A stretch of DNA of 64,000 nt, from positions 1,240,001-1,304,000 of the forward strand of contig NZ_LN831035.1 in assembly GCF_001457655.1 (NCBI RefSeq), in the 5' to 3' direction. This document shows, one piece after another, positions 1 to 64,000 of the stretch; the first letter of the stretch is position 1, and each line of letters starts with the position of its first letter. The notes beneath the pieces are model-generated. The model searched no databases and had not been told where the DNA came from. It was given only the letters and a program-made list of their open reading frames with translations. Origin of the DNA: Haemophilus influenzae (GTDB lineage Bacteria; Pseudomonadota; Gammaproteobacteria; Enterobacterales; Pasteurellaceae). A program made the translations under genes and the position numbers.

Positions 1-46
1 TTACAACCAACGCCCTTAATTATTTTCTTGACAAAGGAGCAAAACA

Positions 47-262
47 ATGAAAATCATTAAGCAAGCAAAATAGTCTAATCCGCCTTTCTTTAATCAGTCT
101 ACTTATTTCCACTTCTTTTTATTCTGTTCAATCTTTTGCTGCAACTCCTACGTGGAAGCCTGTCTATGGTAAAGTGAATGGTGATGCAGAGTGAAAAAGT
201 TAGAAAAAGGCAAAACGCAGCTCTTTCATCAAGTGGCTATTCTGGCGGTGGAGCAAGCGTAG
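47..262 (+). pseudogene. decayed gene for a secreted protein
   Basis: A good ribosome binding site (AAGGAG at 34-39) precedes an ATG at 47, but the frame stops after eight codons. One base further on, a clear signal-peptide-like stretch follows (SLIRLSLISLLISTSFYSV, then QSFAA), then a short mature part (TPTWKPVYGKVNGDAE) and a stop. Further short open pieces continue in other frames to about 262 and beyond. This looks like a once exported protein broken by at least one frameshift and truncated. I do not recognise the family. Nothing else coding is visible before sucA. Confidence 0.5.
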
Positions 263-308
263 GATGTATGTGGTAATACGTTGAAGTTTTAAAAACACAA
301 GTAAAAAT

Positions 309-346
309 AACCGCACTTTGTTTAAGAGATGAAGTGCGGTTTTTTA
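309..346 (+). terminator. inverted uptake-signal pair acting as terminator
   Basis: ACCGCACTT at 310-318 and AAGTGCGGT at 332-340 form a stem followed by a T run. Such paired uptake signals commonly serve as Rho-independent terminators in Haemophilus. It separates the decayed gene from sucA. Confidence 0.7.
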
Positions 347-362
347 TTGTTTGAAATCTAAA

Positions 363-436
363 GAGTTTGAACTAGATCACAAATTTGTAACAATTTCTGA
401 TAAGAGGCTTATTTCCGTTGCAATCCTATGTATAAT
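363..436 (+). promoter_or_regulatory. CRP-like site and promoter of sucA
   Basis: TTTGA at 366-370 and TCACA at 377-381, six bases apart and inside an AT-rich palindrome (363-384), closely match the CRP consensus TGTGA-N6-TCACA. A perfect -10 box TATAAT lies at 431-436, with only a weak -35 (TTATTT region near 409-414). The site centre would be about 70 bp upstream of the start point, a usual position for class I activation. Catabolite control of sucAB is therefore likely, by inference. Confidence 0.55.
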
Positions 437-490
437 GCGTAAAAAATGGAGCGAAAATATTGCTTCAAATATCATAATAAAGAGGTAATT

Positions 491-3298
491 ATGCAGCAAA
501 ACAAGGCGTTTGATGATTGGTTAGCCAGCACAGCATTAGGCGGTGCAAATCAATCTTATATAGAAGAACTTTATGAAAGCTATTTGAGTGATCCACAGTC
601 GGTGGAGGAAAGCTGGCGAAAAACCTTTGATTCTTTGCCAAAAACCACCGCACTTGAACATCCCCATACTCCAGTGCGAGATTATTTTCGTCGTTTAGCG
701 CGAGAAAATCATAATGAAGCGGTGACAGTGATAGATCCTGCTGCTGGTGCAAAATTAGTGAAAGTTCTACAATTTATCAATGCCTATCGTTTTCGTGGCC
801 ATTTAGAGGCTAATCTTGATCCTCTCAATTATTATCGTTGGAAAGTATCTTCTGTCCCTGAATTAGATTATCGCCATCACGGTTTTACTGAACAAGATCT
901 CAACGAAACTTTCAATATAAATCATTACGTTTATAAACGCGATACCATTAAACTTGGCGAATTAGCTCAAATGTTGAAAGAAACATATTGTGGCTCAATT
1001 GGCTTGGAGTTTATGCACGTGCAGGATATGGAGCAGAAAATGTGGCTCCAGAGCAAGATGGAAAGCCTGTTAGATAAACCGCTTTTTACATCTGAAGAAC
1101 GTGTCAATTTTCTTCGTGAACTGACAGCTGCAGACGGTTTAGAACGTTATCTTGGTGCGAAATTCCCTGGGGCGAAACGCTTTTCTTTAGAAGGAAGTGA
1201 TGCGTTTATTCCATTGATGAAAGAAATTATTCGCCATTCTAGTCGTCAAGGGGTAAATGATGTGGTAATGGGAATGGCACACCGTGGGCGTTTGAATATG
1301 CTCGTGAATGTATTAGGTAAAAAGCCTGAAAATTTATTCGATGAATTTGCAGGTAAACATTCCAGCGAACGTACGGGGGATGTGAAATATCATCAAGGTT
1401 TTTCTTCTGATTTTGCCGTAGATGATAAGAGAGTCCACTTAACGTTGGCATTTAATCCATCTCATTTGGAAATCGTAAGCCCTGTTGTGATTGGTTCTGT
1501 TCGATCTCGACAAACTCGTATGAATGATACAGAACATAGCAAAGTGCTTGCTATTACTGTTCACGGAGATTCAGCTGTGGCAGGACAGGGGGTTGTTCAA
1601 GAAACATTGAATATGTCAAATGCCCGTGGTTATAGTGTGGGCGGTACTATTCGCATCGTGATTAATAACCAAATTGGTTTTACGACATCTAATCCGAATG
1701 ACACGCGTTCCACAGAGTATTGCACCGATATTGCAAAAATGATTCAAGCGCCGATTATTCATGTTAATGGTGATGATCCTGAAGCGGTGGCATTTGCTGC
1801 GCGTATGGCGGTGGAATATCGTAATTTATTCAAACGAGATATTTTTATTGATTTGATTTCTTATCGTCGCCATGGTCATAACGAGGCAGATGAACCATTA
1901 GCCACTCAACCAATGATGTATAGCATCATCAAAAAACATCCTACACCTCGTAAAGTTTATGCGGATCGCTTAGTTTCAGAAGGCGTGATGACTGAAGAGC
2001 AAGTTACCGAGATGGCGAATGATTATCGCGATGCGCTAGATAATGGCGATCGCGTGGTATCTGAATGGCGAGAAATGGATACGGCAAAAATGGATTGGTT
2101 GCAATATCTCAACTATGATTGGACTGCGCCGTATGAAAGCAAATTTTCACAGGAACGTTTTTTAACCCTTGCTAAACGTGTATGTGAATATCCTGAAAGT
2201 TTACGTGCGCATCCTCGAGTGGAAAAAATCTATAATGATCGTAAAGCAATGTATCAAGGCGAAAAATTGCTCGACTGGGGCATGGCTGAAACCATGGCTT
2301 ATGCAACCTTACTTGATGAAGGTGTTAATGTTCGTTTATCAGGCGAAGATGCGGGACGAGGTACTTTTTTCCATCGTCATGCTGTTGTGCATAATCAAAA
2401 TGATGGTACGGGGTATGTACCATTAACACATTTACACGCCAATCAAGGTCGTTTTGAAGTATGGGATTCGGTACTTTCTGAAGAATCTGTTCTTGCTTTT
2501 GAATATGGCTACGCAACAACAGATCCAAAAACTTTAACCATTTGGGAAGCGCAATTTGGCGATTTTGCTAATGGTGCGCAAATTGTTATCGACCAATTTA
2601 TTAGCTCTGGCGAACAAAAATGGGGCAGAATGTGTGGTTTAGTTATGTTATTGCCTCATGGCTATGAGGGACAAGGCCCTGAACATTCTTCCGCACGTCT
2701 TGAACGTTATTTGCAACTTTGCGCAGAACAAAATATGCAAGTTTGCGTGCCATCAACACCTGCACAGGTGTATCACATGTTGCGTCGTCAGTCTTTACGT
2801 AAAATGCGCCGTCCATTGATTGCCATTTCCCCAAAATCTTTACTACGTCATCCATTGGCAGTGTCCAGTTTAGACGAGTTGATTAATGGAACTTTCCAAA
2901 CGGTAATCGGAGAAATTGATGAGCTTGATCCTAAAGATGTAAAACGTGTGGTAATGTGTTCAGGTAAAGTTTATTACGATTTACTTGAACAACGTCGTGC
3001 AAATAATCAGAAAGATGTAGCGATTATTCGTATTGAGCAGCTTTATCCATTCCCGCATGAGGATGTGAAGAAAGTGCTTGAGCCTTATGCGCATGTCACG
3101 GATTATGTATGGTGCCAAGAAGAACCACTTAACCAAGGGGCTTGGTATTGCAGCAAACATAATTTTGAAGCGGCTATTCCAGAAGCCGTTAGACTCAAAT
3201 ATGCAGGGCGTTCAGCTTCTGCTTCGCCTGCTGTGGGCTATATGTCGCTTCACACTAAGCAGCAAAAGCAGTTAGTGGAAGATGCGTTGAGTTTTTAA
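491..3298 (+). CDS. sucA: 2-oxoglutarate dehydrogenase E1 component
   Basis: Thiamine-diphosphate-dependent E1 subunit that decarboxylates 2-oxoglutarate and passes the succinyl group to the lipoyl arm of SucB. The 935-residue product is about the length of E. coli SucA (933). The N-terminal DWLASTALGGANQ matches the family start, so I chose the ATG at 491, which has AGAGGT just upstream, over the in-frame ATG at 446. The central E1 core (ThDP/Mg region with MGMAHRGRLNML near residue 255) and the transketolase-like C-terminal domain are intact. sucB follows after 104 bases. The E3 partner lpdA is in this window at 31191. H. influenzae is generally described as lacking a full oxidative TCA cycle, so the enzyme mainly supplies succinyl-CoA. 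Confidence 0.97.
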   Translation: MQQNKAFDDWLASTALGGANQSYIEELYESYLSDPQSVEESWRKTFDSLPKTTALEHPHTPVRDYFRRLARENHNEAVTVIDPAAGAKLVKVLQFINAYRFRGHLEANLDPLNYYRWKVSSVPELDYRHHGFTEQDLNETFNINHYVYKRDTIKLGELAQMLKETYCGSIGLEFMHVQDMEQKMWLQSKMESLLDKPLFTSEERVNFLRELTAADGLERYLGAKFPGAKRFSLEGSDAFIPLMKEIIRHSSRQGVNDVVMGMAHRGRLNMLVNVLGKKPENLFDEFAGKHSSERTGDVKYHQGFSSDFAVDDKRVHLTLAFNPSHLEIVSPVVIGSVRSRQTRMNDTEHSKVLAITVHGDSAVAGQGVVQETLNMSNARGYSVGGTIRIVINNQIGFTTSNPNDTRSTEYCTDIAKMIQAPIIHVNGDDPEAVAFAARMAVEYRNLFKRDIFIDLISYRRHGHNEADEPLATQPMMYSIIKKHPTPRKVYADRLVSEGVMTEEQVTEMANDYRDALDNGDRVVSEWREMDTAKMDWLQYLNYDWTAPYESKFSQERFLTLAKRVCEYPESLRAHPRVEKIYNDRKAMYQGEKLLDWGMAETMAYATLLDEGVNVRLSGEDAGRGTFFHRHAVVHNQNDGTGYVPLTHLHANQGRFEVWDSVLSEESVLAFEYGYATTDPKTLTIWEAQFGDFANGAQIVIDQFISSGEQKWGRMCGLVMLLPHGYEGQGPEHSSARLERYLQLCAEQNMQVCVPSTPAQVYHMLRRQSLRKMRRPLIAISPKSLLRHPLAVSSLDELINGTFQTVIGEIDELDPKDVKRVVMCSGKVYYDLLEQRRANNQKDVAIIRIEQLYPFPHEDVKKVLEPYAHVTDYVWCQEEPLNQGAWYCSKHNFEAAIPEAVRLKYAGRSASASPAVGYMSLHTKQQKQLVEDALSF

Positions 3299-3402
3299 AG
3301 TGCGGTTAATTTAATAAAGGTTTTTATATCTTTGCTTTCCTCTGTAAATAGGGGAGCTAAGATAATTAAGATATAGTAAAAAAGAAGAAAAGGAAAAATA
3401 AA

Positions 3403-4632
3403 ATGACCATCGAAATTCTTGTTCCAGACCTACCTGAATCAGTTGCAGATGCAACTGTTGCCACTTGGCATAAAAAACTGGGCGATACTGTGAAACGTGA
3501 TGAAGTTATTGTGGAAATTGAAACGGATAAAGTCGTGCTAGAAGTCCCAGCACTTTCTGATGGCATACTGGTAGAAGTTGTTCAAGCTGAGGGCGAAACT
3601 GTCGTAAGCAAACAGCTGCTAGGCAAAATTTCTACGGCTCAAGAAGGAGATGTCAGTTCAGCGACGTTAAAAGCAACGAATGAACCCACACCATCTGATC
3701 GTCAAAATTCAGCGATTGAAAATAGTCATAATCATAATGCGGATCAAAGCCCTGCAATTCGTCGTTTATTAGCAGAACATGATTTACAAGCAGATCAAAT
3801 TCAAGGTTCGGGCGTGGGCGGTCGTTTAACACGTGAAGATATTGAACGTGAAATTGCAAAACGACAAGCACAGCAAGTGAAACAAGAAGCTGCCACTGAG
3901 CAAAATACAATTAGTACGGTGGCTTATAGCGCACGTTCTGAAAAACGTGTGCCAATGACCCGTTTGCGTAAACGTATTGCTGAACGTTTACTTGAAGCCA
4001 AAAATAGTACAGCAATGCTTACCACTTTTAATGAAGTGGATATGCAGCCGATAATGACTTTGCGTAAAACCTACGGCGAAAAATTTGAAAAACAACATTC
4101 AGTACGTTTAGGATTTATGTCTTTTTATATCAAAGCGGTTGTGGAAGCATTGAAACGTTATCCTGAAGTTAATGCTTCTATTGATGGGGATGATGTTGTT
4201 TACCATAACTATTTTGATATTAGTATTGCAGTTTCAACTCCGCGTGGATTAGTCACACCAGTGCTTCGTGATTGCGATAAGCTCAGTATGGCAGAGATCG
4301 AAAAACAAATTAAAGCATTAGCTGAAAAAGGTCGTGATGGCAAATTGACTGTAGAAGATCTCACTGGCGGCAATTTTACCATCACAAATGGCGGTGTGTT
4401 TGGTTCTCTTATGTCCACTCCAATTATCAATCCACCACAAAGTGCGATTTTAGGAATGCACGCTATTAAAGAACGCCCGATTGCGCTTAATGGTCAAGTG
4501 GTGATTCGTCCGATGATGTACCTTGCTTTATCTTACGATCATCGTTTAATTGACGGCCGTGAATCTGTTGGTTTCTTGGTAGCGATTAAAGAATTATTGG
4601 AAGATCCAACAAGATTGTTATTAGAAATCTAA
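3403..4632 (+). CDS. sucB: dihydrolipoyllysine succinyltransferase (2-oxoglutarate dehydrogenase E2)
   Basis: E2 core of the 2-oxoglutarate dehydrogenase complex, which moves succinyl groups from SucA to CoA. The 409 residues contain one lipoyl domain (lipoylated Lys43 in [11 protein letters not shown]), a flexible linker, a peripheral-subunit-binding domain around 120-150 ([23 protein letters not shown]) and the catalytic acyltransferase domain. The catalytic domain carries the [11 protein letters not shown] motif near residue 380. The gene is co-directional with sucA, with no terminator between them, so it is probably co-transcribed. Two terminator structures follow the gene. Confidence 0.97.
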
Positions 4633-4637
4633 GAAAT

Positions 4638-4670
4638 AAAAGGCTTTCTGTGTTAGAAAGCCTTTTAAAA
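4638..4670 (+). terminator. Rho-independent terminator of sucAB
   Basis: AAAAGGCTTTCT (4638-4649) pairs with AGAAAGCCTTTT (4655-4666), a 12-bp stem ending in T residues directly after the sucB stop. Confidence 0.85.
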
Positions 4671-4684
4671 TGAACAAAAAATTA

Positions 4685-4736
4685 ACCGCACTTTAAATAT
4701 TTAAAAAGAATATTCCAAAGTGCGGTTGGTTTTTTT
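4685..4736. terminator. inverted uptake-signal pair between convergent sucB and nrdB
   Basis: ACCGCACTTT (4685-4694) and AAAGTGCGGT (4717-4726) form a hairpin followed by T residues on the plus strand. On the minus strand it sits after nrdB, so it probably terminates both converging transcripts. Confidence 0.7.
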
Positions 4737-4748
4737 ATGTGTTTTTAA

Positions 4749-5879
4749 TTAGAGAGAAAAATCGTCAAAATCATTCGTATCAACTTTTGAGTCAATTTGA
4801 CCGACAAGATAAGAGCTTACTTCTACTTCTTGTGGTGCAACCTGTACGTTATCTGACACTAACCAAGCGTTAATCCAAGGAATTGGATTTGAACGTGTTT
4901 GGAATGGTAGTGGCAATCCAACAGCTTGCATACGGATATTAGTAATATATTCTACGTATTGAACTAAAATATCTCTGTTGAGGCCGATCATAGAACCGTC
5001 TTTAAATAGATAATCAGCCCAAGCTTTTTCTTGTTCTGCCGCTGCAACAAATAAATCATAGGCTTCTTGTTTACATTCTTCCGCAATTTCTGCCATTTCA
5101 AGATCGTCTTGACCTGCAGCCATAATATTTAAAATATGCTGTGTACCTGTTAAGTGCAATGCTTCATCACGTGCGATAAATTTAATAATTTTTGCATTCC
5201 CTTCCATTAAACGACGTTCAGCAAAAGCAAATGAACAAGCGAAAGAAACGTAGAAACGAATTGCTTCAAGTGCATTCACGCTCATTAGGCAAAGGTAAAG
5301 TTGTTTTTTTAAACTACGTAAAGTCACGACGCATTCTTTGCCATCTACGGTATAAGTGCCTTCGCTGTATAAGCCATAAAGTTGGCTATCACGGATTAAA
5401 TCATCGTAGTAAGATGAAATATCTTGTGCGCGTTTGATGATTTCTTCGTTAGTTACGATGTCATCAAATACGATAGAAGGATCGTTCACAATATTACGAA
5501 TAATATGTGTGTAAGAGCGAGAGTGGATGGTTTCAGAGAATGTCCAAGTTTCAATCCAAGTTTCTAATTCAGGAATCGACACTAAAGGCAATAATGCCAC
5601 GTTCGGGCTACGACCTTGAATAGAATCCAATAAGGTTTGATATTTTAAGTTGCTGATGAAGATGTGTTTTTCGTGTTCAGGCAATGCTGCGTAGTCGATA
5701 CGGTCTTGCGATACATCTACTTCTTCTGGACGCCAGAAAAAAGAAAGTTGTTTTTCAATGAGCTTTTCAAAAGTTTCGTATTTTTGTTGATCGTAACGCG
5801 CAACATTAACGTTTTGACCAAAGAACATTGGTTCTTTTAATTGATCGTTTTTGTTTTGTGAGAAAGTGGTGTATGCCAT
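4749..5879 (-). CDS. nrdB: class Ia ribonucleotide reductase, small (radical) subunit
   Basis: Beta subunit of aerobic ribonucleotide reductase. It houses the di-iron centre and the tyrosyl radical that NrdA needs. At 376 residues it equals the E. coli NrdB length. The radical tyrosine is Tyr123 in [11 protein letters not shown], and the iron-binding acidic and His residues sit in conserved helices (for example [14 protein letters not shown] near 235). It lies downstream of nrdA on the same strand with a 142-base gap that carries two hairpins and no clear promoter, so it is likely transcribed from the NrdR-controlled nrdA promoter. Confidence 0.97.
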
Positions 5880-5919
5880 TTTATTTATCCTTTTAAATAG
5901 AACTTATCATTTATTTAGC

Positions 5920-6009
5920 TTTCCCTGTTTATCAGGGGAAACTATCAAAGACTGAGGAAAGTATCCTAATTCGTTATGTCGTGCTATCTTCCCCATAAGT
6001 TGGGGAAGA
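5920..6009 (-). other. two stem-loops in the nrdA-nrdB spacer
   Basis: On the minus transcript the spacer contains a hairpin at 5987-6009 (TCTTCCCC pairing with GGGGAAGA) and another at 5920-5941 (TTTCCC pairing with GGGAAA, extendable with a bulge). Neither has a T tract, so they look like RNA stability or processing elements rather than terminators. Effect on the NrdA:NrdB ratio is inference. Confidence 0.5.
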
Positions 6010-6021
6010 CAATAGGGGCGT

Positions 6022-8292
6022 TTAAATTTTGCAAGCACCACCAGCACAGCCGTCATCAAGATCTTCTTGAACATCTTCGGCACCGTCGCGGGTATTTTGA
6101 TAGTAAAGGGTTTTTAAACCGTATTTGTAAGCGGTTAAAAGATCTTTTAACAACACTTTCATTGGTACTTTGCCGTCTTCAAAACGTTTTGGATCATAGT
6201 TTGTGTTTGCAGAGATCGCTTGATCCACGAATTTTTGCATAATACCGACTAAGTGTAAGTAGCCGTCATTACTTGGAATATCCCAAAGTAATTCATAGTT
6301 ATCCATTAAATTTTCATATTCAGGTACAACTTGTTTTAAGATACCATCTTTTGATGCTTTAATACTTACGTGTCCACGCGGTGGCTCAATACCATTAGTC
6401 GCATTGGAAATCTGCGATGATGTTTCTGATGGCATTAAGGCAGTTAATGTTGAGTTACGTAAACCAAATTCTTGAATATCTTTACGTAAACTTTCCCAAT
6501 CATAATGTAGAGGCTCTTGTGTTAAGGCATCTAAATCTTTCTTATAGGTATCAATCGGTAAAATGCCTTTTGCATAAGTGGTTTCATTGAAGTATTCACA
6601 CGCACCTTGCTCTTTTGCTAAGTTCATAGAGGCTTTCAATAAATAATATTGAATGGCTTCAAAAGTGCGGTGTGTTAAATCGTTGGCTGAACCATCAGAA
6701 TAGCGAACACCATTTTTCGCAAGGTAATACGCATAGTTAATGACCCCAATACCGAGTGAACGGCGTGCAAGTGAGCTACGTTTTGCTGCCACAACAGGGT
6801 AATCTTGATAGTCTAATAAGGCATCAAGAGAACGAACAGCAAGATCCGCAAGTTCTTCTAATTCATCTAAGTTTTCAATTTTACCTAAGTTAAAAGCGGA
6901 AAGTGTACAAAGTGCAATTTCCCCATTTTCATCGTTAATGTGCTGAAGCGGTTTAGTTGGTAATGCAATTTCTAAGCATAAGTTAGATTGACGAACTGGT
7001 GCAACTTGTGGATCAAACGGAGAGTGGGTATTACAGTGATCCACGTTTTGAATGTAAATTCGACCCGTTGATGCCCGTTCTTGCATTAATAAAGAAAAGA
7101 TTTCAACTGCTTTAACAGTACGCTTACGGATAGTTGGATCTTGTTCGTATTTTACGTAAAGTTCTTCAAATTTATCTTGATCCGCAAAGAATGCTTCATA
7201 AAGTCCAGGTACATCTGATGGACTAAATAAAGTAATCTCGCCACCTTTAATTAAACGTTGATACATTAATTTGTTTAACTGGACGCCATAATCCATATGA
7301 CGAACACGGTTGTCTTCTACACCACGGTTATTTTTTAATACGAGCAAGTTTTCTGCTTCTAAGTGCCAAATTGGGTAATAAAGTGTTGCAGCACCGCCAC
7401 GAACGCCACCTTGTGAGCAAGATTTAACTGCAGTTTGGAAATATTTATAGAATGGAATACAACCTGTATGGAATGCTTCTCCACCACGAATTTCGCTACC
7501 TAATGCACGAATAGCCCCTGCATTAATACCAATCCCTGCACGTTGTGAAACATATTTTACAATAGCTGATGCTGTTGCATTGATTGAATCTAAACTGTCA
7601 TCACATTCAATTAATACGCAAGAGCTGAACTGACGAGTTGGTGTACGCACACCCGCCATAATTGGTGTAGGTAAGGAAATTTTGAAAGTCGATGTGGCAT
7701 CGTAGAAACGTTTTACATAATCCAAACGTGTTTCTTTTGGATATTTAGAGAATAGACTTGCGGAAACCAGCAAATATAAGAATTGTGCAGACTCGTAGAT
7801 TTCTCCAGTCACACGGTTTTGTACTAAATATTTACCCTCCAATTGCTTCACTGCAGCATAAGAAAACGTCATATCACGCCAATGATCGATGAAGCCGTCC
7901 ATTGCGTCCCATTCTTCACGAGTATAATCATCTAATAACGCTTGATCATATTTTTCCATACGTACTAGTTTTTTGACGTGATCGTATAAACGAGGGGGAT
8001 CGAAATGACCATAGGCTTTTTTACGTAAATGGAAAATCGCTAAACGAGCAGCTAAATATTGATAATCTGGCGAATCTTTGCTGATTAAATCTGCGGCTGC
8101 TTTAATAATGGTTTCGTGGATGTCTGAAGTGCGAATGCCTTCATAAAATTGAATATGTGAACGAAGTTCTACTTGAGAAACAGAAACATTGTCTAGTCCT
8201 TCAGCAGCCCACGTAATCACACGATGGATTTTATCAAGATTGATTTGTTCTTGCGTACCGTCACGCTTTGTAACCATTAAACTTTTATTCAT
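6022..8292 (-). CDS. nrdA: class Ia ribonucleotide reductase, large (catalytic) subunit
   Basis: Alpha subunit that reduces ribonucleoside diphosphates to deoxyribonucleotides. The 756-residue form starts at MNKSLMVTKRDG, matching the E. coli start. The longer open frame to 8427 has no family support and would run through the NrdR boxes, so I reject it. An N-terminal ATP-cone is followed by the ten-stranded barrel with the active-site cysteines (QFSSCVLIECDDS, QSNLCLEI) and a C-terminal redox pair CAGGACKI. nrdB follows. The regulatory region upstream contains two NrdR boxes. Confidence 0.96.
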   Translation of the reverse strand: MNKSLMVTKRDGTQEQINLDKIHRVITWAAEGLDNVSVSQVELRSHIQFYEGIRTSDIHETIIKAAADLISKDSPDYQYLAARLAIFHLRKKAYGHFDPPRLYDHVKKLVRMEKYDQALLDDYTREEWDAMDGFIDHWRDMTFSYAAVKQLEGKYLVQNRVTGEIYESAQFLYLLVSASLFSKYPKETRLDYVKRFYDATSTFKISLPTPIMAGVRTPTRQFSSCVLIECDDSLDSINATASAIVKYVSQRAGIGINAGAIRALGSEIRGGEAFHTGCIPFYKYFQTAVKSCSQGGVRGGAATLYYPIWHLEAENLLVLKNNRGVEDNRVRHMDYGVQLNKLMYQRLIKGGEITLFSPSDVPGLYEAFFADQDKFEELYVKYEQDPTIRKRTVKAVEIFSLLMQERASTGRIYIQNVDHCNTHSPFDPQVAPVRQSNLCLEIALPTKPLQHINDENGEIALCTLSAFNLGKIENLDELEELADLAVRSLDALLDYQDYPVVAAKRSSLARRSLGIGVINYAYYLAKNGVRYSDGSANDLTHRTFEAIQYYLLKASMNLAKEQGACEYFNETTYAKGILPIDTYKKDLDALTQEPLHYDWESLRKDIQEFGLRNSTLTALMPSETSSQISNATNGIEPPRGHVSIKASKDGILKQVVPEYENLMDNYELLWDIPSNDGYLHLVGIMQKFVDQAISANTNYDPKRFEDGKVPMKVLLKDLLTAYKYGLKTLYYQNTRDGAEDVQEDLDDGCAGGACKI

Positions 8293-8332
8293 TGTATTAG
8301 CCTTCTTGTTGTTATTTAAAACAGGATTTAAA

Positions 8333-8396
8333 ACACAAGATATAGTGTTTTTATGAAAACGATGCACAAGATAATGTGTTTGAGAAAAGATCGCAA
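8333..8396 (-). promoter_or_regulatory. paired NrdR boxes and nrdA promoter
   Basis: ACACAAGATATAGTGT (8333-8348) and GCACAAGATAATGTGT (8364-8379) both resemble the NrdR box. Their centres are 31 bp apart, about three helical turns, as known for NrdR pairs. Read on the minus strand, TTGCGA (8391-8396), 17 bases, then TATCTT (8368-8373) makes a plausible promoter whose -10 lies in the upstream box, so NrdR-dATP binding would block RNA polymerase. No nrdR gene is in the window. Confidence 0.75.
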
Positions 8397-8500
8397 GTAA
8401 TAAATTTTTTGATTTGATTCTTGACAATAGATAACTTATTTAAAAATAAACGGTTTTTGTGAGAATAAAAATTAAAATTTTTTATTTAGAAAAATAAGAA

Positions 8501-8540
8501 AAAGTGCGGTAAAAATTTGTTGAATTTTTCACCGCACTTT
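8501..8540 (-). terminator. long uptake-signal hairpin ending the lpoA-dolP operon
   Basis: AAAGTGCGGTAAAAATT (from 8501) pairs with AATTTTT and ACCGCACTTT (to 8540), a stem of about 17 bp with a one-base interruption, followed by T residues in the minus direction. It lies just after the dolP stop. Confidence 0.8.
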
Positions 8541-8546
8541 GAAGGA

Positions 8547-9128
8547 TTAGTCTAGGTATTTGAATACTTTAATTACTTTTTTCACGCCGCTGATTTTGCT
8601 GGCAATGTCGGCTGCCGCATTGGCTTGAGATTGTGTGACGTTACCCAGTAAAAATACTTCTCCATTTTCACTAATCACTTTGACATCTGTGGCTTTAACT
8701 CGACCATCAACGAACATCTTAGATTTGACTTGCGTTGTGAGCCAACTATCTTTACTGATTTGTGCAAAAGAGATTTTTGGGCTAACAGTTAGTTCATTAT
8801 AAACTTCATTGACACCTTCAACACCCTTTGCAAGAGCTGTGGCAGTGTCTTTTACATCACTATTAGGAACTTGACCTATTAAAAGTACTCGGCCATTGTA
8901 AGACACTGCATTTACACGACCTTCAGCCTTAATTTGGGCATCTTTTTCTACAGCATTTTCTACTTTAAATTCGAGGGTTTCATCATCAATTTGTGTCCCT
9001 GTCGTTCGGGGATCGGTAGCTACTTTAGCTGCTACAGCACCACCTCCAATCACAGCTGCAACACAGCCTTGTAGAAAAATAGTCGCTCCAAGCAGGATAG
9101 CGAGTTTTTTTAACGGGGATAATGTCAT
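8547..9128 (-). CDS. dolP: outer-membrane lipoprotein with two BON domains (DolP/YraP)
   Basis: The 193-residue protein starts with a lipoprotein signal peptide (ATIFLQGCVAAV, lipobox cysteine at residue 22). It is followed by two BON domains (about 50-115 and 125-190) with the repeated VNAVSYNGRVLLIGQV and VKVISENGEVFLLGNV patterns. DolP in E. coli is an envelope-integrity lipoprotein that binds anionic phospholipid and localises to division sites. Here it is the last gene of the lpoA-yraN-diaA-dolP cluster, the same order as in enterobacteria. Confidence 0.9.
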   Translation of the reverse strand: MTLSPLKKLAILLGATIFLQGCVAAVIGGGAVAAKVATDPRTTGTQIDDETLEFKVENAVEKDAQIKAEGRVNAVSYNGRVLLIGQVPNSDVKDTATALAKGVEGVNEVYNELTVSPKISFAQISKDSWLTTQVKSKMFVDGRVKATDVKVISENGEVFLLGNVTQSQANAAADIASKISGVKKVIKVFKYLD

Positions 9129-9184
9129 AATTAACTCCTTTTTAGATTAAATTACTATTAGTTTGAAAGTGATTTATTTTCCTG

Positions 9185-9769
9185 TCAAGCACTTGGGAAT
9201 AAAGTCTGATCAACCAATTCACAAAGTGCATTAATCACAAAAAGATGGTTCTCTAAGATACGACTTTCTTTGGTGGCTGGGATTGATATTTCTAGATCCT
9301 TATCTGCTAAAATTCCTTGAATGGCATCGTTGTTAGAGCCAGTTAGCACAATAACATTAACTTCTTTGCTGACAGCATGAGAAATAATATTTAGCACGAT
9401 TTTTTCTGTCCCCAAAGGTGCAAAAGCAATAAGTAAGTCGCCCGATTTTGCAATGGCATTAAATTGATGACAATACAATTCTTCAGGCGGTTGTTCAAAA
9501 ACAAGTGAAGAACCCACTGCACTTTCTAAGCTCAATAACACAGACGGGAAGCTTGGTCTAACTAAATCATATCGATTAAGTAAGTTTGAGACGAGAAACT
9601 GTGCATTGGCATAAGAACGCGACACGCCACAGGCGATAACCTTATTACCGCCTAATAAACATTGCATTACCATTTGTGTGGCATTGGTAATATTTTCAGA
9701 AAGCATGCTAGATGCTGCAATTTGAATTTGAATACTTTCGCTATAAATATCTTTTACTTTTTGTAACAT
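9185..9769 (-). CDS. diaA: DnaA initiator-associating protein, SIS domain
   Basis: The 194-residue single SIS-domain protein resembles E. coli DiaA (YraO), a tetramer that binds DnaA and promotes its assembly at oriC. The SIS fold is recognisable from GGNKVIACGVSRSYANAQF near residue 40 and the GDLLIAFAPLGTEKIVLN segment near 110. It begins 12 bases after the yraN stop and is followed by dolP. The operon context supports DiaA over the paralogue GmhA, which would be expected with heptose genes. Confidence 0.88.
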   Translation of the reverse strand: MLQKVKDIYSESIQIQIAASSMLSENITNATQMVMQCLLGGNKVIACGVSRSYANAQFLVSNLLNRYDLVRPSFPSVLLSLESAVGSSLVFEQPPEELYCHQFNAIAKSGDLLIAFAPLGTEKIVLNIISHAVSKEVNVIVLTGSNNDAIQGILADKDLEISIPATKESRILENHLFVINALCELVDQTLFPSA

Positions 9770-9781
9770 TATAAAAAGCCA

Positions 9782-10141
9782 TTAATCGAGAAAATTAGGA
9801 ATCCATTGAATATCTTGAGGTGTTTTGCCAAAAGCGATTAAATCAAAGCGGCAATTAGCATCTTCTAAGCTCATATTTTGTTTTGCAAGCCATAAATTTG
9901 CGGCATCTAACCATTTTTGTTGTTTTCGCCAATCTACGCTTTCTATAGCAGAACCATAGGCGGAATGACTTCGTTGGCGAACTTCAACAAAGACGATAGT
10001 TTCTTTGTCATTCATTATTAGATCAAGTTCACCACATTTGAAATTTTGATTAGCCGCAATAAATGTTAAGCCTTTTGATTCTAAAAAAAGGCGAGCTTGA
10101 TGCTCAAAGCTCGCCCCTTGCTGACGTTTTAAAGAAAACAT
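9782..10141 (-). CDS. yraN: YraN/UPF0102 nuclease-like protein
   Basis: The 119-residue protein starts at [16 protein letters not shown]. Its ATG overlaps the lpoA stop as TAATG, so translation is coupled and the longer frame to 10186 is rejected. The family has a predicted endonuclease-like fold: [19 protein letters not shown] (residues about 43-61) carries the D-x(n)-E-x-R acidic residues typical of that core. Its biochemical role is not established. Position within the lpoA-diaA operon is conserved in gammaproteobacteria. Confidence 0.9.
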
Positions 10142-11868
10142 TAGTTTGCAACTGGTACAATTGCACCATCTTGATATTGATACCAAGTCATATCGCGTTC
10201 AACATTACAGTTGGTATCAGCACTTAAAATCCCTGTTAAGCCACTCAAGCGATAGCCTGGCACTTGGCGTAATTCATTAAATTGATTAATGAGCAACCAC
10301 GCATCTGCACCCATTGCATATAAACGCATCAATTGATATTCACCCCCCGTGGATTTTGCTAACTTCTGATATTGTGGAGAATTGGTATCTTTAAAAAATG
10401 GAATATCACTAAACTGTACACCGTTCATCTGTGCGATGAAGTCGGTATTAGTGTTTGTCGCACTTGCGCTTGCTCGAGAACTGGCATAAATCGCTAAATT
10501 AGGTACGATATTTGTTAAATAACCTTTCATTTCTGCCAGTTCAGTTGGACTTGCTACGGCATAAAGTGCGGTTGTATTTGAGTTATTTTCTTGAACGAAA
10601 TAGGTCACATCCGCAGGCAAATTGTAGTAACGGATATTCGCATCAGTACCTGCTAATTGCTGCCAACGTACATTAAAGGCATTGCCTACGCGTTGTCCTA
10701 AATCATTTTGCGGCATTGCGACAAGTGGATTACGCACGCCATCGTTCCACATTTTATTGGCGGCAGATTCAGCTTCATCTTCTGGAGAAAGTCCGTAATA
10801 ACAAAGTTGAGGAATCGCACGAGAATGTGGTGTGGCATTTAATGCAAGCACATCCATACCTTGAATTTGAGCAGGATCCGCTAAAATCACATCAAGATTT
10901 TGTTTTAGTAATGGGCCGACTAAGGTTTTAATCCCCGCTTGTTTTGCTTGCGCAATGATATCTTGGACAGAATTCATTGAGGTATCAAACACTTGCACTG
11001 GAATGGTTGAGTTACCTTTCGCGTCGTTAAAACCCGATTGAATGGTTGTACCAAGAATTTGTCCATCTCCACTTAATGGCAAGAGTAAACCAATTTGTGA
11101 CACATTCGTTTGTTGGAAATTAAGCAATGTAAGCAATTCTTTTGGGAACAACGTTGCGGCTGCATGATTTGGATAAGCATTTTTCCAACTTTGTAAGGCT
11201 TGGCTTAATTGTACAGGCTGACGAATATAATCGTTGTAGGCTTTGATTAATGTTAGCCAACCGCCTAAAGCTGCATTACCTTCATCAGAGGCATTATTAA
11301 TAACGCCAGTATTCGCTGAACGCAATAAAGCCCAAGTTTTATCAATATTATCTTGACGACGTTGTACATCTGTTAAATTCTTATCCATTTCTATCCGCGC
11401 TTTTACCGCTTCAATCATGTCTTTACGGTTTTCGGCAACAATAGCTAAGGTTTCGTAATAACGAGATTTTTGTGACGGGCTTAGTTTATTTAAATCCAAT
11501 GCACGTAATTGATTTTGTGCGACTTCATTGGCATTTTTTGCGGCAGAAATTCTCGCTTCAATTAATGCACGATCTAATTTTTGCGCATCATTTAATTCGC
11601 CTAATTCCCTCAATAACGCTGCCGATTGTTCAACCTTATTTTCACGGATTAACACTCGAGCCGCGAGCAATTTATAGGTTTGTTGATCTTCAAGTTCTTG
11701 CGTTTGCCCTAATTTGTTTATATAAAATTCAGAACTTGCATTTGCATCTTTTTGTAAGGTTTGCGTGAAATTGCTACCAAGTAGATTTGAACAGCCAGCT
11801 AAAGCCATTGACAATAAAATTGGCATTAAACGTTTTTTAAAACGTTCGCCTTGTAATAGAATAGACAT
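10141..11868 (-). CDS. lpoA: penicillin-binding protein activator LpoA
   Basis: Outer-membrane lipoprotein that reaches through the peptidoglycan to activate PBP1a. The 575-residue form starts at [13 protein letters not shown], with GGAG upstream (the open frame to 11904 has no such site). It has a lipobox LAGC with Cys26, a helical TPR-like N-terminal domain (about 40-250), and a C-terminal domain resembling periplasmic binding proteins ([16 protein letters not shown] from about residue 257, [10 protein letters not shown]). First gene of the operon with yraN, diaA and dolP. Divergent from rsmI. Confidence 0.94.
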
Positions 11869-11939
11869 CTTTGCTCCATCATAAACAGACAATAGTTGTA
11901 GCAAATCTTACTTATCTCATAACTTAAAAGCAAACAAAA

Positions 11940-12791
11940 ATGACTGATTTAACCGGAATTTTATACATTGTTGCCACGCCCATTGGCAATTTACAAGATA
12001 TTACCCAACGTGCTTTAGAGACTTTTGCTCAAGTGGATTTAATTGCAGCAGAAGATACTCGCCATAGTGGACTTTTATTGATCCATTACGGCATTAAGAA
12101 GCCATTTTTTGCTTTGCACGATCATAACGAACAAGAAAAAGCGCATATTTTGGTGGAAAAGCTCAAGCAGGGGAGTAATATTGCCTTGATTTCTGATGCG
12201 GGGACGCCATTAATCAGTGACCCTGGTTTTCATTTAGTACGCCAATGCCGTGAAGCTGGCATTCGAGTTGTGCCTTTGCCAGGAGCTTGTGCGGCAATTA
12301 CCGCTCTTTGTGCATCGGGGATTGCTTCTGATAGATTTTGTTTTGAAGGCTTTTTACCTGCGAAAAGTAAAGCACGCAAAGATAAATTAGAAAATATCGC
12401 AGAAGAAGACCGCACTTTGATTTTTTATGAATCCACTCACCGTATTTTAGATACACTAGAAGATATGCAAGCGGTGCTAGGGGAAGGACGCTATATTGTG
12501 TTAGCCCGTGAAATGACTAAAACTTGGGAAACGATTACAGGGAATACGATTAAAAATTTACGCGAATGGCTTTTAGAAGATCCCAATCGTACAAAAGGCG
12601 AGATGGTTTTGATTGTGGAAGGCAAACCAAAGTCTGACAATAACGATGAAATTTCGCCGCAAGCGGTAAAGGCACTTGAGTTAATTGCAGAAGAATTGCC
12701 ACTTAAAAAAGCAGCAGCTATAGTTGCTGAGTTGTATGGTTATAAGAAGAATGCTTTGTATCAATTTGGATTAGCGCATTTGGAAAAATAA
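11940..12791 (+). CDS. rsmI: 16S rRNA 2'-O-methyltransferase (C1402)
   Basis: The 283-residue SAM-dependent tetrapyrrole-methylase-fold protein methylates the 2'-OH of C1402 in 16S rRNA. Family signatures are [18 protein letters not shown] at the N-terminus, AAEDTRHSG, the glycine-rich [14 protein letters not shown], and [11 protein letters not shown]. There is no obvious Shine-Dalgarno sequence before the ATG at 11940. The 71-base spacer to divergent lpoA must hold both promoters. Order rsmI/lpoA is conserved with E. coli (yraL/yraM). Confidence 0.95.
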
Positions 12792-12892
12792 CCTCAAAAT
12801 CAACCGCACTTTATTAATCCGATTTTAATCTGTGCTGTTGTATTAAACGGATACAAGCACTCACAAGATATTTACTTTAGACTGGAAAAAAT

Positions 12893-14341
12893 ATGTTAAA
12901 CCAAGTTTCAAATACATTACTGACACCAAGTAATCTTTCAACTCAAACATTACTCAATATTTTTGACATTATGTCGCATCGCAATATTGATTATGCCGAT
13001 CTGTATTTTCAACTTAGCCAAGATGAAAGTTGGGTATTAGAAGACGGCATTATAAAAGAAGGCGGTTTTCATATTGATCGTGGCGTTGGTGTGCGGGCTG
13101 TTTCTGGTGAGAAAACGGGGTTTGCTTATGCGGATCAAATTAATCTTGCTTCTTTGCAGCAATGTGCGGAGGCGGTAAAGGGAATTGCACAAGTCAAACA
13201 GGGGAATTTGATTTCGCTATCCGCTTTTAATGTTGTAAATCCTATTGCTCGTTATGCGGCGATTAATCCTTTGGAAAGTTTGACTAAAGAGAAAAAAATT
13301 GAGCTATTACATTTGGTTGATCGTACAGCACGCGCAGAAGATCATCGTGTAACCAAGGTTTCAGCAAGCCTCAGTTCTGTTTATGAAGAAGTATTAATTA
13401 TGGCGACAGATGGCACATTAGCCGCAGATATTCGTCCTTTAGTTCGCTTATCTATTTCTGTGTTAGTAGAGGAAAATGGAAAACGTGAACGAGGAAGTTG
13501 TGGTTCTGGTGGGCGTTTCGGTTTAGATTGGTTCTTTGAAGTTGTTGATGGCGATATTAGAGCAGTACTTTTTGCTAAAGAAGCGGTTCGTCAAGCCTTA
13601 GTAAACCTTAGTGCAGTTGCAGCACCCGCAGGATTGATGCCTGTTGTGTTAGGTGCGGGTTGGCCGGGCGTATTGCTACACGAAGCGGTAGGTCACGGTT
13701 TAGAAGGCGATTTTAACCGTAAAGAAAGTTCACTTTTTACAGGCAAGATTGGTGAGCAAGTGACTTCACCGTTATGTACGATTGTGGATGATGGCACGAT
13801 TGAAAATCGTCGAGGTTCACTAACTATTGATGATGAAGGTGTGCCAAGCCAGTGCAATGTACTCATCAAAGACGGGATTTTGCAAGGTTACATGCAAGAT
13901 AAAATGAATGCCCGTTTGATGGGCGTTGCTCCAACGGGAAATGGACGACGTGAGTCTTATGCCCATTTACCAATGCCTAGAATGACTAACACCTATATGC
14001 TTGCTGGACAAAGTCAGTTTGATGATTTGATTGCTTCTGTAAAACAGGGGATTTATGCACCGCACTTTGGTGGAGGGCAAGTGGATATTACCTCTGGTAA
14101 ATTTGTATTTTCTACTTCAGAAGCCTATTTAATTGAAAAAGGAAAAATCACGAAACCAGTTAAGGGCGCAACTTTAATTGGCAGTGGCATTGAAGTGATG
14201 CAAAAGATTTCTATGGTTGCAGATAAATCAGAACTTGATTTAGGTATCGGGGTTTGTGGTAAAGAGGGGCAAAGTGTACCTGTTGGCGTAGGACAGCCAG
14301 CACTAAAAATTGATGAAATTACTGTTGGTGGAACAAATTAA
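12893..14341 (+). CDS. tldD: metalloprotease TldD
   Basis: The 482-residue protein matches TldD (E. coli 481). TldD forms a heterodimer with TldE/PmbA and degrades unfolded peptides, including microcin precursors and CcdA. The zinc-binding motif HEAVGH is at residues 263-268 in [16 protein letters not shown]. The C-terminal [29 protein letters not shown] is typical of the family. The partner pmbA is not in this window. The ribosome binding site is weak (GGAAAAAAT). Confidence 0.95.
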
Positions 14342-14453
14342 GTCATTGTGTAAAAGATCACAAAAATTCCATTAGAATTGGATTTTTACTGGCAATTTTA
14401 TTCAAATTTTGATAGCCGCTGCGAAATTTTATTTCTTTTAATTATTTGAAATT

Positions 14454-15005
14454 ATGTTGAAAAGAATTTTAGTTATTATTGGTTTAGCTGTATTAGCAAC
14501 CGCTTGTTCTAATGCACCACGAACGGTAAGTCATCAGGTTATTTCAGAAAATGATGATATTCAATTAACTGGTTTAATTAATAATTTAGAAAAAGATAAT
14601 CGAACAGGCATTTTTCACAAAGTGAGAACAAACCGTTCCTCTGCTTTGATGGGCGATAAGGCTCTAGCCAGTGTTTATAATGAATGGGTTGGCACTCGCT
14701 ATCGTATGGGCGGTACGACTAAACGTGGTATTGATTGTTCAGCATTTATGCAAACTACTTTTTCTGAAGTTTTTGGTATTGAATTGCCTCGTTCTACGGC
14801 TGAACAGCGTCATTTAGGTAGAAAAATTAATAAATCAGAACTTAAAAAAGGCGATTTAGTTTTCTTCCGTAAAAATAATCACGTTGGTGTTTATATTGGT
14901 AATAACCAATTTATGCACGCAAGTACAGGGCAAGGCGTGACAATAAGTTCCCTTGATGAAAAATATTGGGCTAGAACCTACACTCAATCGCGTCGTATTA
15001 TGTAA
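14454..15005 (+). CDS. mepS: NlpC/P60 lipoprotein peptidase, MepS (Spr) type
   Basis: The 183-residue protein has a lipoprotein signal peptide (LAVLATACSNAP, lipobox Cys18) and a C-terminal NlpC/P60 domain (about 70-180). The catalytic triad is visible: Cys in GIDCSAFMQTTF, His in NNHVGVYIGNN and His in FMHASTGQG. Closest in pattern is E. coli MepS/Spr, a DD-endopeptidase that cuts crosslinks to allow peptidoglycan growth. The NlpC paralogue is the alternative name. A strong terminator follows, ending the conserved block before the remnant-filled region. Confidence 0.85.
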   Translation: MLKRILVIIGLAVLATACSNAPRTVSHQVISENDDIQLTGLINNLEKDNRTGIFHKVRTNRSSALMGDKALASVYNEWVGTRYRMGGTTKRGIDCSAFMQTTFSEVFGIELPRSTAEQRHLGRKINKSELKKGDLVFFRKNNHVGVYIGNNQFMHASTGQGVTISSLDEKYWARTYTQSRRIM

Positions 15006-15013
15006 TGAAGAAG

Positions 15014-15041
15014 AAAACCGAACATTAAGTTCGGTTTTTTT
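15014..15041 (+). terminator. Rho-independent terminator after mepS
   Basis: AAAACCGAAC (15014-15023) pairs with GTTCGGTTTT (from 15029), followed by seven T. Confidence 0.88.
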
Positions 15042-15062
15042 GATCAGTTTATTGATAAATGA

Positions 15063-15303
15063 TCTGACCCCAAAAAGTTAGACTTATTTAGCTCAAGGAC
15101 TGAGTTCTGTCATTTACAGGACTCAGTCTTTAGCCTCTTCTGAATACGCTCATGGAGCTTTTTTTCCAGTTATTAAAACATCTAAAGAAGCTTTCCATTC
15201 TACTGTTATCTAAACAATTTCCCTTCACATACTTTGAATGCCATTCTCCCTGAGTATGTGTTGATAATCTATCATCTGATATTGCCAACCTTGGTCGGAA
15301 TGT
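15063..15303 (-). pseudogene. fragment of an IS3-family (IS150-like) transposase with one IS end
   Basis: Read on the minus strand, 15299 downward gives HSDQGWQYQMIDYQHILREN. After a small frame change it gives KGNCLDNSRMESFF, the DDE region of IS3-family OrfB, and after a larger internal deletion RIQKRLKTES and PVNDRTQSLS plus stop, the family's C-terminus. The remainder ends in a TGACCCC-AAAAAGTT type terminal repeat at 15064-15080. Only the last part of one IS survives, with several frame breaks. It cannot encode an active transposase. Confidence 0.85.
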
Positions 15304-15311
15304 AAATTTTA

Positions 15312-15490
15312 AAAAATTTATCTTTATTCAAACAAACCATGCCTAATTATCTTACTCAATTATCAAAAGATAATATGAAAGAAACAGAAAATACTGTTCA
15401 TAAAATTAAAAGAGTAGCAGCATAGGTAGGGTTAAATCATTTATGTAAATTAGCGGATACTTTAGAAAGTGCGGCTAAAAATTCTGATGT
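15312..15490 (+). pseudogene. fragment of an ArcB-like histidine phosphotransfer (HPt) domain
   Basis: Reading in frame with the ATG at 15339 gives NLSLFKQTMPNYLTQLS, then NTVHKIKRVAA, a TAG at 15423, then VGLNHLCKLADTLESAAKNSD. This follows the C-terminal HPt of ArcB (E. coli FEKMMPGYV, then HKIKGAAGSVGLRHLQQL), including the phosphate-accepting His in HKIK. It is cut at both ends and has an in-frame stop, so it is a dead partial duplication or import. An intact arcB is expected elsewhere. Confidence 0.65.
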
Positions 15491-15499
15491 TTTTTTATT

Positions 15500-15795
15500 G
15501 TGCTTAAAATTCACTTCAAAAACTACCTCATCCCAATTCCTAATTGATGGTCGACTTTGCTTTTTCCTCGCCAGCTTTTTGATAACCAAGCCAATCCCGA
15601 ATGTTGTTGTAAGTCGAGTGATAATTTTGAATATTACGTTCGTTTGGCATATCAATAGGTTGTATTTCAGTAAAAGTTTCGTTTGTTAAATAATATTTTT
15701 CTTTATCTTTAAAGGTTTCAACGGATTTTGCATTGCTGATATTGAGTGATTGAAATACCCATACAGCACTGAACCTATCATAAAGAGAGAATTTT
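15500..15795 (-). pseudogene. probable 3' fragment of a type I restriction gene (hsdR-like)
   Basis: On the minus strand an open segment from about 15795 to the stop at 15540-15542 reads RFSAVWVFQSLNISNA, then NIQNYHSTYNNIRDWLGYQK. In the next frame NWDEVVFEVNFKHNK continues. The order Q-x-Y-x-S-x-Y-N-x-I, a charged linker and WDEVVFEV resembles the C-terminal helical region of some type I restriction R subunits. It has a frameshift, no start and no catalytic part. The family call is tentative; that it is a relic is firmer. Confidence 0.4.
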
Positions 15796-15909
15796 CTTTA
15801 TATGCAGAGCAATTCCAAAAAAACACCGATTAAAGCCTAAAATGTCCTTATCCAAATGGGAATTATTCTGTTATAGTACTACTAATTCTTATAACAAGAG
15901 GATAATAAA

Positions 15910-17604
15910 ATGTCTGTTCAACAACTCATTTCACGACTGACCGATATTGTTGGATCTCGTTATATTATTACTGATCCAACTAAAACAGAAGCTTATCGAA
16001 GTGGTTATCGATTTGGAACAGGAAACGCCCTAGCTGTTGTTCGCCCTGCCACTCTACTTGAGTTTTGGAACATTGTAAAAGTTTGCGTTGAACATGATGT
16101 TATTGTTATAAACCAAGCGGCGAATACAGGTTTAACTGGTGGCTCTACACCAGATGGCAATGATTATGATCGCGATATTGTCGTCATCAATACAATGCGA
16201 ATTGACGGAATCCAACTCATCAATAACGCTTCCCAAGTTATTTGCTTACCAGGCTCTACACTCAATGAATTAGAAAATCAACTTAAACCGTTTGGTCGTG
16301 AACCCCACTCTGTTATTGGCTCATCTTGCATTGGCGCATCAGTTATTGGTGGGATTTGTAACAACTCAGGTGGAGCATTAGTTCAACGTGGACCAGCCTA
16401 TACAGAAATGGCACTTTACGCTCAACTTAATGAAAAAGGTGAATTAGAACTAAAAAATCATTTAGGCATTGATTTAGGAGAAACTCCTGAAGAAATTTTA
16501 ACTAATCTACAAGAAAAACGTTATCAGGTTAAAGATATTCGACAAGATTGCGGACATGGTCACGACCATTACTACTGCAACTATGTTCGTCAAGTTGATG
16601 AAGGCTCCCCTGCTCGTTTTAATGCCGACCCAGCTCGCCACTATGAAGCCTCAGGCTGTGCAGGAAAACTTGCTGTCTTTGCGGTTCGTTTAGACACCTT
16701 TCCGCTTGAAAAAGAGACGGCTGTTTTCTATATCGGCACCAATCAAACTTCTGTGTTGAGCGATATTCGTCGCCACATGTTAGTAAACTTCGAAGTGCTA
16801 CCCATTTCAGGTGAATATATCCATCGTGATGCATTTGACATCGCAGCAAAATATGGCAAAGATACCTTTTGGGTCATTAAAAAGTTTGGTACACATTGGC
16901 TACCAAAACTCTTTTCCTTAAAATCAAACGTGGATCGCATCGGCAAAAAATTCTTCTTTTTACCACAACATTTAAGCGATAAACTTATGCAAACTGTGTC
17001 TAAATTCATCCCAGAACATCTTCCACAAAGCTTATGGGATTATCGCAACAAATACGAGCATCACTTAATTATCAAAATGGGTGGAAAAGGCATTCAAGAA
17101 GCCCGTGAATATTTGGAATCCTACATTGCAGATGGCTCAAAAGGTGGCTATTTTGAATGTAATGCAATCGAAACCCAAGCAGCAATGCTTCATCGTTTCG
17201 CTGTTGCAAGTGCTGCAATTCGTTATCGTGCAATTCACGAAAAAGAAGTAGAAGAAATAGTTGCTTTAGATGTTGCATTACGTCGCAATGATCAAGATTG
17301 GTTTGAAGTGTTACCGCCAGAAATTGATAACAGAATTATCTCTAAACTTTACTACGGACATTTTATGTGCCATGTCTTTCACCAAGATTACATTGTAAAA
17401 AAAGGTTATGATTATGAAGAACTAGAATACGAAATGTTGAAATTACTTGACAAGCGTGGTGTGCAATACCCAGCCGAACACAATGTAGGGCATTTATACG
17501 AGGCTAAACCAACCTTGAGAAAATTCTATAAAGAGTTGGATCCAACCAATAGCTTTAATCCAGGTATTGGTAAAACGACGAGGAAAAAATACTGGGCGGA
17601 ATAA
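15910..17604 (+). CDS. dld: respiratory D-lactate dehydrogenase (quinone)
   Basis: FAD-dependent peripheral membrane enzyme that oxidises D-lactate to pyruvate and reduces quinone. The 564 residues (E. coli 571) show the PCMH-type FAD-binding domain at the N-terminus (VVRPATLLEFWNIVK, NTGLTGGSTPDGNDYDRDIV, GSSCIGASVIGGICNNSGG), the Dld-specific membrane-binding insert and a C-terminal cap ending in DPTNSFNPGIGKTTRKK. It has a good ribosome binding site (AGAGGA near 15899) and a possible -10 TATAGT at 15872. It stands alone between two remnant zones and contains no uptake signal core. Confidence 0.95.
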   Translation: MSVQQLISRLTDIVGSRYIITDPTKTEAYRSGYRFGTGNALAVVRPATLLEFWNIVKVCVEHDVIVINQAANTGLTGGSTPDGNDYDRDIVVINTMRIDGIQLINNASQVICLPGSTLNELENQLKPFGREPHSVIGSSCIGASVIGGICNNSGGALVQRGPAYTEMALYAQLNEKGELELKNHLGIDLGETPEEILTNLQEKRYQVKDIRQDCGHGHDHYYCNYVRQVDEGSPARFNADPARHYEASGCAGKLAVFAVRLDTFPLEKETAVFYIGTNQTSVLSDIRRHMLVNFEVLPISGEYIHRDAFDIAAKYGKDTFWVIKKFGTHWLPKLFSLKSNVDRIGKKFFFLPQHLSDKLMQTVSKFIPEHLPQSLWDYRNKYEHHLIIKMGGKGIQEAREYLESYIADGSKGGYFECNAIETQAAMLHRFAVASAAIRYRAIHEKEVEEIVALDVALRRNDQDWFEVLPPEIDNRIISKLYYGHFMCHVFHQDYIVKKGYDYEELEYEMLKLLDKRGVQYPAEHNVGHLYEAKPTLRKFYKELDPTNSFNPGIGKTTRKKYWAE

Positions 17605-17698
17605 ACCTCTAAAATGCAAACAAGATGTCAAATGTGACCGCTTGTTTATTATTTCCTCTTCTTAGATAGAGCCAACTCATCAAAATAAGGTCAGCAAA

Positions 17699-18010
17699 TT
17701 ATCTGATGTTTACCGCAAAATTATTTGACTTATTCCAGTCTACACTTGTACAGTAATTGTTGGTTACTAAATGTGACATTGTAAAGTGATTGATTTGTCG
17801 TGGATTGGCAATGAGCACGAAAAAGGCTGCTTGATATAATATTTTGGCAATCGTAAGATCCAAGCCGTCGGTGCTTTCATAGATGATTCAGTCCGCATTG
17901 AAACCTTGTAAATACTCAATGGTGTGTAATGTCTTTAGGATTGTTGATTTTGGTTCGTTTTGGGGAAAGCCCAATTACGAAGTGGCGTTTGCTCTCGTCA
18001 ATACAACAAG
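17699..18010 (-). pseudogene. fragment of an IS110-family transposase (DEDD type)
   Basis: On the minus strand one frame reads TLHTIEYLQGFNAD, stop (17888-17890), IIYESTDGLDLTIAKILYQA, then FFVLIANPRQINHF, and ends at 17699-17701. The YEST-G/D and VANPRQ/INHF motifs are those of the N-terminal RuvC-like DEDD domain of IS110-family transposases. In-frame stops at 17888 and near 17951, and the missing C-terminal domain, show it is dead. A plus-strand open frame at 17883-18209 overlaps it and is not a gene. Confidence 0.7.
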
Positions 18011-18152
18011 AAATTTTGTTTTTGTTCAACCTTATCCTACCTTGCATTCGGTTTTAAGTCTAGTAACTGTTCGGTTTTTTGATGAAAATTATCTGCTCTC
18101 ATTGCTACAATATGGTTTGTTTCCTAGGGAGGGCAGATATGCAGATAATGGT

Positions 18153-18731
18153 TTATGCTACTTTACATATATCGATAAAGTACTTATGCAAACTCAAGTT
18201 ATTTGTTAATTCAGGATGAAATGATGTTACCAGCATATTCTTTTCTTGGGCTGCAACGATTTTATTATTTACCGTTGCAAGAATATTGACTTTTTTACCA
18301 ACACTACTGATGATAGGTCCTCTGATAAAAGTCATAGGAATTTTACCAACCCCTTTGCAATCTGCTTCTGTATAGAAACTTCCCAATTGGCGTCCATAGG
18401 CATTCCTCTCAACCACAATGTCCATTGTTCCAAAATGACTCTCTTTCTGAGAAGTAATCTCTTTAGCCAACAGAATCAAACCAGCACAAGTTCCAAAGAC
18501 AGGAAAGCCAGAAGAGATAGCTTGTTTTATCGGTTCCAGCATATACAGCTCTCTTAAAAGTTTTCCTATGGCGGTGGACTCACCGCCAGGTAGAATCAAA
18601 CCTGATAAATCACTGTAATGTTGTTGAAAATTTTTTAAATTTCTCAGTTCGACACTTTCAATTCCTAATTTTTCTAGCATTCGTGCATGTTCCGCAAAGG
18701 CACCTTGTAGAGCTAATATTCCGATTTTCAT
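18153..18731 (-). CDS. pdxT: pyridoxal 5'-phosphate synthase glutaminase subunit
   Basis: Class I glutaminase that supplies ammonia to PdxS for direct synthesis of pyridoxal phosphate. The 192 residues contain the GGEST oxyanion region, the nucleophile Cys in [13 protein letters not shown] (near residue 79) and the His-Glu pair in SFHPELT near 170. The gene begins immediately after the pdxS stop, so the two are translated as one unit. The deoxyxylulose-independent route is unusual among enterobacteria but usual in Pasteurellaceae and Gram-positive bacteria. Confidence 0.95.
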
Positions 18732-19607
18732 TTATTTTCCTCGCTCAGCCATGAGAATTTGGATTTCATTTTCATTGATACCAACCATGGCTTCACCTAA
18801 ATCTTCGGAGATTTGTGCTAGGATTTGTGGATTTCGATAGTTAGTTACAGCTTTGACAATAGCGCTAGCACGTTTTATAGGATCTCCTGACTTAAAAATA
18901 CCTGAACCAACAAAGACACCCTCTGCGCCAAGTTGCATCATCAAGGCCGCATCTGCTGGAGTTGCAATTCCTCCAGCTGCGAAGTTGACAACTGGCAATT
19001 TCCCATGCTTATGGACGTATTGAACCAATTCTACAGGAACTTGTAAATCTTTGGCCGCAACATAGAGCTCGTCCTCACGTAAATTTTGAATGCGACGAAT
19101 TTCTTGACTCATCATGCGCATATGGCGAACAGCTTGGACGATATCTCCTGTTCCTGGTTCTCCTTTTGTACGAATCATTGAAGCCCCTTCAGCGATACGA
19201 CGCAAGGCCTCGCCCAAATCCTTGGCACCACATACAAAAGGTACTTGGAATTCTTTCTTGTCCACATGGAAACGGTTGTCAGCTGGAGAAAGCACTTCAC
19301 TCTCATCGATATAGTCAATTTCAATAGCTTCCAAAATCTGAGCCTCAACGAAATGTCCAATTCTAACTTTTGCCATAACTGGAATGCTAACTGCTCCTTG
19401 GATTTCCTTGATCATCTTAGGATCGCTCATTCGAGAGACACCTCCAACAGCACGAATATCTGCAGGAATTCGTTCCAAAGCCATCACTGCAGCTGCACCA
19501 GCAGCTTCTGCAATGCGAGCTTGTTCAGGGTTTTGAACATCCATGATAACACCACCTTTGAGCATCTGTGCTAAGTTTTTATTTAGTTCATAACGATTTT
19601 CAGCCAT
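18732..19607 (-). CDS. pdxS: pyridoxal 5'-phosphate synthase lyase subunit
   Basis: The 291-residue TIM-barrel subunit condenses ribose 5-phosphate, glyceraldehyde 3-phosphate and ammonia to pyridoxal phosphate. Catalytic lysines are in [10 protein letters not shown] (near 81) and [10 protein letters not shown] (near 149), and the phosphate site is [22 protein letters not shown]. From memory the protein is almost the same as pneumococcal PdxS, far closer than expected from vertical descent. The gene and pdxT have no uptake-signal cores. First gene of the pair, with a promoter at 19656-19684. Confidence 0.97.
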
Positions 19608-19655
19608 TTCTTTGTCCTCATTATTTGGTTATTTATATTGATAGCTACGTTTTTT

Positions 19656-19684
19656 ATTGTAATGTAGAAAAGTCTTTAGAACAA
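19656..19684 (-). promoter_or_regulatory. pdxS promoter candidate
   Basis: On the minus strand, TTGTTC (19679-19684), 17 bases, then TACAAT (19656-19661) lies about 50 bases upstream of pdxS, with GAGG before the start codon. The rest of 19685-20030 shows no convincing gene. I see no MocR/PdxR-type regulator beside it. Confidence 0.45.
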
Positions 19685-20036
19685 GTTTGAAAAAATGCGT
19701 ATATATTAAAAGGCATAATGTCTAGTGTGCTTAATTTCAGTTTTTTGTATAAACGAAGTGTAGAACGTCAGAAGGATTGTCCAATTTAATAATAGAAAAA
19801 AGAGCTACTTTAGCTGAAAGAATTTCGTCCTTAAGTGCCACAATAGTTATTAAAAAAACCTTGAAATGTTTTTAAAAACCTTTTTCTATGTGGTTAGATT
19901 TTCTGAAATTTAAGAAAAAGCTTGAAAGGGAGTTTACGCTTTCCTAGAGCTTGTGAAATTAACTTTATTAGATAAGCCATACAAAACATGGAAGCTAGTA
20001 ATAATCTCTAGGATGGTAATGAGGGGAAATTGTCTC

Positions 20037-20042
20037 TATAAT
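20037..20042 (+). promoter_or_regulatory. -10 box of cmk-rpsA
   Basis: A perfect TATAAT is followed by GCGC, a GC-rich discriminator often seen at growth-rate-controlled promoters, 33 bases before the cmk start. The -35 is weak. Confidence 0.5.
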
Positions 20043-20075
20043 GCGCAAAATTTTGATAATGAAAGGATAATTTGT

Positions 20076-20747
20076 ATGGGAATGATTATTACTGTTGATG
20101 GGCCTAGTGGTGCTGGGAAAGGGACGCTTTGTTACGCGTTGGCTGAAAAGTTGGGCTATGCACTGTTGGATAGTGGGGCGATTTATCGCGTTACTGCATT
20201 GGCAGCGTTGCAACGTAAAACTGATCTAACAAATGAAACAGATTTAGCAGAATTAGCACGTCATTTAGATATTCAATTTATTCCTCAAAATGGCGAGGTA
20301 AACATTTTGCTTGCAGGAATGGATGTGAGCCGTTTAATTCGCACGCAAGAAGTGGCAGATGCTGCGTCAAAAGTAGCAGTTTTTCAAAAAGTGCGGTCAG
20401 CTTTATTACAACTTCAGCAAGATTTTGCGAAAAATGATGGATTAATTGCGGATGGTAGAGATATGGGAACAGTTGTATTCCCAAATGCACAAGTAAAATT
20501 ATTTTTAGATGCAAGTGCTGAAGAACGTGCAAAAAGACGCTATAAACAGTTGCAAAATAAAGGAATAAATGGTAACTTTGCACAGATTTTAGCCGAGATA
20601 AAAGAGCGTGATCTTCGTGATAGAAATCGTGAAGTTGCGCCGCTAAAACCAGCGGATGATGCTTTATTATTGGATAGCACAGCCTTGAGTATCAATGAAG
20701 TGATCGATCAGGCGTTGTCTTATATTCAAGAAAAGGTATCAGTTTAG
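20076..20747 (+). CDS. cmk: cytidylate kinase
   Basis: Phosphorylates CMP and dCMP with ATP. The 223-residue form starts at [17 protein letters not shown], with AAAGGA eight bases upstream. The open frame back to 19953 lacks support. P-loop GPSGAGKGT is at 9-17. The NMP-binding and substrate motifs [19 protein letters not shown] and [14 protein letters not shown] are all present, as is the lid [11 protein letters not shown]. rpsA follows after 102 bases, the order typical of gammaproteobacteria. H. influenzae Rd is annotated with two cmk copies, one next to pdxS and one next to rpsA. Here a single copy joins both neighbourhoods. Confidence 0.96.
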
Positions 20748-20849
20748 ATTTAACTGTTTGTTCAAGGAAGAATAAGCATTTATCCTCAACCCCGCATTTT
20801 ATGGATTTTAATGTGGATGTTATTAACTTAAATTAAGAAGATTATTTAT

Positions 20850-22499
20850 ATGTCAGAATCTTTTGCTCAACTTTTTGAAGAATCATTAAAAGGCCTTGAA
20901 ACTCGTCAAGGTTCAATCGTTAGCGGTACTGTAGTAGCTATCCAAAAAGGCTTTGTGCTTGTTGATGCAGGTTTAAAATCTGAGTCTGCAATTCCAGTTG
21001 CTGAATTTTTAAATGCACAAGGCGAACTTGAAATCCAAGTTGGCGATACTGTAAATGTTGCTTTAGATGCAGTTGAAGATGGTTTCGGCGAAACTAAACT
21101 TTCTCGTGAGAAAGCTGTTCGTCACGAATCTTGGATTGAATTAGAAAAAGCTTACGAAGAAAAAGCGACCGTTATCGGTTTAATCAACGGCAAAGTGAAA
21201 GGTGGCTTCACAGTTGAGTTAAACGGTGTTCGTGCATTCTTACCAGGTTCTTTAGTTGATACTCGTCCAGCGCGTGAAGCAGATCACTTACTTGGTAAAG
21301 AATTAGAATTCAAAGTAATCAAATTAGATCAAAAACGTAACAACGTTGTTGTTTCTCGTCGTGCAGTAATTGAATCTGAAAACAGCCAAGAACGTGAACA
21401 AGTATTAGAAAATCTTGTTGAAGGTTCAGAAGTTAAAGGTATCGTTAAAAACTTAACTGAGTACGGTGCATTCGTTGATCTTGGTGGTGTTGATGGTTTA
21501 TTACACATCACAGATATGGCTTGGAAACGTGTTAAACACCCAAGTGAAATCGTAAATGTTGGCGATGAAGTAACTGTTAAAGTATTAAAATTCGATAAAG
21601 ATCGTACTCGCGTATCTTTAGGCTTAAAACAATTAGGTCAAGATCCTTGGGCTGCAATTGCTGAAAATCATCCAGTAAACAGCAAATTAACAGGTAAAGT
21701 AACTAACTTAACTGACTATGGCTGTTTCGTTGAAATCTTAGATGGCGTTGAAGGTTTAGTTCACGTTTCTGAAATGGATTGGACTAATAAAAATATCCAC
21801 CCATCTAAAGTGGTTAGCTTAGGCGATACTGTAGAAGTAATGGTATTAGAAATTGATGAAGAACGTCGTCGTATTTCTTTAGGCTTAAAACAATGTAAAG
21901 CTAACCCTTGGACTCAATTTGCTGATACTCACAACAAAGGCGATAAAGTAACGGGTAAAATCAAGTCTATCACTGATTTCGGTATCTTCATCGGTCTTGA
22001 AGGTGGTATCGATGGTTTAGTTCACTTATCTGATATTTCTTGGAGTATTTCAGGCGAAGAAGCTGTTCGTCAATACAAAAAAGGTGACGAAGTGTCAGCT
22101 GTTGTATTAGCTGTTGATGCAGTAAAAGAACGTATCTCTTTAGGTATTAAACAACTTGAAGAAGATCCATTCAATAACTTTGTTGCAATCAACAAAAAAG
22201 GTGCGGTAGTATCTGCAACTGTTGTTGAAGCAGATGCTAAAGGTGCTAAAGTTGAATTAGCAGGTGGTGTTGAAGGTTATATCCGTTCTGCTGATTTAAC
22301 AAGTGAAGTAGCTATTGGCGATGTGGTTGAAGCGAAATACACTGGAGTAGATCGTAAATCTCGCATTGTTCACTTATCAGTGAAAGCAAAAGATCAAGCT
22401 GAAGAAGCTGCGGCAGTTGCAAGTGTAAATAACAAACAAGAAGATATTGTTATTCCAAATGCAATGGCTGAAGCATTTAAAGCAGCTAAAGGTGAATAA
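20850..22499 (+). CDS. rpsA: 30S ribosomal protein S1
   Basis: RNA-binding ribosomal protein that helps mRNA docking at initiation. Its 549 residues comprise six S1 repeats, the first two (about 20-175) binding the ribosome and the last four binding RNA (for example [27 protein letters not shown], cut short here, near residue 195). Codon use is strongly biased to the most frequent codons, as expected for a highly expressed gene. E. coli rpsA is autoregulated through its leader. The leader here (20748-20849) has no strong Shine-Dalgarno sequence, which fits that mode. Confidence 0.97.
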
Positions 22500-22510
22500 T
22501 TAATTCACGT

Positions 22511-22541
22511 AATAAGGCTGGGCTGATGTCCAGCCTTATTT
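22511..22541 (+). terminator. terminator after rpsA
   Basis: AATAAGGCTGG (22511-22521) pairs with CCAGCCTTATT (22530-22540), an 11-bp stem running into a short T-rich tail before ihfB. Confidence 0.75.
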
Positions 22542-22621
22542 GTTAGGAGTTATTGCTAATATATTTGTGTAATTTATTATCAATAGATCTTAATTTAAAT
22601 AATATTAAGGAAGTATAGAGG

Positions 22622-22906
22622 ATGACTAAGTCAGAACTTATGGAAAAATTGTCAGCAAAACAGCCAACTTTATCTGCAAAAGAAATTGAAAATATGGTAA
22701 AAGATATTTTAGAGTTTATTTCTCAATCTCTTGAAAATGGTGATCGTGTTGAAGTTCGAGGTTTTGGTAGCTTTTCTTTACATCATCGGCAACCACGTTT
22801 GGGAAGAAATCCGAAAACAGGCGATTCAGTAAACTTATCAGCTAAGTCTGTTCCATATTTTAAAGCGGGTAAAGAATTAAAAGCTAGAGTGGATGTTCAG
22901 GCTTAA
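22622..22906 (+). CDS. ihfB: integration host factor beta subunit
   Basis: The 94-residue DNA-bending protein pairs with IhfA and sharply bends DNA in recombination, transcription and replication complexes. HU/IHF signature: [20 protein letters not shown], then [10 protein letters not shown] in the DNA-binding arm with the intercalating proline. Located after rpsA as in E. coli. The ribosome binding site is AGGAAG/AGAGG just before the ATG. Confidence 0.96.
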
Positions 22907-22980
22907 TTGATTAAAATTTAATTAAAATATTTTTGATTAAAAAGTTTATTTTGGGTTACAAATATTTTAAAGGAAATGAA

Positions 22981-23274
22981 ATGATTAAATATATTTTAGG
23001 CATTGTGATCTTTATTGCGATTGTGTTAGTTGCAATTACCATTGGTGCGAATAACGATCAGATTATTACATTTAATTATATTGTGGCAGAAAGTCAGTTT
23101 CAGCTTTCAAGCCTCGTTGCAATTTTATTTGGGTTAGGTTTAATTCTTGGTTGGTTAATTACTGCTTTTTTCTATATTAAGTTAAAATTAAAAAATATGG
23201 CACTAGCTCGTCAAGTGAAACGTCAGACTTTACAAATCAATGAATTGACGACTACGCGCGATAAGGTCGCTTAA
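22981..23274 (+). CDS. lapA: lipopolysaccharide assembly protein LapA
   Basis: The 97-residue inner-membrane protein has two transmembrane segments (about 3-22 and 42-64) and a basic cytoplasmic tail. I chose the ATG at 22981, preceded by AAAGGAAAT, over the open frame from 22933. LapA (YciS, DUF1049) works with LapB in LPS transport and in FtsH-dependent control of LpxC. The stop overlaps the lapB start as TAATG, so the pair is translationally coupled. Confidence 0.93.
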   Translation: MIKYILGIVIFIAIVLVAITIGANNDQIITFNYIVAESQFQLSSLVAILFGLGLILGWLITAFFYIKLKLKNMALARQVKRQTLQINELTTTRDKVA

Positions 23275-24464
23275 TGATAGAATTACTCTTTCTATTATTG
23301 CCTATTGCTGCTGCCTATGGCTGGTATATGGGGCGGCGTAGTGCGAAGAAAGATCAAGATGACATAAGTAATAAACTCTCCCGAGATTATGTTACGGGAG
23401 TGAATTTTTTACTTTCTAATCAAACTGATAAAGCTGTAGATTTGTTTTTAGATATGTTGCAAAAGCAAGAAATCGAAAATGAAATCGAAAGCCACTCCCA
23501 ATTTGAAGCCGAGCTTACACTTGGTAATCTGTTTCGTTCTCGAGGCGAAGTTGATCGTGCATTGCGTATTCATCAAGCTTTAGATCTTAGTCCTAATTAT
23601 ACTTTTGAACAAAAATTACTTGCAAAACAACAGCTTGCTCGAGATTTTATGGTGGTTGGTTTTTTTGACCGAGCTGAGAATCTTTATATTTTACTAGTAG
23701 ATGAACCTGAATTTGCAGAAAATGCTTTACAGCAACTTTTAGTGATTTATCAAAAAACAAAAGAATGGAAAAAAGCAGTCAATATTGCTGAAAAACTCGC
23801 TAAAATAAAGCCACAAGAGAATAATATTGAACTTGCGCAATGTTATTGTGAATATTCACAAAGTTTAGAACCTGAAAGTGCGGTTGAAAAACGCAGTGTT
23901 TTACAAAAGGCTTTGTCGGTTTCTCCGACTTGTGTTCGCGCTTCTTTATTGCTTGCAAATTTAGCAATGCTTGATGGTCAATATCAACAAGCAGTAGAAA
24001 TTTTAGAAAATGTTTTGGAGCAAAATCCAGATTATACGGGTGAAATTTTGTCACCTTTAAAACATTGTTATGAAGAATTAAATCAGTTAGATAATTTTGA
24101 GTTATTTTTAATTCGTGCAGGTCAAATTATTAATAATGATGAAGTAGAACTAGCTCTAGTCAAATTAATTGAAGAAAAAGATGGTAAGTCTGCTGCGCAA
24201 GCTAAGCTTTATCAACAACTTACAAAAAATCCAAGTACTTTAATTTTCCATCGTTTTATGCAGTATCAAATTGATGATGCAGAAGACGGGCGGGGAAAAG
24301 AAAGCTTAATTTTATTACATAAAATGGTTGGCGAAAGGATTAAGCAAACATCGCCTTATCGTTGTACAAATTGTGGTTATCAAATTCATAAGCTATTGTG
24401 GAATTGCCCATCTTGCCGTCAATGGGAAAGTATTAAACCGGTTTCAAATCAAGAACATAATTAA
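23274..24464 (+). CDS. lapB: lipopolysaccharide assembly protein LapB (TPR, rubredoxin-like)
   Basis: The 396-residue protein is anchored by an N-terminal membrane helix (IELLFLLLPIAAAYGWYMG). A series of TPR repeats spans about 35-350, and a C-terminal rubredoxin-type metal knuckle follows (CTNCGYQIHKLLWNCPSC). LapB (YciM) delivers LpxC to FtsH for degradation and so sets LPS level. Start overlaps the lapA stop. pyrF follows after 23 bases and may be in the same operon, as in E. coli. Confidence 0.95.
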   Translation: MIELLFLLLPIAAAYGWYMGRRSAKKDQDDISNKLSRDYVTGVNFLLSNQTDKAVDLFLDMLQKQEIENEIESHSQFEAELTLGNLFRSRGEVDRALRIHQALDLSPNYTFEQKLLAKQQLARDFMVVGFFDRAENLYILLVDEPEFAENALQQLLVIYQKTKEWKKAVNIAEKLAKIKPQENNIELAQCYCEYSQSLEPESAVEKRSVLQKALSVSPTCVRASLLLANLAMLDGQYQQAVEILENVLEQNPDYTGEILSPLKHCYEELNQLDNFELFLIRAGQIINNDEVELALVKLIEEKDGKSAAQAKLYQQLTKNPSTLIFHRFMQYQIDDAEDGRGKESLILLHKMVGERIKQTSPYRCTNCGYQIHKLLWNCPSCRQWESIKPVSNQEHN

Positions 24465-24487
24465 TTGATACTCAGTGAGGTAACATT

Positions 24488-25180
24488 ATGACAAGCAAAA
24501 TTATTGTGGCATTGGATTATGAGAAAGAAGCAGAGGCTCTTGCTTTAGTTGATCAAATTGATCCAAGTTTGTGTCGATTAAAAGTGGGTAAAGAAATGTT
24601 TACTACACTTGGTATTAATTTTGTAAAACAATTACATCAACGTAACTTTGATGTTTTTTTGGATCTTAAATATCACGATATTCCAAATACGGTAGCAAGA
24701 GCAGTTCGTTCTGCTGCTGATTTAGGCGTATGGATGGTGGATTTACACGCAAGTGGTGGTTTGCGTATGATGGAAGAGGCGAAGAAAATTCTTGAACCTT
24801 ATGGGAAAGATGCACCATTGCTTATTGCCGTGACGGTATTAACCAGTATGGAAGATTTGGATTTATTACAAATTGGGATTAATGCATCGCCAATGGAACA
24901 AGTTTTACGCTTAGCTCATTTAACCCAACGGGCGGGTTTAGATGGTGTAGTCTGTTCCCCTCAAGAAGTTGAAATTTTACGTAATACTTGTGGTAAAGAG
25001 TTTAAATTAGTTACACCGGGGATTCGTCCAATAGGAACTGATTTTGGTGATCAACGACGTGTGATGACGCCTACTGCAGCAATTCGTGCAGGTTCAGATT
25101 ATTTAGTTATTGGACGCCCTATAACTCAAGCGGATAATCCTGCGGAGGTTCTCCGTTCTATTAATGTATCTATTGGGTAA
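24488..25180 (+). CDS. pyrF: orotidine 5'-phosphate decarboxylase
   Basis: Final enzyme of UMP synthesis. The 230-residue TIM barrel carries the catalytic Lys-Asp array in [16 protein letters not shown] (near residue 60) and the phosphate-binding loop VTPGIRPIG, with [11 protein letters not shown] near the C-terminus. It has a strong ribosome binding site (GAGG) and is tightly spaced with lapB upstream and yciH downstream. Confidence 0.97.
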
Positions 25181-25186
25181 TCATAA

Positions 25187-25507
25187 ATGTCAGATTTTGT
25201 TTTAGTGTATTCTACAGATGTGGGGCGAATTAAAGAGGAAAAGGCTTCTGTAGTTCGCCCAAAAGGAGACGGTGTTGTACGTATCCAAAAACAAACAAGT
25301 GGTAGGAAAGGTGCTGGCGTATCGGTTATAACTGGTTTAGATTTATCTGACGAGGATTTGAAAAAATTAGCTGCAGAATTAAAGAAACGTTGTGGATGTG
25401 GCGGATCAGTTAAAAATGGTATTATTGAAATTCAAGGGGAAAAACGAGATTTGCTCAAGCAATTATTAGAGCAAAAAGGGTTTAAAGTTAAATTATCAGG
25501 TGGATGA
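25187..25507 (+). CDS. yciH: eIF1/SUI1-like translation factor YciH
   Basis: The 106-residue SUI1-domain protein has the basic tip VRIQKQTSGRKGAGVSVITGL and the C-terminal core LKKRCGCGGSVKNGIIEIQG typical of bacterial eIF1 homologues. YciH has been linked to discrimination against poor initiation complexes, and its role in bacteria is not fully settled. It starts six bases after pyrF and is followed by a strong terminator. Confidence 0.93.
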   Translation: MSDFVLVYSTDVGRIKEEKASVVRPKGDGVVRIQKQTSGRKGAGVSVITGLDLSDEDLKKLAAELKKRCGCGGSVKNGIIEIQGEKRDLLKQLLEQKGFKVKLSGG

Positions 25508-25510
25508 TTA

Positions 25511-25535
25511 AAAAGGCACATTAGTGCCTTTTTTG
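25511..25535 (+). terminator. terminator after yciH
   Basis: AAAAGGCAC (25511-25519) pairs with GTGCCTTTT (25524-25532), followed by T. It lies between convergent yciH and hda. Confidence 0.85.
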
Positions 25536-26231
25536 TTATAGATTTAAAATTTCTTTGACGAAAGGAATTGTGAGATTTCGTTGTGCTTGCAATGATGCTT
25601 TATCTAGTAGATCAAGTGCTTCAAATAAAGTATGCATATCTCGTGCTAGTCGTGTAATTAAAAAATTTGCAGTTTCGTCAGATAATTGGAATCCTCGTTG
25701 GTAAGCTGTATGCTGTAGTACTTCGACTTTTTGTTCATCTGTTAATGAATTTAATTGATAAATTTCGCCCCAAGTCAAGCGAGAGTTTAAATCAGGTAAT
25801 TTTACAGAAAGTGCGGAAGGCGATTTATCTGCACTAATTAGTAACAGCGTTTTTCCGCTTGCTTTAATTCGATTGAATAGATCAAAAATAGCTAATTCCC
25901 ATTCATCATTTCCTATGACGCTTTGTAAATCATCTAAGCATACCAATTCTTGCTGTTCTAAATTTTCAAGAACTGCGGTAGAAAAATATTGAGATTTGCT
26001 AAGGGGTACATAAATAGCAGTACGTTGATTGATTAAATATTCGTTACTGAATGCTCTAAGTAAATGGGTTTTACCAGAGCCTTTATCTCCCCAAATGTAG
26101 AAAAACGGTTGTTTTAAATCAGATGAATTTTTGCGTAAAGAATCAAGCAATAAAAGATTATTATCGCCGTAAAAGTTTTCTAATGTGGCATCATTAATTT
26201 GATGAATGGGTAAGGGAAGCTGTTTATTCAA
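25536..26231 (-). CDS. hda: DnaA regulatory inactivator Hda
   Basis: The 231-residue AAA+ protein is homologous to the DnaA ATPase domain. With the loaded sliding clamp it makes DnaA hydrolyse its ATP after initiation. The N-terminal QLPLPIHQI is the clamp-binding motif, Walker A is GDKGSGKTHLL (near 48), and LVCLDDLQSV is Walker B. It lies downstream of uraA on the same strand, the same neighbourhood as in E. coli (upp-uraA-hda). The likely uraA terminator hairpin at 26259-26286 lies between them. Confidence 0.95.
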   Translation of the reverse strand: MNKQLPLPIHQINDATLENFYGDNNLLLLDSLRKNSSDLKQPFFYIWGDKGSGKTHLLRAFSNEYLINQRTAIYVPLSKSQYFSTAVLENLEQQELVCLDDLQSVIGNDEWELAIFDLFNRIKASGKTLLLISADKSPSALSVKLPDLNSRLTWGEIYQLNSLTDEQKVEVLQHTAYQRGFQLSDETANFLITRLARDMHTLFEALDLLDKASLQAQRNLTIPFVKEILNL

Positions 26232-26258
26232 ATGTTTATGTAGTACAGATTAAGTAAG

Positions 26259-26286
26259 AAAGGGCTAAATGATAATTTAACCCTTT
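26259..26286 (-). terminator. hairpin between uraA and hda
   Basis: AAAGGGCTAAAT (26259-26270) pairs with ATTTAACCCTTT (26275-26286), with one G-T pair. The T tract is weak on the minus strand, so termination is probably partial. Confidence 0.5.
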
Positions 26287-26296
26287 GAAATGAGGA

Positions 26297-27541
26297 TTAT
26301 TCTACTTCATTTTTTGCTTTCGGTAAAACAAGGTTTAAGATGATAGCAACAATCGCACATAAGCTGATACCTTTTAGTGATACGTTACCCACATCTACAA
26401 ACATATTGCCGATACCAAATGTCATTACAACAGAAATAATACATAGATTACGCGCTTCGGTAACATCAACTTTGCCACGAATTAAGGTGCTAATGCCCAC
26501 GACTGCGATTGAACCGAAAACAAGCATCATAATTCCACCCATTACAATCGTTGGAATGGTTGATAGGAATGCGCCTACTTTTCCACAGAATGAAATCGCA
26601 ATAGCCCAAACAGCAGCCCAAGTCATAATATTTGGGTTAAAGTTGCGTGTTAGCATCACAGCACCAGTAACTTCCGCATAAGTCGTATTAGGCGGACCGC
26701 CCACTAAAGAAGCTGCAGCAGTAGCGACGCCATCGCCTAATAAAGTGCGGTGTAATCCTGGTTTTTTTAGAAAATCTTTACCTGTCACAGAGCTAATCGC
26801 CATAATACCACCAACGTGTTCTACGGCAGGGGCAATAGCAATTGGTAACATATAAAGAATAGCTTCTAGGTTAAATTCAGGTGTCGTTAATTTGGGCAAA
26901 CTGAACCAAGGTGCATCAATAACTGGTTGGAAATTAATTAAACCCAGAAACAAACACAAAATATAGCCTACGGTAATACCGAACATTATTGGAATAAGTT
27001 TCATCAATCCTTTGGCAAATACAGCCACAGATAAAGTGGTAAGAAGCGTTACCATTGAAACTAATACTGCGTCGTTATAAGCATAGTTACTGTTTTTACC
27101 TAATGACATATCCACCGCAATAGGTGCAAGCCCCATGCCAATGATAATAATTACTGGCCCAACAACCACTGGTGGGAAAAAACGTTGTAGTGCTTCTGCT
27201 CCCCGTAATTTTACTAACGTACTCAAGGCGAAATAAACAAGCCCAGTAAACGCTAAACCGCCCATCGTAGTCGCAATACCCCAAGTTTGAACACCATATT
27301 GAATGGGCGCGATAAAGGCAAAAGATGATGCCAAGAAAATAGGCACTTGTTTGCCTGTACAAAATTGGAAAAGTAGAGTGCCAACGCCTGCTGTTAATAA
27401 TGCCGTATTGGAATCAAGTCCTGTAATTAATGGTACAAGAACAAGCGCACCAAATGCGACGAAGAGCATTTGTAGGCCAACGAAAGATTGTTTTAATTTG
27501 CTTTGATTTTCCGAAGGAAAAGAAGAAGTTTGGTTTGTCAT
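26297..27541 (-). CDS. uraA: uracil:proton symporter
   Basis: NCS2-family inner-membrane permease for uracil, 414 residues with about 14 membrane spans. Family signatures: FVAFGALVLVPLITGLD near the start, AIAPAVEHVGGIMAISSVTG (proton and substrate site, conserved Glu in AVEH) near residue 240, and GGPPNTTYAEVTGAV near 282. It follows upp, so uptake and phosphoribosylation of uracil are encoded together. A hairpin with a T tract between the genes suggests that uraA is partly separated. Confidence 0.95.
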   Translation of the reverse strand: MTNQTSSFPSENQSKLKQSFVGLQMLFVAFGALVLVPLITGLDSNTALLTAGVGTLLFQFCTGKQVPIFLASSFAFIAPIQYGVQTWGIATTMGGLAFTGLVYFALSTLVKLRGAEALQRFFPPVVVGPVIIIIGMGLAPIAVDMSLGKNSNYAYNDAVLVSMVTLLTTLSVAVFAKGLMKLIPIMFGITVGYILCLFLGLINFQPVIDAPWFSLPKLTTPEFNLEAILYMLPIAIAPAVEHVGGIMAISSVTGKDFLKKPGLHRTLLGDGVATAAASLVGGPPNTTYAEVTGAVMLTRNFNPNIMTWAAVWAIAISFCGKVGAFLSTIPTIVMGGIMMLVFGSIAVVGISTLIRGKVDVTEARNLCIISVVMTFGIGNMFVDVGNVSLKGISLCAIVAIILNLVLPKAKNEVE

Positions 27542-27606
27542 TTAGTTTCAACTCTCTGTTTGAATTAACTTAAAAGTGCGGTCAGTTTTTCTTGTGTTTC
27601 ACGCAC

Positions 27607-27634
27607 GGAAAAAAGACGGCTTAAATGCCGTCTT
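27607..27634 (-). terminator. terminator or attenuator between upp and uraA
   Basis: AAGACGGC (27613-27620) pairs with GCCGTCTT (27627-27634). In the minus direction the stem is followed by a run of T, directly after the upp stop. Confidence 0.8.
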
Positions 27635-27644
27635 GTTTTGGGGA

Positions 27645-28271
27645 TTATTTTGTCCCAAAAATTTTATCGCCCGCGTCACCAAGACCCGGAATAATGTAAC
27701 CTTGTTCATTTAAATGGCTATCAATAGAAGCGCAGTAGAGTTCAATGTCAGGGTGCGCAGCCTCAAGAGCCTTAATTCCTTCTGGTGCAGCCACTAACAC
27801 TAATACTTTGATATGTTTACAACCTTTTGCTTTTAAAAGATCGAGGGTGGCAATCATAGAACCGCCTGTTGCAAGCATTGGATCGACAACAATTGCAAGA
27901 CGTTCTTCTAAATCGCTAGCTAATTTTTGAAAATAAGGGACTGGCTTAAGGGTTTCTTCATTACGGTAGATTCCCACTACACTGATACGCGCGCTTGGTA
28001 CATGTTCAAGTACACCATCCATCATACCTAAACCAGCACGTAAAATTGGCACAACCGTTACTTTTTTACCTTTAATTCGATCAATTTCTACAGGGCCATT
28101 CCAACTGTTGATCGTTACTTTTTCAGTTTCTAAATCAGAGGTTGCTTCATAGGTTAATAGGCTACCAATTTCTGTTGCCAGTTCACGGAATTTTTTTGTA
28201 TCAATCTCAGCTTCACGCATCACACCTAGTTTGTGTTTTACAAGTGGGTGTTTTACTTCAACTAGTTTCAT
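27645..28271 (-). CDS. upp: uracil phosphoribosyltransferase
   Basis: Makes UMP from uracil and PRPP. The 208-residue form starting at [16 protein letters not shown] matches E. coli Upp. The upstream in-frame GTG at 28275-28277 is too close to GGAG to be used. The PRPP-binding loop is [20 protein letters not shown] (near 128) and the uracil-binding C-terminus is [17 protein letters not shown]. First gene of upp-uraA. The 139-base region to dnaX shows no clear operator. Confidence 0.97.
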
Positions 28272-28410
28272 TTTCACTCTCCTTTTGGCTCTTAAAAAAC
28301 AAATTGACGAATTTTAGATTAAAAACATACAAAATGGTAGAGCTTAATAAAAATATTCTGATGGTTTTATAAATTTGGCAGGGAAATCTTGAGGGGAAAA
28401 CACAATATTT

Positions 28411-30477
28411 TTAAACTGGTCGAATACTCTCTACATCTAATTTTGCATCGAATTCATTAAGCAACATTTGTAGTTTGCTATCTTTTTGCAATTCATTTTG
28501 AGCTTTTTCCCGCAATGCTTGATAAATATTACGGCGATATTCAATTGGCGTCGCGACATTGCTATCATCAAGATTGATTGTTAATCGAATATCTTTACCT
28601 TGCAATTTACTTAAAGCTTCAACCAAATTTTTTATACTTCTGTCTTGGCGTAAATGAGATTTTTCTGAATGTAGTCCAAGATTGATTTCATCATCGGTTT
28701 TGCTTTGTAAGAAACAATTTAACGCTAATTCTTTGCTAAATCCTGTTACGCCAGAACGTTCAACTATATCTGCCCACTCATCTTGTTGTTGAGTTTGGGT
28801 GATGATTTTTAAACGTAATTCAGGCGTAATATCTTTTAAAATCGCCTGTTTTATATCAGAAGGACGAACGCCTGTATCGGCTTTAGCAAGTTCTGGATTG
28901 CTCCATTCCCAACGATAGGTGTCAGCACTCAAGATTTCTTGTTCATCTTGAGCAACTTCTGCATTATCATCACTTGAATTTTCTTCTGTGCTATTTTCTT
29001 GTGGAGCTTGTGCGGCATTTGGTGGTGATGTTGGTTTTTCTATGTGCTTGGGCTTTGGTTCAGTCATTTCTCGCACGGGAAGTGCGGTCATTTTTTTATG
29101 AGATTTTTCTTCATCCAGTTCTTGGATGTGATGTAAAGTTTCACTTACTACAGCTAATGATTCAGCTTTGTGTTCTTGACGTTCTTGGTTTTCGAGTTGT
29201 GTTAAATGTTCCAGCGCATCTAAAGCGGAAAGGCTTGCCAAATTTGGAATGCTCGTTTTATTTGGTTTTGCTTGAGAATAAGCTGATTTTATACTTTGCG
29301 ACAGTACTGGCACATCTACATAATTACCAGTATTTTCAACCGCACTTGGCGTTGATGGCGGTGGAGTAATTGTAGTGTTAGTCTTTGGTACTGCCGTAAG
29401 GAACTTTGGGTGGAATGCCAATGCCCTCAATAATGTCATTTCTGCTCCAATACGACGATTTGGCGCATTTGATAAATCTTTTCTACCAGAAACAATCACT
29501 TGATAAAAAAACTGAACATCTTCTGGAGAGATATGTTTGGCTAAAAATGAAAAATGTTCATTGTCATCTGAAGATTTTTGTGGAAGAAGTTGCATGAGTG
29601 CAATTTGATGTAATTTTTCTGCACATTCGCCAAGTAATTTGTCCCAATCGCCTGCCGCATCTGCAACTCTTTGCAGTGTTCGCATTAAGAGTTCGCCATT
29701 GCCTTGGTGTAAGGCGTATAAAATATCAACAGAATAGTTATCATCAAGCAACCCTAACATATTGCTTACAACATTATTCGTAACTTGTCGGTCGCCCATT
29801 GCAATGGCTTGATCCGTTAAACTTAAACTATCACGAATACTTCCTTGCGCCGCTTTTGCAAGTTTAACTAATGCAGGCTCTTCAAAAGGAATATTTTCTT
29901 GCGTCAAAATATGGGCAAGATGCTGGGAGATTTGAGTTTCATCTAATGCTTTAAGATGAAATTGTAAACAGCGAGAAAGAATAGTTACAGGTAGTTTTTG
30001 TGGATCTGTTGTCGCGAGTAAAAATTTTACATATTCGGGCGGTTCTTCTAAAGTTTTGAGCAACGCATTAAATGAATGACGAGATAGCATATGGACTTCA
30101 TCGATTAAGTAAACCTTAAATCTGCCCACAACTGGTTTATATTGCACGTTATCCAATAATTCACGCGTGTCTTCAACTTTTGTGCGAGACGCCGCATCAA
30201 TTTCAATTAAATCAATAAAATTGCCTTGCTCAATAGTTTTACAATTTTCACATTCGCCACAAGGCGTTGCCGTTACACCGTGAACACAATTTAATCCTTT
30301 CGCGAATAATCTAGCAATAGAGGTTTTTCCTACACCACGCGTGCCTGAAAAGAGGTAAGCGTGATGTAGTCGATTATCTTTTAATCCATTTGCTAATGCC
30401 GTGATAATATGTTCTTGCCCAACGACATCAGCAAATGTTTTTGGTCGCCACTTTCTGGCTAAGACTTGATAGCTCAT
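28411..30477 (-). CDS. dnaX: DNA polymerase III subunits tau and possibly gamma
   Basis: Clamp-loader ATPase that links the polymerase cores and DnaB. The 688-residue tau contains Walker A GTRGVGKTS (near 45), a four-cysteine zinc site (CVHGVTATPCGECENC), the sensor DEVHMLSR, and the arginine-finger SRC motif (ILSRCLQFHLK). A Pro/Ala/Glu-rich linker (about 360-520) precedes the tau-specific C-terminus. Codons 460-462 (CAT AAA AAA, then ATG) plus a following hairpin form a candidate slip site that would give a gamma-like product of about 472 residues. It is 11 bases downstream of apt, as in E. coli. Confidence 0.96.
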   Translation of the reverse strand: MSYQVLARKWRPKTFADVVGQEHIITALANGLKDNRLHHAYLFSGTRGVGKTSIARLFAKGLNCVHGVTATPCGECENCKTIEQGNFIDLIEIDAASRTKVEDTRELLDNVQYKPVVGRFKVYLIDEVHMLSRHSFNALLKTLEEPPEYVKFLLATTDPQKLPVTILSRCLQFHLKALDETQISQHLAHILTQENIPFEEPALVKLAKAAQGSIRDSLSLTDQAIAMGDRQVTNNVVSNMLGLLDDNYSVDILYALHQGNGELLMRTLQRVADAAGDWDKLLGECAEKLHQIALMQLLPQKSSDDNEHFSFLAKHISPEDVQFFYQVIVSGRKDLSNAPNRRIGAEMTLLRALAFHPKFLTAVPKTNTTITPPPSTPSAVENTGNYVDVPVLSQSIKSAYSQAKPNKTSIPNLASLSALDALEHLTQLENQERQEHKAESLAVVSETLHHIQELDEEKSHKKMTALPVREMTEPKPKHIEKPTSPPNAAQAPQENSTEENSSDDNAEVAQDEQEILSADTYRWEWSNPELAKADTGVRPSDIKQAILKDITPELRLKIITQTQQQDEWADIVERSGVTGFSKELALNCFLQSKTDDEINLGLHSEKSHLRQDRSIKNLVEALSKLQGKDIRLTINLDDSNVATPIEYRRNIYQALREKAQNELQKDSKLQMLLNEFDAKLDVESIRPV
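29072..29100 (-). promoter_or_regulatory. candidate dnaX frameshift signal
   Basis: On the minus strand seven A (29091-29097) are followed, after four bases, by the hairpin CGCAC-TTCCC-GTGCG (29072-29086), part of which is an uptake-signal core. A -1 shift gives ten new residues and a TGA. A +1 shift gives an immediate TGA. The position, after the ATPase/collar domains and in the linker, corresponds to that of the E. coli gamma frameshift, although the E. coli slippery heptamer A AAA AAG is not conserved. Confidence 0.45.
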
Positions 30478-30488
30478 CGAATCCTTAA

Positions 30489-31031
30489 TTAATGACCTTC
30501 AAAATTGACGAGTGTATAGCAATCAACGCCCAAATTATTTAAGCGTTTTTCGCCACCTAATTCAGGTAAATTAATCACAAATGCAGCGTGTTTTACCGCT
30601 CCACCTAAACGTTGCACTAATTTTACTGTCGCTTCAACTGTGCCACCAGTTGCTAATAAATCATCAATAATTAAAACATTGTCACCTTCTGAAATTGCAT
30701 CAACGTGCATTTCCAAAGTATCTTGACCATATTCTAATTGATAAGATTGAGAAATAGTCTCACGTGGTAATTTTTTAGGTTTACGTACTAATTCGAAAGG
30801 TAAACCTAGTGCTAAGGCAACGGGGGCACCAAAAATAAAACCACGAGATTCAGTTCCAAGCACTTTGGTAATTCCTTTATCGCGATATTGTTCCACAATA
30901 AGATCTATTGTTGCTTTAAAAGCTGCTGGAACTTCTAAAAGGGTCGTAATGTCGCGGAAGATAATGCCTTCTTTTGGATAATTAGGAATTGATTTGATAG
31001 AAGATTTGATTAAATCAAGTTGTGTAGTCAT
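30489..31031 (-). CDS. apt: adenine phosphoribosyltransferase
   Basis: Salvages adenine to AMP using PRPP. The 180 residues have [19 protein letters not shown] at the N-terminus, the [13 protein letters not shown] flexible region and the PRPP loop [17 protein letters not shown] (near 125). The gene is immediately upstream of dnaX, an arrangement shared with E. coli (apt-dnaX), suggesting co-transcription. Confidence 0.97.
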
Positions 31032-31114
31032 AAATAATGCTCAAAAGTGCGGTAAAAAAAAGAAACGTTTTTAGATTGGCATTCTATCATAAAAAAATAG
31101 AAAGAGAGGAAAAT

Positions 31115-31138
31115 AAAAATCCCCAATTGGGGATTTTT
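31115..31138. terminator. bidirectional-looking terminator after lpdA
   Basis: AAAAATCCCC (31115-31124) pairs with GGGGATTTTT (31129-31138), a perfect palindrome with T tracts on both strands. It ends the aceEF-lpdA transcript and precedes the apt promoter region. Confidence 0.85.
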
Positions 31139-31190
31139 ATTTAGGCTGGAATTTTTAATCTAAGCAGAATTAAAAATTCTTCAATAAGAA

Positions 31191-32615
31191 TTATTTTTTC
31201 TTCGCTTTTGCATTTGGAAGGTCAGTAATTGAGCCTTCAAATACTTCCGCAGCTAAGCCAACAGACTCATGTAACGTTGGGTGTGCGTGGATAGTTAATG
31301 CGATATCTTCTGCATCACAACCCATTTCAATTGCCAAACCAATTTCGCCTAATAATTCCCCACCATTAGAACCTACGATTGCACCGCCCAGTACACGATG
31401 CGTATCTTTATCAAAGATTAACTTCGTCATACCTTCTGAACATTCAGATGCAATCGCGCGGCCTGATGCAGCCCAAGGGAATTTAGCCACTTCGTAGTTT
31501 AAGCCTTCTTGTTTACATTCTTTCTCAGTTTTACCTACCCACGCCACTTCTGGTTCGGTATAAGCGATTGATGGAATTACTTTAGGATCGAAGTAGTGTT
31601 TTTGTCCTGCAATGACTTCTGCGGCAACGTGACCTTCGTGAACACCTTTATGTGCTAACATTGGCTGACCTACAATATCCCCAATTGCGTAGATATGTGG
31701 CACGTTGGTACGCATTTGTTTATCAACGTGAATAAAACCACGATCATCTACTTCAACGCCTGCTTTACCTGCATCAATCAATTTACCATTTGGCACACGA
31801 CCGATAGCGACAAGTACTGCATCATAACGTTTGGTGTCATTACAGGCTTTGCCTTCCATTGAAACGTAGATACCATCATCTTTTGCTTCAACTGCAGTCA
31901 CTTTGGTTTCAAGCATTAACTTGAATTTTTTCTCAACTTGTTTAGTGTAAATACCAACAACATCTTTATCTGCTGCGGGAATCACTTGGTCGAACATTTC
32001 AACAACTTCAACTTCAGAACCTAAAGCATTGTATACAGTACCCATTTCTAAACCGATGATACCACCGCCCATAATAAGTAGTTTTTTCGGTACTTCTTTT
32101 AATTTAAGTGCATCTGTTGAATCCCAAATACGAGGATCTTCGTGTGGGATAAAGGGTAATTGAACTGGACGAGAACCTGCCGCAATAATGGCATTGTCGA
32201 ATTTAACAGTCGTTGGGTTTCCATCGCGATCACGCGCAACTAATGTGTGAGAATCGGTAAAAGTCGCTAAACCTTCAACAACAGTCACTTTACGTGCTTT
32301 TGCCATTCCTGCTAAACCGCCAGTTAATTTAGCAACAACAGCTTCTTTACCTGCACGTACTTCATCTAGCTCAATGCGTGGTTCACTAAAATAAATACCA
32401 TTTTTATTAGCGTGCTTTGCTTCTTCAATTACTTTTGCAACGTGTAATAACGCTTTAGATGGAATACAACCTACGTTTAAACACACCCCACCTAAGGTTG
32501 AATAACGCTCAACAATAACAGTTTCTAATCCTAAATCCGCACAACGGAATGCGGCTGAATAACCGGCAGGACCTGCACCAAGTACAACGACTTGGGTTTT
32601 AATTTCTTTACTCAT
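31191..32615 (-). CDS. lpdA: dihydrolipoyl dehydrogenase (E3)
   Basis: FAD flavoprotein that reoxidises dihydrolipoyl groups in the pyruvate and 2-oxoglutarate dehydrogenase complexes. Among its 474 residues are the FAD motif VVLGAGPAGYSAA, the redox disulfide Cys45/Cys50 in GGVCLNVGCIPSK, a central NAD motif LLIMGGGIIGLEMG, and the C-terminal His-Glu dyad HAHPTLHES. It is the last gene of the aceE-aceF-lpdA operon. Since no second E3 is seen next to sucAB, it probably serves both complexes. Confidence 0.97.
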   Translation of the reverse strand: MSKEIKTQVVVLGAGPAGYSAAFRCADLGLETVIVERYSTLGGVCLNVGCIPSKALLHVAKVIEEAKHANKNGIYFSEPRIELDEVRAGKEAVVAKLTGGLAGMAKARKVTVVEGLATFTDSHTLVARDRDGNPTTVKFDNAIIAAGSRPVQLPFIPHEDPRIWDSTDALKLKEVPKKLLIMGGGIIGLEMGTVYNALGSEVEVVEMFDQVIPAADKDVVGIYTKQVEKKFKLMLETKVTAVEAKDDGIYVSMEGKACNDTKRYDAVLVAIGRVPNGKLIDAGKAGVEVDDRGFIHVDKQMRTNVPHIYAIGDIVGQPMLAHKGVHEGHVAAEVIAGQKHYFDPKVIPSIAYTEPEVAWVGKTEKECKQEGLNYEVAKFPWAASGRAIASECSEGMTKLIFDKDTHRVLGGAIVGSNGGELLGEIGLAIEMGCDAEDIALTIHAHPTLHESVGLAAEVFEGSITDLPNAKAKKK

Positions 32616-32666
32616 TTTTACCTCGTAAAAACGTTAAAAATATTGACCGCACTTTTACGGTCTTTA

Positions 32667-32725
32667 TAGGATGGGTTTCTGCCCACCAAAGATTTCATTA
32701 ATCGGTGGGCTTAAAGCCCACCTAC
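32667..32725. repeat. paired palindromic repeat (copy 1)
   Basis: The aceF-lpdA spacer contains TAGG-ATGGG...CCCACC (32667-32687), a 16-base spacer, and GGTGGGCTTAAAGCCCACC followed by TAC (32704-32725). Together they form a two-hairpin element like REP/BIME units. A second, better preserved copy is at 37904-37975. Confidence 0.75.
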
Positions 32726-32728
32726 AGA

Positions 32729-34390
32729 TTACATTACTAAGCGACGTAAATCTGCTAAAACAGAGCCAAGATAGCTAATGAAACGAGCTCCATCTGCACC
32801 ATCAATGACACGGTGGTCGAATGATAATGACATTGGAAGAATTAAGCGTGGCGCAAATTCTTTACCGTTCCATACTGGCTCCATTGATGATTTAGACACA
32901 CCAAGGATAGCTACTTCTGGCGCATTTACGATTGGCGCAAAGTGCGTTGTACCAATACCACCAAGACTTGAAATGGTGAAACAGCCACCTTGCATATCAG
33001 ATGCAGTCAATTTGCCTTCACGTGCTTTTTTCGATACTTCCATTAATTCACGTGAAAGTTCGATAATGCCTTTCTTGTTCACATTTTTGAATACAGGCAC
33101 GACTAAGCCATTCGGCGTATCTACTGCGACACCGATGTTAATATATTTTTTCAGGATTAAGCGTTGAGCATCTTCGGTAATTGAGCTATTGAAACGTGGA
33201 TACGCTTCTAATGCTTTTGCCACCGCTTTCATAATGAACACAACTGGCGTGATTTTTACGCCGAGTTTTTGTTTTTCTGCTAACGCATTTTGTTCTTTAC
33301 GGAATGCTTCTAAATCCGTGATATCTGCTTTATCGAAGTGAGTAACGTGTGGAATTATTACCCAGTTACGATGTAAGTTAGCACCTGAAATTTTGTTGAT
33401 ACGACTTAATTCAACTTCTTCAATTTCGCCAAATTTACTGAAATCAACTTTTGGCCATGGCAATAAGCCTAATCCAGCACCATTTGCTACACCATTGCCA
33501 GTAGCTTGTGCTGTTGCACCGCTTTCATAAGCTTTAACTGCGGTCTTCACATAAGCTTCAATATCTTCTTTAACGATACGACCTTTACGACCAGTACCTT
33601 TTACTTTATCTAGATTTACACCAAATTCACGAGCTAAACGACGAATAACTGGTGTTGCGTGTGCATATCCTGTACTTGCTTCTACTTGTTCTTGGCTTAA
33701 TCCAGATACGTTGTTATTTGATTGAGCTGCTTGTGCAGTAGTATCAGGAGCTGCTGCCTGTGGTGCTTGTGCAGTAGTAGCAGGAGCTGCTGTCTGTGGT
33801 GCTGATGTTGAAGCTGATGCTGATGCTGCTGGAGCTGCACCTAGTACTTCAAAACGCATAATTAATGAACCAGTTGAAACTTTATCGCCTGATTTCACTA
33901 AAATTTCTTTTACCACACCGCCGAATGGTGCAGGAACTTCCATTGAGGCTTTATCGCCTTCAACGGTAATTAAAGATTGTTCTTCAGTGATTGTATCGCC
34001 AACTGCAACCATAATTTCGGTTACATTGACTTCATCGCCACCAATATCTGGCACATTTACTTCTACAATAGCTGAAGCCGTTGGTGCGGTAGCAACCACT
34101 GGTGCAGTAGGCGCATCAGCTACTGGAGCAGTAGGCTCATCAGCTGCTGGAGCAGCACCTGCCGCTTCTAATACAAGCATTGGAGTACCAGTTGAAACTT
34201 TATCGCCCACTTTCACTAAAATTTCTTTTACAACACCCGCTTCTGGTGCAGGCACTTCCATTGAAGCTTTATCGCCTTCAACGTTAATGATAGATTGATC
34301 AACAGAAATGGTATCGCCTACGTTTACCATCACTTCTGTTACGGTAACTTCATCACTACCAATATCAGGAATTTGAATTTGTTTTGACAT
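32729..34390 (-). CDS. aceF: dihydrolipoyllysine acetyltransferase (pyruvate dehydrogenase E2)
   Basis: E2 core that transfers acetyl groups to CoA. The 553 residues contain two lipoyl domains (lipoyl lysines 41 and 147, both in [13 protein letters not shown]) instead of the three of E. coli. These are joined by Ala/Pro-rich linkers and followed by a peripheral-subunit-binding domain ([15 protein letters not shown], near 245) and the catalytic domain with [12 protein letters not shown] near the C-terminus. The two lipoyl repeats are nearly the same in DNA sequence as well, so recombination between them could change their number. Confidence 0.96.
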
Positions 34391-34452
34391 TTTTTGTTCC
34401 TTTTAAAGTGCGGTCATAAAACACAATGTTTTTTGACCGCAGTTTTCATCAA

Positions 34453-37113
34453 TTACGCATAAAGCGGATTGATACGATCTACATTCAAACCGAATTTCGC
34501 AATCGCATCTGCAACCACTTGGTTAGATACTGTACCTTCTTTCGCTAATTGAGAAAGTGCAGCAACCACAACATAACGTGCATCAACTTCGAAGTGTTCA
34601 CGTAAGTTTGCACGGCTATCTGAACGACCGAAACCGTCTGTACCTAATACATGATAGTGCTTACTTGGTACAAATGCACGGATTTGATCAGCATAACCTT
34701 TCACATAGTCAGTTGAAGCAACGGTTGGTAAATCAGCTAATACTTGAGCAACGTATGGTACGCGTTGTGTCTCTGTTGGGTGTAATAAGTTCCAACGTGC
34801 TGCATCATGACCTTCGCGTGCTAATTCATTGAATGAAGGCGCAGAAAATACATCTGAAGTCACACCGTAGTCATTTGCAAGAATTTGTGCCGCTTCACGA
34901 ACGTGACGCATAATCGCACCAGAACCTAATAATTGAACGTGACCTTTGCCTTTTTTACCTTCCACTGTTTCAAATTTATATAAACCTTTACGGATACCTT
35001 CTTCCGCACCAGCAGGCATTGCAGGTTGATCCATCACTTCATTTAATGTAGTCATATAATAGAATACATCTTCTTGTTTTTCGCCGTACATACGGTTGAT
35101 ACCGTCTTGCATAATAACAGCAACTTCAAATGCAAATGATGGATCGTAAGTAACGCAATTAGGAATAACGCCCGCTTGAATATGGCTGTGACCGTCTTCG
35201 TGTTGTAAACCTTCGCCATTTAAGGTTGTACGACCAGAAGTACCCCCTACCATAAAGCCACGAGCTAATTGGTCGCCTGCAGCCCACATCATATCGCCCA
35301 CACGTTGGAAACCGAACATTGAGTAATAGATAAAGAATGGAATCATCGGTTGGTTATTGACAGAGTACGAGTTCGCTGCTGCTAACCAAGATGCGGTTGC
35401 ACCTAATTCATTGATACCTTCTTGTAATACTTGACCATCTTTTGCTTCACGATAGTAAGCCACTAAATCACGGTCTGAAGGTACATAGTTTTGACCATGT
35501 GGGTTATAAATACCAACTTGACGGAATAAACCTTCCATACCGAAAGTACGTGCTTCATCCGCAATCATTGGAACGATAGTTTTACCGATGTTTTTATCTT
35601 TTAATAAGATGTTTAATGCACGAGTAAACGCCATAGTGGTTGAAATACCACGAGGTTGTTCTTCTAATAATGCTTTAAACTCTTCTAATGCAGGAACTTT
35701 ATATTCAACATCAAATTTAGTACGACGAGCGGGAACATAACCGTTTAATGCTTTACGGTGACCATGTAAGTATTCATACTCAGGTGTGCCTTCAGCAAAT
35801 TTAATGTATTCTAATTTTTCTACTTGTTCATCGGTTAATGGTAATTCAAAGAAGTCACGGAAACCTTTAAGGCTTTCGTAAGACATTTTTTTAGATTGGT
35901 GAGCGGTATTTTTACTTTCCGCTTCAGGAATTTTATAACCTTTAACTTGATGCGCTAAAATCACAACTGGTTTCGTTGCATTTTGTGCTTTTGCATAGGC
36001 TGCATATAATTTTTCGCTATCATGTGCACCACGGCGTAATGCCCAGATTTCATCATCGGTCATATCAGCAACTAATGCAGCAGTTTCTGGATAACGACCG
36101 AAGAAGTGTTCGCGAATATATGCACCATCTTTAGATTTAAAGGTTAAATAGTCTCCATCAACGACTTCCATCATTAACTGAGTTAATTTACCTGAAGTAT
36201 CTTTCGCGAATAATTTATCCCAATCGCTGCCCCATAAAACTTTAATCACTTCCCAGCCAGCACCAGTAAATAGCCCTTCTAATTCTTGAACGATTTTACC
36301 ATTACCATTCACAGGGCCATCTAAACGTTGTAAGTTACAGCTGATAGTGAAGATTAAGTTATCTAACTTCTCACGAGCCGCAAAAGTTAATGCACCTTTA
36401 GACTCAATTTCATCCATCTCGCCATCGCCTAAGAATGCATAAACTTTTTGATCTTTGGTATCTTTTAAACCACGGTTATCGAGATATTTTAAGAAACGCG
36501 CTTGGTAGATGGCATTCACAGGGCCTAAACCCATAGAAACCGTAGAGAATTGCCAGAATTCAGGCATTAATTTAGGGTGTGGATATGAAGATAAACCGTC
36601 GGTAAAGGCTTCTTGACGGAAGTTATCCATTTGTTCTTCAGTTAAACGACCTTCTAAGAAAGCACGCGCATACATACCTGGTGCTGCATGGCCTTGGAAG
36701 AAAATTAAATCGCCGCCATTTTTCTCTGTTGCAGCTTTAAAAAAGTGGTTGTAGCAAACTTCATACATTGTTGCTGCAGATTGGAAAGTGGAAATATGCC
36801 CACCTAAATCAAGATCTTTCTTCTGACTGCGTAAAACCATCGCGATCGCATTCCAACGTACTGCTGAACGAATACGACGTTCGATGGCGTGATCACCTGG
36901 ATAAGCAGGTTGCTCAGCCACAGGAATAGTATTCACGTAATCAGTGGTAACTCCTGTTGGCAATGAAACACCACTTGTACGTGCTTGACCAATAACTTGC
37001 TCAACAATATATTGAGCACGCTCAACGCCCTCTTCACGAATTAATGAATCTAATGATTGCAACCAATCTTGTGTTTCGATTGGATCAATGTCATTTTTTA
37101 AAATCTCAGACAT
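34453..37113 (-). CDS. aceE: pyruvate dehydrogenase E1 component
   Basis: Homodimeric ThDP-dependent E1 that decarboxylates pyruvate. It has 886 residues (E. coli 887). The ThDP motif is AFLGDGEMDEIESKGAL (near 228), ending in the following NLIFTISCNLQRLDGPVNGNG. The middle Pyr domain has GGTSGRTTLNGEGLQHEDGH. First gene of the operon. A 299-base divergent spacer to mgsA carries its promoter. I see no clear PdhR palindrome and no pdhR gene next to it, unlike E. coli. Confidence 0.97.
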   Translation of the reverse strand: MSEILKNDIDPIETQDWLQSLDSLIREEGVERAQYIVEQVIGQARTSGVSLPTGVTTDYVNTIPVAEQPAYPGDHAIERRIRSAVRWNAIAMVLRSQKKDLDLGGHISTFQSAATMYEVCYNHFFKAATEKNGGDLIFFQGHAAPGMYARAFLEGRLTEEQMDNFRQEAFTDGLSSYPHPKLMPEFWQFSTVSMGLGPVNAIYQARFLKYLDNRGLKDTKDQKVYAFLGDGEMDEIESKGALTFAAREKLDNLIFTISCNLQRLDGPVNGNGKIVQELEGLFTGAGWEVIKVLWGSDWDKLFAKDTSGKLTQLMMEVVDGDYLTFKSKDGAYIREHFFGRYPETAALVADMTDDEIWALRRGAHDSEKLYAAYAKAQNATKPVVILAHQVKGYKIPEAESKNTAHQSKKMSYESLKGFRDFFELPLTDEQVEKLEYIKFAEGTPEYEYLHGHRKALNGYVPARRTKFDVEYKVPALEEFKALLEEQPRGISTTMAFTRALNILLKDKNIGKTIVPMIADEARTFGMEGLFRQVGIYNPHGQNYVPSDRDLVAYYREAKDGQVLQEGINELGATASWLAAANSYSVNNQPMIPFFIYYSMFGFQRVGDMMWAAGDQLARGFMVGGTSGRTTLNGEGLQHEDGHSHIQAGVIPNCVTYDPSFAFEVAVIMQDGINRMYGEKQEDVFYYMTTLNEVMDQPAMPAGAEEGIRKGLYKFETVEGKKGKGHVQLLGSGAIMRHVREAAQILANDYGVTSDVFSAPSFNELAREGHDAARWNLLHPTETQRVPYVAQVLADLPTVASTDYVKGYADQIRAFVPSKHYHVLGTDGFGRSDSRANLREHFEVDARYVVVAALSQLAKEGTVSNQVVADAIAKFGLNVDRINPLYA

Positions 37114-37412
37114 AGGTTTTCCTTAATCTGTTTTGAGTGAATATTAGTTTAGACAAGGCTAAACACGAATACGGCAATATTTGCTTTTCACAAACATTTA
37201 ACAAATCTTGTAAATTTTAGAAGATTTTTTGAGATAAAGATAGTGAATTTTCATCAAATCATCATATCAAATCAGCTTTGCCATAAATAATTATTTGAAA
37301 GTGCGGTAATTTTTTTGTGTTTTTTTGTTCGCTAAAATAACCAGTAAAATATTGCATTCCATCGGGCTTTGTTTTAAAGTTTTTTCAGATTTTTTTCAAA
37401 AAGGACTCAGCA

Positions 37413-37871
37413 ATGCAGACAACAACTCGAACCCTCACTCAACACAAACGTATTGCACTTGTGGCTCACGATAGTTGTAAAAAAAATTTACTGAATTGGA
37501 CGCAAAAACACAAAGAGGCACTTAAGCCTCATATACTTTATGCAACAGGTACAACAGGGCATATTTTAGAACGAGAAACAGGTTTAAGCATTCAATCTTT
37601 ATTAAGTGGTCCGATGGGAGGTGACCAACAACTTGGTGGATTAATCGCAGAAAAGAAAATCGACATGATGATCTTCTTTTGGGATCCAATGAATGCTGCA
37701 CCACATGATCCTGATGTGAAAGCCCTTATGCGTATTGCAACAGTGTGGAATATCCCTGTTGCGATTAATCAAAGCTCTGCAGATTTTCTTTTAACTTCAG
37801 TTTTATTTGAACAAGATGTGGAAATTGACGTACCAGATTATGAAGGGTATTTAAAAGAGCGGTTAGCTTAA
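37413..37871 (+). CDS. mgsA: methylglyoxal synthase
   Basis: Converts dihydroxyacetone phosphate to methylglyoxal, bypassing lower glycolysis when phosphate is short. At 152 residues it equals E. coli MgsA. Signatures are [11 protein letters not shown] (phosphate binding), [11 protein letters not shown], the catalytic Asp in [15 protein letters not shown], and [17 protein letters not shown]. The ribosome binding site AAAGGA lies just upstream. A palindromic repeat and a bidirectional terminator follow. Confidence 0.97.
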
Positions 37872-37903
37872 ACTGCAACGAAAATTTACCGCACTTTATA
37901 GTT

Positions 37904-37975
37904 GTAGGGTGGGCTTTAGCCCACCAATTAACCATAAAAAATAGAATAAAAACGGTGGGCTGAAGCCCACCCTAC
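37904..37975. repeat. paired palindromic repeat (copy 2)
   Basis: GTAGGGTGGGCTTTAGCCCACC (given here as one 22-base unit, 37904-37925) and its inverse ending CCACCCTAC (37954-37975) bracket a 28-base AT-rich spacer. Each half is itself a hairpin and the halves are inverted relative to each other, as in BIME/REP or small MITE-like repeats. Confidence 0.8.
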
Positions 37976-37995
37976 GATACTTTTAATTAAATACA

Positions 37996-38024
37996 AAACA
38001 GGGCGACAATTTATCGCCCTGTTT
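37996..38024. terminator. bidirectional terminator between mgsA and the YdgA-family gene
   Basis: AAACAGGGCGA (37996-38006) pairs with TCGCCCTGTTT (38014-38024), with A/T runs on both sides, between convergent genes. Confidence 0.75.
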
Positions 38025-38027
38025 CAG

Positions 38028-39470
38028 TTATCTCCCAAATCCCCCCATTACAAGTATAAAGAGTACCACTTTCAACTGTTCTTCTGGGATTGGCTTGCCG
38101 TTTAGTTTCAAGTCGTTATTTTCTAGAGCAAGCGTTAATGTTACGGTTTTGTCCGTGTTTACGATAATGTCATTCACTTCACCTTCGGTAACTAATTCAT
38201 TCAATCGGTGAACGAAATCTTGCTTTTGGTTTTCTGGTACAAATTTAGATAACAATGAAATCGCAGTTTCTTTGTTCACATCAAAATTGATTGAAAAATC
38301 TTTGAATTGTTTGTATAAGCCACTGCGCATTAAATCAAATTTAGGATTTGGCACTAAAGCAATATTTAGATCCAATGCCACTTTGCCTTTTTCATCAGAA
38401 ATAGAAAGAGGGGTAAATTTAATTTGAGGCTGATTATTCGCAATGATCATGCCTGCTTGTTGTAATTTTTGCACCAATGTTTTAGATAAAGGCATATCTG
38501 AGTCGGCTTTGCCTATTGCAACTAAAATATTTAAAAGTTCTTGTAATGCGTTGCCATCAATATGGTTGAATTCTACATTGTTGGTCACTTTACCTAAGTT
38601 GTTACCGTTAATATGTAATTCATCCAGATTCGTTTTATTGATGATATTTACTGTATCACCCTCAACTTGTGTAGTTAAATTTGCTTGGCTATTTTTCTGA
38701 ATAAGAGAGAATTTTTCGCCAGTCTCTGGAGATTCGGTATTTTGCTCAAAATAGCCTATTTTACTATTGATATTCCCACTATAAATAAATGGCCATTTTG
38801 TGCTTTGCAACGAGCCTTGTACGACAAGATCTTTTATTTTAATTGATGAAGCGGTTGAAACTGCATGATTAGGGGCATTTGAATTAAATGTATCGACAGA
38901 TAGCACATAGTTATTTGGTGTATTTTGGTTTAAATCAATATTTAATACGACATTTGACCAATCAAAATCTGTCTTAGATTGCTCATTGTGATATTGCCCC
39001 GATGCAAGTTTTAATTCCGCATTACCGCTTAATGAATAATTCATTGCGAAATTCAGTTGTAACGGTTTCTCTGATTCTGTGATATCAAAGAATGCCTGAG
39101 TTGTTGCATTTTTTCCTAACAATGTTTGGCTTGAAAAAATGGCTGGAACGAAATTCAGTTTTGCCACACGATCAAGCGGCAAAGGCCCGTGATAAAGTGT
39201 TGATGATAAAGGAATAATGATCGTTTCATTTGCCTTGTGAATTTCTATTTGATCTTGAATGTGAGAGGCAAATAATCCTCTTTCAAATTTTATATTTTTA
39301 TAAAAAATTTTACTTTCTTCTAATGCCTCAGTTTTGGTAAATAGTTGATTTAACTGTTTTAGTTGATGTAAATATTCTTCTTCAGCTTTTTTCCCTGTAA
39401 ACCATGCACCTGCACACCAAACGGCAGCAAGAGAAATGACTACGCCTGCAGCAATTTTTGATTTTTTCAT
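38028..39470 (-). CDS. YdgA-family (DUF945) periplasmic-facing protein
   Basis: The 480-residue protein has one N-terminal membrane anchor (AAGVVISLAAVWCAGAWF) followed by a long soluble, mostly beta domain rich in Asn, Leu and Lys. The KKAEEEYLHQLKQLN helix after the anchor, the family length (E. coli YdgA 502) and the C-terminal DLKLNGKPIPEEQL suggest the DUF945/YdgA family. Function is unknown; E. coli YdgA has been found in the envelope. It stands alone, converging on mgsA and divergent from dnaK. Confidence 0.75.
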   Translation of the reverse strand: MKKSKIAAGVVISLAAVWCAGAWFTGKKAEEEYLHQLKQLNQLFTKTEALEESKIFYKNIKFERGLFASHIQDQIEIHKANETIIIPLSSTLYHGPLPLDRVAKLNFVPAIFSSQTLLGKNATTQAFFDITESEKPLQLNFAMNYSLSGNAELKLASGQYHNEQSKTDFDWSNVVLNIDLNQNTPNNYVLSVDTFNSNAPNHAVSTASSIKIKDLVVQGSLQSTKWPFIYSGNINSKIGYFEQNTESPETGEKFSLIQKNSQANLTTQVEGDTVNIINKTNLDELHINGNNLGKVTNNVEFNHIDGNALQELLNILVAIGKADSDMPLSKTLVQKLQQAGMIIANNQPQIKFTPLSISDEKGKVALDLNIALVPNPKFDLMRSGLYKQFKDFSINFDVNKETAISLLSKFVPENQKQDFVHRLNELVTEGEVNDIIVNTDKTVTLTLALENNDLKLNGKPIPEEQLKVVLFILVMGGFGR

Positions 39471-39641
39471 TTATTTCTTTCCTATTTTAAAGTAAAAATT
39501 TTCGCCAAATTTATCACAAATCCCTTTTTCTTGCCTGAAAATTTTTGTTTTCCCTTTGAACTTCATCATTTGAGACTTATTTTGAAAAACAAGAACGGAA
39601 ATTACCGCACTTTAAGAAATAAAAAATTTTTAAAATTTTCT

Positions 39642-39669
39642 CTTGAAATGCGAAAGAATATCCACATCT
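39642..39669 (+). promoter_or_regulatory. sigma-32 (heat-shock) promoter of dnaK
   Basis: CTTGAAA (39642-39648), 13 bases, then CCACATCT (39662-39669) matches the sigma-32 consensus CTTGAAA-N(11-16)-CCCCATnT at all but one fixed position. It lies about 70 bases before the dnaK ATG, so dnaK is very probably heat-shock induced. Confidence 0.85.
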
Positions 39670-39736
39670 TACAATTCGTAATAAATAGGTCTAAAAGCCC
39701 TACCCCGAATTTTAAAATTTTTACTAGGAGTACAAA

Positions 39737-41644
39737 ATGGGAAAAATTATTGGTATTGACTTAGGTACAACAAACTCTTGTGTAGCTGTAATGGACGGCG
39801 ATAAAGCGCGCGTAATTGAAAATGCAGAAGGGGCACGTACTACTCCGTCAATCATTGCATATACAGATAATGAAACCTTAGTTGGTCAGCCAGCAAAACG
39901 TCAAGCAATCACTAACCCAAAAAATACATTGTTTGCGATTAAACGTTTAATTGGTCGTCGTTTTGAAAGTGAAGAAGTTCAACGCGATATTAAAATTATG
40001 CCTTTCGAAATTACTCGTGCCGACAATGGCGATGCTTGGGTAAACGTGAAAGGTGATAAATTAGCCCCACCGCAAATTTCAGCAGAAGTGTTGAAAAAAA
40101 TGAAAAAAACTGCAGAAGATTTCTTGGGTGAATCTGTAACTGAAGCAGTAATTACTGTGCCTGCATACTTCAACGACGCACAACGTCAAGCAACGATTGA
40201 TGCAGGTAAAATCGCAGGTTTAGATGTTAAACGTATCATTAATGAACCAACAGCGGCTGCGTTAGCGTTTGGTTTAGGTTCAAGCAAAGAGAACCAAGTG
40301 ATCGCTGTTTATGACTTAGGTGGTGGTACATTTGATATTTCAATCATCGAAATTGATAACTTTGATGGCGAACAAACTTTCGAAGTATTGGCAACCGGTG
40401 GTAACACTCACTTAGGTGGTGAAGACTTTGATAACCGTGTAATTGATTACATTATTGATGAGTTCAAAAAAGAACAAAATATCGATTTACGTAATGATGC
40501 AATGGCATTACAACGTGTGAAAGAAGCTGCAGAGAAAGCAAAAATTGAACTTTCATCAGCTCAATCTACTGAAGTGAACCTTCCGTACATCACTGCAGAT
40601 GCGACAGGTCCTAAACACTTAGCATTAAATATCACTCGTGCAAAATTAGAAGCATTAGTAGAAGATTTAGTGGCAAGCTCAATTGAGTCTTTGAAAGCGG
40701 TATTAAAAGATGCAGATAAAGGTGTAAGCGAAATCCACGATATTATTCTTGTGGGTGGCCAAACTCGTATGCCACTTGTACAACAAAAAGTTGCTGAGTT
40801 CTTTGGTAAAGAAGCGCGTAAAGATGTAAACCCTGATGAAGCGGTGGCAATCGGTGCGGCAGTTCAAGGTGGTGTATTAAAAGGTGATGTGAAAGATGTT
40901 CTTTTATTAGACGTAACTCCATTATCTTTAGGTATCGAAACCATGGGCGGTGTGATGACCACTTTAATTGAGAAAAATACCACTATTCCAACTAAAAAAT
41001 CGCAAGTATTCTCAACAGCAGAAGATAACCAAAGTGCGGTAACTATTCACGTTCTTCAAGGTGAACGTAAACGTGCGGCAGACAATAAATCTTTAGGTCA
41101 ATTCAATCTAGAAGGTATTAATCCTGCACCGCGTGGTATGCCACAAATTGAAGTAACATTTGATATCGATGCAAACGGCGTAATCAACGTATCAGCAAAA
41201 GATAAAAATACGGGTAAAGAGCAACAAATTCGTATTCAAGCATCATCTGGTTTATCTGATGAAGAAATTCAACAAATGGTGCGTGATGCAGAAGCAAATG
41301 CTGATGCAGACCGTAAATTTGAAGAAGTTGTTCAAGCTCGTAACCAAGCAGATGGTATTGCTCACGCAACACGTAAACAAATTGCAGAAGCTGGCGATGC
41401 ATTGAGTGTCGCAGACAAAGAGAAAATTGAAGCTGCAGTCGCTGAGCTTGAAACAGCAGCAAAAGGCGAAGATAAAGCAGAAATTGAAGCAAAAATTGAA
41501 GCGGTAATTAAAGCCTCTGAACCATTAATGCAAGCAGTGCAAGCAAAAGCTCAACAAGCTGGTGGCGAGCAACCACAACAATCATCAGCAAAAGATGATG
41601 GCGTGGTGGATGCTGAATTTGAAGAAGTGAAAGATAATAAATAA
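39737..41644 (+). CDS. dnaK: Hsp70 chaperone DnaK
   Basis: ATP-dependent chaperone working with DnaJ and GrpE. The 635 residues start [20 protein letters not shown]. The actin-like ATPase domain (1-385) includes [15 protein letters not shown] and [13 protein letters not shown]. It is followed by the linker [15 protein letters not shown], the beta substrate-binding domain (390-505), the helical lid, and the acidic tail [12 protein letters not shown]. Codon bias is strong. Controlled by the sigma-32-type promoter at 39642. A hairpin lies between it and dnaJ. Confidence 0.98.
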
Positions 41645-41669
41645 TTCACCGCTCTTCTTAACATAAACA

Positions 41670-41694
41670 AAGGGCGTGGAAACACGCCCTTTTG
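41670..41694 (+). terminator. intercistronic terminator-like hairpin, dnaK-dnaJ
   Basis: AAGGGCGTG (41670-41678), loop GAAA, CACGCCCTT (41683-41691), then T. The stable GNRA-type loop and short T tail suggest partial termination, lowering dnaJ relative to dnaK. Confidence 0.7.
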
Positions 41695-41730
41695 GTGTAT
41701 TTATTTTCAGCAACAAATTACAAAATTACT

Positions 41731-42879
41731 ATGGCAAAAAAAGATTACTACGAAGTCCTTGGCTTACAAAAAGGGGCGAGTGAGAACGATATTAAACGTG
41801 CGTATAAACGTTTAGCGTCTAAACATCACCCTGATAAAAACCAAGGCAGTAAAGAAGCAGAAGAAAAATTCAAAGAAATTAATGAAGCTTATGAAGTATT
41901 AGGCGACGATCAAAAACGCGCAGCCTACGATCAATATGGCCACGCAGCCTTTGAACAAGGTGGTGGCGCAGGTGGTTTCGGTGGCGGCTTTGGTGGTGCT
42001 GATTTCGGCGATATGTTCGGCGATATTTTTGGCGATATTTTCGGTGGCGGTGGACGTGGTCGTCAGCGCGTTGTTCGTGGCGAAGACTTACGTTATGACT
42101 TAGAAATTACTTTGGAAGAAGCTGTAAAAGGTACAACCAAAGATATTCAAATCAATACTCTTGCACATTGTGATAGCTGTGGTGGTTCTGGGGCTGAAAA
42201 AGGTTCTAAAGTGGAAACTTGTCCGCATTGTCACGGTTCTGGTCGAATTCGTCGTCAGCAAGGTTTCTTTGTATCTGAAAGTATTTGTCCAAGTTGTCAT
42301 GGTAGCGGTAAGAAAATTGAAAAACCTTGTCGCAGTTGTCACAGCGAAGGACGCGTTCATAAGAAAGAAAATCTTTCAGTAAAAATTCCTGCAGGCGTAG
42401 ATACGGGCAATCAACTTCGTTTAGCTGGAAAAGGTGCAGTGGGCGAAAATGGTGCGCCAGCTGGCGATTTATATGTGGTCATTCACGTAAGAGAACATCA
42501 TATTTTTGAACGTGATGGTTCTAATCTTTACTGCGAAGTACCAATTAGCTTTGCAATTGCGGCATTAGGTGGGGAAATTGAAGTGCCAACTTTAGATGGC
42601 AGAGTAAAGCTTAAAATTCCTGCAGAAACCCAAACTGGAAAATTATTCCGTATGCGAGGCAAAGGTGTCGCCTCTACACGTAGTGGCTATGCGGGCGATT
42701 TGATTTGCCGTATTGTGGTAGAAACACCCGTTAATTTAACCAGCGAACAAAAAGAATTACTTCAAAAACTTGAAGAAAGTTTACAAGGTAAAGATTTAAG
42801 TAAACATGCACCAAAATCTTCAGGATTTTTAGATGGTGTGAAAAAATTCTTTGATAATTTGGGTAAGTCTGACAAATAA
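41731..42879 (+). CDS. dnaJ: Hsp40 co-chaperone DnaJ
   Basis: Stimulates DnaK ATPase and delivers substrates. The 382-residue form starts [16 protein letters not shown]. The open frame from 41692 would run through the hairpin and is rejected. J domain with HPD (residues 33-35), Gly/Phe-rich region (about 75-120), four CxxCxGxG-type zinc motifs ([32 protein letters not shown]; the last one is degenerate), then two C-terminal beta domains. No purine-rich ribosome binding site is visible before the ATG, which is unusual here. Confidence 0.96.
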
Positions 42880-42886
42880 AGATAAT

Positions 42887-42914
42887 AAAAAAGTCCGCTT
42901 TTGCGGACTTTTTT
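42887..42914 (+). terminator. terminator after dnaJ
   Basis: AAAAAAGTCCGC (42887-42898) pairs with GCGGACTTTTTT (42903-42914), a perfect stem ending in T. It also suits the converging proA transcript. Confidence 0.9.
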
Positions 42915-42973
42915 ATATGCGAATAATCTCTTTCAAAAATTACCGCACTTTTTGTGCTTTTTGTTCAATGGCA

Positions 42974-44227
42974 CTATTTGCGGACAGTATATTCGCCTTC
43001 ACATACCCATTTATAACTCGTTAATGCTTCTAATCCCATTGGGCCACGAGCATGAAGTTTTTGGGTACTCACGGCAACTTCTGCGCCTAATCCAAATTGT
43101 CCGCCATCAGTAAAGCGTGTGCTTGCATTCACATAAACGGCAGCGGCATCAACTTGATTGATAAATTGACGCGCTAGGTTTTGTGAGGAAGTTAAAATAC
43201 TTTCAGAATGTTGCGTACCATATTGGCGAATATGCTCAATAGCAGCATGAATATCTTCCACAACAATGACATTCAAATCCAATGATCCCCATTCTTCGCG
43301 TAATTCTTTTTCTGTCACTTCGCAGACATTCGCACCCGCTTGTTTCAATATATTAAGTGCGGTGGATTTTGCGTGATATTTTACGTTTTTGGTAGCGAGG
43401 TGAGAGACGAGTTTTGGTAAAAATTCTTCAGCAATAGAACGCTGAACTAACAATGTTTCCAATGTGTTACAGGTGCTTGGACGCAGTGTTTTAGCGTTAT
43501 CAATAACAAAAATCGCTTTATTTTGATCCGCACTTTCTTCAACGAAAGTATGGCAAACACCCACGCCACCCACAATAACTGGAATAGTTGAATGTTGTTT
43601 ACACAATTCATGTAAACCCGCACCACCACGAGGAATAATCATATCCACATAGCGATCTAGTTTTAATAATTGCATAACGAGTTCACGGTTTGGATCAGTA
43701 ATAGCTTGCACTGCAAATTTTGGTAAGTTTGCTTGCTCTAAAGCATTTTGCACAACTTCGATTAGAATCTTGTTAGAAAACTGTGTTTCTTTACCGCCGC
43801 GTAAAATCACTGCATTACCCGTTTTAAGGCAAAGACTTGCCACATCAATGGTTACATTTGGGCGAGCTTCATAAATTGTGCCAATGACGCCGAGCGGCGT
43901 GCGTATGCGTTCGATTTTAAGTCCGCTATCCAATGTACCGCCATCTATGATTTTCCCCACGGGATCTGCTAGAGAAATAACGTGGCGTATATCATTAGCA
44001 ATGCCTTGCAAACGTTCTTGCGTGAGCAGTAGGCGATCAATCAAAGCATCGGATAATCCATTTTGTTTAGCAAGTTCAATATCTTTTGCGTTTTCGGCTA
44101 AGATAAGCGGTGCTTGTTGTTCGAGTTGTTCTGCAATAATGGATAATGCACGATTTTTTTCAGCAGTGGTGAGTTGAGCCAAGATAAATGCCGCATCTTT
44201 GGCTTGTTTACCCATTTGTTCTAACAT
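42974..44227 (-). CDS. proA: gamma-glutamyl phosphate reductase
   Basis: Second step of proline synthesis, NADPH reduction of glutamyl 5-phosphate. The 417-residue aldehyde-dehydrogenase-fold protein has the catalytic Cys in [13 protein letters not shown] (near 255), the cofactor region [20 protein letters not shown], and the C-terminal [19 protein letters not shown] then [11 protein letters not shown]. proB is not adjacent. The downstream-oriented neighbour upstream of it is the TRIC-like gene at 44248, 20 bases away, so the two may share a transcript. Confidence 0.97.
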
Positions 44228-44247
44228 AGTTATTCCCTTTATTGTAT

Positions 44248-44910
44248 TTATTTCTTTTTATTTGGCAGCTTATCTTGTTCTTCCGATGTGAGTTCTTGGT
44301 AATTAAATACTGGTAAACCCCATTCAAAATGAATAGCTAAAATACGTAAAGTAAAGCTGCTAATAAGTGTGAGTAACACGGCAAGCGTATGTTCTACTTG
44401 AAGTGTGCTTAATGCGTAATAAGTCAGCGTGGCAAATAGTGCGATGCTGGCGTAGAGTTCTTTTTGGAACACGAGAGGAATTCGATTGCATAGCATATCG
44501 CGTAAAACCCCGCCAAAAGCACCCGTAATACAACCTGCAATACAAACAATAGTGAGGCTATGTCCCATATCCATCGCAATTTGTGCGCCAATAATGGAAT
44601 ACACCACCAAACCCATCGCATCGAGCACCAAGAAAATAGTGCGAAAGTAGCGCATAAAATGATTGATGAACGGTGCAACATATACGGTAATTACTGCCGC
44701 ACTTGCCACCATTAAAAAATATTCTGGGTGCTTAACCCAGCCGAGAGGATAATGCCCAAGCAGTACATCACGCACTGAGCCGCCGCCAATGGCAGTGACG
44801 GATGCGATAATTATCACGCCAAAAATATCCATTTTTTCACGACCAGCCGCAAGTGCGCCTGTCATTCCTTCAGCAGTGATACCGATGATATATAAAATAC
44901 TAAGTAACAT
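44248..44910 (-). CDS. TRIC-family (YicG/UPF0126) membrane protein
   Basis: The 220-residue protein consists of two homologous three-helix repeats plus a seventh helix. Each repeat carries the Gly-rich kink motif ([16 protein letters not shown] near 45 and [15 protein letters not shown] near 130). Bacterial members of this family form homotrimeric cation (potassium) channels related to eukaryotic TRIC. The physiological role in Haemophilus is not known. Upstream of proA on the same strand. It is divergent from the 45009 gene. Confidence 0.85.
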
Positions 44911-45008
44911 TCATGTACCTAAGTGCGGTTATAATTGGTTTCATTCTACTTTAAAATTTAATGAATTTTTAGCATAATGGCGCATTATTTTTTTCAGACG
45001 TCAAAATT

Positions 45009-45809
45009 ATGTCAGAACAATCTTCTAAATATATCGCAGCATTGCTTGCGGTATTATCGATCTCAATGGTGCTTGGCATCGATCTATTTATTTTTTCTTT
45101 GCAATCTGAAAAGCAAACAATGCCTAATTTAGGTGTAGGCGTGTTAGTTGCACAGTTAATTTCTTTGTTGGTATTTTATCGCGGCGAAATTTGCCCAGGA
45201 CAACGTGGTCGTTTAATCAAAGTTAATCTCACTTTTGCCATTTATTGGGCGGTTTGGTTGCTGATAAGCCTATTACAAAATAATCACACGCTTACTAACG
45301 TGATGAGCGTATGTGGTCTTTCTGTCGTGTATTTTATTTGGAAACAACCAAAAACTGAAAAAATCCGTAACAGCTTTTTATTGATGGCTGCATTAATTGC
45401 GGGTTTAGGTTGCTTGAGTTATTTAATGATTTTTACCGTGCTTCCTGCGAGTGATTTTGCTGAATATAACCCTTTTGCACCGATTTTATCTGGTGTGATT
45501 TTAGCAAATCTTTCGCTTGTGATTGCACGTAGTCGTTTGGACGGTTTTATCGCATTGTTGCCCTTAGCCATGATTATATTGCTTGCTTTAAATGCCTTGG
45601 CAATGTTTTTATTTTTACTTTTAAATGGCATGGAAAGTGCGGTTAATTCTGAGAGTGTTTTTGCCTACATCATTTATTTTGTTTGCCATTTTGTTATTGC
45701 GGCTATTCTGATTCTGCATGGTTTCCAAAAGTGGAAATTATCTGCCAATAGCTTATTTATCCTATTATTTATTGCTGCTTGCTTGCCGTTATGGATGGTA
45801 TTTGTTTAA
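45009..45809 (+). CDS. polytopic membrane protein of unknown function
   Basis: I do not recognise this 266-residue protein. It has about eight hydrophobic segments (near 8-30, 42-58, 72-92, 97-110, 122-146, 155-172, 178-205 and 220-262), short loops, and no visible catalytic motif. Basic residues between helices suggest a standard inner-membrane topology. It is a single transcription unit, divergent from the TRIC-like gene and convergent with bcr, whose 3' end lies inside its terminator hairpin. Could be a small transporter or a membrane chaperone; the sequence does not decide. Confidence 0.75.
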   Translation: MSEQSSKYIAALLAVLSISMVLGIDLFIFSLQSEKQTMPNLGVGVLVAQLISLLVFYRGEICPGQRGRLIKVNLTFAIYWAVWLLISLLQNNHTLTNVMSVCGLSVVYFIWKQPKTEKIRNSFLLMAALIAGLGCLSYLMIFTVLPASDFAEYNPFAPILSGVILANLSLVIARSRLDGFIALLPLAMIILLALNALAMFLFLLLNGMESAVNSESVFAYIIYFVCHFVIAAILILHGFQKWKLSANSLFILLFIAACLPLWMVFV

Positions 45810-45827
45810 TAAAGAAAACAATCATTG

Positions 45828-45857
45828 AGCCGTGGGGATATTTATCCACGGCTTTTT
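45828..45857 (+). terminator. terminator of the 45009 gene overlapping the bcr 3' end
   Basis: AGCCGTGG (45828-45835) pairs with CCACGGCT (45846-45853), followed by T. The bcr stop codon (45842-45844) lies within the loop. Confidence 0.75.
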
Positions 45858-47038
45858 AGATTTCGGCTGGTTAGAAAATAATAGGATAATACGGAAATCG
45901 CGACACATGCTCCCATAGTAAAGAGCATTGGGGCAGCAGTATCCATTTTCATTGACGCAACTAAACTTCCCATCATTGCACCCACTGCAAAACGCACGCT
46001 ACCAATCAAAGAATTTGTAGTCCCCGCCATTTGAGGACATCTTTCTAAAGCTGATGCCATTGCATTTGATGAAATCACAGGGTTTGGACCGATGAAAAGG
46101 GCAACGCCAATTGCCATTGACCAAAAGCCGAGATCTAAAAGTGCGGTCAAAATTAGCCACATTCCTGAAATAAATTGAATTGCGAGGGCTATACGTAGCA
46201 TTGTTTCTGCACCAATTTTGGTGACAAATCGGGTATTCAAAAAGGAAGCAAAGATCATCGTAATGATATTCATCATAAAGAAGTAACCGAACTGTTCGAC
46301 AGGAATCCCATAAATGCCGATATATACAATCGAGCCTGCGGTGACAAAGGTAAATAATCCGCCAAAGCCAAAGGAGGTGGCAAACATATAACCTAGCACT
46401 TCTTTTTGTTTCCAAAGCAGAAGGAAATTGCGAGCGATAATATTTAATCGCAGAGGAATGCGATTTTCTTTTTTATGGGTTTCTGGAATGATGAAAAAGA
46501 CCAATGCAGCGGCTAATAATCCCACGAGCGAAATAACGTAAAAAATCGCATGCCAATGGAAAAATTTAACGATGTAACCACCAATGATTGGTGCAACTAA
46601 AGGTGCAAGCATAAATACTAACGTGATGGTGGACATCACTTTGGATAGCTGATCTTTACTAAATAAATCACGTAATAATGCGCCTGAAAGCACAACAGGT
46701 GCGGCACCAAAGAAACCTTGCACAAAACGAAGTGCGGTAAAATTTCCAACTGAATTTATTTCGGTAAGTACTAAAGCTGTTAGTGCGCCCACAATAACAC
46801 CGAGTAAAATGATCGGTTTTCGTCCGAAACTATCACCAAAAGGCCCCCAAAAAAGCTGACCAAACGCCATGCCATAAGCAAAAGAGGTGAGCGTGTGTTG
46901 TACTTGTTCTGGACTTACGTCGAGATCCTTTGCAATTTCTAAAAAAGACGGCAAATACATATCCACGCCAAAGGGCGGTAGCATAGAGAGAATACCGAGG
47001 GTAAGAATAAAGATGAAAGTCGATTTTTGTTGATTCAT
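45842..47038 (-). CDS. bcr: Bcr/CflA-family drug:proton antiporter (MFS)
   Basis: The 398-residue inner-membrane exporter has 12 predicted spans. Bcr/CflA signatures: PPFGVDMYLPSFLEIAKDL in the first loop, MAFGQLFWGPFGDSFGRKP (MFS motif A, residues about 58-76) and RFVQGFFGAAPVVLSGALLRD. E. coli Bcr exports bicyclomycin, sulfonamides and dipeptides. The substrate here is unknown. It begins one base after the rsuA stop, so the genes are coupled in the order rsuA-bcr, which is also the E. coli arrangement. Confidence 0.9.
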   Translation of the reverse strand: MNQQKSTFIFILTLGILSMLPPFGVDMYLPSFLEIAKDLDVSPEQVQHTLTSFAYGMAFGQLFWGPFGDSFGRKPIILLGVIVGALTALVLTEINSVGNFTALRFVQGFFGAAPVVLSGALLRDLFSKDQLSKVMSTITLVFMLAPLVAPIIGGYIVKFFHWHAIFYVISLVGLLAAALVFFIIPETHKKENRIPLRLNIIARNFLLLWKQKEVLGYMFATSFGFGGLFTFVTAGSIVYIGIYGIPVEQFGYFFMMNIITMIFASFLNTRFVTKIGAETMLRIALAIQFISGMWLILTALLDLGFWSMAIGVALFIGPNPVISSNAMASALERCPQMAGTTNSLIGSVRFAVGAMMGSLVASMKMDTAAPMLFTMGACVAISVLSYYFLTSRNLKSRG

Positions 47039-47039
47039 A

Positions 47040-47738
47040 TTATTTTACTAACTTTTCAATTTCACTTTGAGTTAATGGGCGGTATTCGCCTTCTTCTAAG
47101 GATTCATCCAACACTACATCACCAATTTTCCAGCGATGTAATCCAACGACTTTATTCCCAAGTGCGGCAAACATACGTTTTACTTGATGATAGCGACCTT
47201 CAGAAATGGTCAGATTCACATTGTAGTCATCTAAAATTTCTAATTTTGCTGGTTTAGTGGGCTCTTTTTCTCCGCGTAATAAAATGCCTTCCGCACAAGC
47301 CGCGGCATAATTTTCTTCTACGGGATCAGCTAATGTCACCAAATAGGTTTTTTCACAATGATGTTTTGGCGAAGTGATGCGATGTGACCATTGTCCATCA
47401 TCGGTAAGCAATACGAGACCTGTCGTATCCACATCTAAGCGACCTGCGCTATGTAATTTTCCAGCTAAAGGGTAATCAAAAAATTGATAAATTGTTGGAT
47501 AGTCGCCGTCATCATTAGAACAAACACAGCCTTGTGGTTTATTCAACATAAAATACTGACCTTCTTCCACCCACCTTAATAATTCATCTTCAAAATAAAT
47601 TTCGTCTTCTTGTGAAATTTGTACTGAACCACTTTTGACAATTTCGCCATTAATTTTTACCGCACTTTGACGGATTGCTTTCGCTGCTTGAGAACGCGTT
47701 AATCCCGTATTTTCAGTAATAAATTTATCTAATCTCAT
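47040..47738 (-). CDS. rsuA: 16S rRNA pseudouridine(516) synthase
   Basis: Makes pseudouridine 516 in 16S rRNA. The 232-residue form starts MRLDKFITENTGLTRSQA (the longer frame to 47801 lacks family support). It has an N-terminal S4 RNA-binding domain (1-60), then the catalytic domain with Asp in HSAGRLDVDTTGLVLLTDDG (near 102) and EGRYHQVKRMFAALG near 187. It is immediately upstream of bcr and coupled with it. Confidence 0.95.
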   Translation of the reverse strand: MRLDKFITENTGLTRSQAAKAIRQSAVKINGEIVKSGSVQISQEDEIYFEDELLRWVEEGQYFMLNKPQGCVCSNDDGDYPTIYQFFDYPLAGKLHSAGRLDVDTTGLVLLTDDGQWSHRITSPKHHCEKTYLVTLADPVEENYAAACAEGILLRGEKEPTKPAKLEILDDYNVNLTISEGRYHQVKRMFAALGNKVVGLHRWKIGDVVLDESLEEGEYRPLTQSEIEKLVK

Positions 47739-47799
47739 TATGTTTTCTCTTGTTAAAATTCGCTGGGCATTGTACAGGTTTTTGCTTTTATAACGAAAC

Positions 47800-47824
47800 A
47801 AAAAAGCTGCATTTAATCTGCAGC
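47800..47824 (-). terminator. terminator after the DUF1919 gene
   Basis: On the minus strand GCTGCA...TGCAGC (47806-47824) is followed by six T. It isolates the DUF1919 gene from rsuA. Confidence 0.7.
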
Positions 47825-47833
47825 CTCTATCTG

Positions 47834-48454
47834 TTAAGGTTGATTAAACCACTTCACGTAATCAAATTGATCGTAATATTTTTTTCCATTCCATCCTGAA
47901 AATTCAAAAATATCGCCTACTTGATTTTGCTTCTCAAAGCCTTTTATATAATAAGCTGATTTAAAAGCAGGGTAGGGCTTGTGAGTAAAAATTACTTTAT
48001 TTTTAAAAGGGAGTTGATCAAAAAGTTGAATGTCTTTTTCGGTCACGCCGTCTCGATCTGTCATCATAATAAAAAGATTGTCTAACTTCATTCGTGGCGT
48101 GCGAAGTTGCCATTTTTCATTGGCTTCTTGCTCACTGTGATAATGCATAAAATGAATTTCAAGATCGGCAAGTTTTCCCACTGGATAACTTTTTTCTGTT
48201 TGTACGAATGTGAGAGGTTGAGTACGGTAGAAATCCATATTTTGTAAATAACGCAAAAAATCCTGTGGCGAGAGATAGAGATTCACAAAAGGGGAATTAA
48301 ACGGCTGGTGCAAATCATGTAAGATAAAAGCACCCATACAATTGGCAGCAATGACAGTCATACCTTGATTTGTTAGTTTACGTTGCAGAGTGCGATTAAT
48401 GAAAAATCTTTGGCATTTATTCACCGCACTTTTAATTTTTTGAAATGGATTCAT
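47834..48454 (-). CDS. DUF1919-family protein, possible cell-surface polysaccharide enzyme
   Basis: The 206-residue soluble protein resembles the DUF1919 family, often found in exopolysaccharide or capsule loci and sometimes called exopolysaccharide biosynthesis protein. Visible family features: TVIAANCMGAFILHDL near 33, SPFVNLYLSPQDFLRYL near 55, LEIHFMHYHSEQEANEKW, FIMMTDRDGVTE, and KVIFTHKPYP. It stands alone here with no other glycan genes. The reaction is not established; a phosphotransferase or glycosyl-modifying role is only a guess. Confidence 0.7.
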   Translation of the reverse strand: MNPFQKIKSAVNKCQRFFINRTLQRKLTNQGMTVIAANCMGAFILHDLHQPFNSPFVNLYLSPQDFLRYLQNMDFYRTQPLTFVQTEKSYPVGKLADLEIHFMHYHSEQEANEKWQLRTPRMKLDNLFIMMTDRDGVTEKDIQLFDQLPFKNKVIFTHKPYPAFKSAYYIKGFEKQNQVGDIFEFSGWNGKKYYDQFDYVKWFNQP

Positions 48455-48651
48455 TTTCTCATCCTTTATGCTTTTGTTGCGAAAATCCTACCTTTTTTGC
48501 TGAAAAATGAAAAGTCTAGCTAATGCCTCGCATCAAAAAAATTTTGTTATAAAGTTGTGAAAATTTGCAGTTCGTCACAATTTTTTGAATAAAAAACAGA
48601 TATAATCGACGCAATATTTCAATCCTGTTTCAAGAAAATGGAGCATTTATT

Positions 48652-50922
48652 ATGACCGAACAATTACGTCAAGCAGCCTTAGATTTCCACGAATTTCCAA
48701 TTCCTGGAAAAATCGAAGTTACCCCAACAAAATCATTAGCAACCCAACGTGATCTTGCCTTAGCTTATTCACCGGGTGTGGCAGAGCCTTGTTTAGAAAT
48801 TGAAAAAGATCCTGCCGCCTCTTACAAATATACAGCACGTGGCAATTTAGTGGCGGTGATTTCCAATGGCACAGCGGTACTTGGGCTTGGCAATATTGGC
48901 GCACTAGCGGGCAAACCCGTAATGGAAGGAAAGGGCGTGTTGTTCAAAAAATTTGCGGGCATCAACGTATTTGATATTGAAGTGAATGAGCATGATCCCG
49001 ATAAACTTGTGGATATTATTGCCTCGTTAGAGCCAACTTTCGGTGGGGTAAATCTTGAAGATATTAAAGCACCTGAATGCTTCTATATCGAACAAAAATT
49101 GCGTGAGCGAATGAATATTCCTGTATTCCATGATGACCAACATGGCACGGCGATCATCAGTGCTGCTGCGATCATCAATTCTCTTCGTATTGTAGGTAAA
49201 AAAATTGAAGATGTACGCTTAGTGGCTTCTGGTGCGGGTGCTGCATCTATTGCGTGTTTGAACTTATTACTTTCTTTAGGCATGAAACGTGAAAATATCA
49301 CAGTTTGCGACTCGAAAGGCGTGGTATATAAAGATCGTGATGACAAAATGGATCAAACCAAAAAAGATTATGCAATTGAAGATAATGGCTGGCGTAAACT
49401 TGGTGATGCGATTCCAAATGCAGATATTTTCTTAGGTTGTTCTGCGGCTGGTGCGCTTACGCAAGATATGGTTAAAAGTATGGCTGCGCATCCAATTATT
49501 CTTGCTTTAGCTAATCCAAATCCTGAAATTACCCCGCCAGAAGCAAAAGCTGTTCGTCCTGATGCGATTGTATGTACAGGCCGCTCCGATTACCCAAACC
49601 AAGTAAATAACGTGCTTTGTTTCCCATTTATTTTCCGTGGTGCATTAGATGTGGGCGCAACCACTATTAATGAAGAAATGAAACGTGCGGCAGTTTATGC
49701 CATTGCTGACCTTGCATTAGAAGAGCAAAACGAAGTGGTAACCTCTGCTTACGGTGGCGAAGGGGCGACATTTGGTGCGGATTATGTGATTCCTCGTCCA
49801 TTTGATCCTCGCTTGATTGTGCGTATTGCACCAGCGGTAGCAAAAGCTGCAATGGAATCTGGTGTGGCAACTCGTCCAATTCAAAATTGGGATGCTTATG
49901 TTGAAAAACTCACTCAGTTCGTTTACAAAACGAGCTTGTTTATGCGTCCTATTTTCAGCCAAGCAAAATCGGCAAAACAACGCATTATTTTAGCGGAAGG
50001 GGAAGAAAATAAAGCATTACATGCCACCCAAGAAGTGATTTCAATGGGCTTGGCAAATCCAATTTTAATTGGTCGCCGCAGCGTGATTGAAGAAAAAATT
50101 AAAAAACTTGGTTTACGTTTAACTGCAGGTGTAGATTTTGAAATTGTGGATAATGAAGATAATCCACGCTATGAAGAATGTTGGAAACACTATTACGAAC
50201 TTACTAAACGTAAAGGCATTACACCTGCAATCGCAAAACGTGTCGTGCGTTCTAACACTACCGTATTAGCTTCTACATTGCTTAGCTTAGGTTATGCAGA
50301 CGCTTTAGTATGTGGTTTATTTGGTTCATACGGAAAACACCTTGCCTCTATTCGAGATATTATTGGCTTAAAAGACGGCGTGAAAACTGCCGCTGCTTTA
50401 AATAGTCTTGTATTACCGACTGGTAACGTATTCTTAACAGATACTCACGTAAACAGTAATCCTACAGCAGAAGAATTAGCTGAAATTACCTTAATGGCAG
50501 CAGAAGAAATTCATCGTTTTGGTATTGAACCTGCAGTTGCATTGCTTTCTCATTCTAATTTTGGTTCATCTGATTCATTAGGCGCACCAAAAATGCGCGA
50601 AGTATTACAGATCGTCAAAGAGCGCAATCCACATTTAATGATCGATGGTGAAATGCGTGGAGATTTAGCGATGAATGAAGCACACAGAAAAGAATTAATG
50701 TCTGATAGCCCATTGAAAGGAAGCGCAAATTTATTAGTGTTCCCTGATTTGAGTGCATCACGTATTAGTTATAGCTTATTACGCGGCACTACTACGGCAA
50801 TTACCGTTGGCCCGATCTTAATGGGAATGAATAAATCTGCGCATATTCTTAATCCAGGTGCATCTGTTCGTCGTATTATCAATATGATTGCCTATGCAGC
50901 AGTGAAAGCACAACAAGAGTAA
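48652..50922 (+). CDS. maeB: NADP-dependent malic enzyme with phosphotransacetylase-like domain
   Basis: Decarboxylates malate to pyruvate with NADP. The 756 residues (E. coli 759) comprise a malic enzyme domain (1-430: [22 protein letters not shown]-type motif [19 protein letters not shown]-binding [16 protein letters not shown]). An inactive phosphotransacetylase-like regulatory domain follows (430-756). In E. coli this domain binds acetyl-CoA. GGAG lies 14 bases upstream of the ATG. Alone in its transcription unit. Confidence 0.96.
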
Positions 50923-50964
50923 TTAAAAAAAGTGCGGTGAATTTCTGTCGTTTATTTAATGAAT

Positions 50965-50990
50965 CCTCGATTTTTCTCGAGGCTTTATTT
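50965..50990 (+). terminator. terminator after maeB
   Basis: CCTCGA (50965-50970) pairs with TCGAGG (50977-50982), followed by CTTTATTTT. Confidence 0.65.
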
Positions 50991-51146
50991 TCTAGTGAAT
51001 GTGTTTACATTTGAGATTAAGTAAAACTATGCGAAAATTTACCGCACTTTAAGGCTTTTATTTTGTCGAAAAGGAGCTGATAGACAGTTGCCTATCTTTC
51101 TTTAATTTAATACGGCTTGGATGCCGTTGTGTTAGTGGTTTTTACA

Positions 51147-53072
51147 ATGAAAAAAGCTCATTCCCCTTTATTCCCCATCTTCACATTCGTGTTAATTAAT
51201 CTCATTATCCTTTCCTTATCCCGTTTGGGACTTGCTGTATGGCAATCAGAGCGTGTATCCGCCGTAGATGGCTGGTTGCAATTATTTTTGCAAGGCGTAC
51301 GAATGGATGTTGTGGCACTTTGTTATTTATTTGGCGTACCAGCATTGCTCACAACATTGTTCCATAGCAGTAAAGTTTGGGTAAAAATTTTACGCCTATG
51401 GCTAACCTTTGGTAGCGTGTTCATTATCTTTATGGAAATTGCCACACCTGCCTTTATTGAAACCTACGATTACCGCCCAAATCGTTTATTTATCGAATAT
51501 CTGATTTATCCGAAAGAAGTTTTTTCAATGCTTGCGGAAGGACATTTAAGTGCGGTAATTTTTAGCCTTGTTTTCACTATTTTAGCTGCCGTGATTTATT
51601 GGAAAATTTCTGGTTGGGCAGTCAAAAATTTACGTTCAATCAGTTGGAAACTTCGCCCTGTGATTGCTTTGCTTGTGATTGTCGTGAGCTTCCTTGGGGC
51701 ACGTTCAAGTTTTCAACACCGTGGTATTAACCCCGCCATGGTGGCATTTTCTTCTGATGCGTTAGTGAATTCTCTGGTGCTTAATTCGGGCTATTCCGTC
51801 ATTTATGCGGCACAGCAATTTAAAGATGAAGAAAAATCTTCAGAAATGTACGGAAAAATGGATGCAGATGAAATGTTTCGTATTGTTAAAGCTAGCCGTG
51901 GCCGTCCAGAAAGTGATTACATTTCAGATAAATACCCAACTTTAACGAAAAATGTCGCGACTTATCAGGGTAAACCTAAAAATATCGTGATTTTGCTACA
52001 AGAAAGTCTCGGTGCTCAGTTTATTGGAACACTTGGTGGCAAACCACTTTCTCCAAATGTGGATCAGCTCGCAAAAGAAGGGTGGTTATTTGAAAATCTT
52101 TATGCAACAGGCACGCGTTCAGTACGTGGTATTGAAGCAACAACCGCAGGTTTTACGCCAACACCAGCTCGTGCAGTGGTGAAACTTAATAATGCCCAAA
52201 GTGGTTTCTTTACTATTGCGGATTTATTACATAAACAAGGCTATAACACTTCCTTTATTTATGGTGGCGAAAAGCACTTCGACAATATGGCGAGCTTTTT
52301 CTACGGTAATGGCTTTAAAGATATTTGGGATCAACAAGACTATCAGAATCCAAAATTTACTGGCACTTGGGGCGTGAGTGATGAGGATTTATTTGATAAA
52401 GCCAATGAAACTTTCACGAAATTACAAAATGAAGGTAAACCGTTTTTTAGTTTAGTGTTTAGTTCCAGCAATCACGATCCATTTGAATATCCAGATGGCA
52501 AGATTGAGCTTTATGAGCAACCAAAAGCCACTCGTAATAACGCAGCAAAATATGCGGATTATGCCTTAGGTCATTTCTTTAAAATGGCAAAACAGTCTAA
52601 TTATTGGAAAGATACGATTTTCTTAATTGTTGCGGATCACGATTCTCGTGTAGGCGGAGCAAGTCTTGTGCCGATTAAGCATTTCCATATTCCAGCCTTG
52701 ATTCTTGGTGATGGCATTACGCCACGTCGTGACAGCCGTCTTGTGAGCCAAATTGATATGCCAACTACATTGCTTTCTTTAGCTGGCGTAAGTGGCAATT
52801 ATCCAATGATTGGTTTTGATTTAACGCAAGATGTAAACCCAGATCGTGCTTTTATGCAATACGATCAAACTCAAGCAATGATGAAAGGCAATAATGATGT
52901 GGTAATTCAAATGCCAAATAAAGCAGCACAAGGTTATCATTATGATAAATCAACAGAAACTTTAACGCCAAAAGAGGTGCCTGATGCAATGAAAAAAGAG
53001 GCATTGGCTCATGCTTTATTAGGTAGTTATTTGTATAAAAATCGCTTGTATTCTTCAGGTGAAAATAAATAG
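51147..53072 (+). CDS. LTA-synthase-like membrane phosphotransferase (sulfatase fold)
   Basis: The 641-residue protein starts MKKAHSPLFPIFTFVLINL. It has about five membrane spans (residues 8-28, 45-65, 75-100, 125-150, 165-185) and a large periplasmic alkaline-phosphatase-superfamily domain (about 260-560). Metal and nucleophile residues are in ILLQESLGAQF (Glu), ATGTRSVRGIEATTAG (Thr) and FLIVADHDSRVGGAS. It belongs to the LtaS/OpgB group, which move glycerol phosphate from phospholipid. Gram-negative members decorate glucans or other glycans. Substrate not determined here. It is not an EptA-type enzyme by its motifs. Confidence 0.8.
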   Translation: MKKAHSPLFPIFTFVLINLIILSLSRLGLAVWQSERVSAVDGWLQLFLQGVRMDVVALCYLFGVPALLTTLFHSSKVWVKILRLWLTFGSVFIIFMEIATPAFIETYDYRPNRLFIEYLIYPKEVFSMLAEGHLSAVIFSLVFTILAAVIYWKISGWAVKNLRSISWKLRPVIALLVIVVSFLGARSSFQHRGINPAMVAFSSDALVNSLVLNSGYSVIYAAQQFKDEEKSSEMYGKMDADEMFRIVKASRGRPESDYISDKYPTLTKNVATYQGKPKNIVILLQESLGAQFIGTLGGKPLSPNVDQLAKEGWLFENLYATGTRSVRGIEATTAGFTPTPARAVVKLNNAQSGFFTIADLLHKQGYNTSFIYGGEKHFDNMASFFYGNGFKDIWDQQDYQNPKFTGTWGVSDEDLFDKANETFTKLQNEGKPFFSLVFSSSNHDPFEYPDGKIELYEQPKATRNNAAKYADYALGHFFKMAKQSNYWKDTIFLIVADHDSRVGGASLVPIKHFHIPALILGDGITPRRDSRLVSQIDMPTTLLSLAGVSGNYPMIGFDLTQDVNPDRAFMQYDQTQAMMKGNNDVVIQMPNKAAQGYHYDKSTETLTPKEVPDAMKKEALAHALLGSYLYKNRLYSSGENK

Positions 53073-53076
53073 ACAG

Positions 53077-53104
53077 AACGCCAGCTTAAGCTGGCGTTTC
53101 TTTT
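53077..53104. terminator. terminator between convergent 51147 gene and uvrB
   Basis: AACGCCAGCTT and AAGCTGGCGTT (53077-53098) form a perfect palindrome, followed by TCTTTT on the plus strand. Confidence 0.85.
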
Positions 53105-55142
53105 AGTTATCAAAAACAAATTGTTCACGCAATTGATGTAATTGATCGCGAATTGCCGCGGCTTTTTCAAATTCCAAATCTTGCGCAAATTTATACATTT
53201 GTTGTTCCAGTTTTTTGATTTGTTGTTGATATTCTTTGGCATTTTTCGGTGCATTATAAAGTGCGGTTGGTTCTGCCGACATTTTTCCACGTTGTTTATT
53301 GGCTTTCGCTTTTTGGTTTGCACCTTGCCCAATATCTAACAATTCGCCGACTTTCTTATTTAATGCTTGTGGCACAATGCCGTGTTCTTCATTGTATTTT
53401 GTTTGTTTTTCACGACGACGATTGGTTTCGGTGATGGCTTTTTCCATGGATTTTGTGATGTTATCCGCATATAAAATCGCTTTACCATTTAAGTTTCGTG
53501 CAGCACGACCGATGGTTTGAATTAAAGAACGTTCGGAACGTAAAAATCCTTCTTTGTCTGCATCTAAAATCGCCACAAGAGACACTTCTGGAATATCTAA
53601 ACCTTCACGCAATAAGTTAATTCCCACTAATACATCAAATTCGCCTAAACGCAAATCACGGATAATTTCGACGCGTTCCACGGTATCAATATCAGAATGT
53701 AGATAACGCACACGAATCCCGTGTTCATCTAAATAATCCGTTAAATCTTCCGCCATTTTTTTAGTGAGTGTTGTGACTAAAACTCGCTCATTTTTATCCG
53801 CTCTTTGGCGAGCTTCGGAAAGTAAATCATCCACTTGAATTGACACTGGACGAATTTCAATAAGCGGATCAAGCAAACCAGTGGGGCGAACCACTTGATC
53901 GATGATTTCACTGCCTGATTTTTCTAATTCATAAGGCCCTGGTGTTGCGGAAACATAAATGGTTTGCGGAGCTAAGCGTTCAAATTCCTCAAAGCGTAAC
54001 GGACGATTATCCAATGCGGACGGCAAACGGAAACCATATTCGACTAAGGTTTCTTTACGTGAACGGTCACCACGATACATCCCACCAATTTGAGGCACAG
54101 TTACATGAGATTCATCAATAATTAAAATCGCATCAGAGGGCATATAATCAAATAATGTTGGTGGTGGTTCGCCCTCATTTCTGCCCGATAAATAGCGAGA
54201 GTAGTTTTCAATTCCCGAGCAATAGCCCAATTCATTCATCATTTCAATATCAAATTGGGTTCGTTGGCTGATACGCTGTTCTTCTAAAAGTTTATGTTCT
54301 TTAATGAAGTATTCACGGCGTGATACCAGTTCTTTTTTGATGTTTTCTATCGCATCTAAAATACGTTCTCTTGGCGTCACATAGTGAGTTTTAGGATAGA
54401 TCGTAAAACGTGGTACAGCACCAAAACTACTACCAGTGAGCGGATCAAATAAACTTAAACGCTCGATTTCATCATCAAATAATTCAATACGCACCGCACG
54501 ATCATCAGATTCCGCAGGGAAAATATCAATAATTTCTCCGCGAACACGGAAAGTTCCACGCTGAAATGCTTGATCATTTCGGGTATATTGCAATTCCGCT
54601 AACTTCGCTAAAATTTGGCGTTGATCGATAATGGCACCTTGTTGTAAATGCAACATCATTTGTAAATAGCTATCAGGATCGCCCAAACCATAAATTGCAG
54701 AAACAGAAGCCACCACGATGGTATCTCGACGTTCTAGAAAAGATTTCGTCGCAGAAAGTCGCATTTGTTCAATTTGATCATTAATAGACGCATCTTTTTC
54801 AATAAATGTATCACTGCTTGGCACATAGGCTTCTGGCTGATAATAATCATAGTAAGACACAAAATATTCCACCGCATTTTCTGGAAAAAAAGCTTTCATT
54901 TCTGCATAAAGCTGAGCAGCAAGGGTTTTATTCGGTGCAAGTAACATCGCGGGGCGATTTAATTGAGCGATTACATTGGCGATAGTAAACGTCTTCCCCG
55001 AGCCAGTTACCCCGAGTAAAGTTTGATGCGCCAAACCATCCGTTAAATTTTCAGCCAATTTTTCGATAGCTTGTGGCTGATCGCCAGAGGGACGAAAGTC
55101 GGAATGCAGAATGAATGGTTTTGTGTTGATTTTTTCAGACAT
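53103..55142 (-). CDS. uvrB: excinuclease ABC subunit B
   Basis: Damage-verifying helicase-like subunit of nucleotide excision repair. The 679 residues have Walker [10 protein letters not shown] (near 43), the beta-hairpin [16 protein letters not shown] (near 93), DESHV Walker B, helicase motifs [19 protein letters not shown] and QTIGRAARN, and the C-terminal UVR motif ([20 protein letters not shown]) that binds UvrC. Upstream is a long AT-rich region with DnaA boxes. I see no properly spaced LexA box. Confidence 0.97.
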
Positions 55143-55406
55143 AAAGTGCGGTCGGTTTTTTGATAGTTTTGAATAATGCCTATTTTAGCATATTTACTGT
55201 GTAAAATTGATCAGGCAAAAATCTAAGTTTTACACAGACTTAGCGATGTCAAGAGAAAGATGTCACAAATTCATTAAAAAAACTTTAAATTTTTACTAGA
55301 CAAAACTTAACTTATTGATTTTAAATTAAAATTTAATTTTAGGCTAATCTATAATCAAGATTGAATAATCCTTGTAAGAACAAGGGATCCGCAAAATTTT
55401 AAAAAG

Positions 55407-55442
55407 TTAATCCACAAAGTTATCCACAGGCTCTGTGGATAG
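55407..55442. promoter_or_regulatory. cluster of DnaA boxes
   Basis: A perfect box TTATCCACA at 55420-55428, an inverted near-perfect box TGTGGATAG at 55434-55442, and a weaker AATCCACA at 55409-55416 lie within 36 bases, next to very AT-rich DNA (55451-55515). They are about 265 bases upstream of uvrB and 140 bases upstream of tRNA-Asn. DnaA binding is likely; the function may be transcription control or DnaA titration. Confidence 0.65.
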
Positions 55443-55517
55443 AAAAATAAATATTAGGGGGTATATAAAAGATGAGAAAATTTTTTATTTTTTTATGAAA
55501 TTTTTTTAAATTTTGCA

Positions 55518-55554
55518 TTGACAAGCTAACTATCGATCATTAAAATTCGCGCCC
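55518..55554 (+). promoter_or_regulatory. tRNA-Asn promoter
   Basis: TTGACA (55518-55523), 17 bases, TAAAAT (55541-55546), followed by a GC-rich discriminator CGCGCCC (55548-55554), as at stringently controlled stable-RNA promoters. Confidence 0.85.
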
Positions 55555-55578
55555 TGTTCCTTGTGATACAAAGTTTAT

Positions 55579-55654
55579 TCCTCCTTAGTTCAGTCGGTAG
55601 AACGGTGGACTGTTAATCCATATGTCGCTGGTTCAAGTCCAGCAGGAGGAGCCA
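55579..55654 (+). tRNA. tRNA-Asn (anticodon GTT)
   Basis: The 76 bases including the encoded CCA fold into a cloverleaf. Acceptor arms TCCTCCT and AGGAGGA pair, the D-loop is AGTTCAGTCGGTAGA, anticodon GTT is at 55612-55614 in ACTGTTAAT, and the T arm is GCTGG-TTCAAGT-CCAGC. It has its own promoter and terminator. Confidence 0.97.
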
Positions 55655-55723
55655 ATTTTTCTTTTGGTTTAGAGTTTGTTTGTCTCCTTTTACAAATTCT
55701 AAATTAGCAACCAAAAGATTTTG

Positions 55724-55751
55724 AGCCCATCATGTTGATGGGCTTTATTTT
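55724..55751 (+). terminator. terminator downstream of tRNA-Asn
   Basis: AGCCCATCA (55724-55732) pairs with TGATGGGCT (55736-55744), followed by TTATTTTT. It stops next to the 3' end of zevB. Confidence 0.85.
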
Positions 55752-55756
55752 TAACT

Positions 55757-56725
55757 TCAAAATAGGATTTTGCTTCCGCCAGTTGAGATGGTTGTGCCGT
55801 ATAACAAACTCAGGGCAAAAAATAGCATTATTCCACCTGCGATTAGTTTCACGATGCTTTCGCTTTTTCCTTTCGTATTTTTTGAACTATACCAATGCCC
55901 TAAGTGGATTGCGGTATTTCGTGCATAACGTACAATTCCTGCGAAGGCTGACAGCATAAGCCCCGTGCCGAAAGACATGGCTAATACAGCTAAAATTCCC
56001 CAGCTATAAAGATCAAGCATATAAGCTAAAAATAAAACGAAAATTGCACCGCTACATGGGCGCATGCCAATTGTTAGAATCACGAGAAATTGTGATTTTA
56101 AATTAGTTGCTTGTGCAGTTTGCGTCGGGCTTGGCAAATGTTGGTGTCCACAACTACAGGTGTTTGGCTGAAAAGTGCGGTTATTTTTCACCGCACTTTT
56201 TTCGTGTAGAGGGAGGGGATTGAGGGATTTAATGGCTAATTTAGCTTTTTTACGATAGGCACGTAGACCTTGCCAAATCCAATAACAGCCGAGAAATACC
56301 AATAATAGCAAGGCAGTTCGTTCTAACCAAAGCTGGCTTAATTTGAAATAACGTGATGAAAGATTTAGCACTACAACAAGCAATGTTGTTGCTGTAATGG
56401 CGACAATGCCTTGCATTAAGGAAGAAAGTAAACTCAAGATAGTGCTTTGTTTTAATTGGCTTTCATGCGTGGAAAGATAGCTGGCAATAATAAATTTGCC
56501 GTGTCCTGGCCCGAGGGCATGAAGTACGCCGTAAACAAAGCTGGCGAAAATAAGTGTGATGCCTGCCTTGATGCTATTATTTTGAATTTGATGTAAATTT
56601 TCCGAAATAAGCTGATTAAAATCTTTTTGCCATGCAGCAATATGTAAGAAAAACCAAGGGGAAAAAGAGCCAAGTAAGGCGAGTGCAATCACTAATAACA
56701 CGAGCCCAGTTTTATATTTTTTCAT
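55757..56725 (-). CDS. zevB: zinc uptake inner-membrane protein ZevB (NicO/RcnA-like fold)
   Basis: The 322-residue inner-membrane protein has about six spans and a Cys/His-rich cytoplasmic or loop segment CSCGHQHLPSPTQ (near 190). Its HALGPGHGKFIIASYLSTHES (near 72) and RPCSGAIFVLFLAYMLDL motifs are those of the NicO nickel/cobalt transporter superfamily. H. influenzae ZevAB has been described as a zinc acquisition system needed in lung infection, and this gene pair matches it. A paired uptake signal hairpin lies inside the gene at 56171-56200. Confidence 0.85.
   Translation of the reverse strand: MKKYKTGLVLLVIALALLGSFSPWFFLHIAAWQKDFNQLISENLHQIQNNSIKAGITLIFASFVYGVLHALGPGHGKFIIASYLSTHESQLKQSTILSLLSSLMQGIVAITATTLLVVVLNLSSRYFKLSQLWLERTALLLLVFLGCYWIWQGLRAYRKKAKLAIKSLNPLPLHEKSAVKNNRTFQPNTCSCGHQHLPSPTQTAQATNLKSQFLVILTIGMRPCSGAIFVLFLAYMLDLYSWGILAVLAMSFGTGLMLSAFAGIVRYARNTAIHLGHWYSSKNTKGKSESIVKLIAGGIMLFFALSLLYGTTISTGGSKILF
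56171..56200 (-). repeat. inverted uptake-signal pair inside zevB
   Basis: AAAAGTGCGGT (56171-56181) and ACCGCACTTTT (56190-56200) form an 11-bp stem with an 8-base loop within coding sequence (residues HEKSAVKNNRTFQ). On the minus strand it reads as a stem followed by TTTT, like an intragenic terminator. Confidence 0.85.
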
Positions 56726-56727
56726 TT

Positions 56728-57348
56728 CTACTCACATTGAATTATTATTTTTTGCGCGAACATTACGCCTAAGGAATCATCTTCGTTCTTTTGGGATTTA
56801 TCAAGTGAAGATGCGTAGGCTTGGATTTTTTCATCCACATTAGGTTCAATTAATTTTCCTTGGCAATTTTTCGAAAGTGCGGAAAAATCTACCGCACTTT
56901 TTGAAGCGTAAGTCATCGCCACATAATAAGTGGGATCGTAAGTTTGTAAGCTAAATGTGTTTTTTTCTAACTTTTGCGGATGGGCGAGTGGCACATCAAA
57001 ATAATATTGCAGTTGTAAGCCTTGAACATTAATGCCGTAATTTTTTGGGCGAGGGGAATATTTGATTTTATTATTCTGGGCATCATATAGATAGCTGAAA
57101 TAATGCTCACTGACGATATTTCCCATTACATCATCAAGAAGTTTTTGTTTTTCCGCTTTAGTTCTAGCTTGTTTCATATCATAAATAACTGCAGACGAAC
57201 TTGGTTCATCCAACGTCCATTTCATTGAAAAACCTGTGAGTTGATTATTTTCTATAATGGGCGTGGTTTGTATATCAATAAATGCGTGAGGATGGGCTAA
57301 AACACCAAAACTAATGAATAAACCGAGTAATAATGAATACGTTTTCAC
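56728..57348 (-). CDS. zevA: periplasmic zinc-binding protein ZevA (DUF1007 family)
   Basis: The 206-residue protein has a signal peptide (LLLGLFISFGVLAHPHAF) with cleavage near Ala18, leaving an N-terminal His-x-His. The mature protein is of the DUF1007 type that accompanies NicO transporters: FIDIQTTPIIENNQLTGFSMKWTLDE (shown partly) and the DPTYYVAMTYASK strand. ZevA is described as binding zinc. zevB begins three bases after it. An inverted uptake-signal pair (one arm with one mismatch) also lies inside at 56874-56900. Confidence 0.85.
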   Translation of the reverse strand: MKTYSLLLGLFISFGVLAHPHAFIDIQTTPIIENNQLTGFSMKWTLDEPSSSAVIYDMKQARTKAEKQKLLDDVMGNIVSEHYFSYLYDAQNNKIKYSPRPKNYGINVQGLQLQYYFDVPLAHPQKLEKNTFSLQTYDPTYYVAMTYASKSAVDFSALSKNCQGKLIEPNVDEKIQAYASSLDKSQKNEDDSLGVMFAQKIIIQCE

Positions 57349-57427
57349 AAAAAATCCTATTATTTTGAACGCTAGAATTTGAAGTTGTTTATTCTACACG
57401 CAAAAACGAATTTTTCTGTCAAAAATG

Positions 57428-57441
57428 TTGATGTAAATCAA
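57428..57441. promoter_or_regulatory. FNR/anaerobox site
   Basis: TTGAT-GTAA-ATCAA is a perfect match to the FNR consensus TTGAT-N4-ATCAA. It is 80 bases upstream of zevA (minus strand, possible -10 TAGAAT at 57391-57396) and upstream of the candidate small RNA on the plus strand. Confidence 0.75.
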
Positions 57442-57479
57442 AAAAACTCTCAATAGCATTTCCCTTGCCTTTCAATATT

Positions 57480-57592
57480 CAGTAACATAGCTCCCGTCAA
57501 GTGATTGCTTGATATTCATAAAGTTCCTAAATAAAATAATGATAAATATAGCTAAACTACTTTCCTGCCACCCGTTTCGGGTGGTTTTTTTT
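57480..57592 (+). ncRNA. candidate small RNA with orphan terminator
   Basis: A strong Rho-independent terminator CCACCCG-TTT-CGGGTGG plus eight T (57568-57592) stands on the plus strand with no coding gene before it, because zevA is on the other strand. A possible -10 TAACAT (57483-57488) places an RNA start near 57495, giving about 98 bases, with the FNR site centre about 60 bp upstream. The 5' part can fold (TCAAG pairing with CTTGA, 57497-57512). The A/T-rich middle could hold an Hfq site. By layout it resembles FNR-controlled FnrS, but clear sequence identity is not visible to me. Confidence 0.45.
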
Positions 57593-57606
57593 ATCTAAGT
57601 CGAAAG

Positions 57607-57643
57607 ATGCACTCTTGCATTGTGCATTTATTCTTATTATGAT
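57607..57643 (+). promoter_or_regulatory. higBA promoter and operator-like inverted repeat
   Basis: ATGCAC (57607-57612) and GTGCAT (57622-57627) form an inverted repeat over a -35 (TTGCAT, 57615-57620). It is followed 17 bases later by TATGAT (57638-57643). HigA antitoxins usually repress their own promoter, so this is the likely operator. Confidence 0.5.
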
Positions 57644-57672
57644 CAGCTCGAGTATAACTAAGAGAATAATAG

Positions 57673-57978
57673 ATGTTTAATTTAAAGCGTGAGCATTTTA
57701 GAGATGATTATCTTTATAGGTTTTATCAATATGGTGATACTCATAGTAAGATTCCTTCTAATTTGTATAAAGTATTGGCAAGAAAATTAGATATGATAAG
57801 TGCCTCAGAAAATATCAACGATTTACGTTCTCCACCAGCTAACCATTTGGAGTTGCTTGAGCCAAAAGAAAATAAAATTTATTCTATTCGAGTGAATAAA
57901 CAATATCGTTTAATTTTTAAATATGAAAATAACGAAGTAAATAATTTATATTTAGATCCACATTCTTATAATTTGTAA
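57673..57978 (+). CDS. higB: HigB-family mRNA interferase toxin
   Basis: The 101-residue RelE-superfamily protein has the plasmid-maintenance killer layout: an N-terminal helix pair (residues 25-42, YKVLARKLDMISA), then DLRSPPANHLELLEPKENKIYSIRVNKQYRLIFKY with the basic and aromatic residues of the catalytic face (Arg-Val-Asn-Lys-Gln-Tyr-Arg). HigB cleaves mRNA on the ribosome. The toxin gene precedes the antitoxin gene, the order typical of hig. The stop TAA lies within the antitoxin's Shine-Dalgarno sequence. Confidence 0.88.
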   Translation: MFNLKREHFRDDYLYRFYQYGDTHSKIPSNLYKVLARKLDMISASENINDLRSPPANHLELLEPKENKIYSIRVNKQYRLIFKYENNEVNNLYLDPHSYNL

Positions 57979-57988
57979 GGAGGATAAT

Positions 57989-58312
57989 ATGATGACGAGA
58001 AAACCCACCTCTGTTGGTGAAATTCTACAAGAAGAGTTTTTAGAACCTTTAAGTCTTAAAATTAGTGATTTAGCTCAAATTTTAGATGTACATCGTAATA
58101 CGGCAAGCAATATTGTTAATAATAGTTCACGAATTACGCTAGAAATGGCAGTTAAACTTGCTAAAGTATTTGATACTACGCCTGAGTTTTGGCTTAATCT
58201 GCAAACACGTATTGATTTATGGGACCTTGAACACAATAAACGTTTTCAACAAAGTCTTGCAAATGTTAAGCCCGCTCTACATCGGCATGATACTTCTACA
58301 TTTGCAATGTAA
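57989..58312 (+). CDS. higA: HigA-family antitoxin (helix-turn-helix)
   Basis: The 107-residue protein (106 if the second ATG at 57992 is used, which is better spaced from the perfect TAAGGAGG at 57976-57983) has an XRE-type helix-turn-helix: SVGEILQEEFLEPLSLKIS, LAQILDVHRNTASNIVN, RITLEMAVKLAKVFDTTPEFWLNLQ. It binds and neutralises HigB and represses the operon. The distal C-terminus (KPALHRHDTSTFAM) is flexible. Followed by a terminator that abuts ettA. Confidence 0.9.
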   Translation: MMTRKPTSVGEILQEEFLEPLSLKISDLAQILDVHRNTASNIVNNSSRITLEMAVKLAKVFDTTPEFWLNLQTRIDLWDLEHNKRFQQSLANVKPALHRHDTSTFAM

Positions 58313-58422
58313 TTTGAGCCCTAAAGTGTCTATTTAATTTAGGGAATACTTCACTCTAAATATTGACAAGTGGTTAGGTTTCGCCAAACTTTTGCAAAAT
58401 CTGTCCACTTGTTTCCTATATT

Positions 58423-58460
58423 TTCGCCCTATTTTCCAGTAGAATAGGGCGAATTTTTTT
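58423..58460 (+). terminator. terminator between higA and ettA
   Basis: TTCGCCCTATT (58423-58433) pairs with AATAGGGCGAA (58443-58453), followed by seven T. It ends only 14 bases before the ettA start codon, so the ettA ribosome binding site lies directly after the hairpin. Confidence 0.85.
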
Positions 58461-58474
58461 GTGAGGAATTATTA

Positions 58475-60145
58475 ATGTCATCTCAATTTGTGTATACGAT
58501 GCATCGTGTCGGCAAAGTAGTGCCGCCGAAGCGTCATATTTTGAAAGATATTTCTTTAAGCTTTTTCCCTGGTGCTAAGATCGGGGTTTTAGGTTTAAAT
58601 GGTGCGGGTAAATCGACTCTTTTACGCATTATGGCAGGCGTAGATAAAGAGTTTGAAGGGGAAGCTCGTCCACAACCGGGTATTAAAATTGGGTATCTTC
58701 CGCAAGAGCCAAAACTCGAGCCACAACAAACCGTGCGTGAAGCAGTGGAAGAAGCGGTTTCTGAAGTGAAAAATGCACTGACTCGTTTAGATGAAGTGTA
58801 TGCGCTTTATGCGGATCCTGATGCAGATTTTGATAAATTAGCGGCAGAACAAGCCAATCTTGAAGCTATCATTCAAGCGCATGATGGGCATAATTTAGAT
58901 AACCAATTAGAGCGTGCGGCAGATGCGTTACGTTTACCTGATTGGGATGCCAAAATTGAACATTTATCTGGTGGTGAGCGTCGCCGAGTGGCACTTTGCC
59001 GCTTATTACTCGAAAAACCAGATATGTTGTTGTTAGATGAACCAACTAACCACTTAGATGCGGAATCTGTGGCGTGGTTAGAGCGATTCTTACACGACTA
59101 CGAGGGTACAGTGGTAGCAATCACTCACGACCGTTATTTCTTAGATAATGTGGCTGGTTGGATCTTAGAGCTTGACCGTGGCGAGGGCATTCCTTGGGAA
59201 GGCAACTATTCTTCTTGGTTAGAGCAAAAAGAGAAACGTTTAGAACAAGAACAAGCAACTGAAAACGCACGTCAAAAATCCATTGCGAAAGAGTTAGAAT
59301 GGGTTCGTCAAAATCCAAAAGGTCGCCAAGCGAAAAGCAAAGCACGTATGGCTCGTTTTGATGAATTGAACTCTGGCGAATATCAAAAACGAAACGAGAC
59401 GAACGAACTCTTTATTCCACCTGGCCCACGCTTAGGCGATAAAGTGATTGAAGTGCAAAACTTAACCAAGTCTTATGGCGACCGCACTTTAATTGATGAT
59501 TTATCATTCAGTATTCCAAAAGGGGCAATTGTTGGGATTATCGGAGCGAACGGTGCAGGTAAATCAACCTTATTCCGTATGTTGTCAGGTCAAGAACAAC
59601 CAGATTCAGGTTCTGTGACAATGGGCGAAACCGTTGTGCTTGCTTCGGTAGATCAGTTCCGTGACTCAATGGATGACAAGAAAACTGTGTGGGAAGAAGT
59701 GTCTAATGGACAAGACATTCTTACTATCGGCAACTTTGAAATTCCAAGCCGTGCTTATGTGGGGCGTTTCAACTTCAAAGGTGTAGATCAACAAAAACGT
59801 GTGGGGGAATTATCGGGCGGTGAACGTGGTCGTTTACACTTAGCGAAACTTCTACAACGTGGTGGTAACGTGCTATTACTGGACGAACCAACCAATGACT
59901 TAGATGTTGAAACCTTGCGTGCCTTAGAAAATGCGATCTTAGAATTCCCAGGCTGTGCAATGGTTATTTCGCACGACCGTTGGTTCTTAGACCGTATCGC
60001 AACGCATATTTTAGACTACGGCGATGAAGGTAAAGTCACGTTCTATGAAGGTAACTTCTCAGACTACGAAGAGTGGAAAAAGAAAACCTTAGGCGATGCA
60101 GCCACTCAGCCACATCGTATTAAATATAAACGTATTGCGAAGTAA
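58475..60145 (+). CDS. ettA: energy-dependent translational throttle protein EttA (ABC-F)
   Basis: The 556-residue ABC-F ATPase binds the ribosomal E site and gates entry into elongation by ATP/ADP level. It has two ABC domains: Walker A GLNGAGKSTL (near 40) and GANGAGKSTL (near 358), signature LSGGERRRVAL and LSGGERGRLHL, Walker B LLLDEPTNHLD and LLLDEPTNDLD. An EttA-type arm insert and a charged linker (LEQKEKRLEQEQATENARQ) lie between them. Length matches E. coli EttA (555). Promoter probably within 58363-58422; transcription would then start inside or just before the terminator hairpin. Confidence 0.96.
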   Translation: MSSQFVYTMHRVGKVVPPKRHILKDISLSFFPGAKIGVLGLNGAGKSTLLRIMAGVDKEFEGEARPQPGIKIGYLPQEPKLEPQQTVREAVEEAVSEVKNALTRLDEVYALYADPDADFDKLAAEQANLEAIIQAHDGHNLDNQLERAADALRLPDWDAKIEHLSGGERRRVALCRLLLEKPDMLLLDEPTNHLDAESVAWLERFLHDYEGTVVAITHDRYFLDNVAGWILELDRGEGIPWEGNYSSWLEQKEKRLEQEQATENARQKSIAKELEWVRQNPKGRQAKSKARMARFDELNSGEYQKRNETNELFIPPGPRLGDKVIEVQNLTKSYGDRTLIDDLSFSIPKGAIVGIIGANGAGKSTLFRMLSGQEQPDSGSVTMGETVVLASVDQFRDSMDDKKTVWEEVSNGQDILTIGNFEIPSRAYVGRFNFKGVDQQKRVGELSGGERGRLHLAKLLQRGGNVLLLDEPTNDLDVETLRALENAILEFPGCAMVISHDRWFLDRIATHILDYGDEGKVTFYEGNFSDYEEWKKKTLGDAATQPHRIKYKRIAK

Positions 60146-60156
60146 TTTAGATTGAG

Positions 60157-60185
60157 AAAGTGCGGTGGATTTTGACCGCACTTTT
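60157..60185 (+). terminator. uptake-signal hairpin after ettA
   Basis: AAAGTGCGGT (60157-60166) pairs with ACCGCACTTT (60175-60184), followed by T-rich DNA. It lies just upstream of the SirB-like gene. Confidence 0.7.
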
Positions 60186-60206
60186 CTTACTTTTTTGGGA
60201 GTGATT

Positions 60207-60548
60207 ATGTTAGTTGATTTACATATTTTTTTCGCCTTTTTAAGTTTGGCATTGTTAGTAATTCGTGGTGCAATGCAGCTTAATGGTAAAAATTGGCGTT
60301 CGATAAAATTATTAAAAATTTTACCGCACTTATCAGATACCTTGCTGATTGTGTCTGGCGTCGTCATTTTATACCTCTTTGCTTTTGGTATTGAATGGTG
60401 GTTAGTGGCTAAATTCGCATTACTGATTTTGTATATTGTGTTTGCTGCAAAATTTTTCAGTAAAAAAGTTTCTCAACCCAAAAGCATTTTCTTTTGGCTT
60501 GCTTGCGTAAGTTTTATTGGTGCGATGTTAATTGCCTATTTAAAATAA
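60207..60548 (+). CDS. SirB-family membrane protein
   Basis: The 113-residue protein starts MLVDLHIFFAFLSLALLV, with GGGAG upstream; the frame from 60165 overlaps the terminator and is rejected. It has four membrane segments (about 3-22, 42-62, 65-85, 94-111), with the conserved HIFFAFLSL...RG and LKILPHLSDTLLIVSGV pattern of SirB-like proteins. Function is not known. tmcA follows four bases later and is likely co-transcribed. Confidence 0.78.
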   Translation: MLVDLHIFFAFLSLALLVIRGAMQLNGKNWRSIKLLKILPHLSDTLLIVSGVVILYLFAFGIEWWLVAKFALLILYIVFAAKFFSKKVSQPKSIFFWLACVSFIGAMLIAYLK

Positions 60549-60552
60549 AACG

Positions 60553-62523
60553 ATGTCATCTCGCCAGCTTCAAATTTTAATCTGCAAAACTTTGCCGCTT
60601 GTGCCTGATAACGTATTAATTATCGGCGAAAGTGGCATTGCTTTTTCTAAAGCAACGAATTTGCTTGGACAAGAATTTGAACATATCTTATTTGATGCGC
60701 GAAATGGCATTCATCTTGAAGCGCTGGCTATTGCAGCTGGAACACTGAAAATGGGCGGCACACTTTGTTTAGTGTTATCTGATTGGGAAAATTTATCTCA
60801 GCAGCCTGATCAAGATAGTTTACGTTGGAATGGAAATCAGTCAGCAATCGCCACGCCTAATTTTATTGATCATTTCAAACAGTGCATTGAACGTTATCAT
60901 TTCCCCATTTTAAGAGAGGAAAGTGCGGTTGAATTTCCTACGGTTTTTTATTCTAACGAACATCACAAAAATGCTACGTTAGCGCAACAACAAATTATCG
61001 AGACTATTTTACAAGCCGAGCAGGATATTTATTTTCTAACCTCCAAGCGGGGAAGAGGAAAATCCGCATTATTGGGTATGCTTGCTAACCAAATTCAAGC
61101 ACCAGTTTATCTCACCGCACCGAATAAAAGTGCGGTGCATTCCGTTATTGAATTTTCAGAACGAGAGATAGAATTTATCGCGCCTGATGAACTGGCTATT
61201 CGGTTACAACATGAACCAGAATTCAGTCAATCAGCTTGGTTGCTGGTAGATGAAGCGGCGGTAATCCCATTGCCGTTATTGCAAGAATATTCTCAATATT
61301 TTCAACATATTGTCTTCAGCACAACAATTCATAGCTATGAAGGTACGGGGCGTGGTTTCGAATTAAAATTTAAACGGAAAATTCACCGCACTTTTCAGCA
61401 TTTTGAGCTTAAACAGCCCCTACGTTGGCAAGAAAATGACCCGTTAGAACATTTTATTGATGATCTTTTGTTGCTAAATGCCGAAGATGATTTTCAGCAC
61501 TTTGACTATAACAATATTACTTATAACATAGAGGAAAACGCTAAAAATCTTTCCTTCCCCTGCTTGCGGGGGAAGGTGCCCGAAGGGCGGAAGGGGGATT
61601 TAGATATAGCCAGCCTCCCTCAAGCTTTGGAAGCTCCCCTCACAAGTAAGGGTAGTAAAGGAAAATATAATCGTCAATTTTTATTTCGAGATTTTTATGG
61701 CTTAATGACATTGGCGCATTATCGAACATCGCCACTCGATCTTCGCCGTTTACTTGATGGAGAAAATCAACGTTTTTATTTTGCCGAATATCAACAGAAT
61801 TTGCTCGGTGCAATTTGGGCATTAGAAGAAGGAAATATGGCTGATGATGAGTTGATTATTCAAATTCAACAAGGCAAACGCCGCCCGAAAGGGAATCTTG
61901 TTCCACAGGCGTTATGTTTCTATGAAAACTTGCCTCAAGCCTGTAAATTACGATCTTTACGTATTTCTCGTATAGCGGTTCAGCCAAATTGGCAGCAAAA
62001 GGGCATTGGGCAAAATTTGATGCAAGCCATGGAAAATGCCGATGTGGATTTTCTTTCAGTGAGTTTTGGCTACACCGACGAACTGGCAAAATTTTGGCAA
62101 AAGTGCGGTTTTGTTTTGGTGCATTTAGGCGAGCATCAAGAAGCGAGTAGTGGTTGTTATTCAGCGATTGCCCTTAAAGGACTTTCCAAAGAAGGCTTGG
62201 CTTTAGTTGATACTGCGTACAAACAATTTCAGCGTAATCTCCCTTTATCTTTTCATCCGTTTGCCATAAATTTTGAGCAAAATCAGCTTGATTGGCAGCT
62301 TGATGATTTTGATTGGATGAGCTTAAAAAACTTCGCTAATTTTCACCGCACTTTATTTTCGAGCGTTCCTGCGATGAGGCGTTTATTAAAATTAGCGGGC
62401 AAAGAAAATTTCCCATTAATTTCCGCTTATTTAACAAAAAAACAACTTCCTATTAACAAGAAAAAAGGCGTAGAATGTTTGCGTTTAGAAATTAAACAAT
62501 ATTTAGAGCGAGGAACTTTATGA
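60553..62523 (+). CDS. tmcA: tRNA(Met) cytidine acetyltransferase
   Basis: Acetylates the wobble cytidine of elongator tRNA-Met using acetyl-CoA and ATP. The 656 residues contain an N-terminal region (1-130), a RecD-like helicase domain with P-loop LTSKRGRGKSALLGM (near 165) and WLLVDEAAVIPLPLL (near 230), then a GNAT domain (RSLRISRIAVQPNWQQKGIGQNLM near 475) and a tRNA-binding tail. About 40 residues near 330-372 (SFPCLRGKVPEGRKG through SKGSKGKY) are encoded by a palindromic DNA insertion and look unlike the rest. The stop overlaps the next start. Confidence 0.93.
   Translation: MSSRQLQILICKTLPLVPDNVLIIGESGIAFSKATNLLGQEFEHILFDARNGIHLEALAIAAGTLKMGGTLCLVLSDWENLSQQPDQDSLRWNGNQSAIATPNFIDHFKQCIERYHFPILREESAVEFPTVFYSNEHHKNATLAQQQIIETILQAEQDIYFLTSKRGRGKSALLGMLANQIQAPVYLTAPNKSAVHSVIEFSEREIEFIAPDELAIRLQHEPEFSQSAWLLVDEAAVIPLPLLQEYSQYFQHIVFSTTIHSYEGTGRGFELKFKRKIHRTFQHFELKQPLRWQENDPLEHFIDDLLLLNAEDDFQHFDYNNITYNIEENAKNLSFPCLRGKVPEGRKGDLDIASLPQALEAPLTSKGSKGKYNRQFLFRDFYGLMTLAHYRTSPLDLRRLLDGENQRFYFAEYQQNLLGAIWALEEGNMADDELIIQIQQGKRRPKGNLVPQALCFYENLPQACKLRSLRISRIAVQPNWQQKGIGQNLMQAMENADVDFLSVSFGYTDELAKFWQKCGFVLVHLGEHQEASSGCYSAIALKGLSKEGLALVDTAYKQFQRNLPLSFHPFAINFEQNQLDWQLDDFDWMSLKNFANFHRTLFSSVPAMRRLLKLAGKENFPLISAYLTKKQLPINKKKGVECLRLEIKQYLERGTL
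61546..61668 (+). repeat. palindromic element inserted in frame in tmcA
   Basis: CCTTCCCC-TGCTTG-CG-GGGGAAGG (61553-61576) and GCCC-GAA-GGGC (61578-61588) are back-to-back hairpins of high G+C inside an AT-rich gene. They are followed by further C/T- and G/A-rich runs to about 61668. The segment keeps the reading frame open and adds about 40 low-complexity basic residues. Confidence 0.7.
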
Positions 62524-62693
62524 CAGAACAAACCGCAAAACCAAAAGGCTGGTTTAAACGCGCACTTGAAAAATATGACAACTTCATTAAAGAATGGGGT
62601 TTAGATCAACCGAATTGTAGCTGCGTGCCTATGTCAGCAACAGAAGATGAAAATGGTAATTTGAAGACAAAAGAATCTTCTTTAAAGAAATAA
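62520..62693 (+). CDS. small conserved-looking ORF of 57 residues
   Basis: The ATG at 62520 overlaps the tmcA stop (ATGA), with GCGAGGAA (from 62508) as ribosome binding site, so it is translationally coupled. The protein begins MTEQTAKPKGWFKRALEKY, then DNFIKEWGLDQPNCSCVPM, and ends in a charged tail. A basic, amphipathic N-terminus and a CSC motif are visible, with no membrane segment. I do not recognise a function. Coupling and codon use suggest it is a real gene. Confidence 0.65.
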   Translation: MTEQTAKPKGWFKRALEKYDNFIKEWGLDQPNCSCVPMSATEDENGNLKTKESSLKK

Positions 62694-62724
62694 ATATTAA
62701 CTGTTTTTTTAAACAGTGAACTTA

Positions 62725-62753
62725 TTGAAAGATAGAGCAAATTCCAGTACACT
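62725..62753 (+). promoter_or_regulatory. mfd promoter candidate
   Basis: TTGAAA (62725-62730), 17 bases, TACACT (62748-62753), 41 bases before the mfd start codon. Confidence 0.45.
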
Positions 62754-62794
62754 ATGCCTCAATTTTACACAAGATTGACGCATTATTTATATTT

Positions 62795-64000
62795 ATGAAA
62801 ACGGCTTTTTTCCAACCTGATATTCCAACCCAACCCAATGATCACAAAATTTTAGGCAATGTATTACCAGGCGCTGATGCATTGGCGATTAGTGAAATTG
62901 CAGAGCAAAACCAAAATTTAACCGTAGTGGTGACTCCAGATACACGAAGTGCGGTGCGTTTATCACGTGTTTTATCGGAATTAAGCAGTCAAAATGTATG
63001 CCTTTTCCCTGATTGGGAAACCTTACCTTACGATACTTTTTCTCCCCATCAAGAAATTATTTCCTCTCGTTTAAGTGCGCTTTTCCATTTACAAAATGCG
63101 AAAAAAGGCATTTTCTTATTGCCGATTTCGACATTAATGCAACGCCTTTGCCCGCCACAATATTTACAACACAATGTGCTTCTGATTAAAAAAGGCGATC
63201 GTTTGGTCATCGATAAAATGTGCTTACAATTAGAAGCAGCGGGCTATCGAGCTGTGGAGCAAGTATTAGAACACGGCGAGTACGCAGTTCGTGGTTCCTT
63301 GTTGGATCTTTTCCCAATGGGAAGTGCGGTGCCTTTTCGCCTTGATTTTTTTGATGATGAAATTGATTCTATTCGCACTTTTGATGTGGATACGCAACGC
63401 ACTCTTGATGAAATTAACTCAATTAATCTTTTGCCAGCTCACGAATTTCCAACGGACGACAAAGGGATTGAATTTTTCCGTGTGCAATTTCGTGAAACTT
63501 TTGGGGAGATTCGCCGAGATCCCGAACATATTTATCAGCAAATCAGTAAAGGTACCTTGATTTCTGGCATTGAATATTGGCAGCCACTTTTCTTTGCTGA
63601 AATGGCAACTTTATTTGATTATTTGCCGGAGCAAACGCTGTTTGTAGATATGGAAAATAATCAAACGCAAGGCGAGCGTTTTTATCAAGATGCCAAACAG
63701 CGTTATGAACAACGTAAAGTGGATCCGATGCGTCCGCTTTTATCGCCTGAAAAATTATGGCTTAATGTAGATGAAGTCAATCGCCGATTGAAATCTTATC
63801 CACGTATTACATTTAAAGCGGAAAAAGTGCGGTCATCGGTACGCCAGAAAAATTTACCTGTTGCCGCTCTACCAGAAGTGACTATTCAATCCCAGCAAAA
63901 AGAACCATTGGGACAATTACGTCAATTTATTGAGCATTTTAAAGGAAATGTACTGTTTTCTGTGGAGACGGAAGGTCGCCGAGAGACTTTGCTTGATTTG
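62795..64000 (+). CDS. mfd: transcription-repair coupling factor Mfd (5' part)
   Basis: Open frame of 402 codons running off the window end. Mfd removes stalled RNA polymerase and recruits UvrA. The visible N-terminus is the UvrB-homology module: VVVTPDTRSAVRLSRVLSEL, then CLFPDWETLPYDTFSPHQEI and SSRLSALFHLQNAKKGIFLL, GYRAVEQVLEHGEYAVRGSLLD (partly shown) and the following FRLDFFDDEIDSIRTFDVDTQRT motif region that binds UvrA. Beyond about residue 370 the RNA-polymerase-binding and helicase domains would follow outside the window. Confidence 0.95.
   Translation, partial: MKTAFFQPDIPTQPNDHKILGNVLPGADALAISEIAEQNQNLTVVVTPDTRSAVRLSRVLSELSSQNVCLFPDWETLPYDTFSPHQEIISSRLSALFHLQNAKKGIFLLPISTLMQRLCPPQYLQHNVLLIKKGDRLVIDKMCLQLEAAGYRAVEQVLEHGEYAVRGSLLDLFPMGSAVPFRLDFFDDEIDSIRTFDVDTQRTLDEINSINLLPAHEFPTDDKGIEFFRVQFRETFGEIRRDPEHIYQQISKGTLISGIEYWQPLFFAEMATLFDYLPEQTLFVDMENNQTQGERFYQDAKQRYEQRKVDPMRPLLSPEKLWLNVDEVNRRLKSYPRITFKAEKVRSSVRQKNLPVAALPEVTIQSQQKEPLGQLRQFIEHFKGNVLFSVETEGRRETLLDL

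Follow-up and report, generated by a model that had tools for sequence, protein, structure and literature searches.

Does the gap between the divergent DUF1007 protein gene (zevA) and the higBA genes of Haemophilus influenzae encode a small RNA, and would such an RNA be controlled by FNR? The gap lies in a stretch of 64,000 nucleotides, analysed here as a whole (hereafter the window), from a genome of 1,890,645 bases. An earlier note on the window had placed here, in this order, a perfect FNR box, a possible start near 57495, a foldable 5′ end and a terminator with eight T, with no protein gene between them. The box and the terminator were located, a 5′ hairpin was predicted (Table 1), and no listed open reading frame (ORF) of at least 40 amino acids overlaps the gap (57349–57672). 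The box is the single perfect FNR box in the window, where 0.20 are expected. Since 20 of 100 shuffled windows hold at least one, the FNR box on its own is not significant. Judged by comparison among genomes, it is the conservation of the locus, not the box alone, that lifts it above chance. The comparison strongly supports a distinct small RNA whose FNR site is conserved and of class I type, as the earlier note had proposed. At the sequence level it establishes an RNA family, its structure, a promoter of constant layout, and a gene that does not depend on its neighbors. We regard the locus as that of a genuine and well-conserved small RNA, probably activated by FNR and probably acting by base pairing.

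Table 1 Features of the locus in window coordinates. Identities are mean pairwise values over 75 distinct RNAs.
Feature	Position	Strand	Remarks
DUF1007 protein gene (zevA of the earlier note)	56728..57348	-	Left neighbor, divergent; PF06226; beside the RNA in 69/83 loci
FNR-type box TTGATGTAAATCAA	57428..57441	placed to drive + strand RNA	Near-palindromic, perfect; right half ATCAA in 71/80 distinct promoters
-10 hexamer TAACAT	57483..57488	+	TANNAT across the family; TANNNT at fixed distance from the site
Small RNA, about 97-98 nt	57495..57592	+	Predicted start 57495 or 57496; conservation and covariance model R1
5′ hairpin GTCAAGT-GATT-GCTTGAT	57496..57513	+	Its 6 modelled pairs are present in 99.6% of cells
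Block 1 ATTCATAAAGTTCCTAAATAAAATA	57514..57538	+	Nearly invariant, unpaired; proposed main pairing region; identity 0.977
Block 2 ATAGCTAAACTACTTTCCT	57548..57566	+	Nearly invariant, unpaired; proposed second pairing region; identity 0.983
Intrinsic terminator GCCACCCG-TTT-CGGGTGGT with T8	57567..57592	+	Stem of 8 pairs followed by eight T
HigB-like toxin and HigA antitoxin genes (higBA)	57673..58312	+	PF05015, TIGR02607; optional insert between RNA and ettA; 7/83 loci
ettA	58475..60145	+	NF008775 EttA; usual right-hand neighbor; downstream of the RNA in 73/83 loci

In a blastn search of 61 genomes with a 165-base query, 21 genomes were matched: 8 of the genus, 12 of the 29 other family members, and one genome of another family (G040), whose 22-base match is not this RNA. 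Within the Pasteurellaceae, 20 of 37 genomes matched. Among the 13 matching genomes outside the genus, 8 matches begin at query positions 66–81 (57493–57508), consistent with the predicted start near 57495; 4 begin earlier (1–55), and the last is that of G040. All but two of the 12 non-genus family matches extend to the last query base. In the aligned loci, the two blocks are almost unchanged, and conservation runs from about 57495 to 57592. A covariance model built from 20 loci (R1) matched 84 of 140 Pasteurellaceae genomes in 21 of 43 genera, with one full copy each, while the other 56 genomes gave no R1 match with the stricter filters of Infernal. The genome of the window has a single R1 match, at the present locus, and an order-wide sample of 197 genomes gave 8 matches, all 8 in Pasteurellaceae. 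The exact two-block pattern occurs in 54 records of a collection of 84,980 species, with Haemophilus, Aggregatibacter, Pasteurella, Avibacterium and Rodentibacter among the genera. We take the names of these records to be those of Pasteurellaceae, except for one titled Pseudomonas stutzeri NCTC11607 (L376, CABDVE010000001.1), which appears to be a mislabelled Pasteurellaceae genome. Viral contigs contained no match to a 24-base part of block 1, and no Rfam family at gathering score covers the RNA, whether in the window or at 8 loci from other species. On the evidence of these searches, the RNA family is specific to the Pasteurellaceae.

The segment 57493–57592 is predicted to fold with −20.1 kcal/mol (z −2.28) into two elements, the 5′ hairpin and the terminator. 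While both blocks are nearly invariant among the 75 distinct RNAs, mean pairwise identity is 0.789 in the 5′ part and 0.630 in the terminator stem and loop. Predicted folds leave block 1 unpaired at 22 or more of 24 bases in 66 of 73 cases, and block 2 at 13 or more of 15 bases in 65 of 72. Across the same 75 RNAs, the 12 modelled pairs are formed in 95.9% of cells, compared with 87.3% in shuffles and 33.7–51.8% in slid controls, and 74 cells are changed on both sides of a pair compared with 22.7 in shuffles; these counts rest on an alignment fitted to the same structure, which favours it. Changes on both sides were found in five of the six modelled pairs of the terminator, and a run of at least six T lies near the 3′ end of all 75 RNAs. 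Conservation that is higher in unpaired blocks than in stems, together with compensatory changes in the stems, is the pattern of a base-pairing small RNA, and the two mostly unpaired blocks would represent the conserved seeds of a trans-acting one. The 3′ end is U-rich and may bind Hfq. A peptide-coding RNA was considered and rejected: an ATG of any kind occurs in 18 of 75 RNAs, a closed ORF of at least 15 amino acids (starting with ATG, GTG or TTG) in 9 of 75, and no ORF is conserved. A protein product thus seems unlikely.

The promoter was compared in 84 loci, of which L041 was lost to a contig end; the remainder represents 80 distinct promoters. The −10 element has the form TANNAT in 78 of 80 promoters, and no −35 element is evident in the alignment of loci. 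The spacing between the FNR-type site and TANNNT is identical in 71 of 80 promoters and varies by at most 1 bp in 79; L018 has no recognisable site, yet it is among the 79 promoters with TANNNT at the fixed distance. The box is centred at 57434.5, that is, at −60.5 or −61.5 for a +1 at 57495 or 57496, which is the class I position; this refines the distance of about 60 bp given in the earlier note. The FNR-type site has 0 or 1 mismatch to TTGATNNNNATCAA in 67 of 80 promoters (L041 is excluded, its 0-mismatch entry being void, and L185 and L186 are not counted). With regard to an FNR-dependent promoter like that of FnrS, the loci show a conserved FNR-type site at a fixed distance, and control of the RNA by FNR is probable.

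The half-sites bear on the identity of the activator. On the right, nearer to the promoter, 71 of 80 sites read ATCAA, as is typical of FNR. On the left, 49 of 80 have TTGAT or TTGAC, but 23 of 80 have GTGAT or GTGAC, and the latter is a CRP-type half, the CRP consensus being GTGA-type. Activation by CRP is also commonly exerted from a class I position near −61.5. Since GTGA left half-sites occur in some genera, a role of CRP is conceivable there. We nevertheless consider it unlikely that the main activator of this RNA is CRP, or CRP together with FNR, so that carbon supply would govern the RNA no less than oxygen does, given the predominant FNR-type halves and the perfect FNR box in the window itself.

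FnrS is an FNR-controlled RNA of E. coli, and the earlier note had recognized the plan of FnrS in this locus. The plan holds as an analogy, and the RNA probably works like FnrS, but sequence homology was not found. The FnrS model RF01796 detected nothing in 37 Pasteurellaceae genomes, with a positive E. coli control and stricter filters, and no match up to E 5 in 57340–57680; the RNA thus falls outside the family as delimited by the gathering score. In the opposite direction, R1 gave three matches on two FnrS loci with 8.2–8.8 bits (E 3.2–4.2), which is chance level. The second of these overlaps FnrS itself in L023 (8.4 bits, E 3.8). This overlap, the equal size, the FNR-type promoter, the terminator and a short resemblance in the 5′ part (GTCAAGTGAT / GTCAAGCGAT) are what a true FnrS orthologue, diverged beyond detection and moved, might have left behind. 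However, a score of 8.4 bits is at noise level, the hairpin that holds the resemblance belongs to the less conserved portion of the present RNA, and blocks 1 and 2 have no match by eye in the two FnrS sequences. Such an origin is quite improbable in our view, and the identity of the RNA with FnrS is not supported by the sequences.

Neighboring genes were counted in 83 loci (L186 was left out). The position between zevA and higBA given in the earlier note is correct for the window, but higBA is not the usual right side, which is ettA. The location of ettA, downstream on the same strand in most loci, would be consistent with a cis-acting leader or attenuator of ettA instead of a trans-acting RNA. 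Against this, higBA can intervene between the two, and the predicted fold of the RNA in the window has no pairing that competes with the terminator. A cis-acting leader always precedes the gene that it controls, whereas ettA is absent within about 1.5 kb of the RNA in 10 of 83 loci. In three of the loci (L020, L187 and L188), neither zevA nor ettA lies within 1.5 kb, and the RNA is kept together with an FNR-type site (2, 0 and 0 mismatches to TTGATNNNNATCAA, respectively). In 29 ettA-upstream loci from genomes without the RNA (one with only 91 bases before ettA, and one with its start taken by position), blastn with the RNA consensus found nothing better than E 0.13. Since three loci keep the RNA and its site without either usual neighbor, the RNA gene stands alone. 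The earlier note had suggested that the box may also act on zevAB; box and RNA persist in loci without zevA within about 1.5 kb, so that the RNA, at any rate, can claim the box as its own. These three loci, together with the lack of a match upstream of ettA in the 29 loci, indicate that the RNA does not serve as a leader of ettA and is not linked to zevAB either; we regard the leader as very improbable. The locus has the makeup of a free-standing unit with its own promoter and Rho-independent terminator, which, as far as the genomes compared here tell, is missing at its usual place in part of the Pasteurellaceae.

The DNA between the RNA and ettA is variable. The higBA genes at this spot are confined to some Haemophilus genomes, and G107 carries a diverged version of higBA at the same spot with 40% and 73% identity. 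Because of this patchy occurrence and the diverged version, the spot looks like an exchangeable insertion site. In G095, an extra copy of the 3′ half (L180, G095:C2:140493-140581), consisting of the end of block 2 and the terminator and weakly matched by R1, is found some 1.5 kb further downstream than the full copy; the arrangement resembles a duplication on either side of DNA that was inserted between the RNA gene and ettA.

The complement of block 1, TTTAGGAACTTTATGAAT, reads like a ribosome-binding site followed by a start codon, and that of block 2 begins AGGAAAGT. In the own genome, the two block-complement patterns occur at 153 and 123 places compared with 181 and 147 for the reversed patterns, showing no enrichment. 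The pattern AGGAAHKTN{0,9}ATG was found at 75 places compared with 38 for its reverse, an excess that any ribosome-binding-site pattern would give. Across 37 genomes, AGGAACTTTN{0,6}ATG was found at 105 places, including the complement of the RNA itself, compared with 90 for the reverse. Exact complementarity to 12 bases of block 1 (AGGAACTTTATG) was observed at 62511–62522, at the ribosome-binding site and start of a gene for a 57-residue DUF5363 protein. Two further genes are preceded by this 12-mer, one membrane transporter-like (G000:C1:294249) and one SfsA-like (G000:C1:1648586), both named by eye.

Duplex energies were scored for 72 of the 75 places, omitting the complement of the RNA itself, one double count and one further place. 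The best of the 72 is the pflA leader, with a predicted −28.9 kcal/mol and pairing with both blocks. Neither the 12,747 windows scanned across the 64 kb (the RNA's own complement omitted) nor 2000 shuffles each way gave a duplex that reached this energy. pflA also ranked first of 921 roughly called start regions, which came from the window, from 40 stretches and from the deliberately included pflA locus and cover under half of the genome. We then compared 80 pflA leaders (60 plus 20 of 30 loci, from 139 matches). The block TTTAGCTA, which is the match to block 2, is present in 18 of the 80 (9/10 of g1, 4/5 of g29, 3/5 of g65 and 2/5 of g55). It is absent from all 27 other pflA leaders of genomes that lack the RNA, but L255, among the g65 leaders with the block, belongs to a genome (G154) that likewise has no R1 match. 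Since the block is missing in most other RNA-bearing genera, pflA was rejected as a family-wide target, the pairing not being kept beyond close relatives. One g55 leader (L260, G079:C1:723922-724232) does not differ from the H. influenzae leader at any of the 90 bases compared, which suggests transfer or contamination.

Genes of the isc operon also ranked high among the 921 start regions: iscS was 11th on the whole linker, iscR 8th and iscA 12th on block 1, and iscU 6th on block 2. In 29 of the 30 genomes asked for (20 with the RNA and 9 without), mean z values with and without the RNA were −1.30 and −0.63 for iscR, −1.11 and −0.93 for iscS, −1.22 and −0.23 for iscU, and −0.81 and −1.20 for iscA (19 versus 9). 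The isc operon is not convincing as a target, as no clear difference separates genomes with and without the RNA. Among the candidates examined, no target with conserved complementarity was found: the pairing with pflA is limited to close relatives, and isc gave no clear signal. This outcome would be expected if the RNA acted through protein binding, as a sponge or 6S-like RNA, instead of base pairing, a reading to which we give scarcely any weight, since conservation is concentrated in the unpaired blocks, not the stems, and the consensus lacks GGA, the core of CsrA sites.

We consider it likely that the locus encodes a free-standing Pasteurellaceae small RNA that is activated by FNR and blocks translation anaerobically by base pairing through its two blocks. 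We infer its transcription, targets and direction of regulation as follows. Oxygen-free FNR would bind the box at 57428–57441, about 61 bp upstream of the start, and activate, in a class I arrangement, a promoter in which a −10 element is present and a −35 element is not evident. RNA polymerase would then produce an RNA of about 97 nt ending at the Rho-independent terminator, the U tail of which would load Hfq, and the two nearly invariant single-stranded blocks would pair with mRNAs. The complements of the blocks, of which the first resembles a ribosome-binding site plus start codon and the second begins with AGGAAAGT, make it probable that such pairing usually prevents translation and that several mRNAs are affected in this way during anaerobic growth. 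With blocks as conserved as these, both the targets and the mechanism can be tested directly in a laboratory strain.

The RNA is apparently undescribed so far. A literature search that included the exact blocks found no description of it, most subscription papers and all supplements being beyond reach, and the exact block sequences occur in no paper text searched. The RNA is not described in PMC11128658, nor in the accessible parts of PMC4986893, PMC4144887, PMC3262788 and PMC10204968. The accessible text of PMC4144887 reports a Fur-controlled small RNA in Pasteurellaceae, HrrF, and mentions 86 intergenic transcripts that are listed in its supplement; this list may well contain the present RNA. 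Transcript lists for Pasteurellaceae are also given in PMC3262788 and PMC10204968, as far as their text is accessible. One row of a table in the latter, HS9 of H. somni (class C, between HSM_0081 and HSM_0082), looked possible, and was rejected because the printed primers and probe do not match. In A. pleuropneumoniae, trans-acting small RNAs did not differ evidently between aerobic and anaerobic growth except for one extra Arrc10 band, according to the accessible part of PMC4986893. In the accessible parts of these four papers (PMC4144887, PMC3262788, PMC10204968 and PMC4986893), no RNA links oxygen to post-transcriptional control. If the present reading is true, an FNR-type RNA common to Haemophilus, Aggregatibacter, Pasteurella, Avibacterium and Rodentibacter would fill this gap in oxygen control.

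Among known RNAs, HrrF is similar in its length of about 97 nt, its intergenic location and its restriction to Pasteurellaceae, and differs in its control by Fur and iron and in its location between pmbA and hpt, as far as the accessible text of PMC4144887 describes it; the sole R1 match in the genome of the window is at the present locus. AaHKsRNA20 (RF02898), a small RNA of Aggregatibacter, is likewise a Pasteurellaceae RNA with a similar terminator context. Its model scores 17.4 bits at the present RNA compared with a cut-off of 43, and in L382 a true AaHKsRNA20 match (503–582) lies apart from the present RNA (3723–3768). FnrS of enterobacteria (RF01796, listed as frnS) shares a length of about 100–120 nt, a 5′ hairpin, an unpaired middle and a strong terminator. 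It differs in the FNR site, which is at about −41.5 in E. coli and about −61 here, and in its conserved blocks, with no significant sequence match in either direction; the neighbors of the present RNA are zevA and ettA. We lean slightly toward the view that this RNA is an oxygen-responsive hub of the Pasteurellaceae unrelated to FnrS, driven by FNR and with a separate set of mRNAs for each block, an independent invention that replaces FnrS. The RNA family offers a comparison case for the origin of the FNR-to-sRNA circuit of FnrS.
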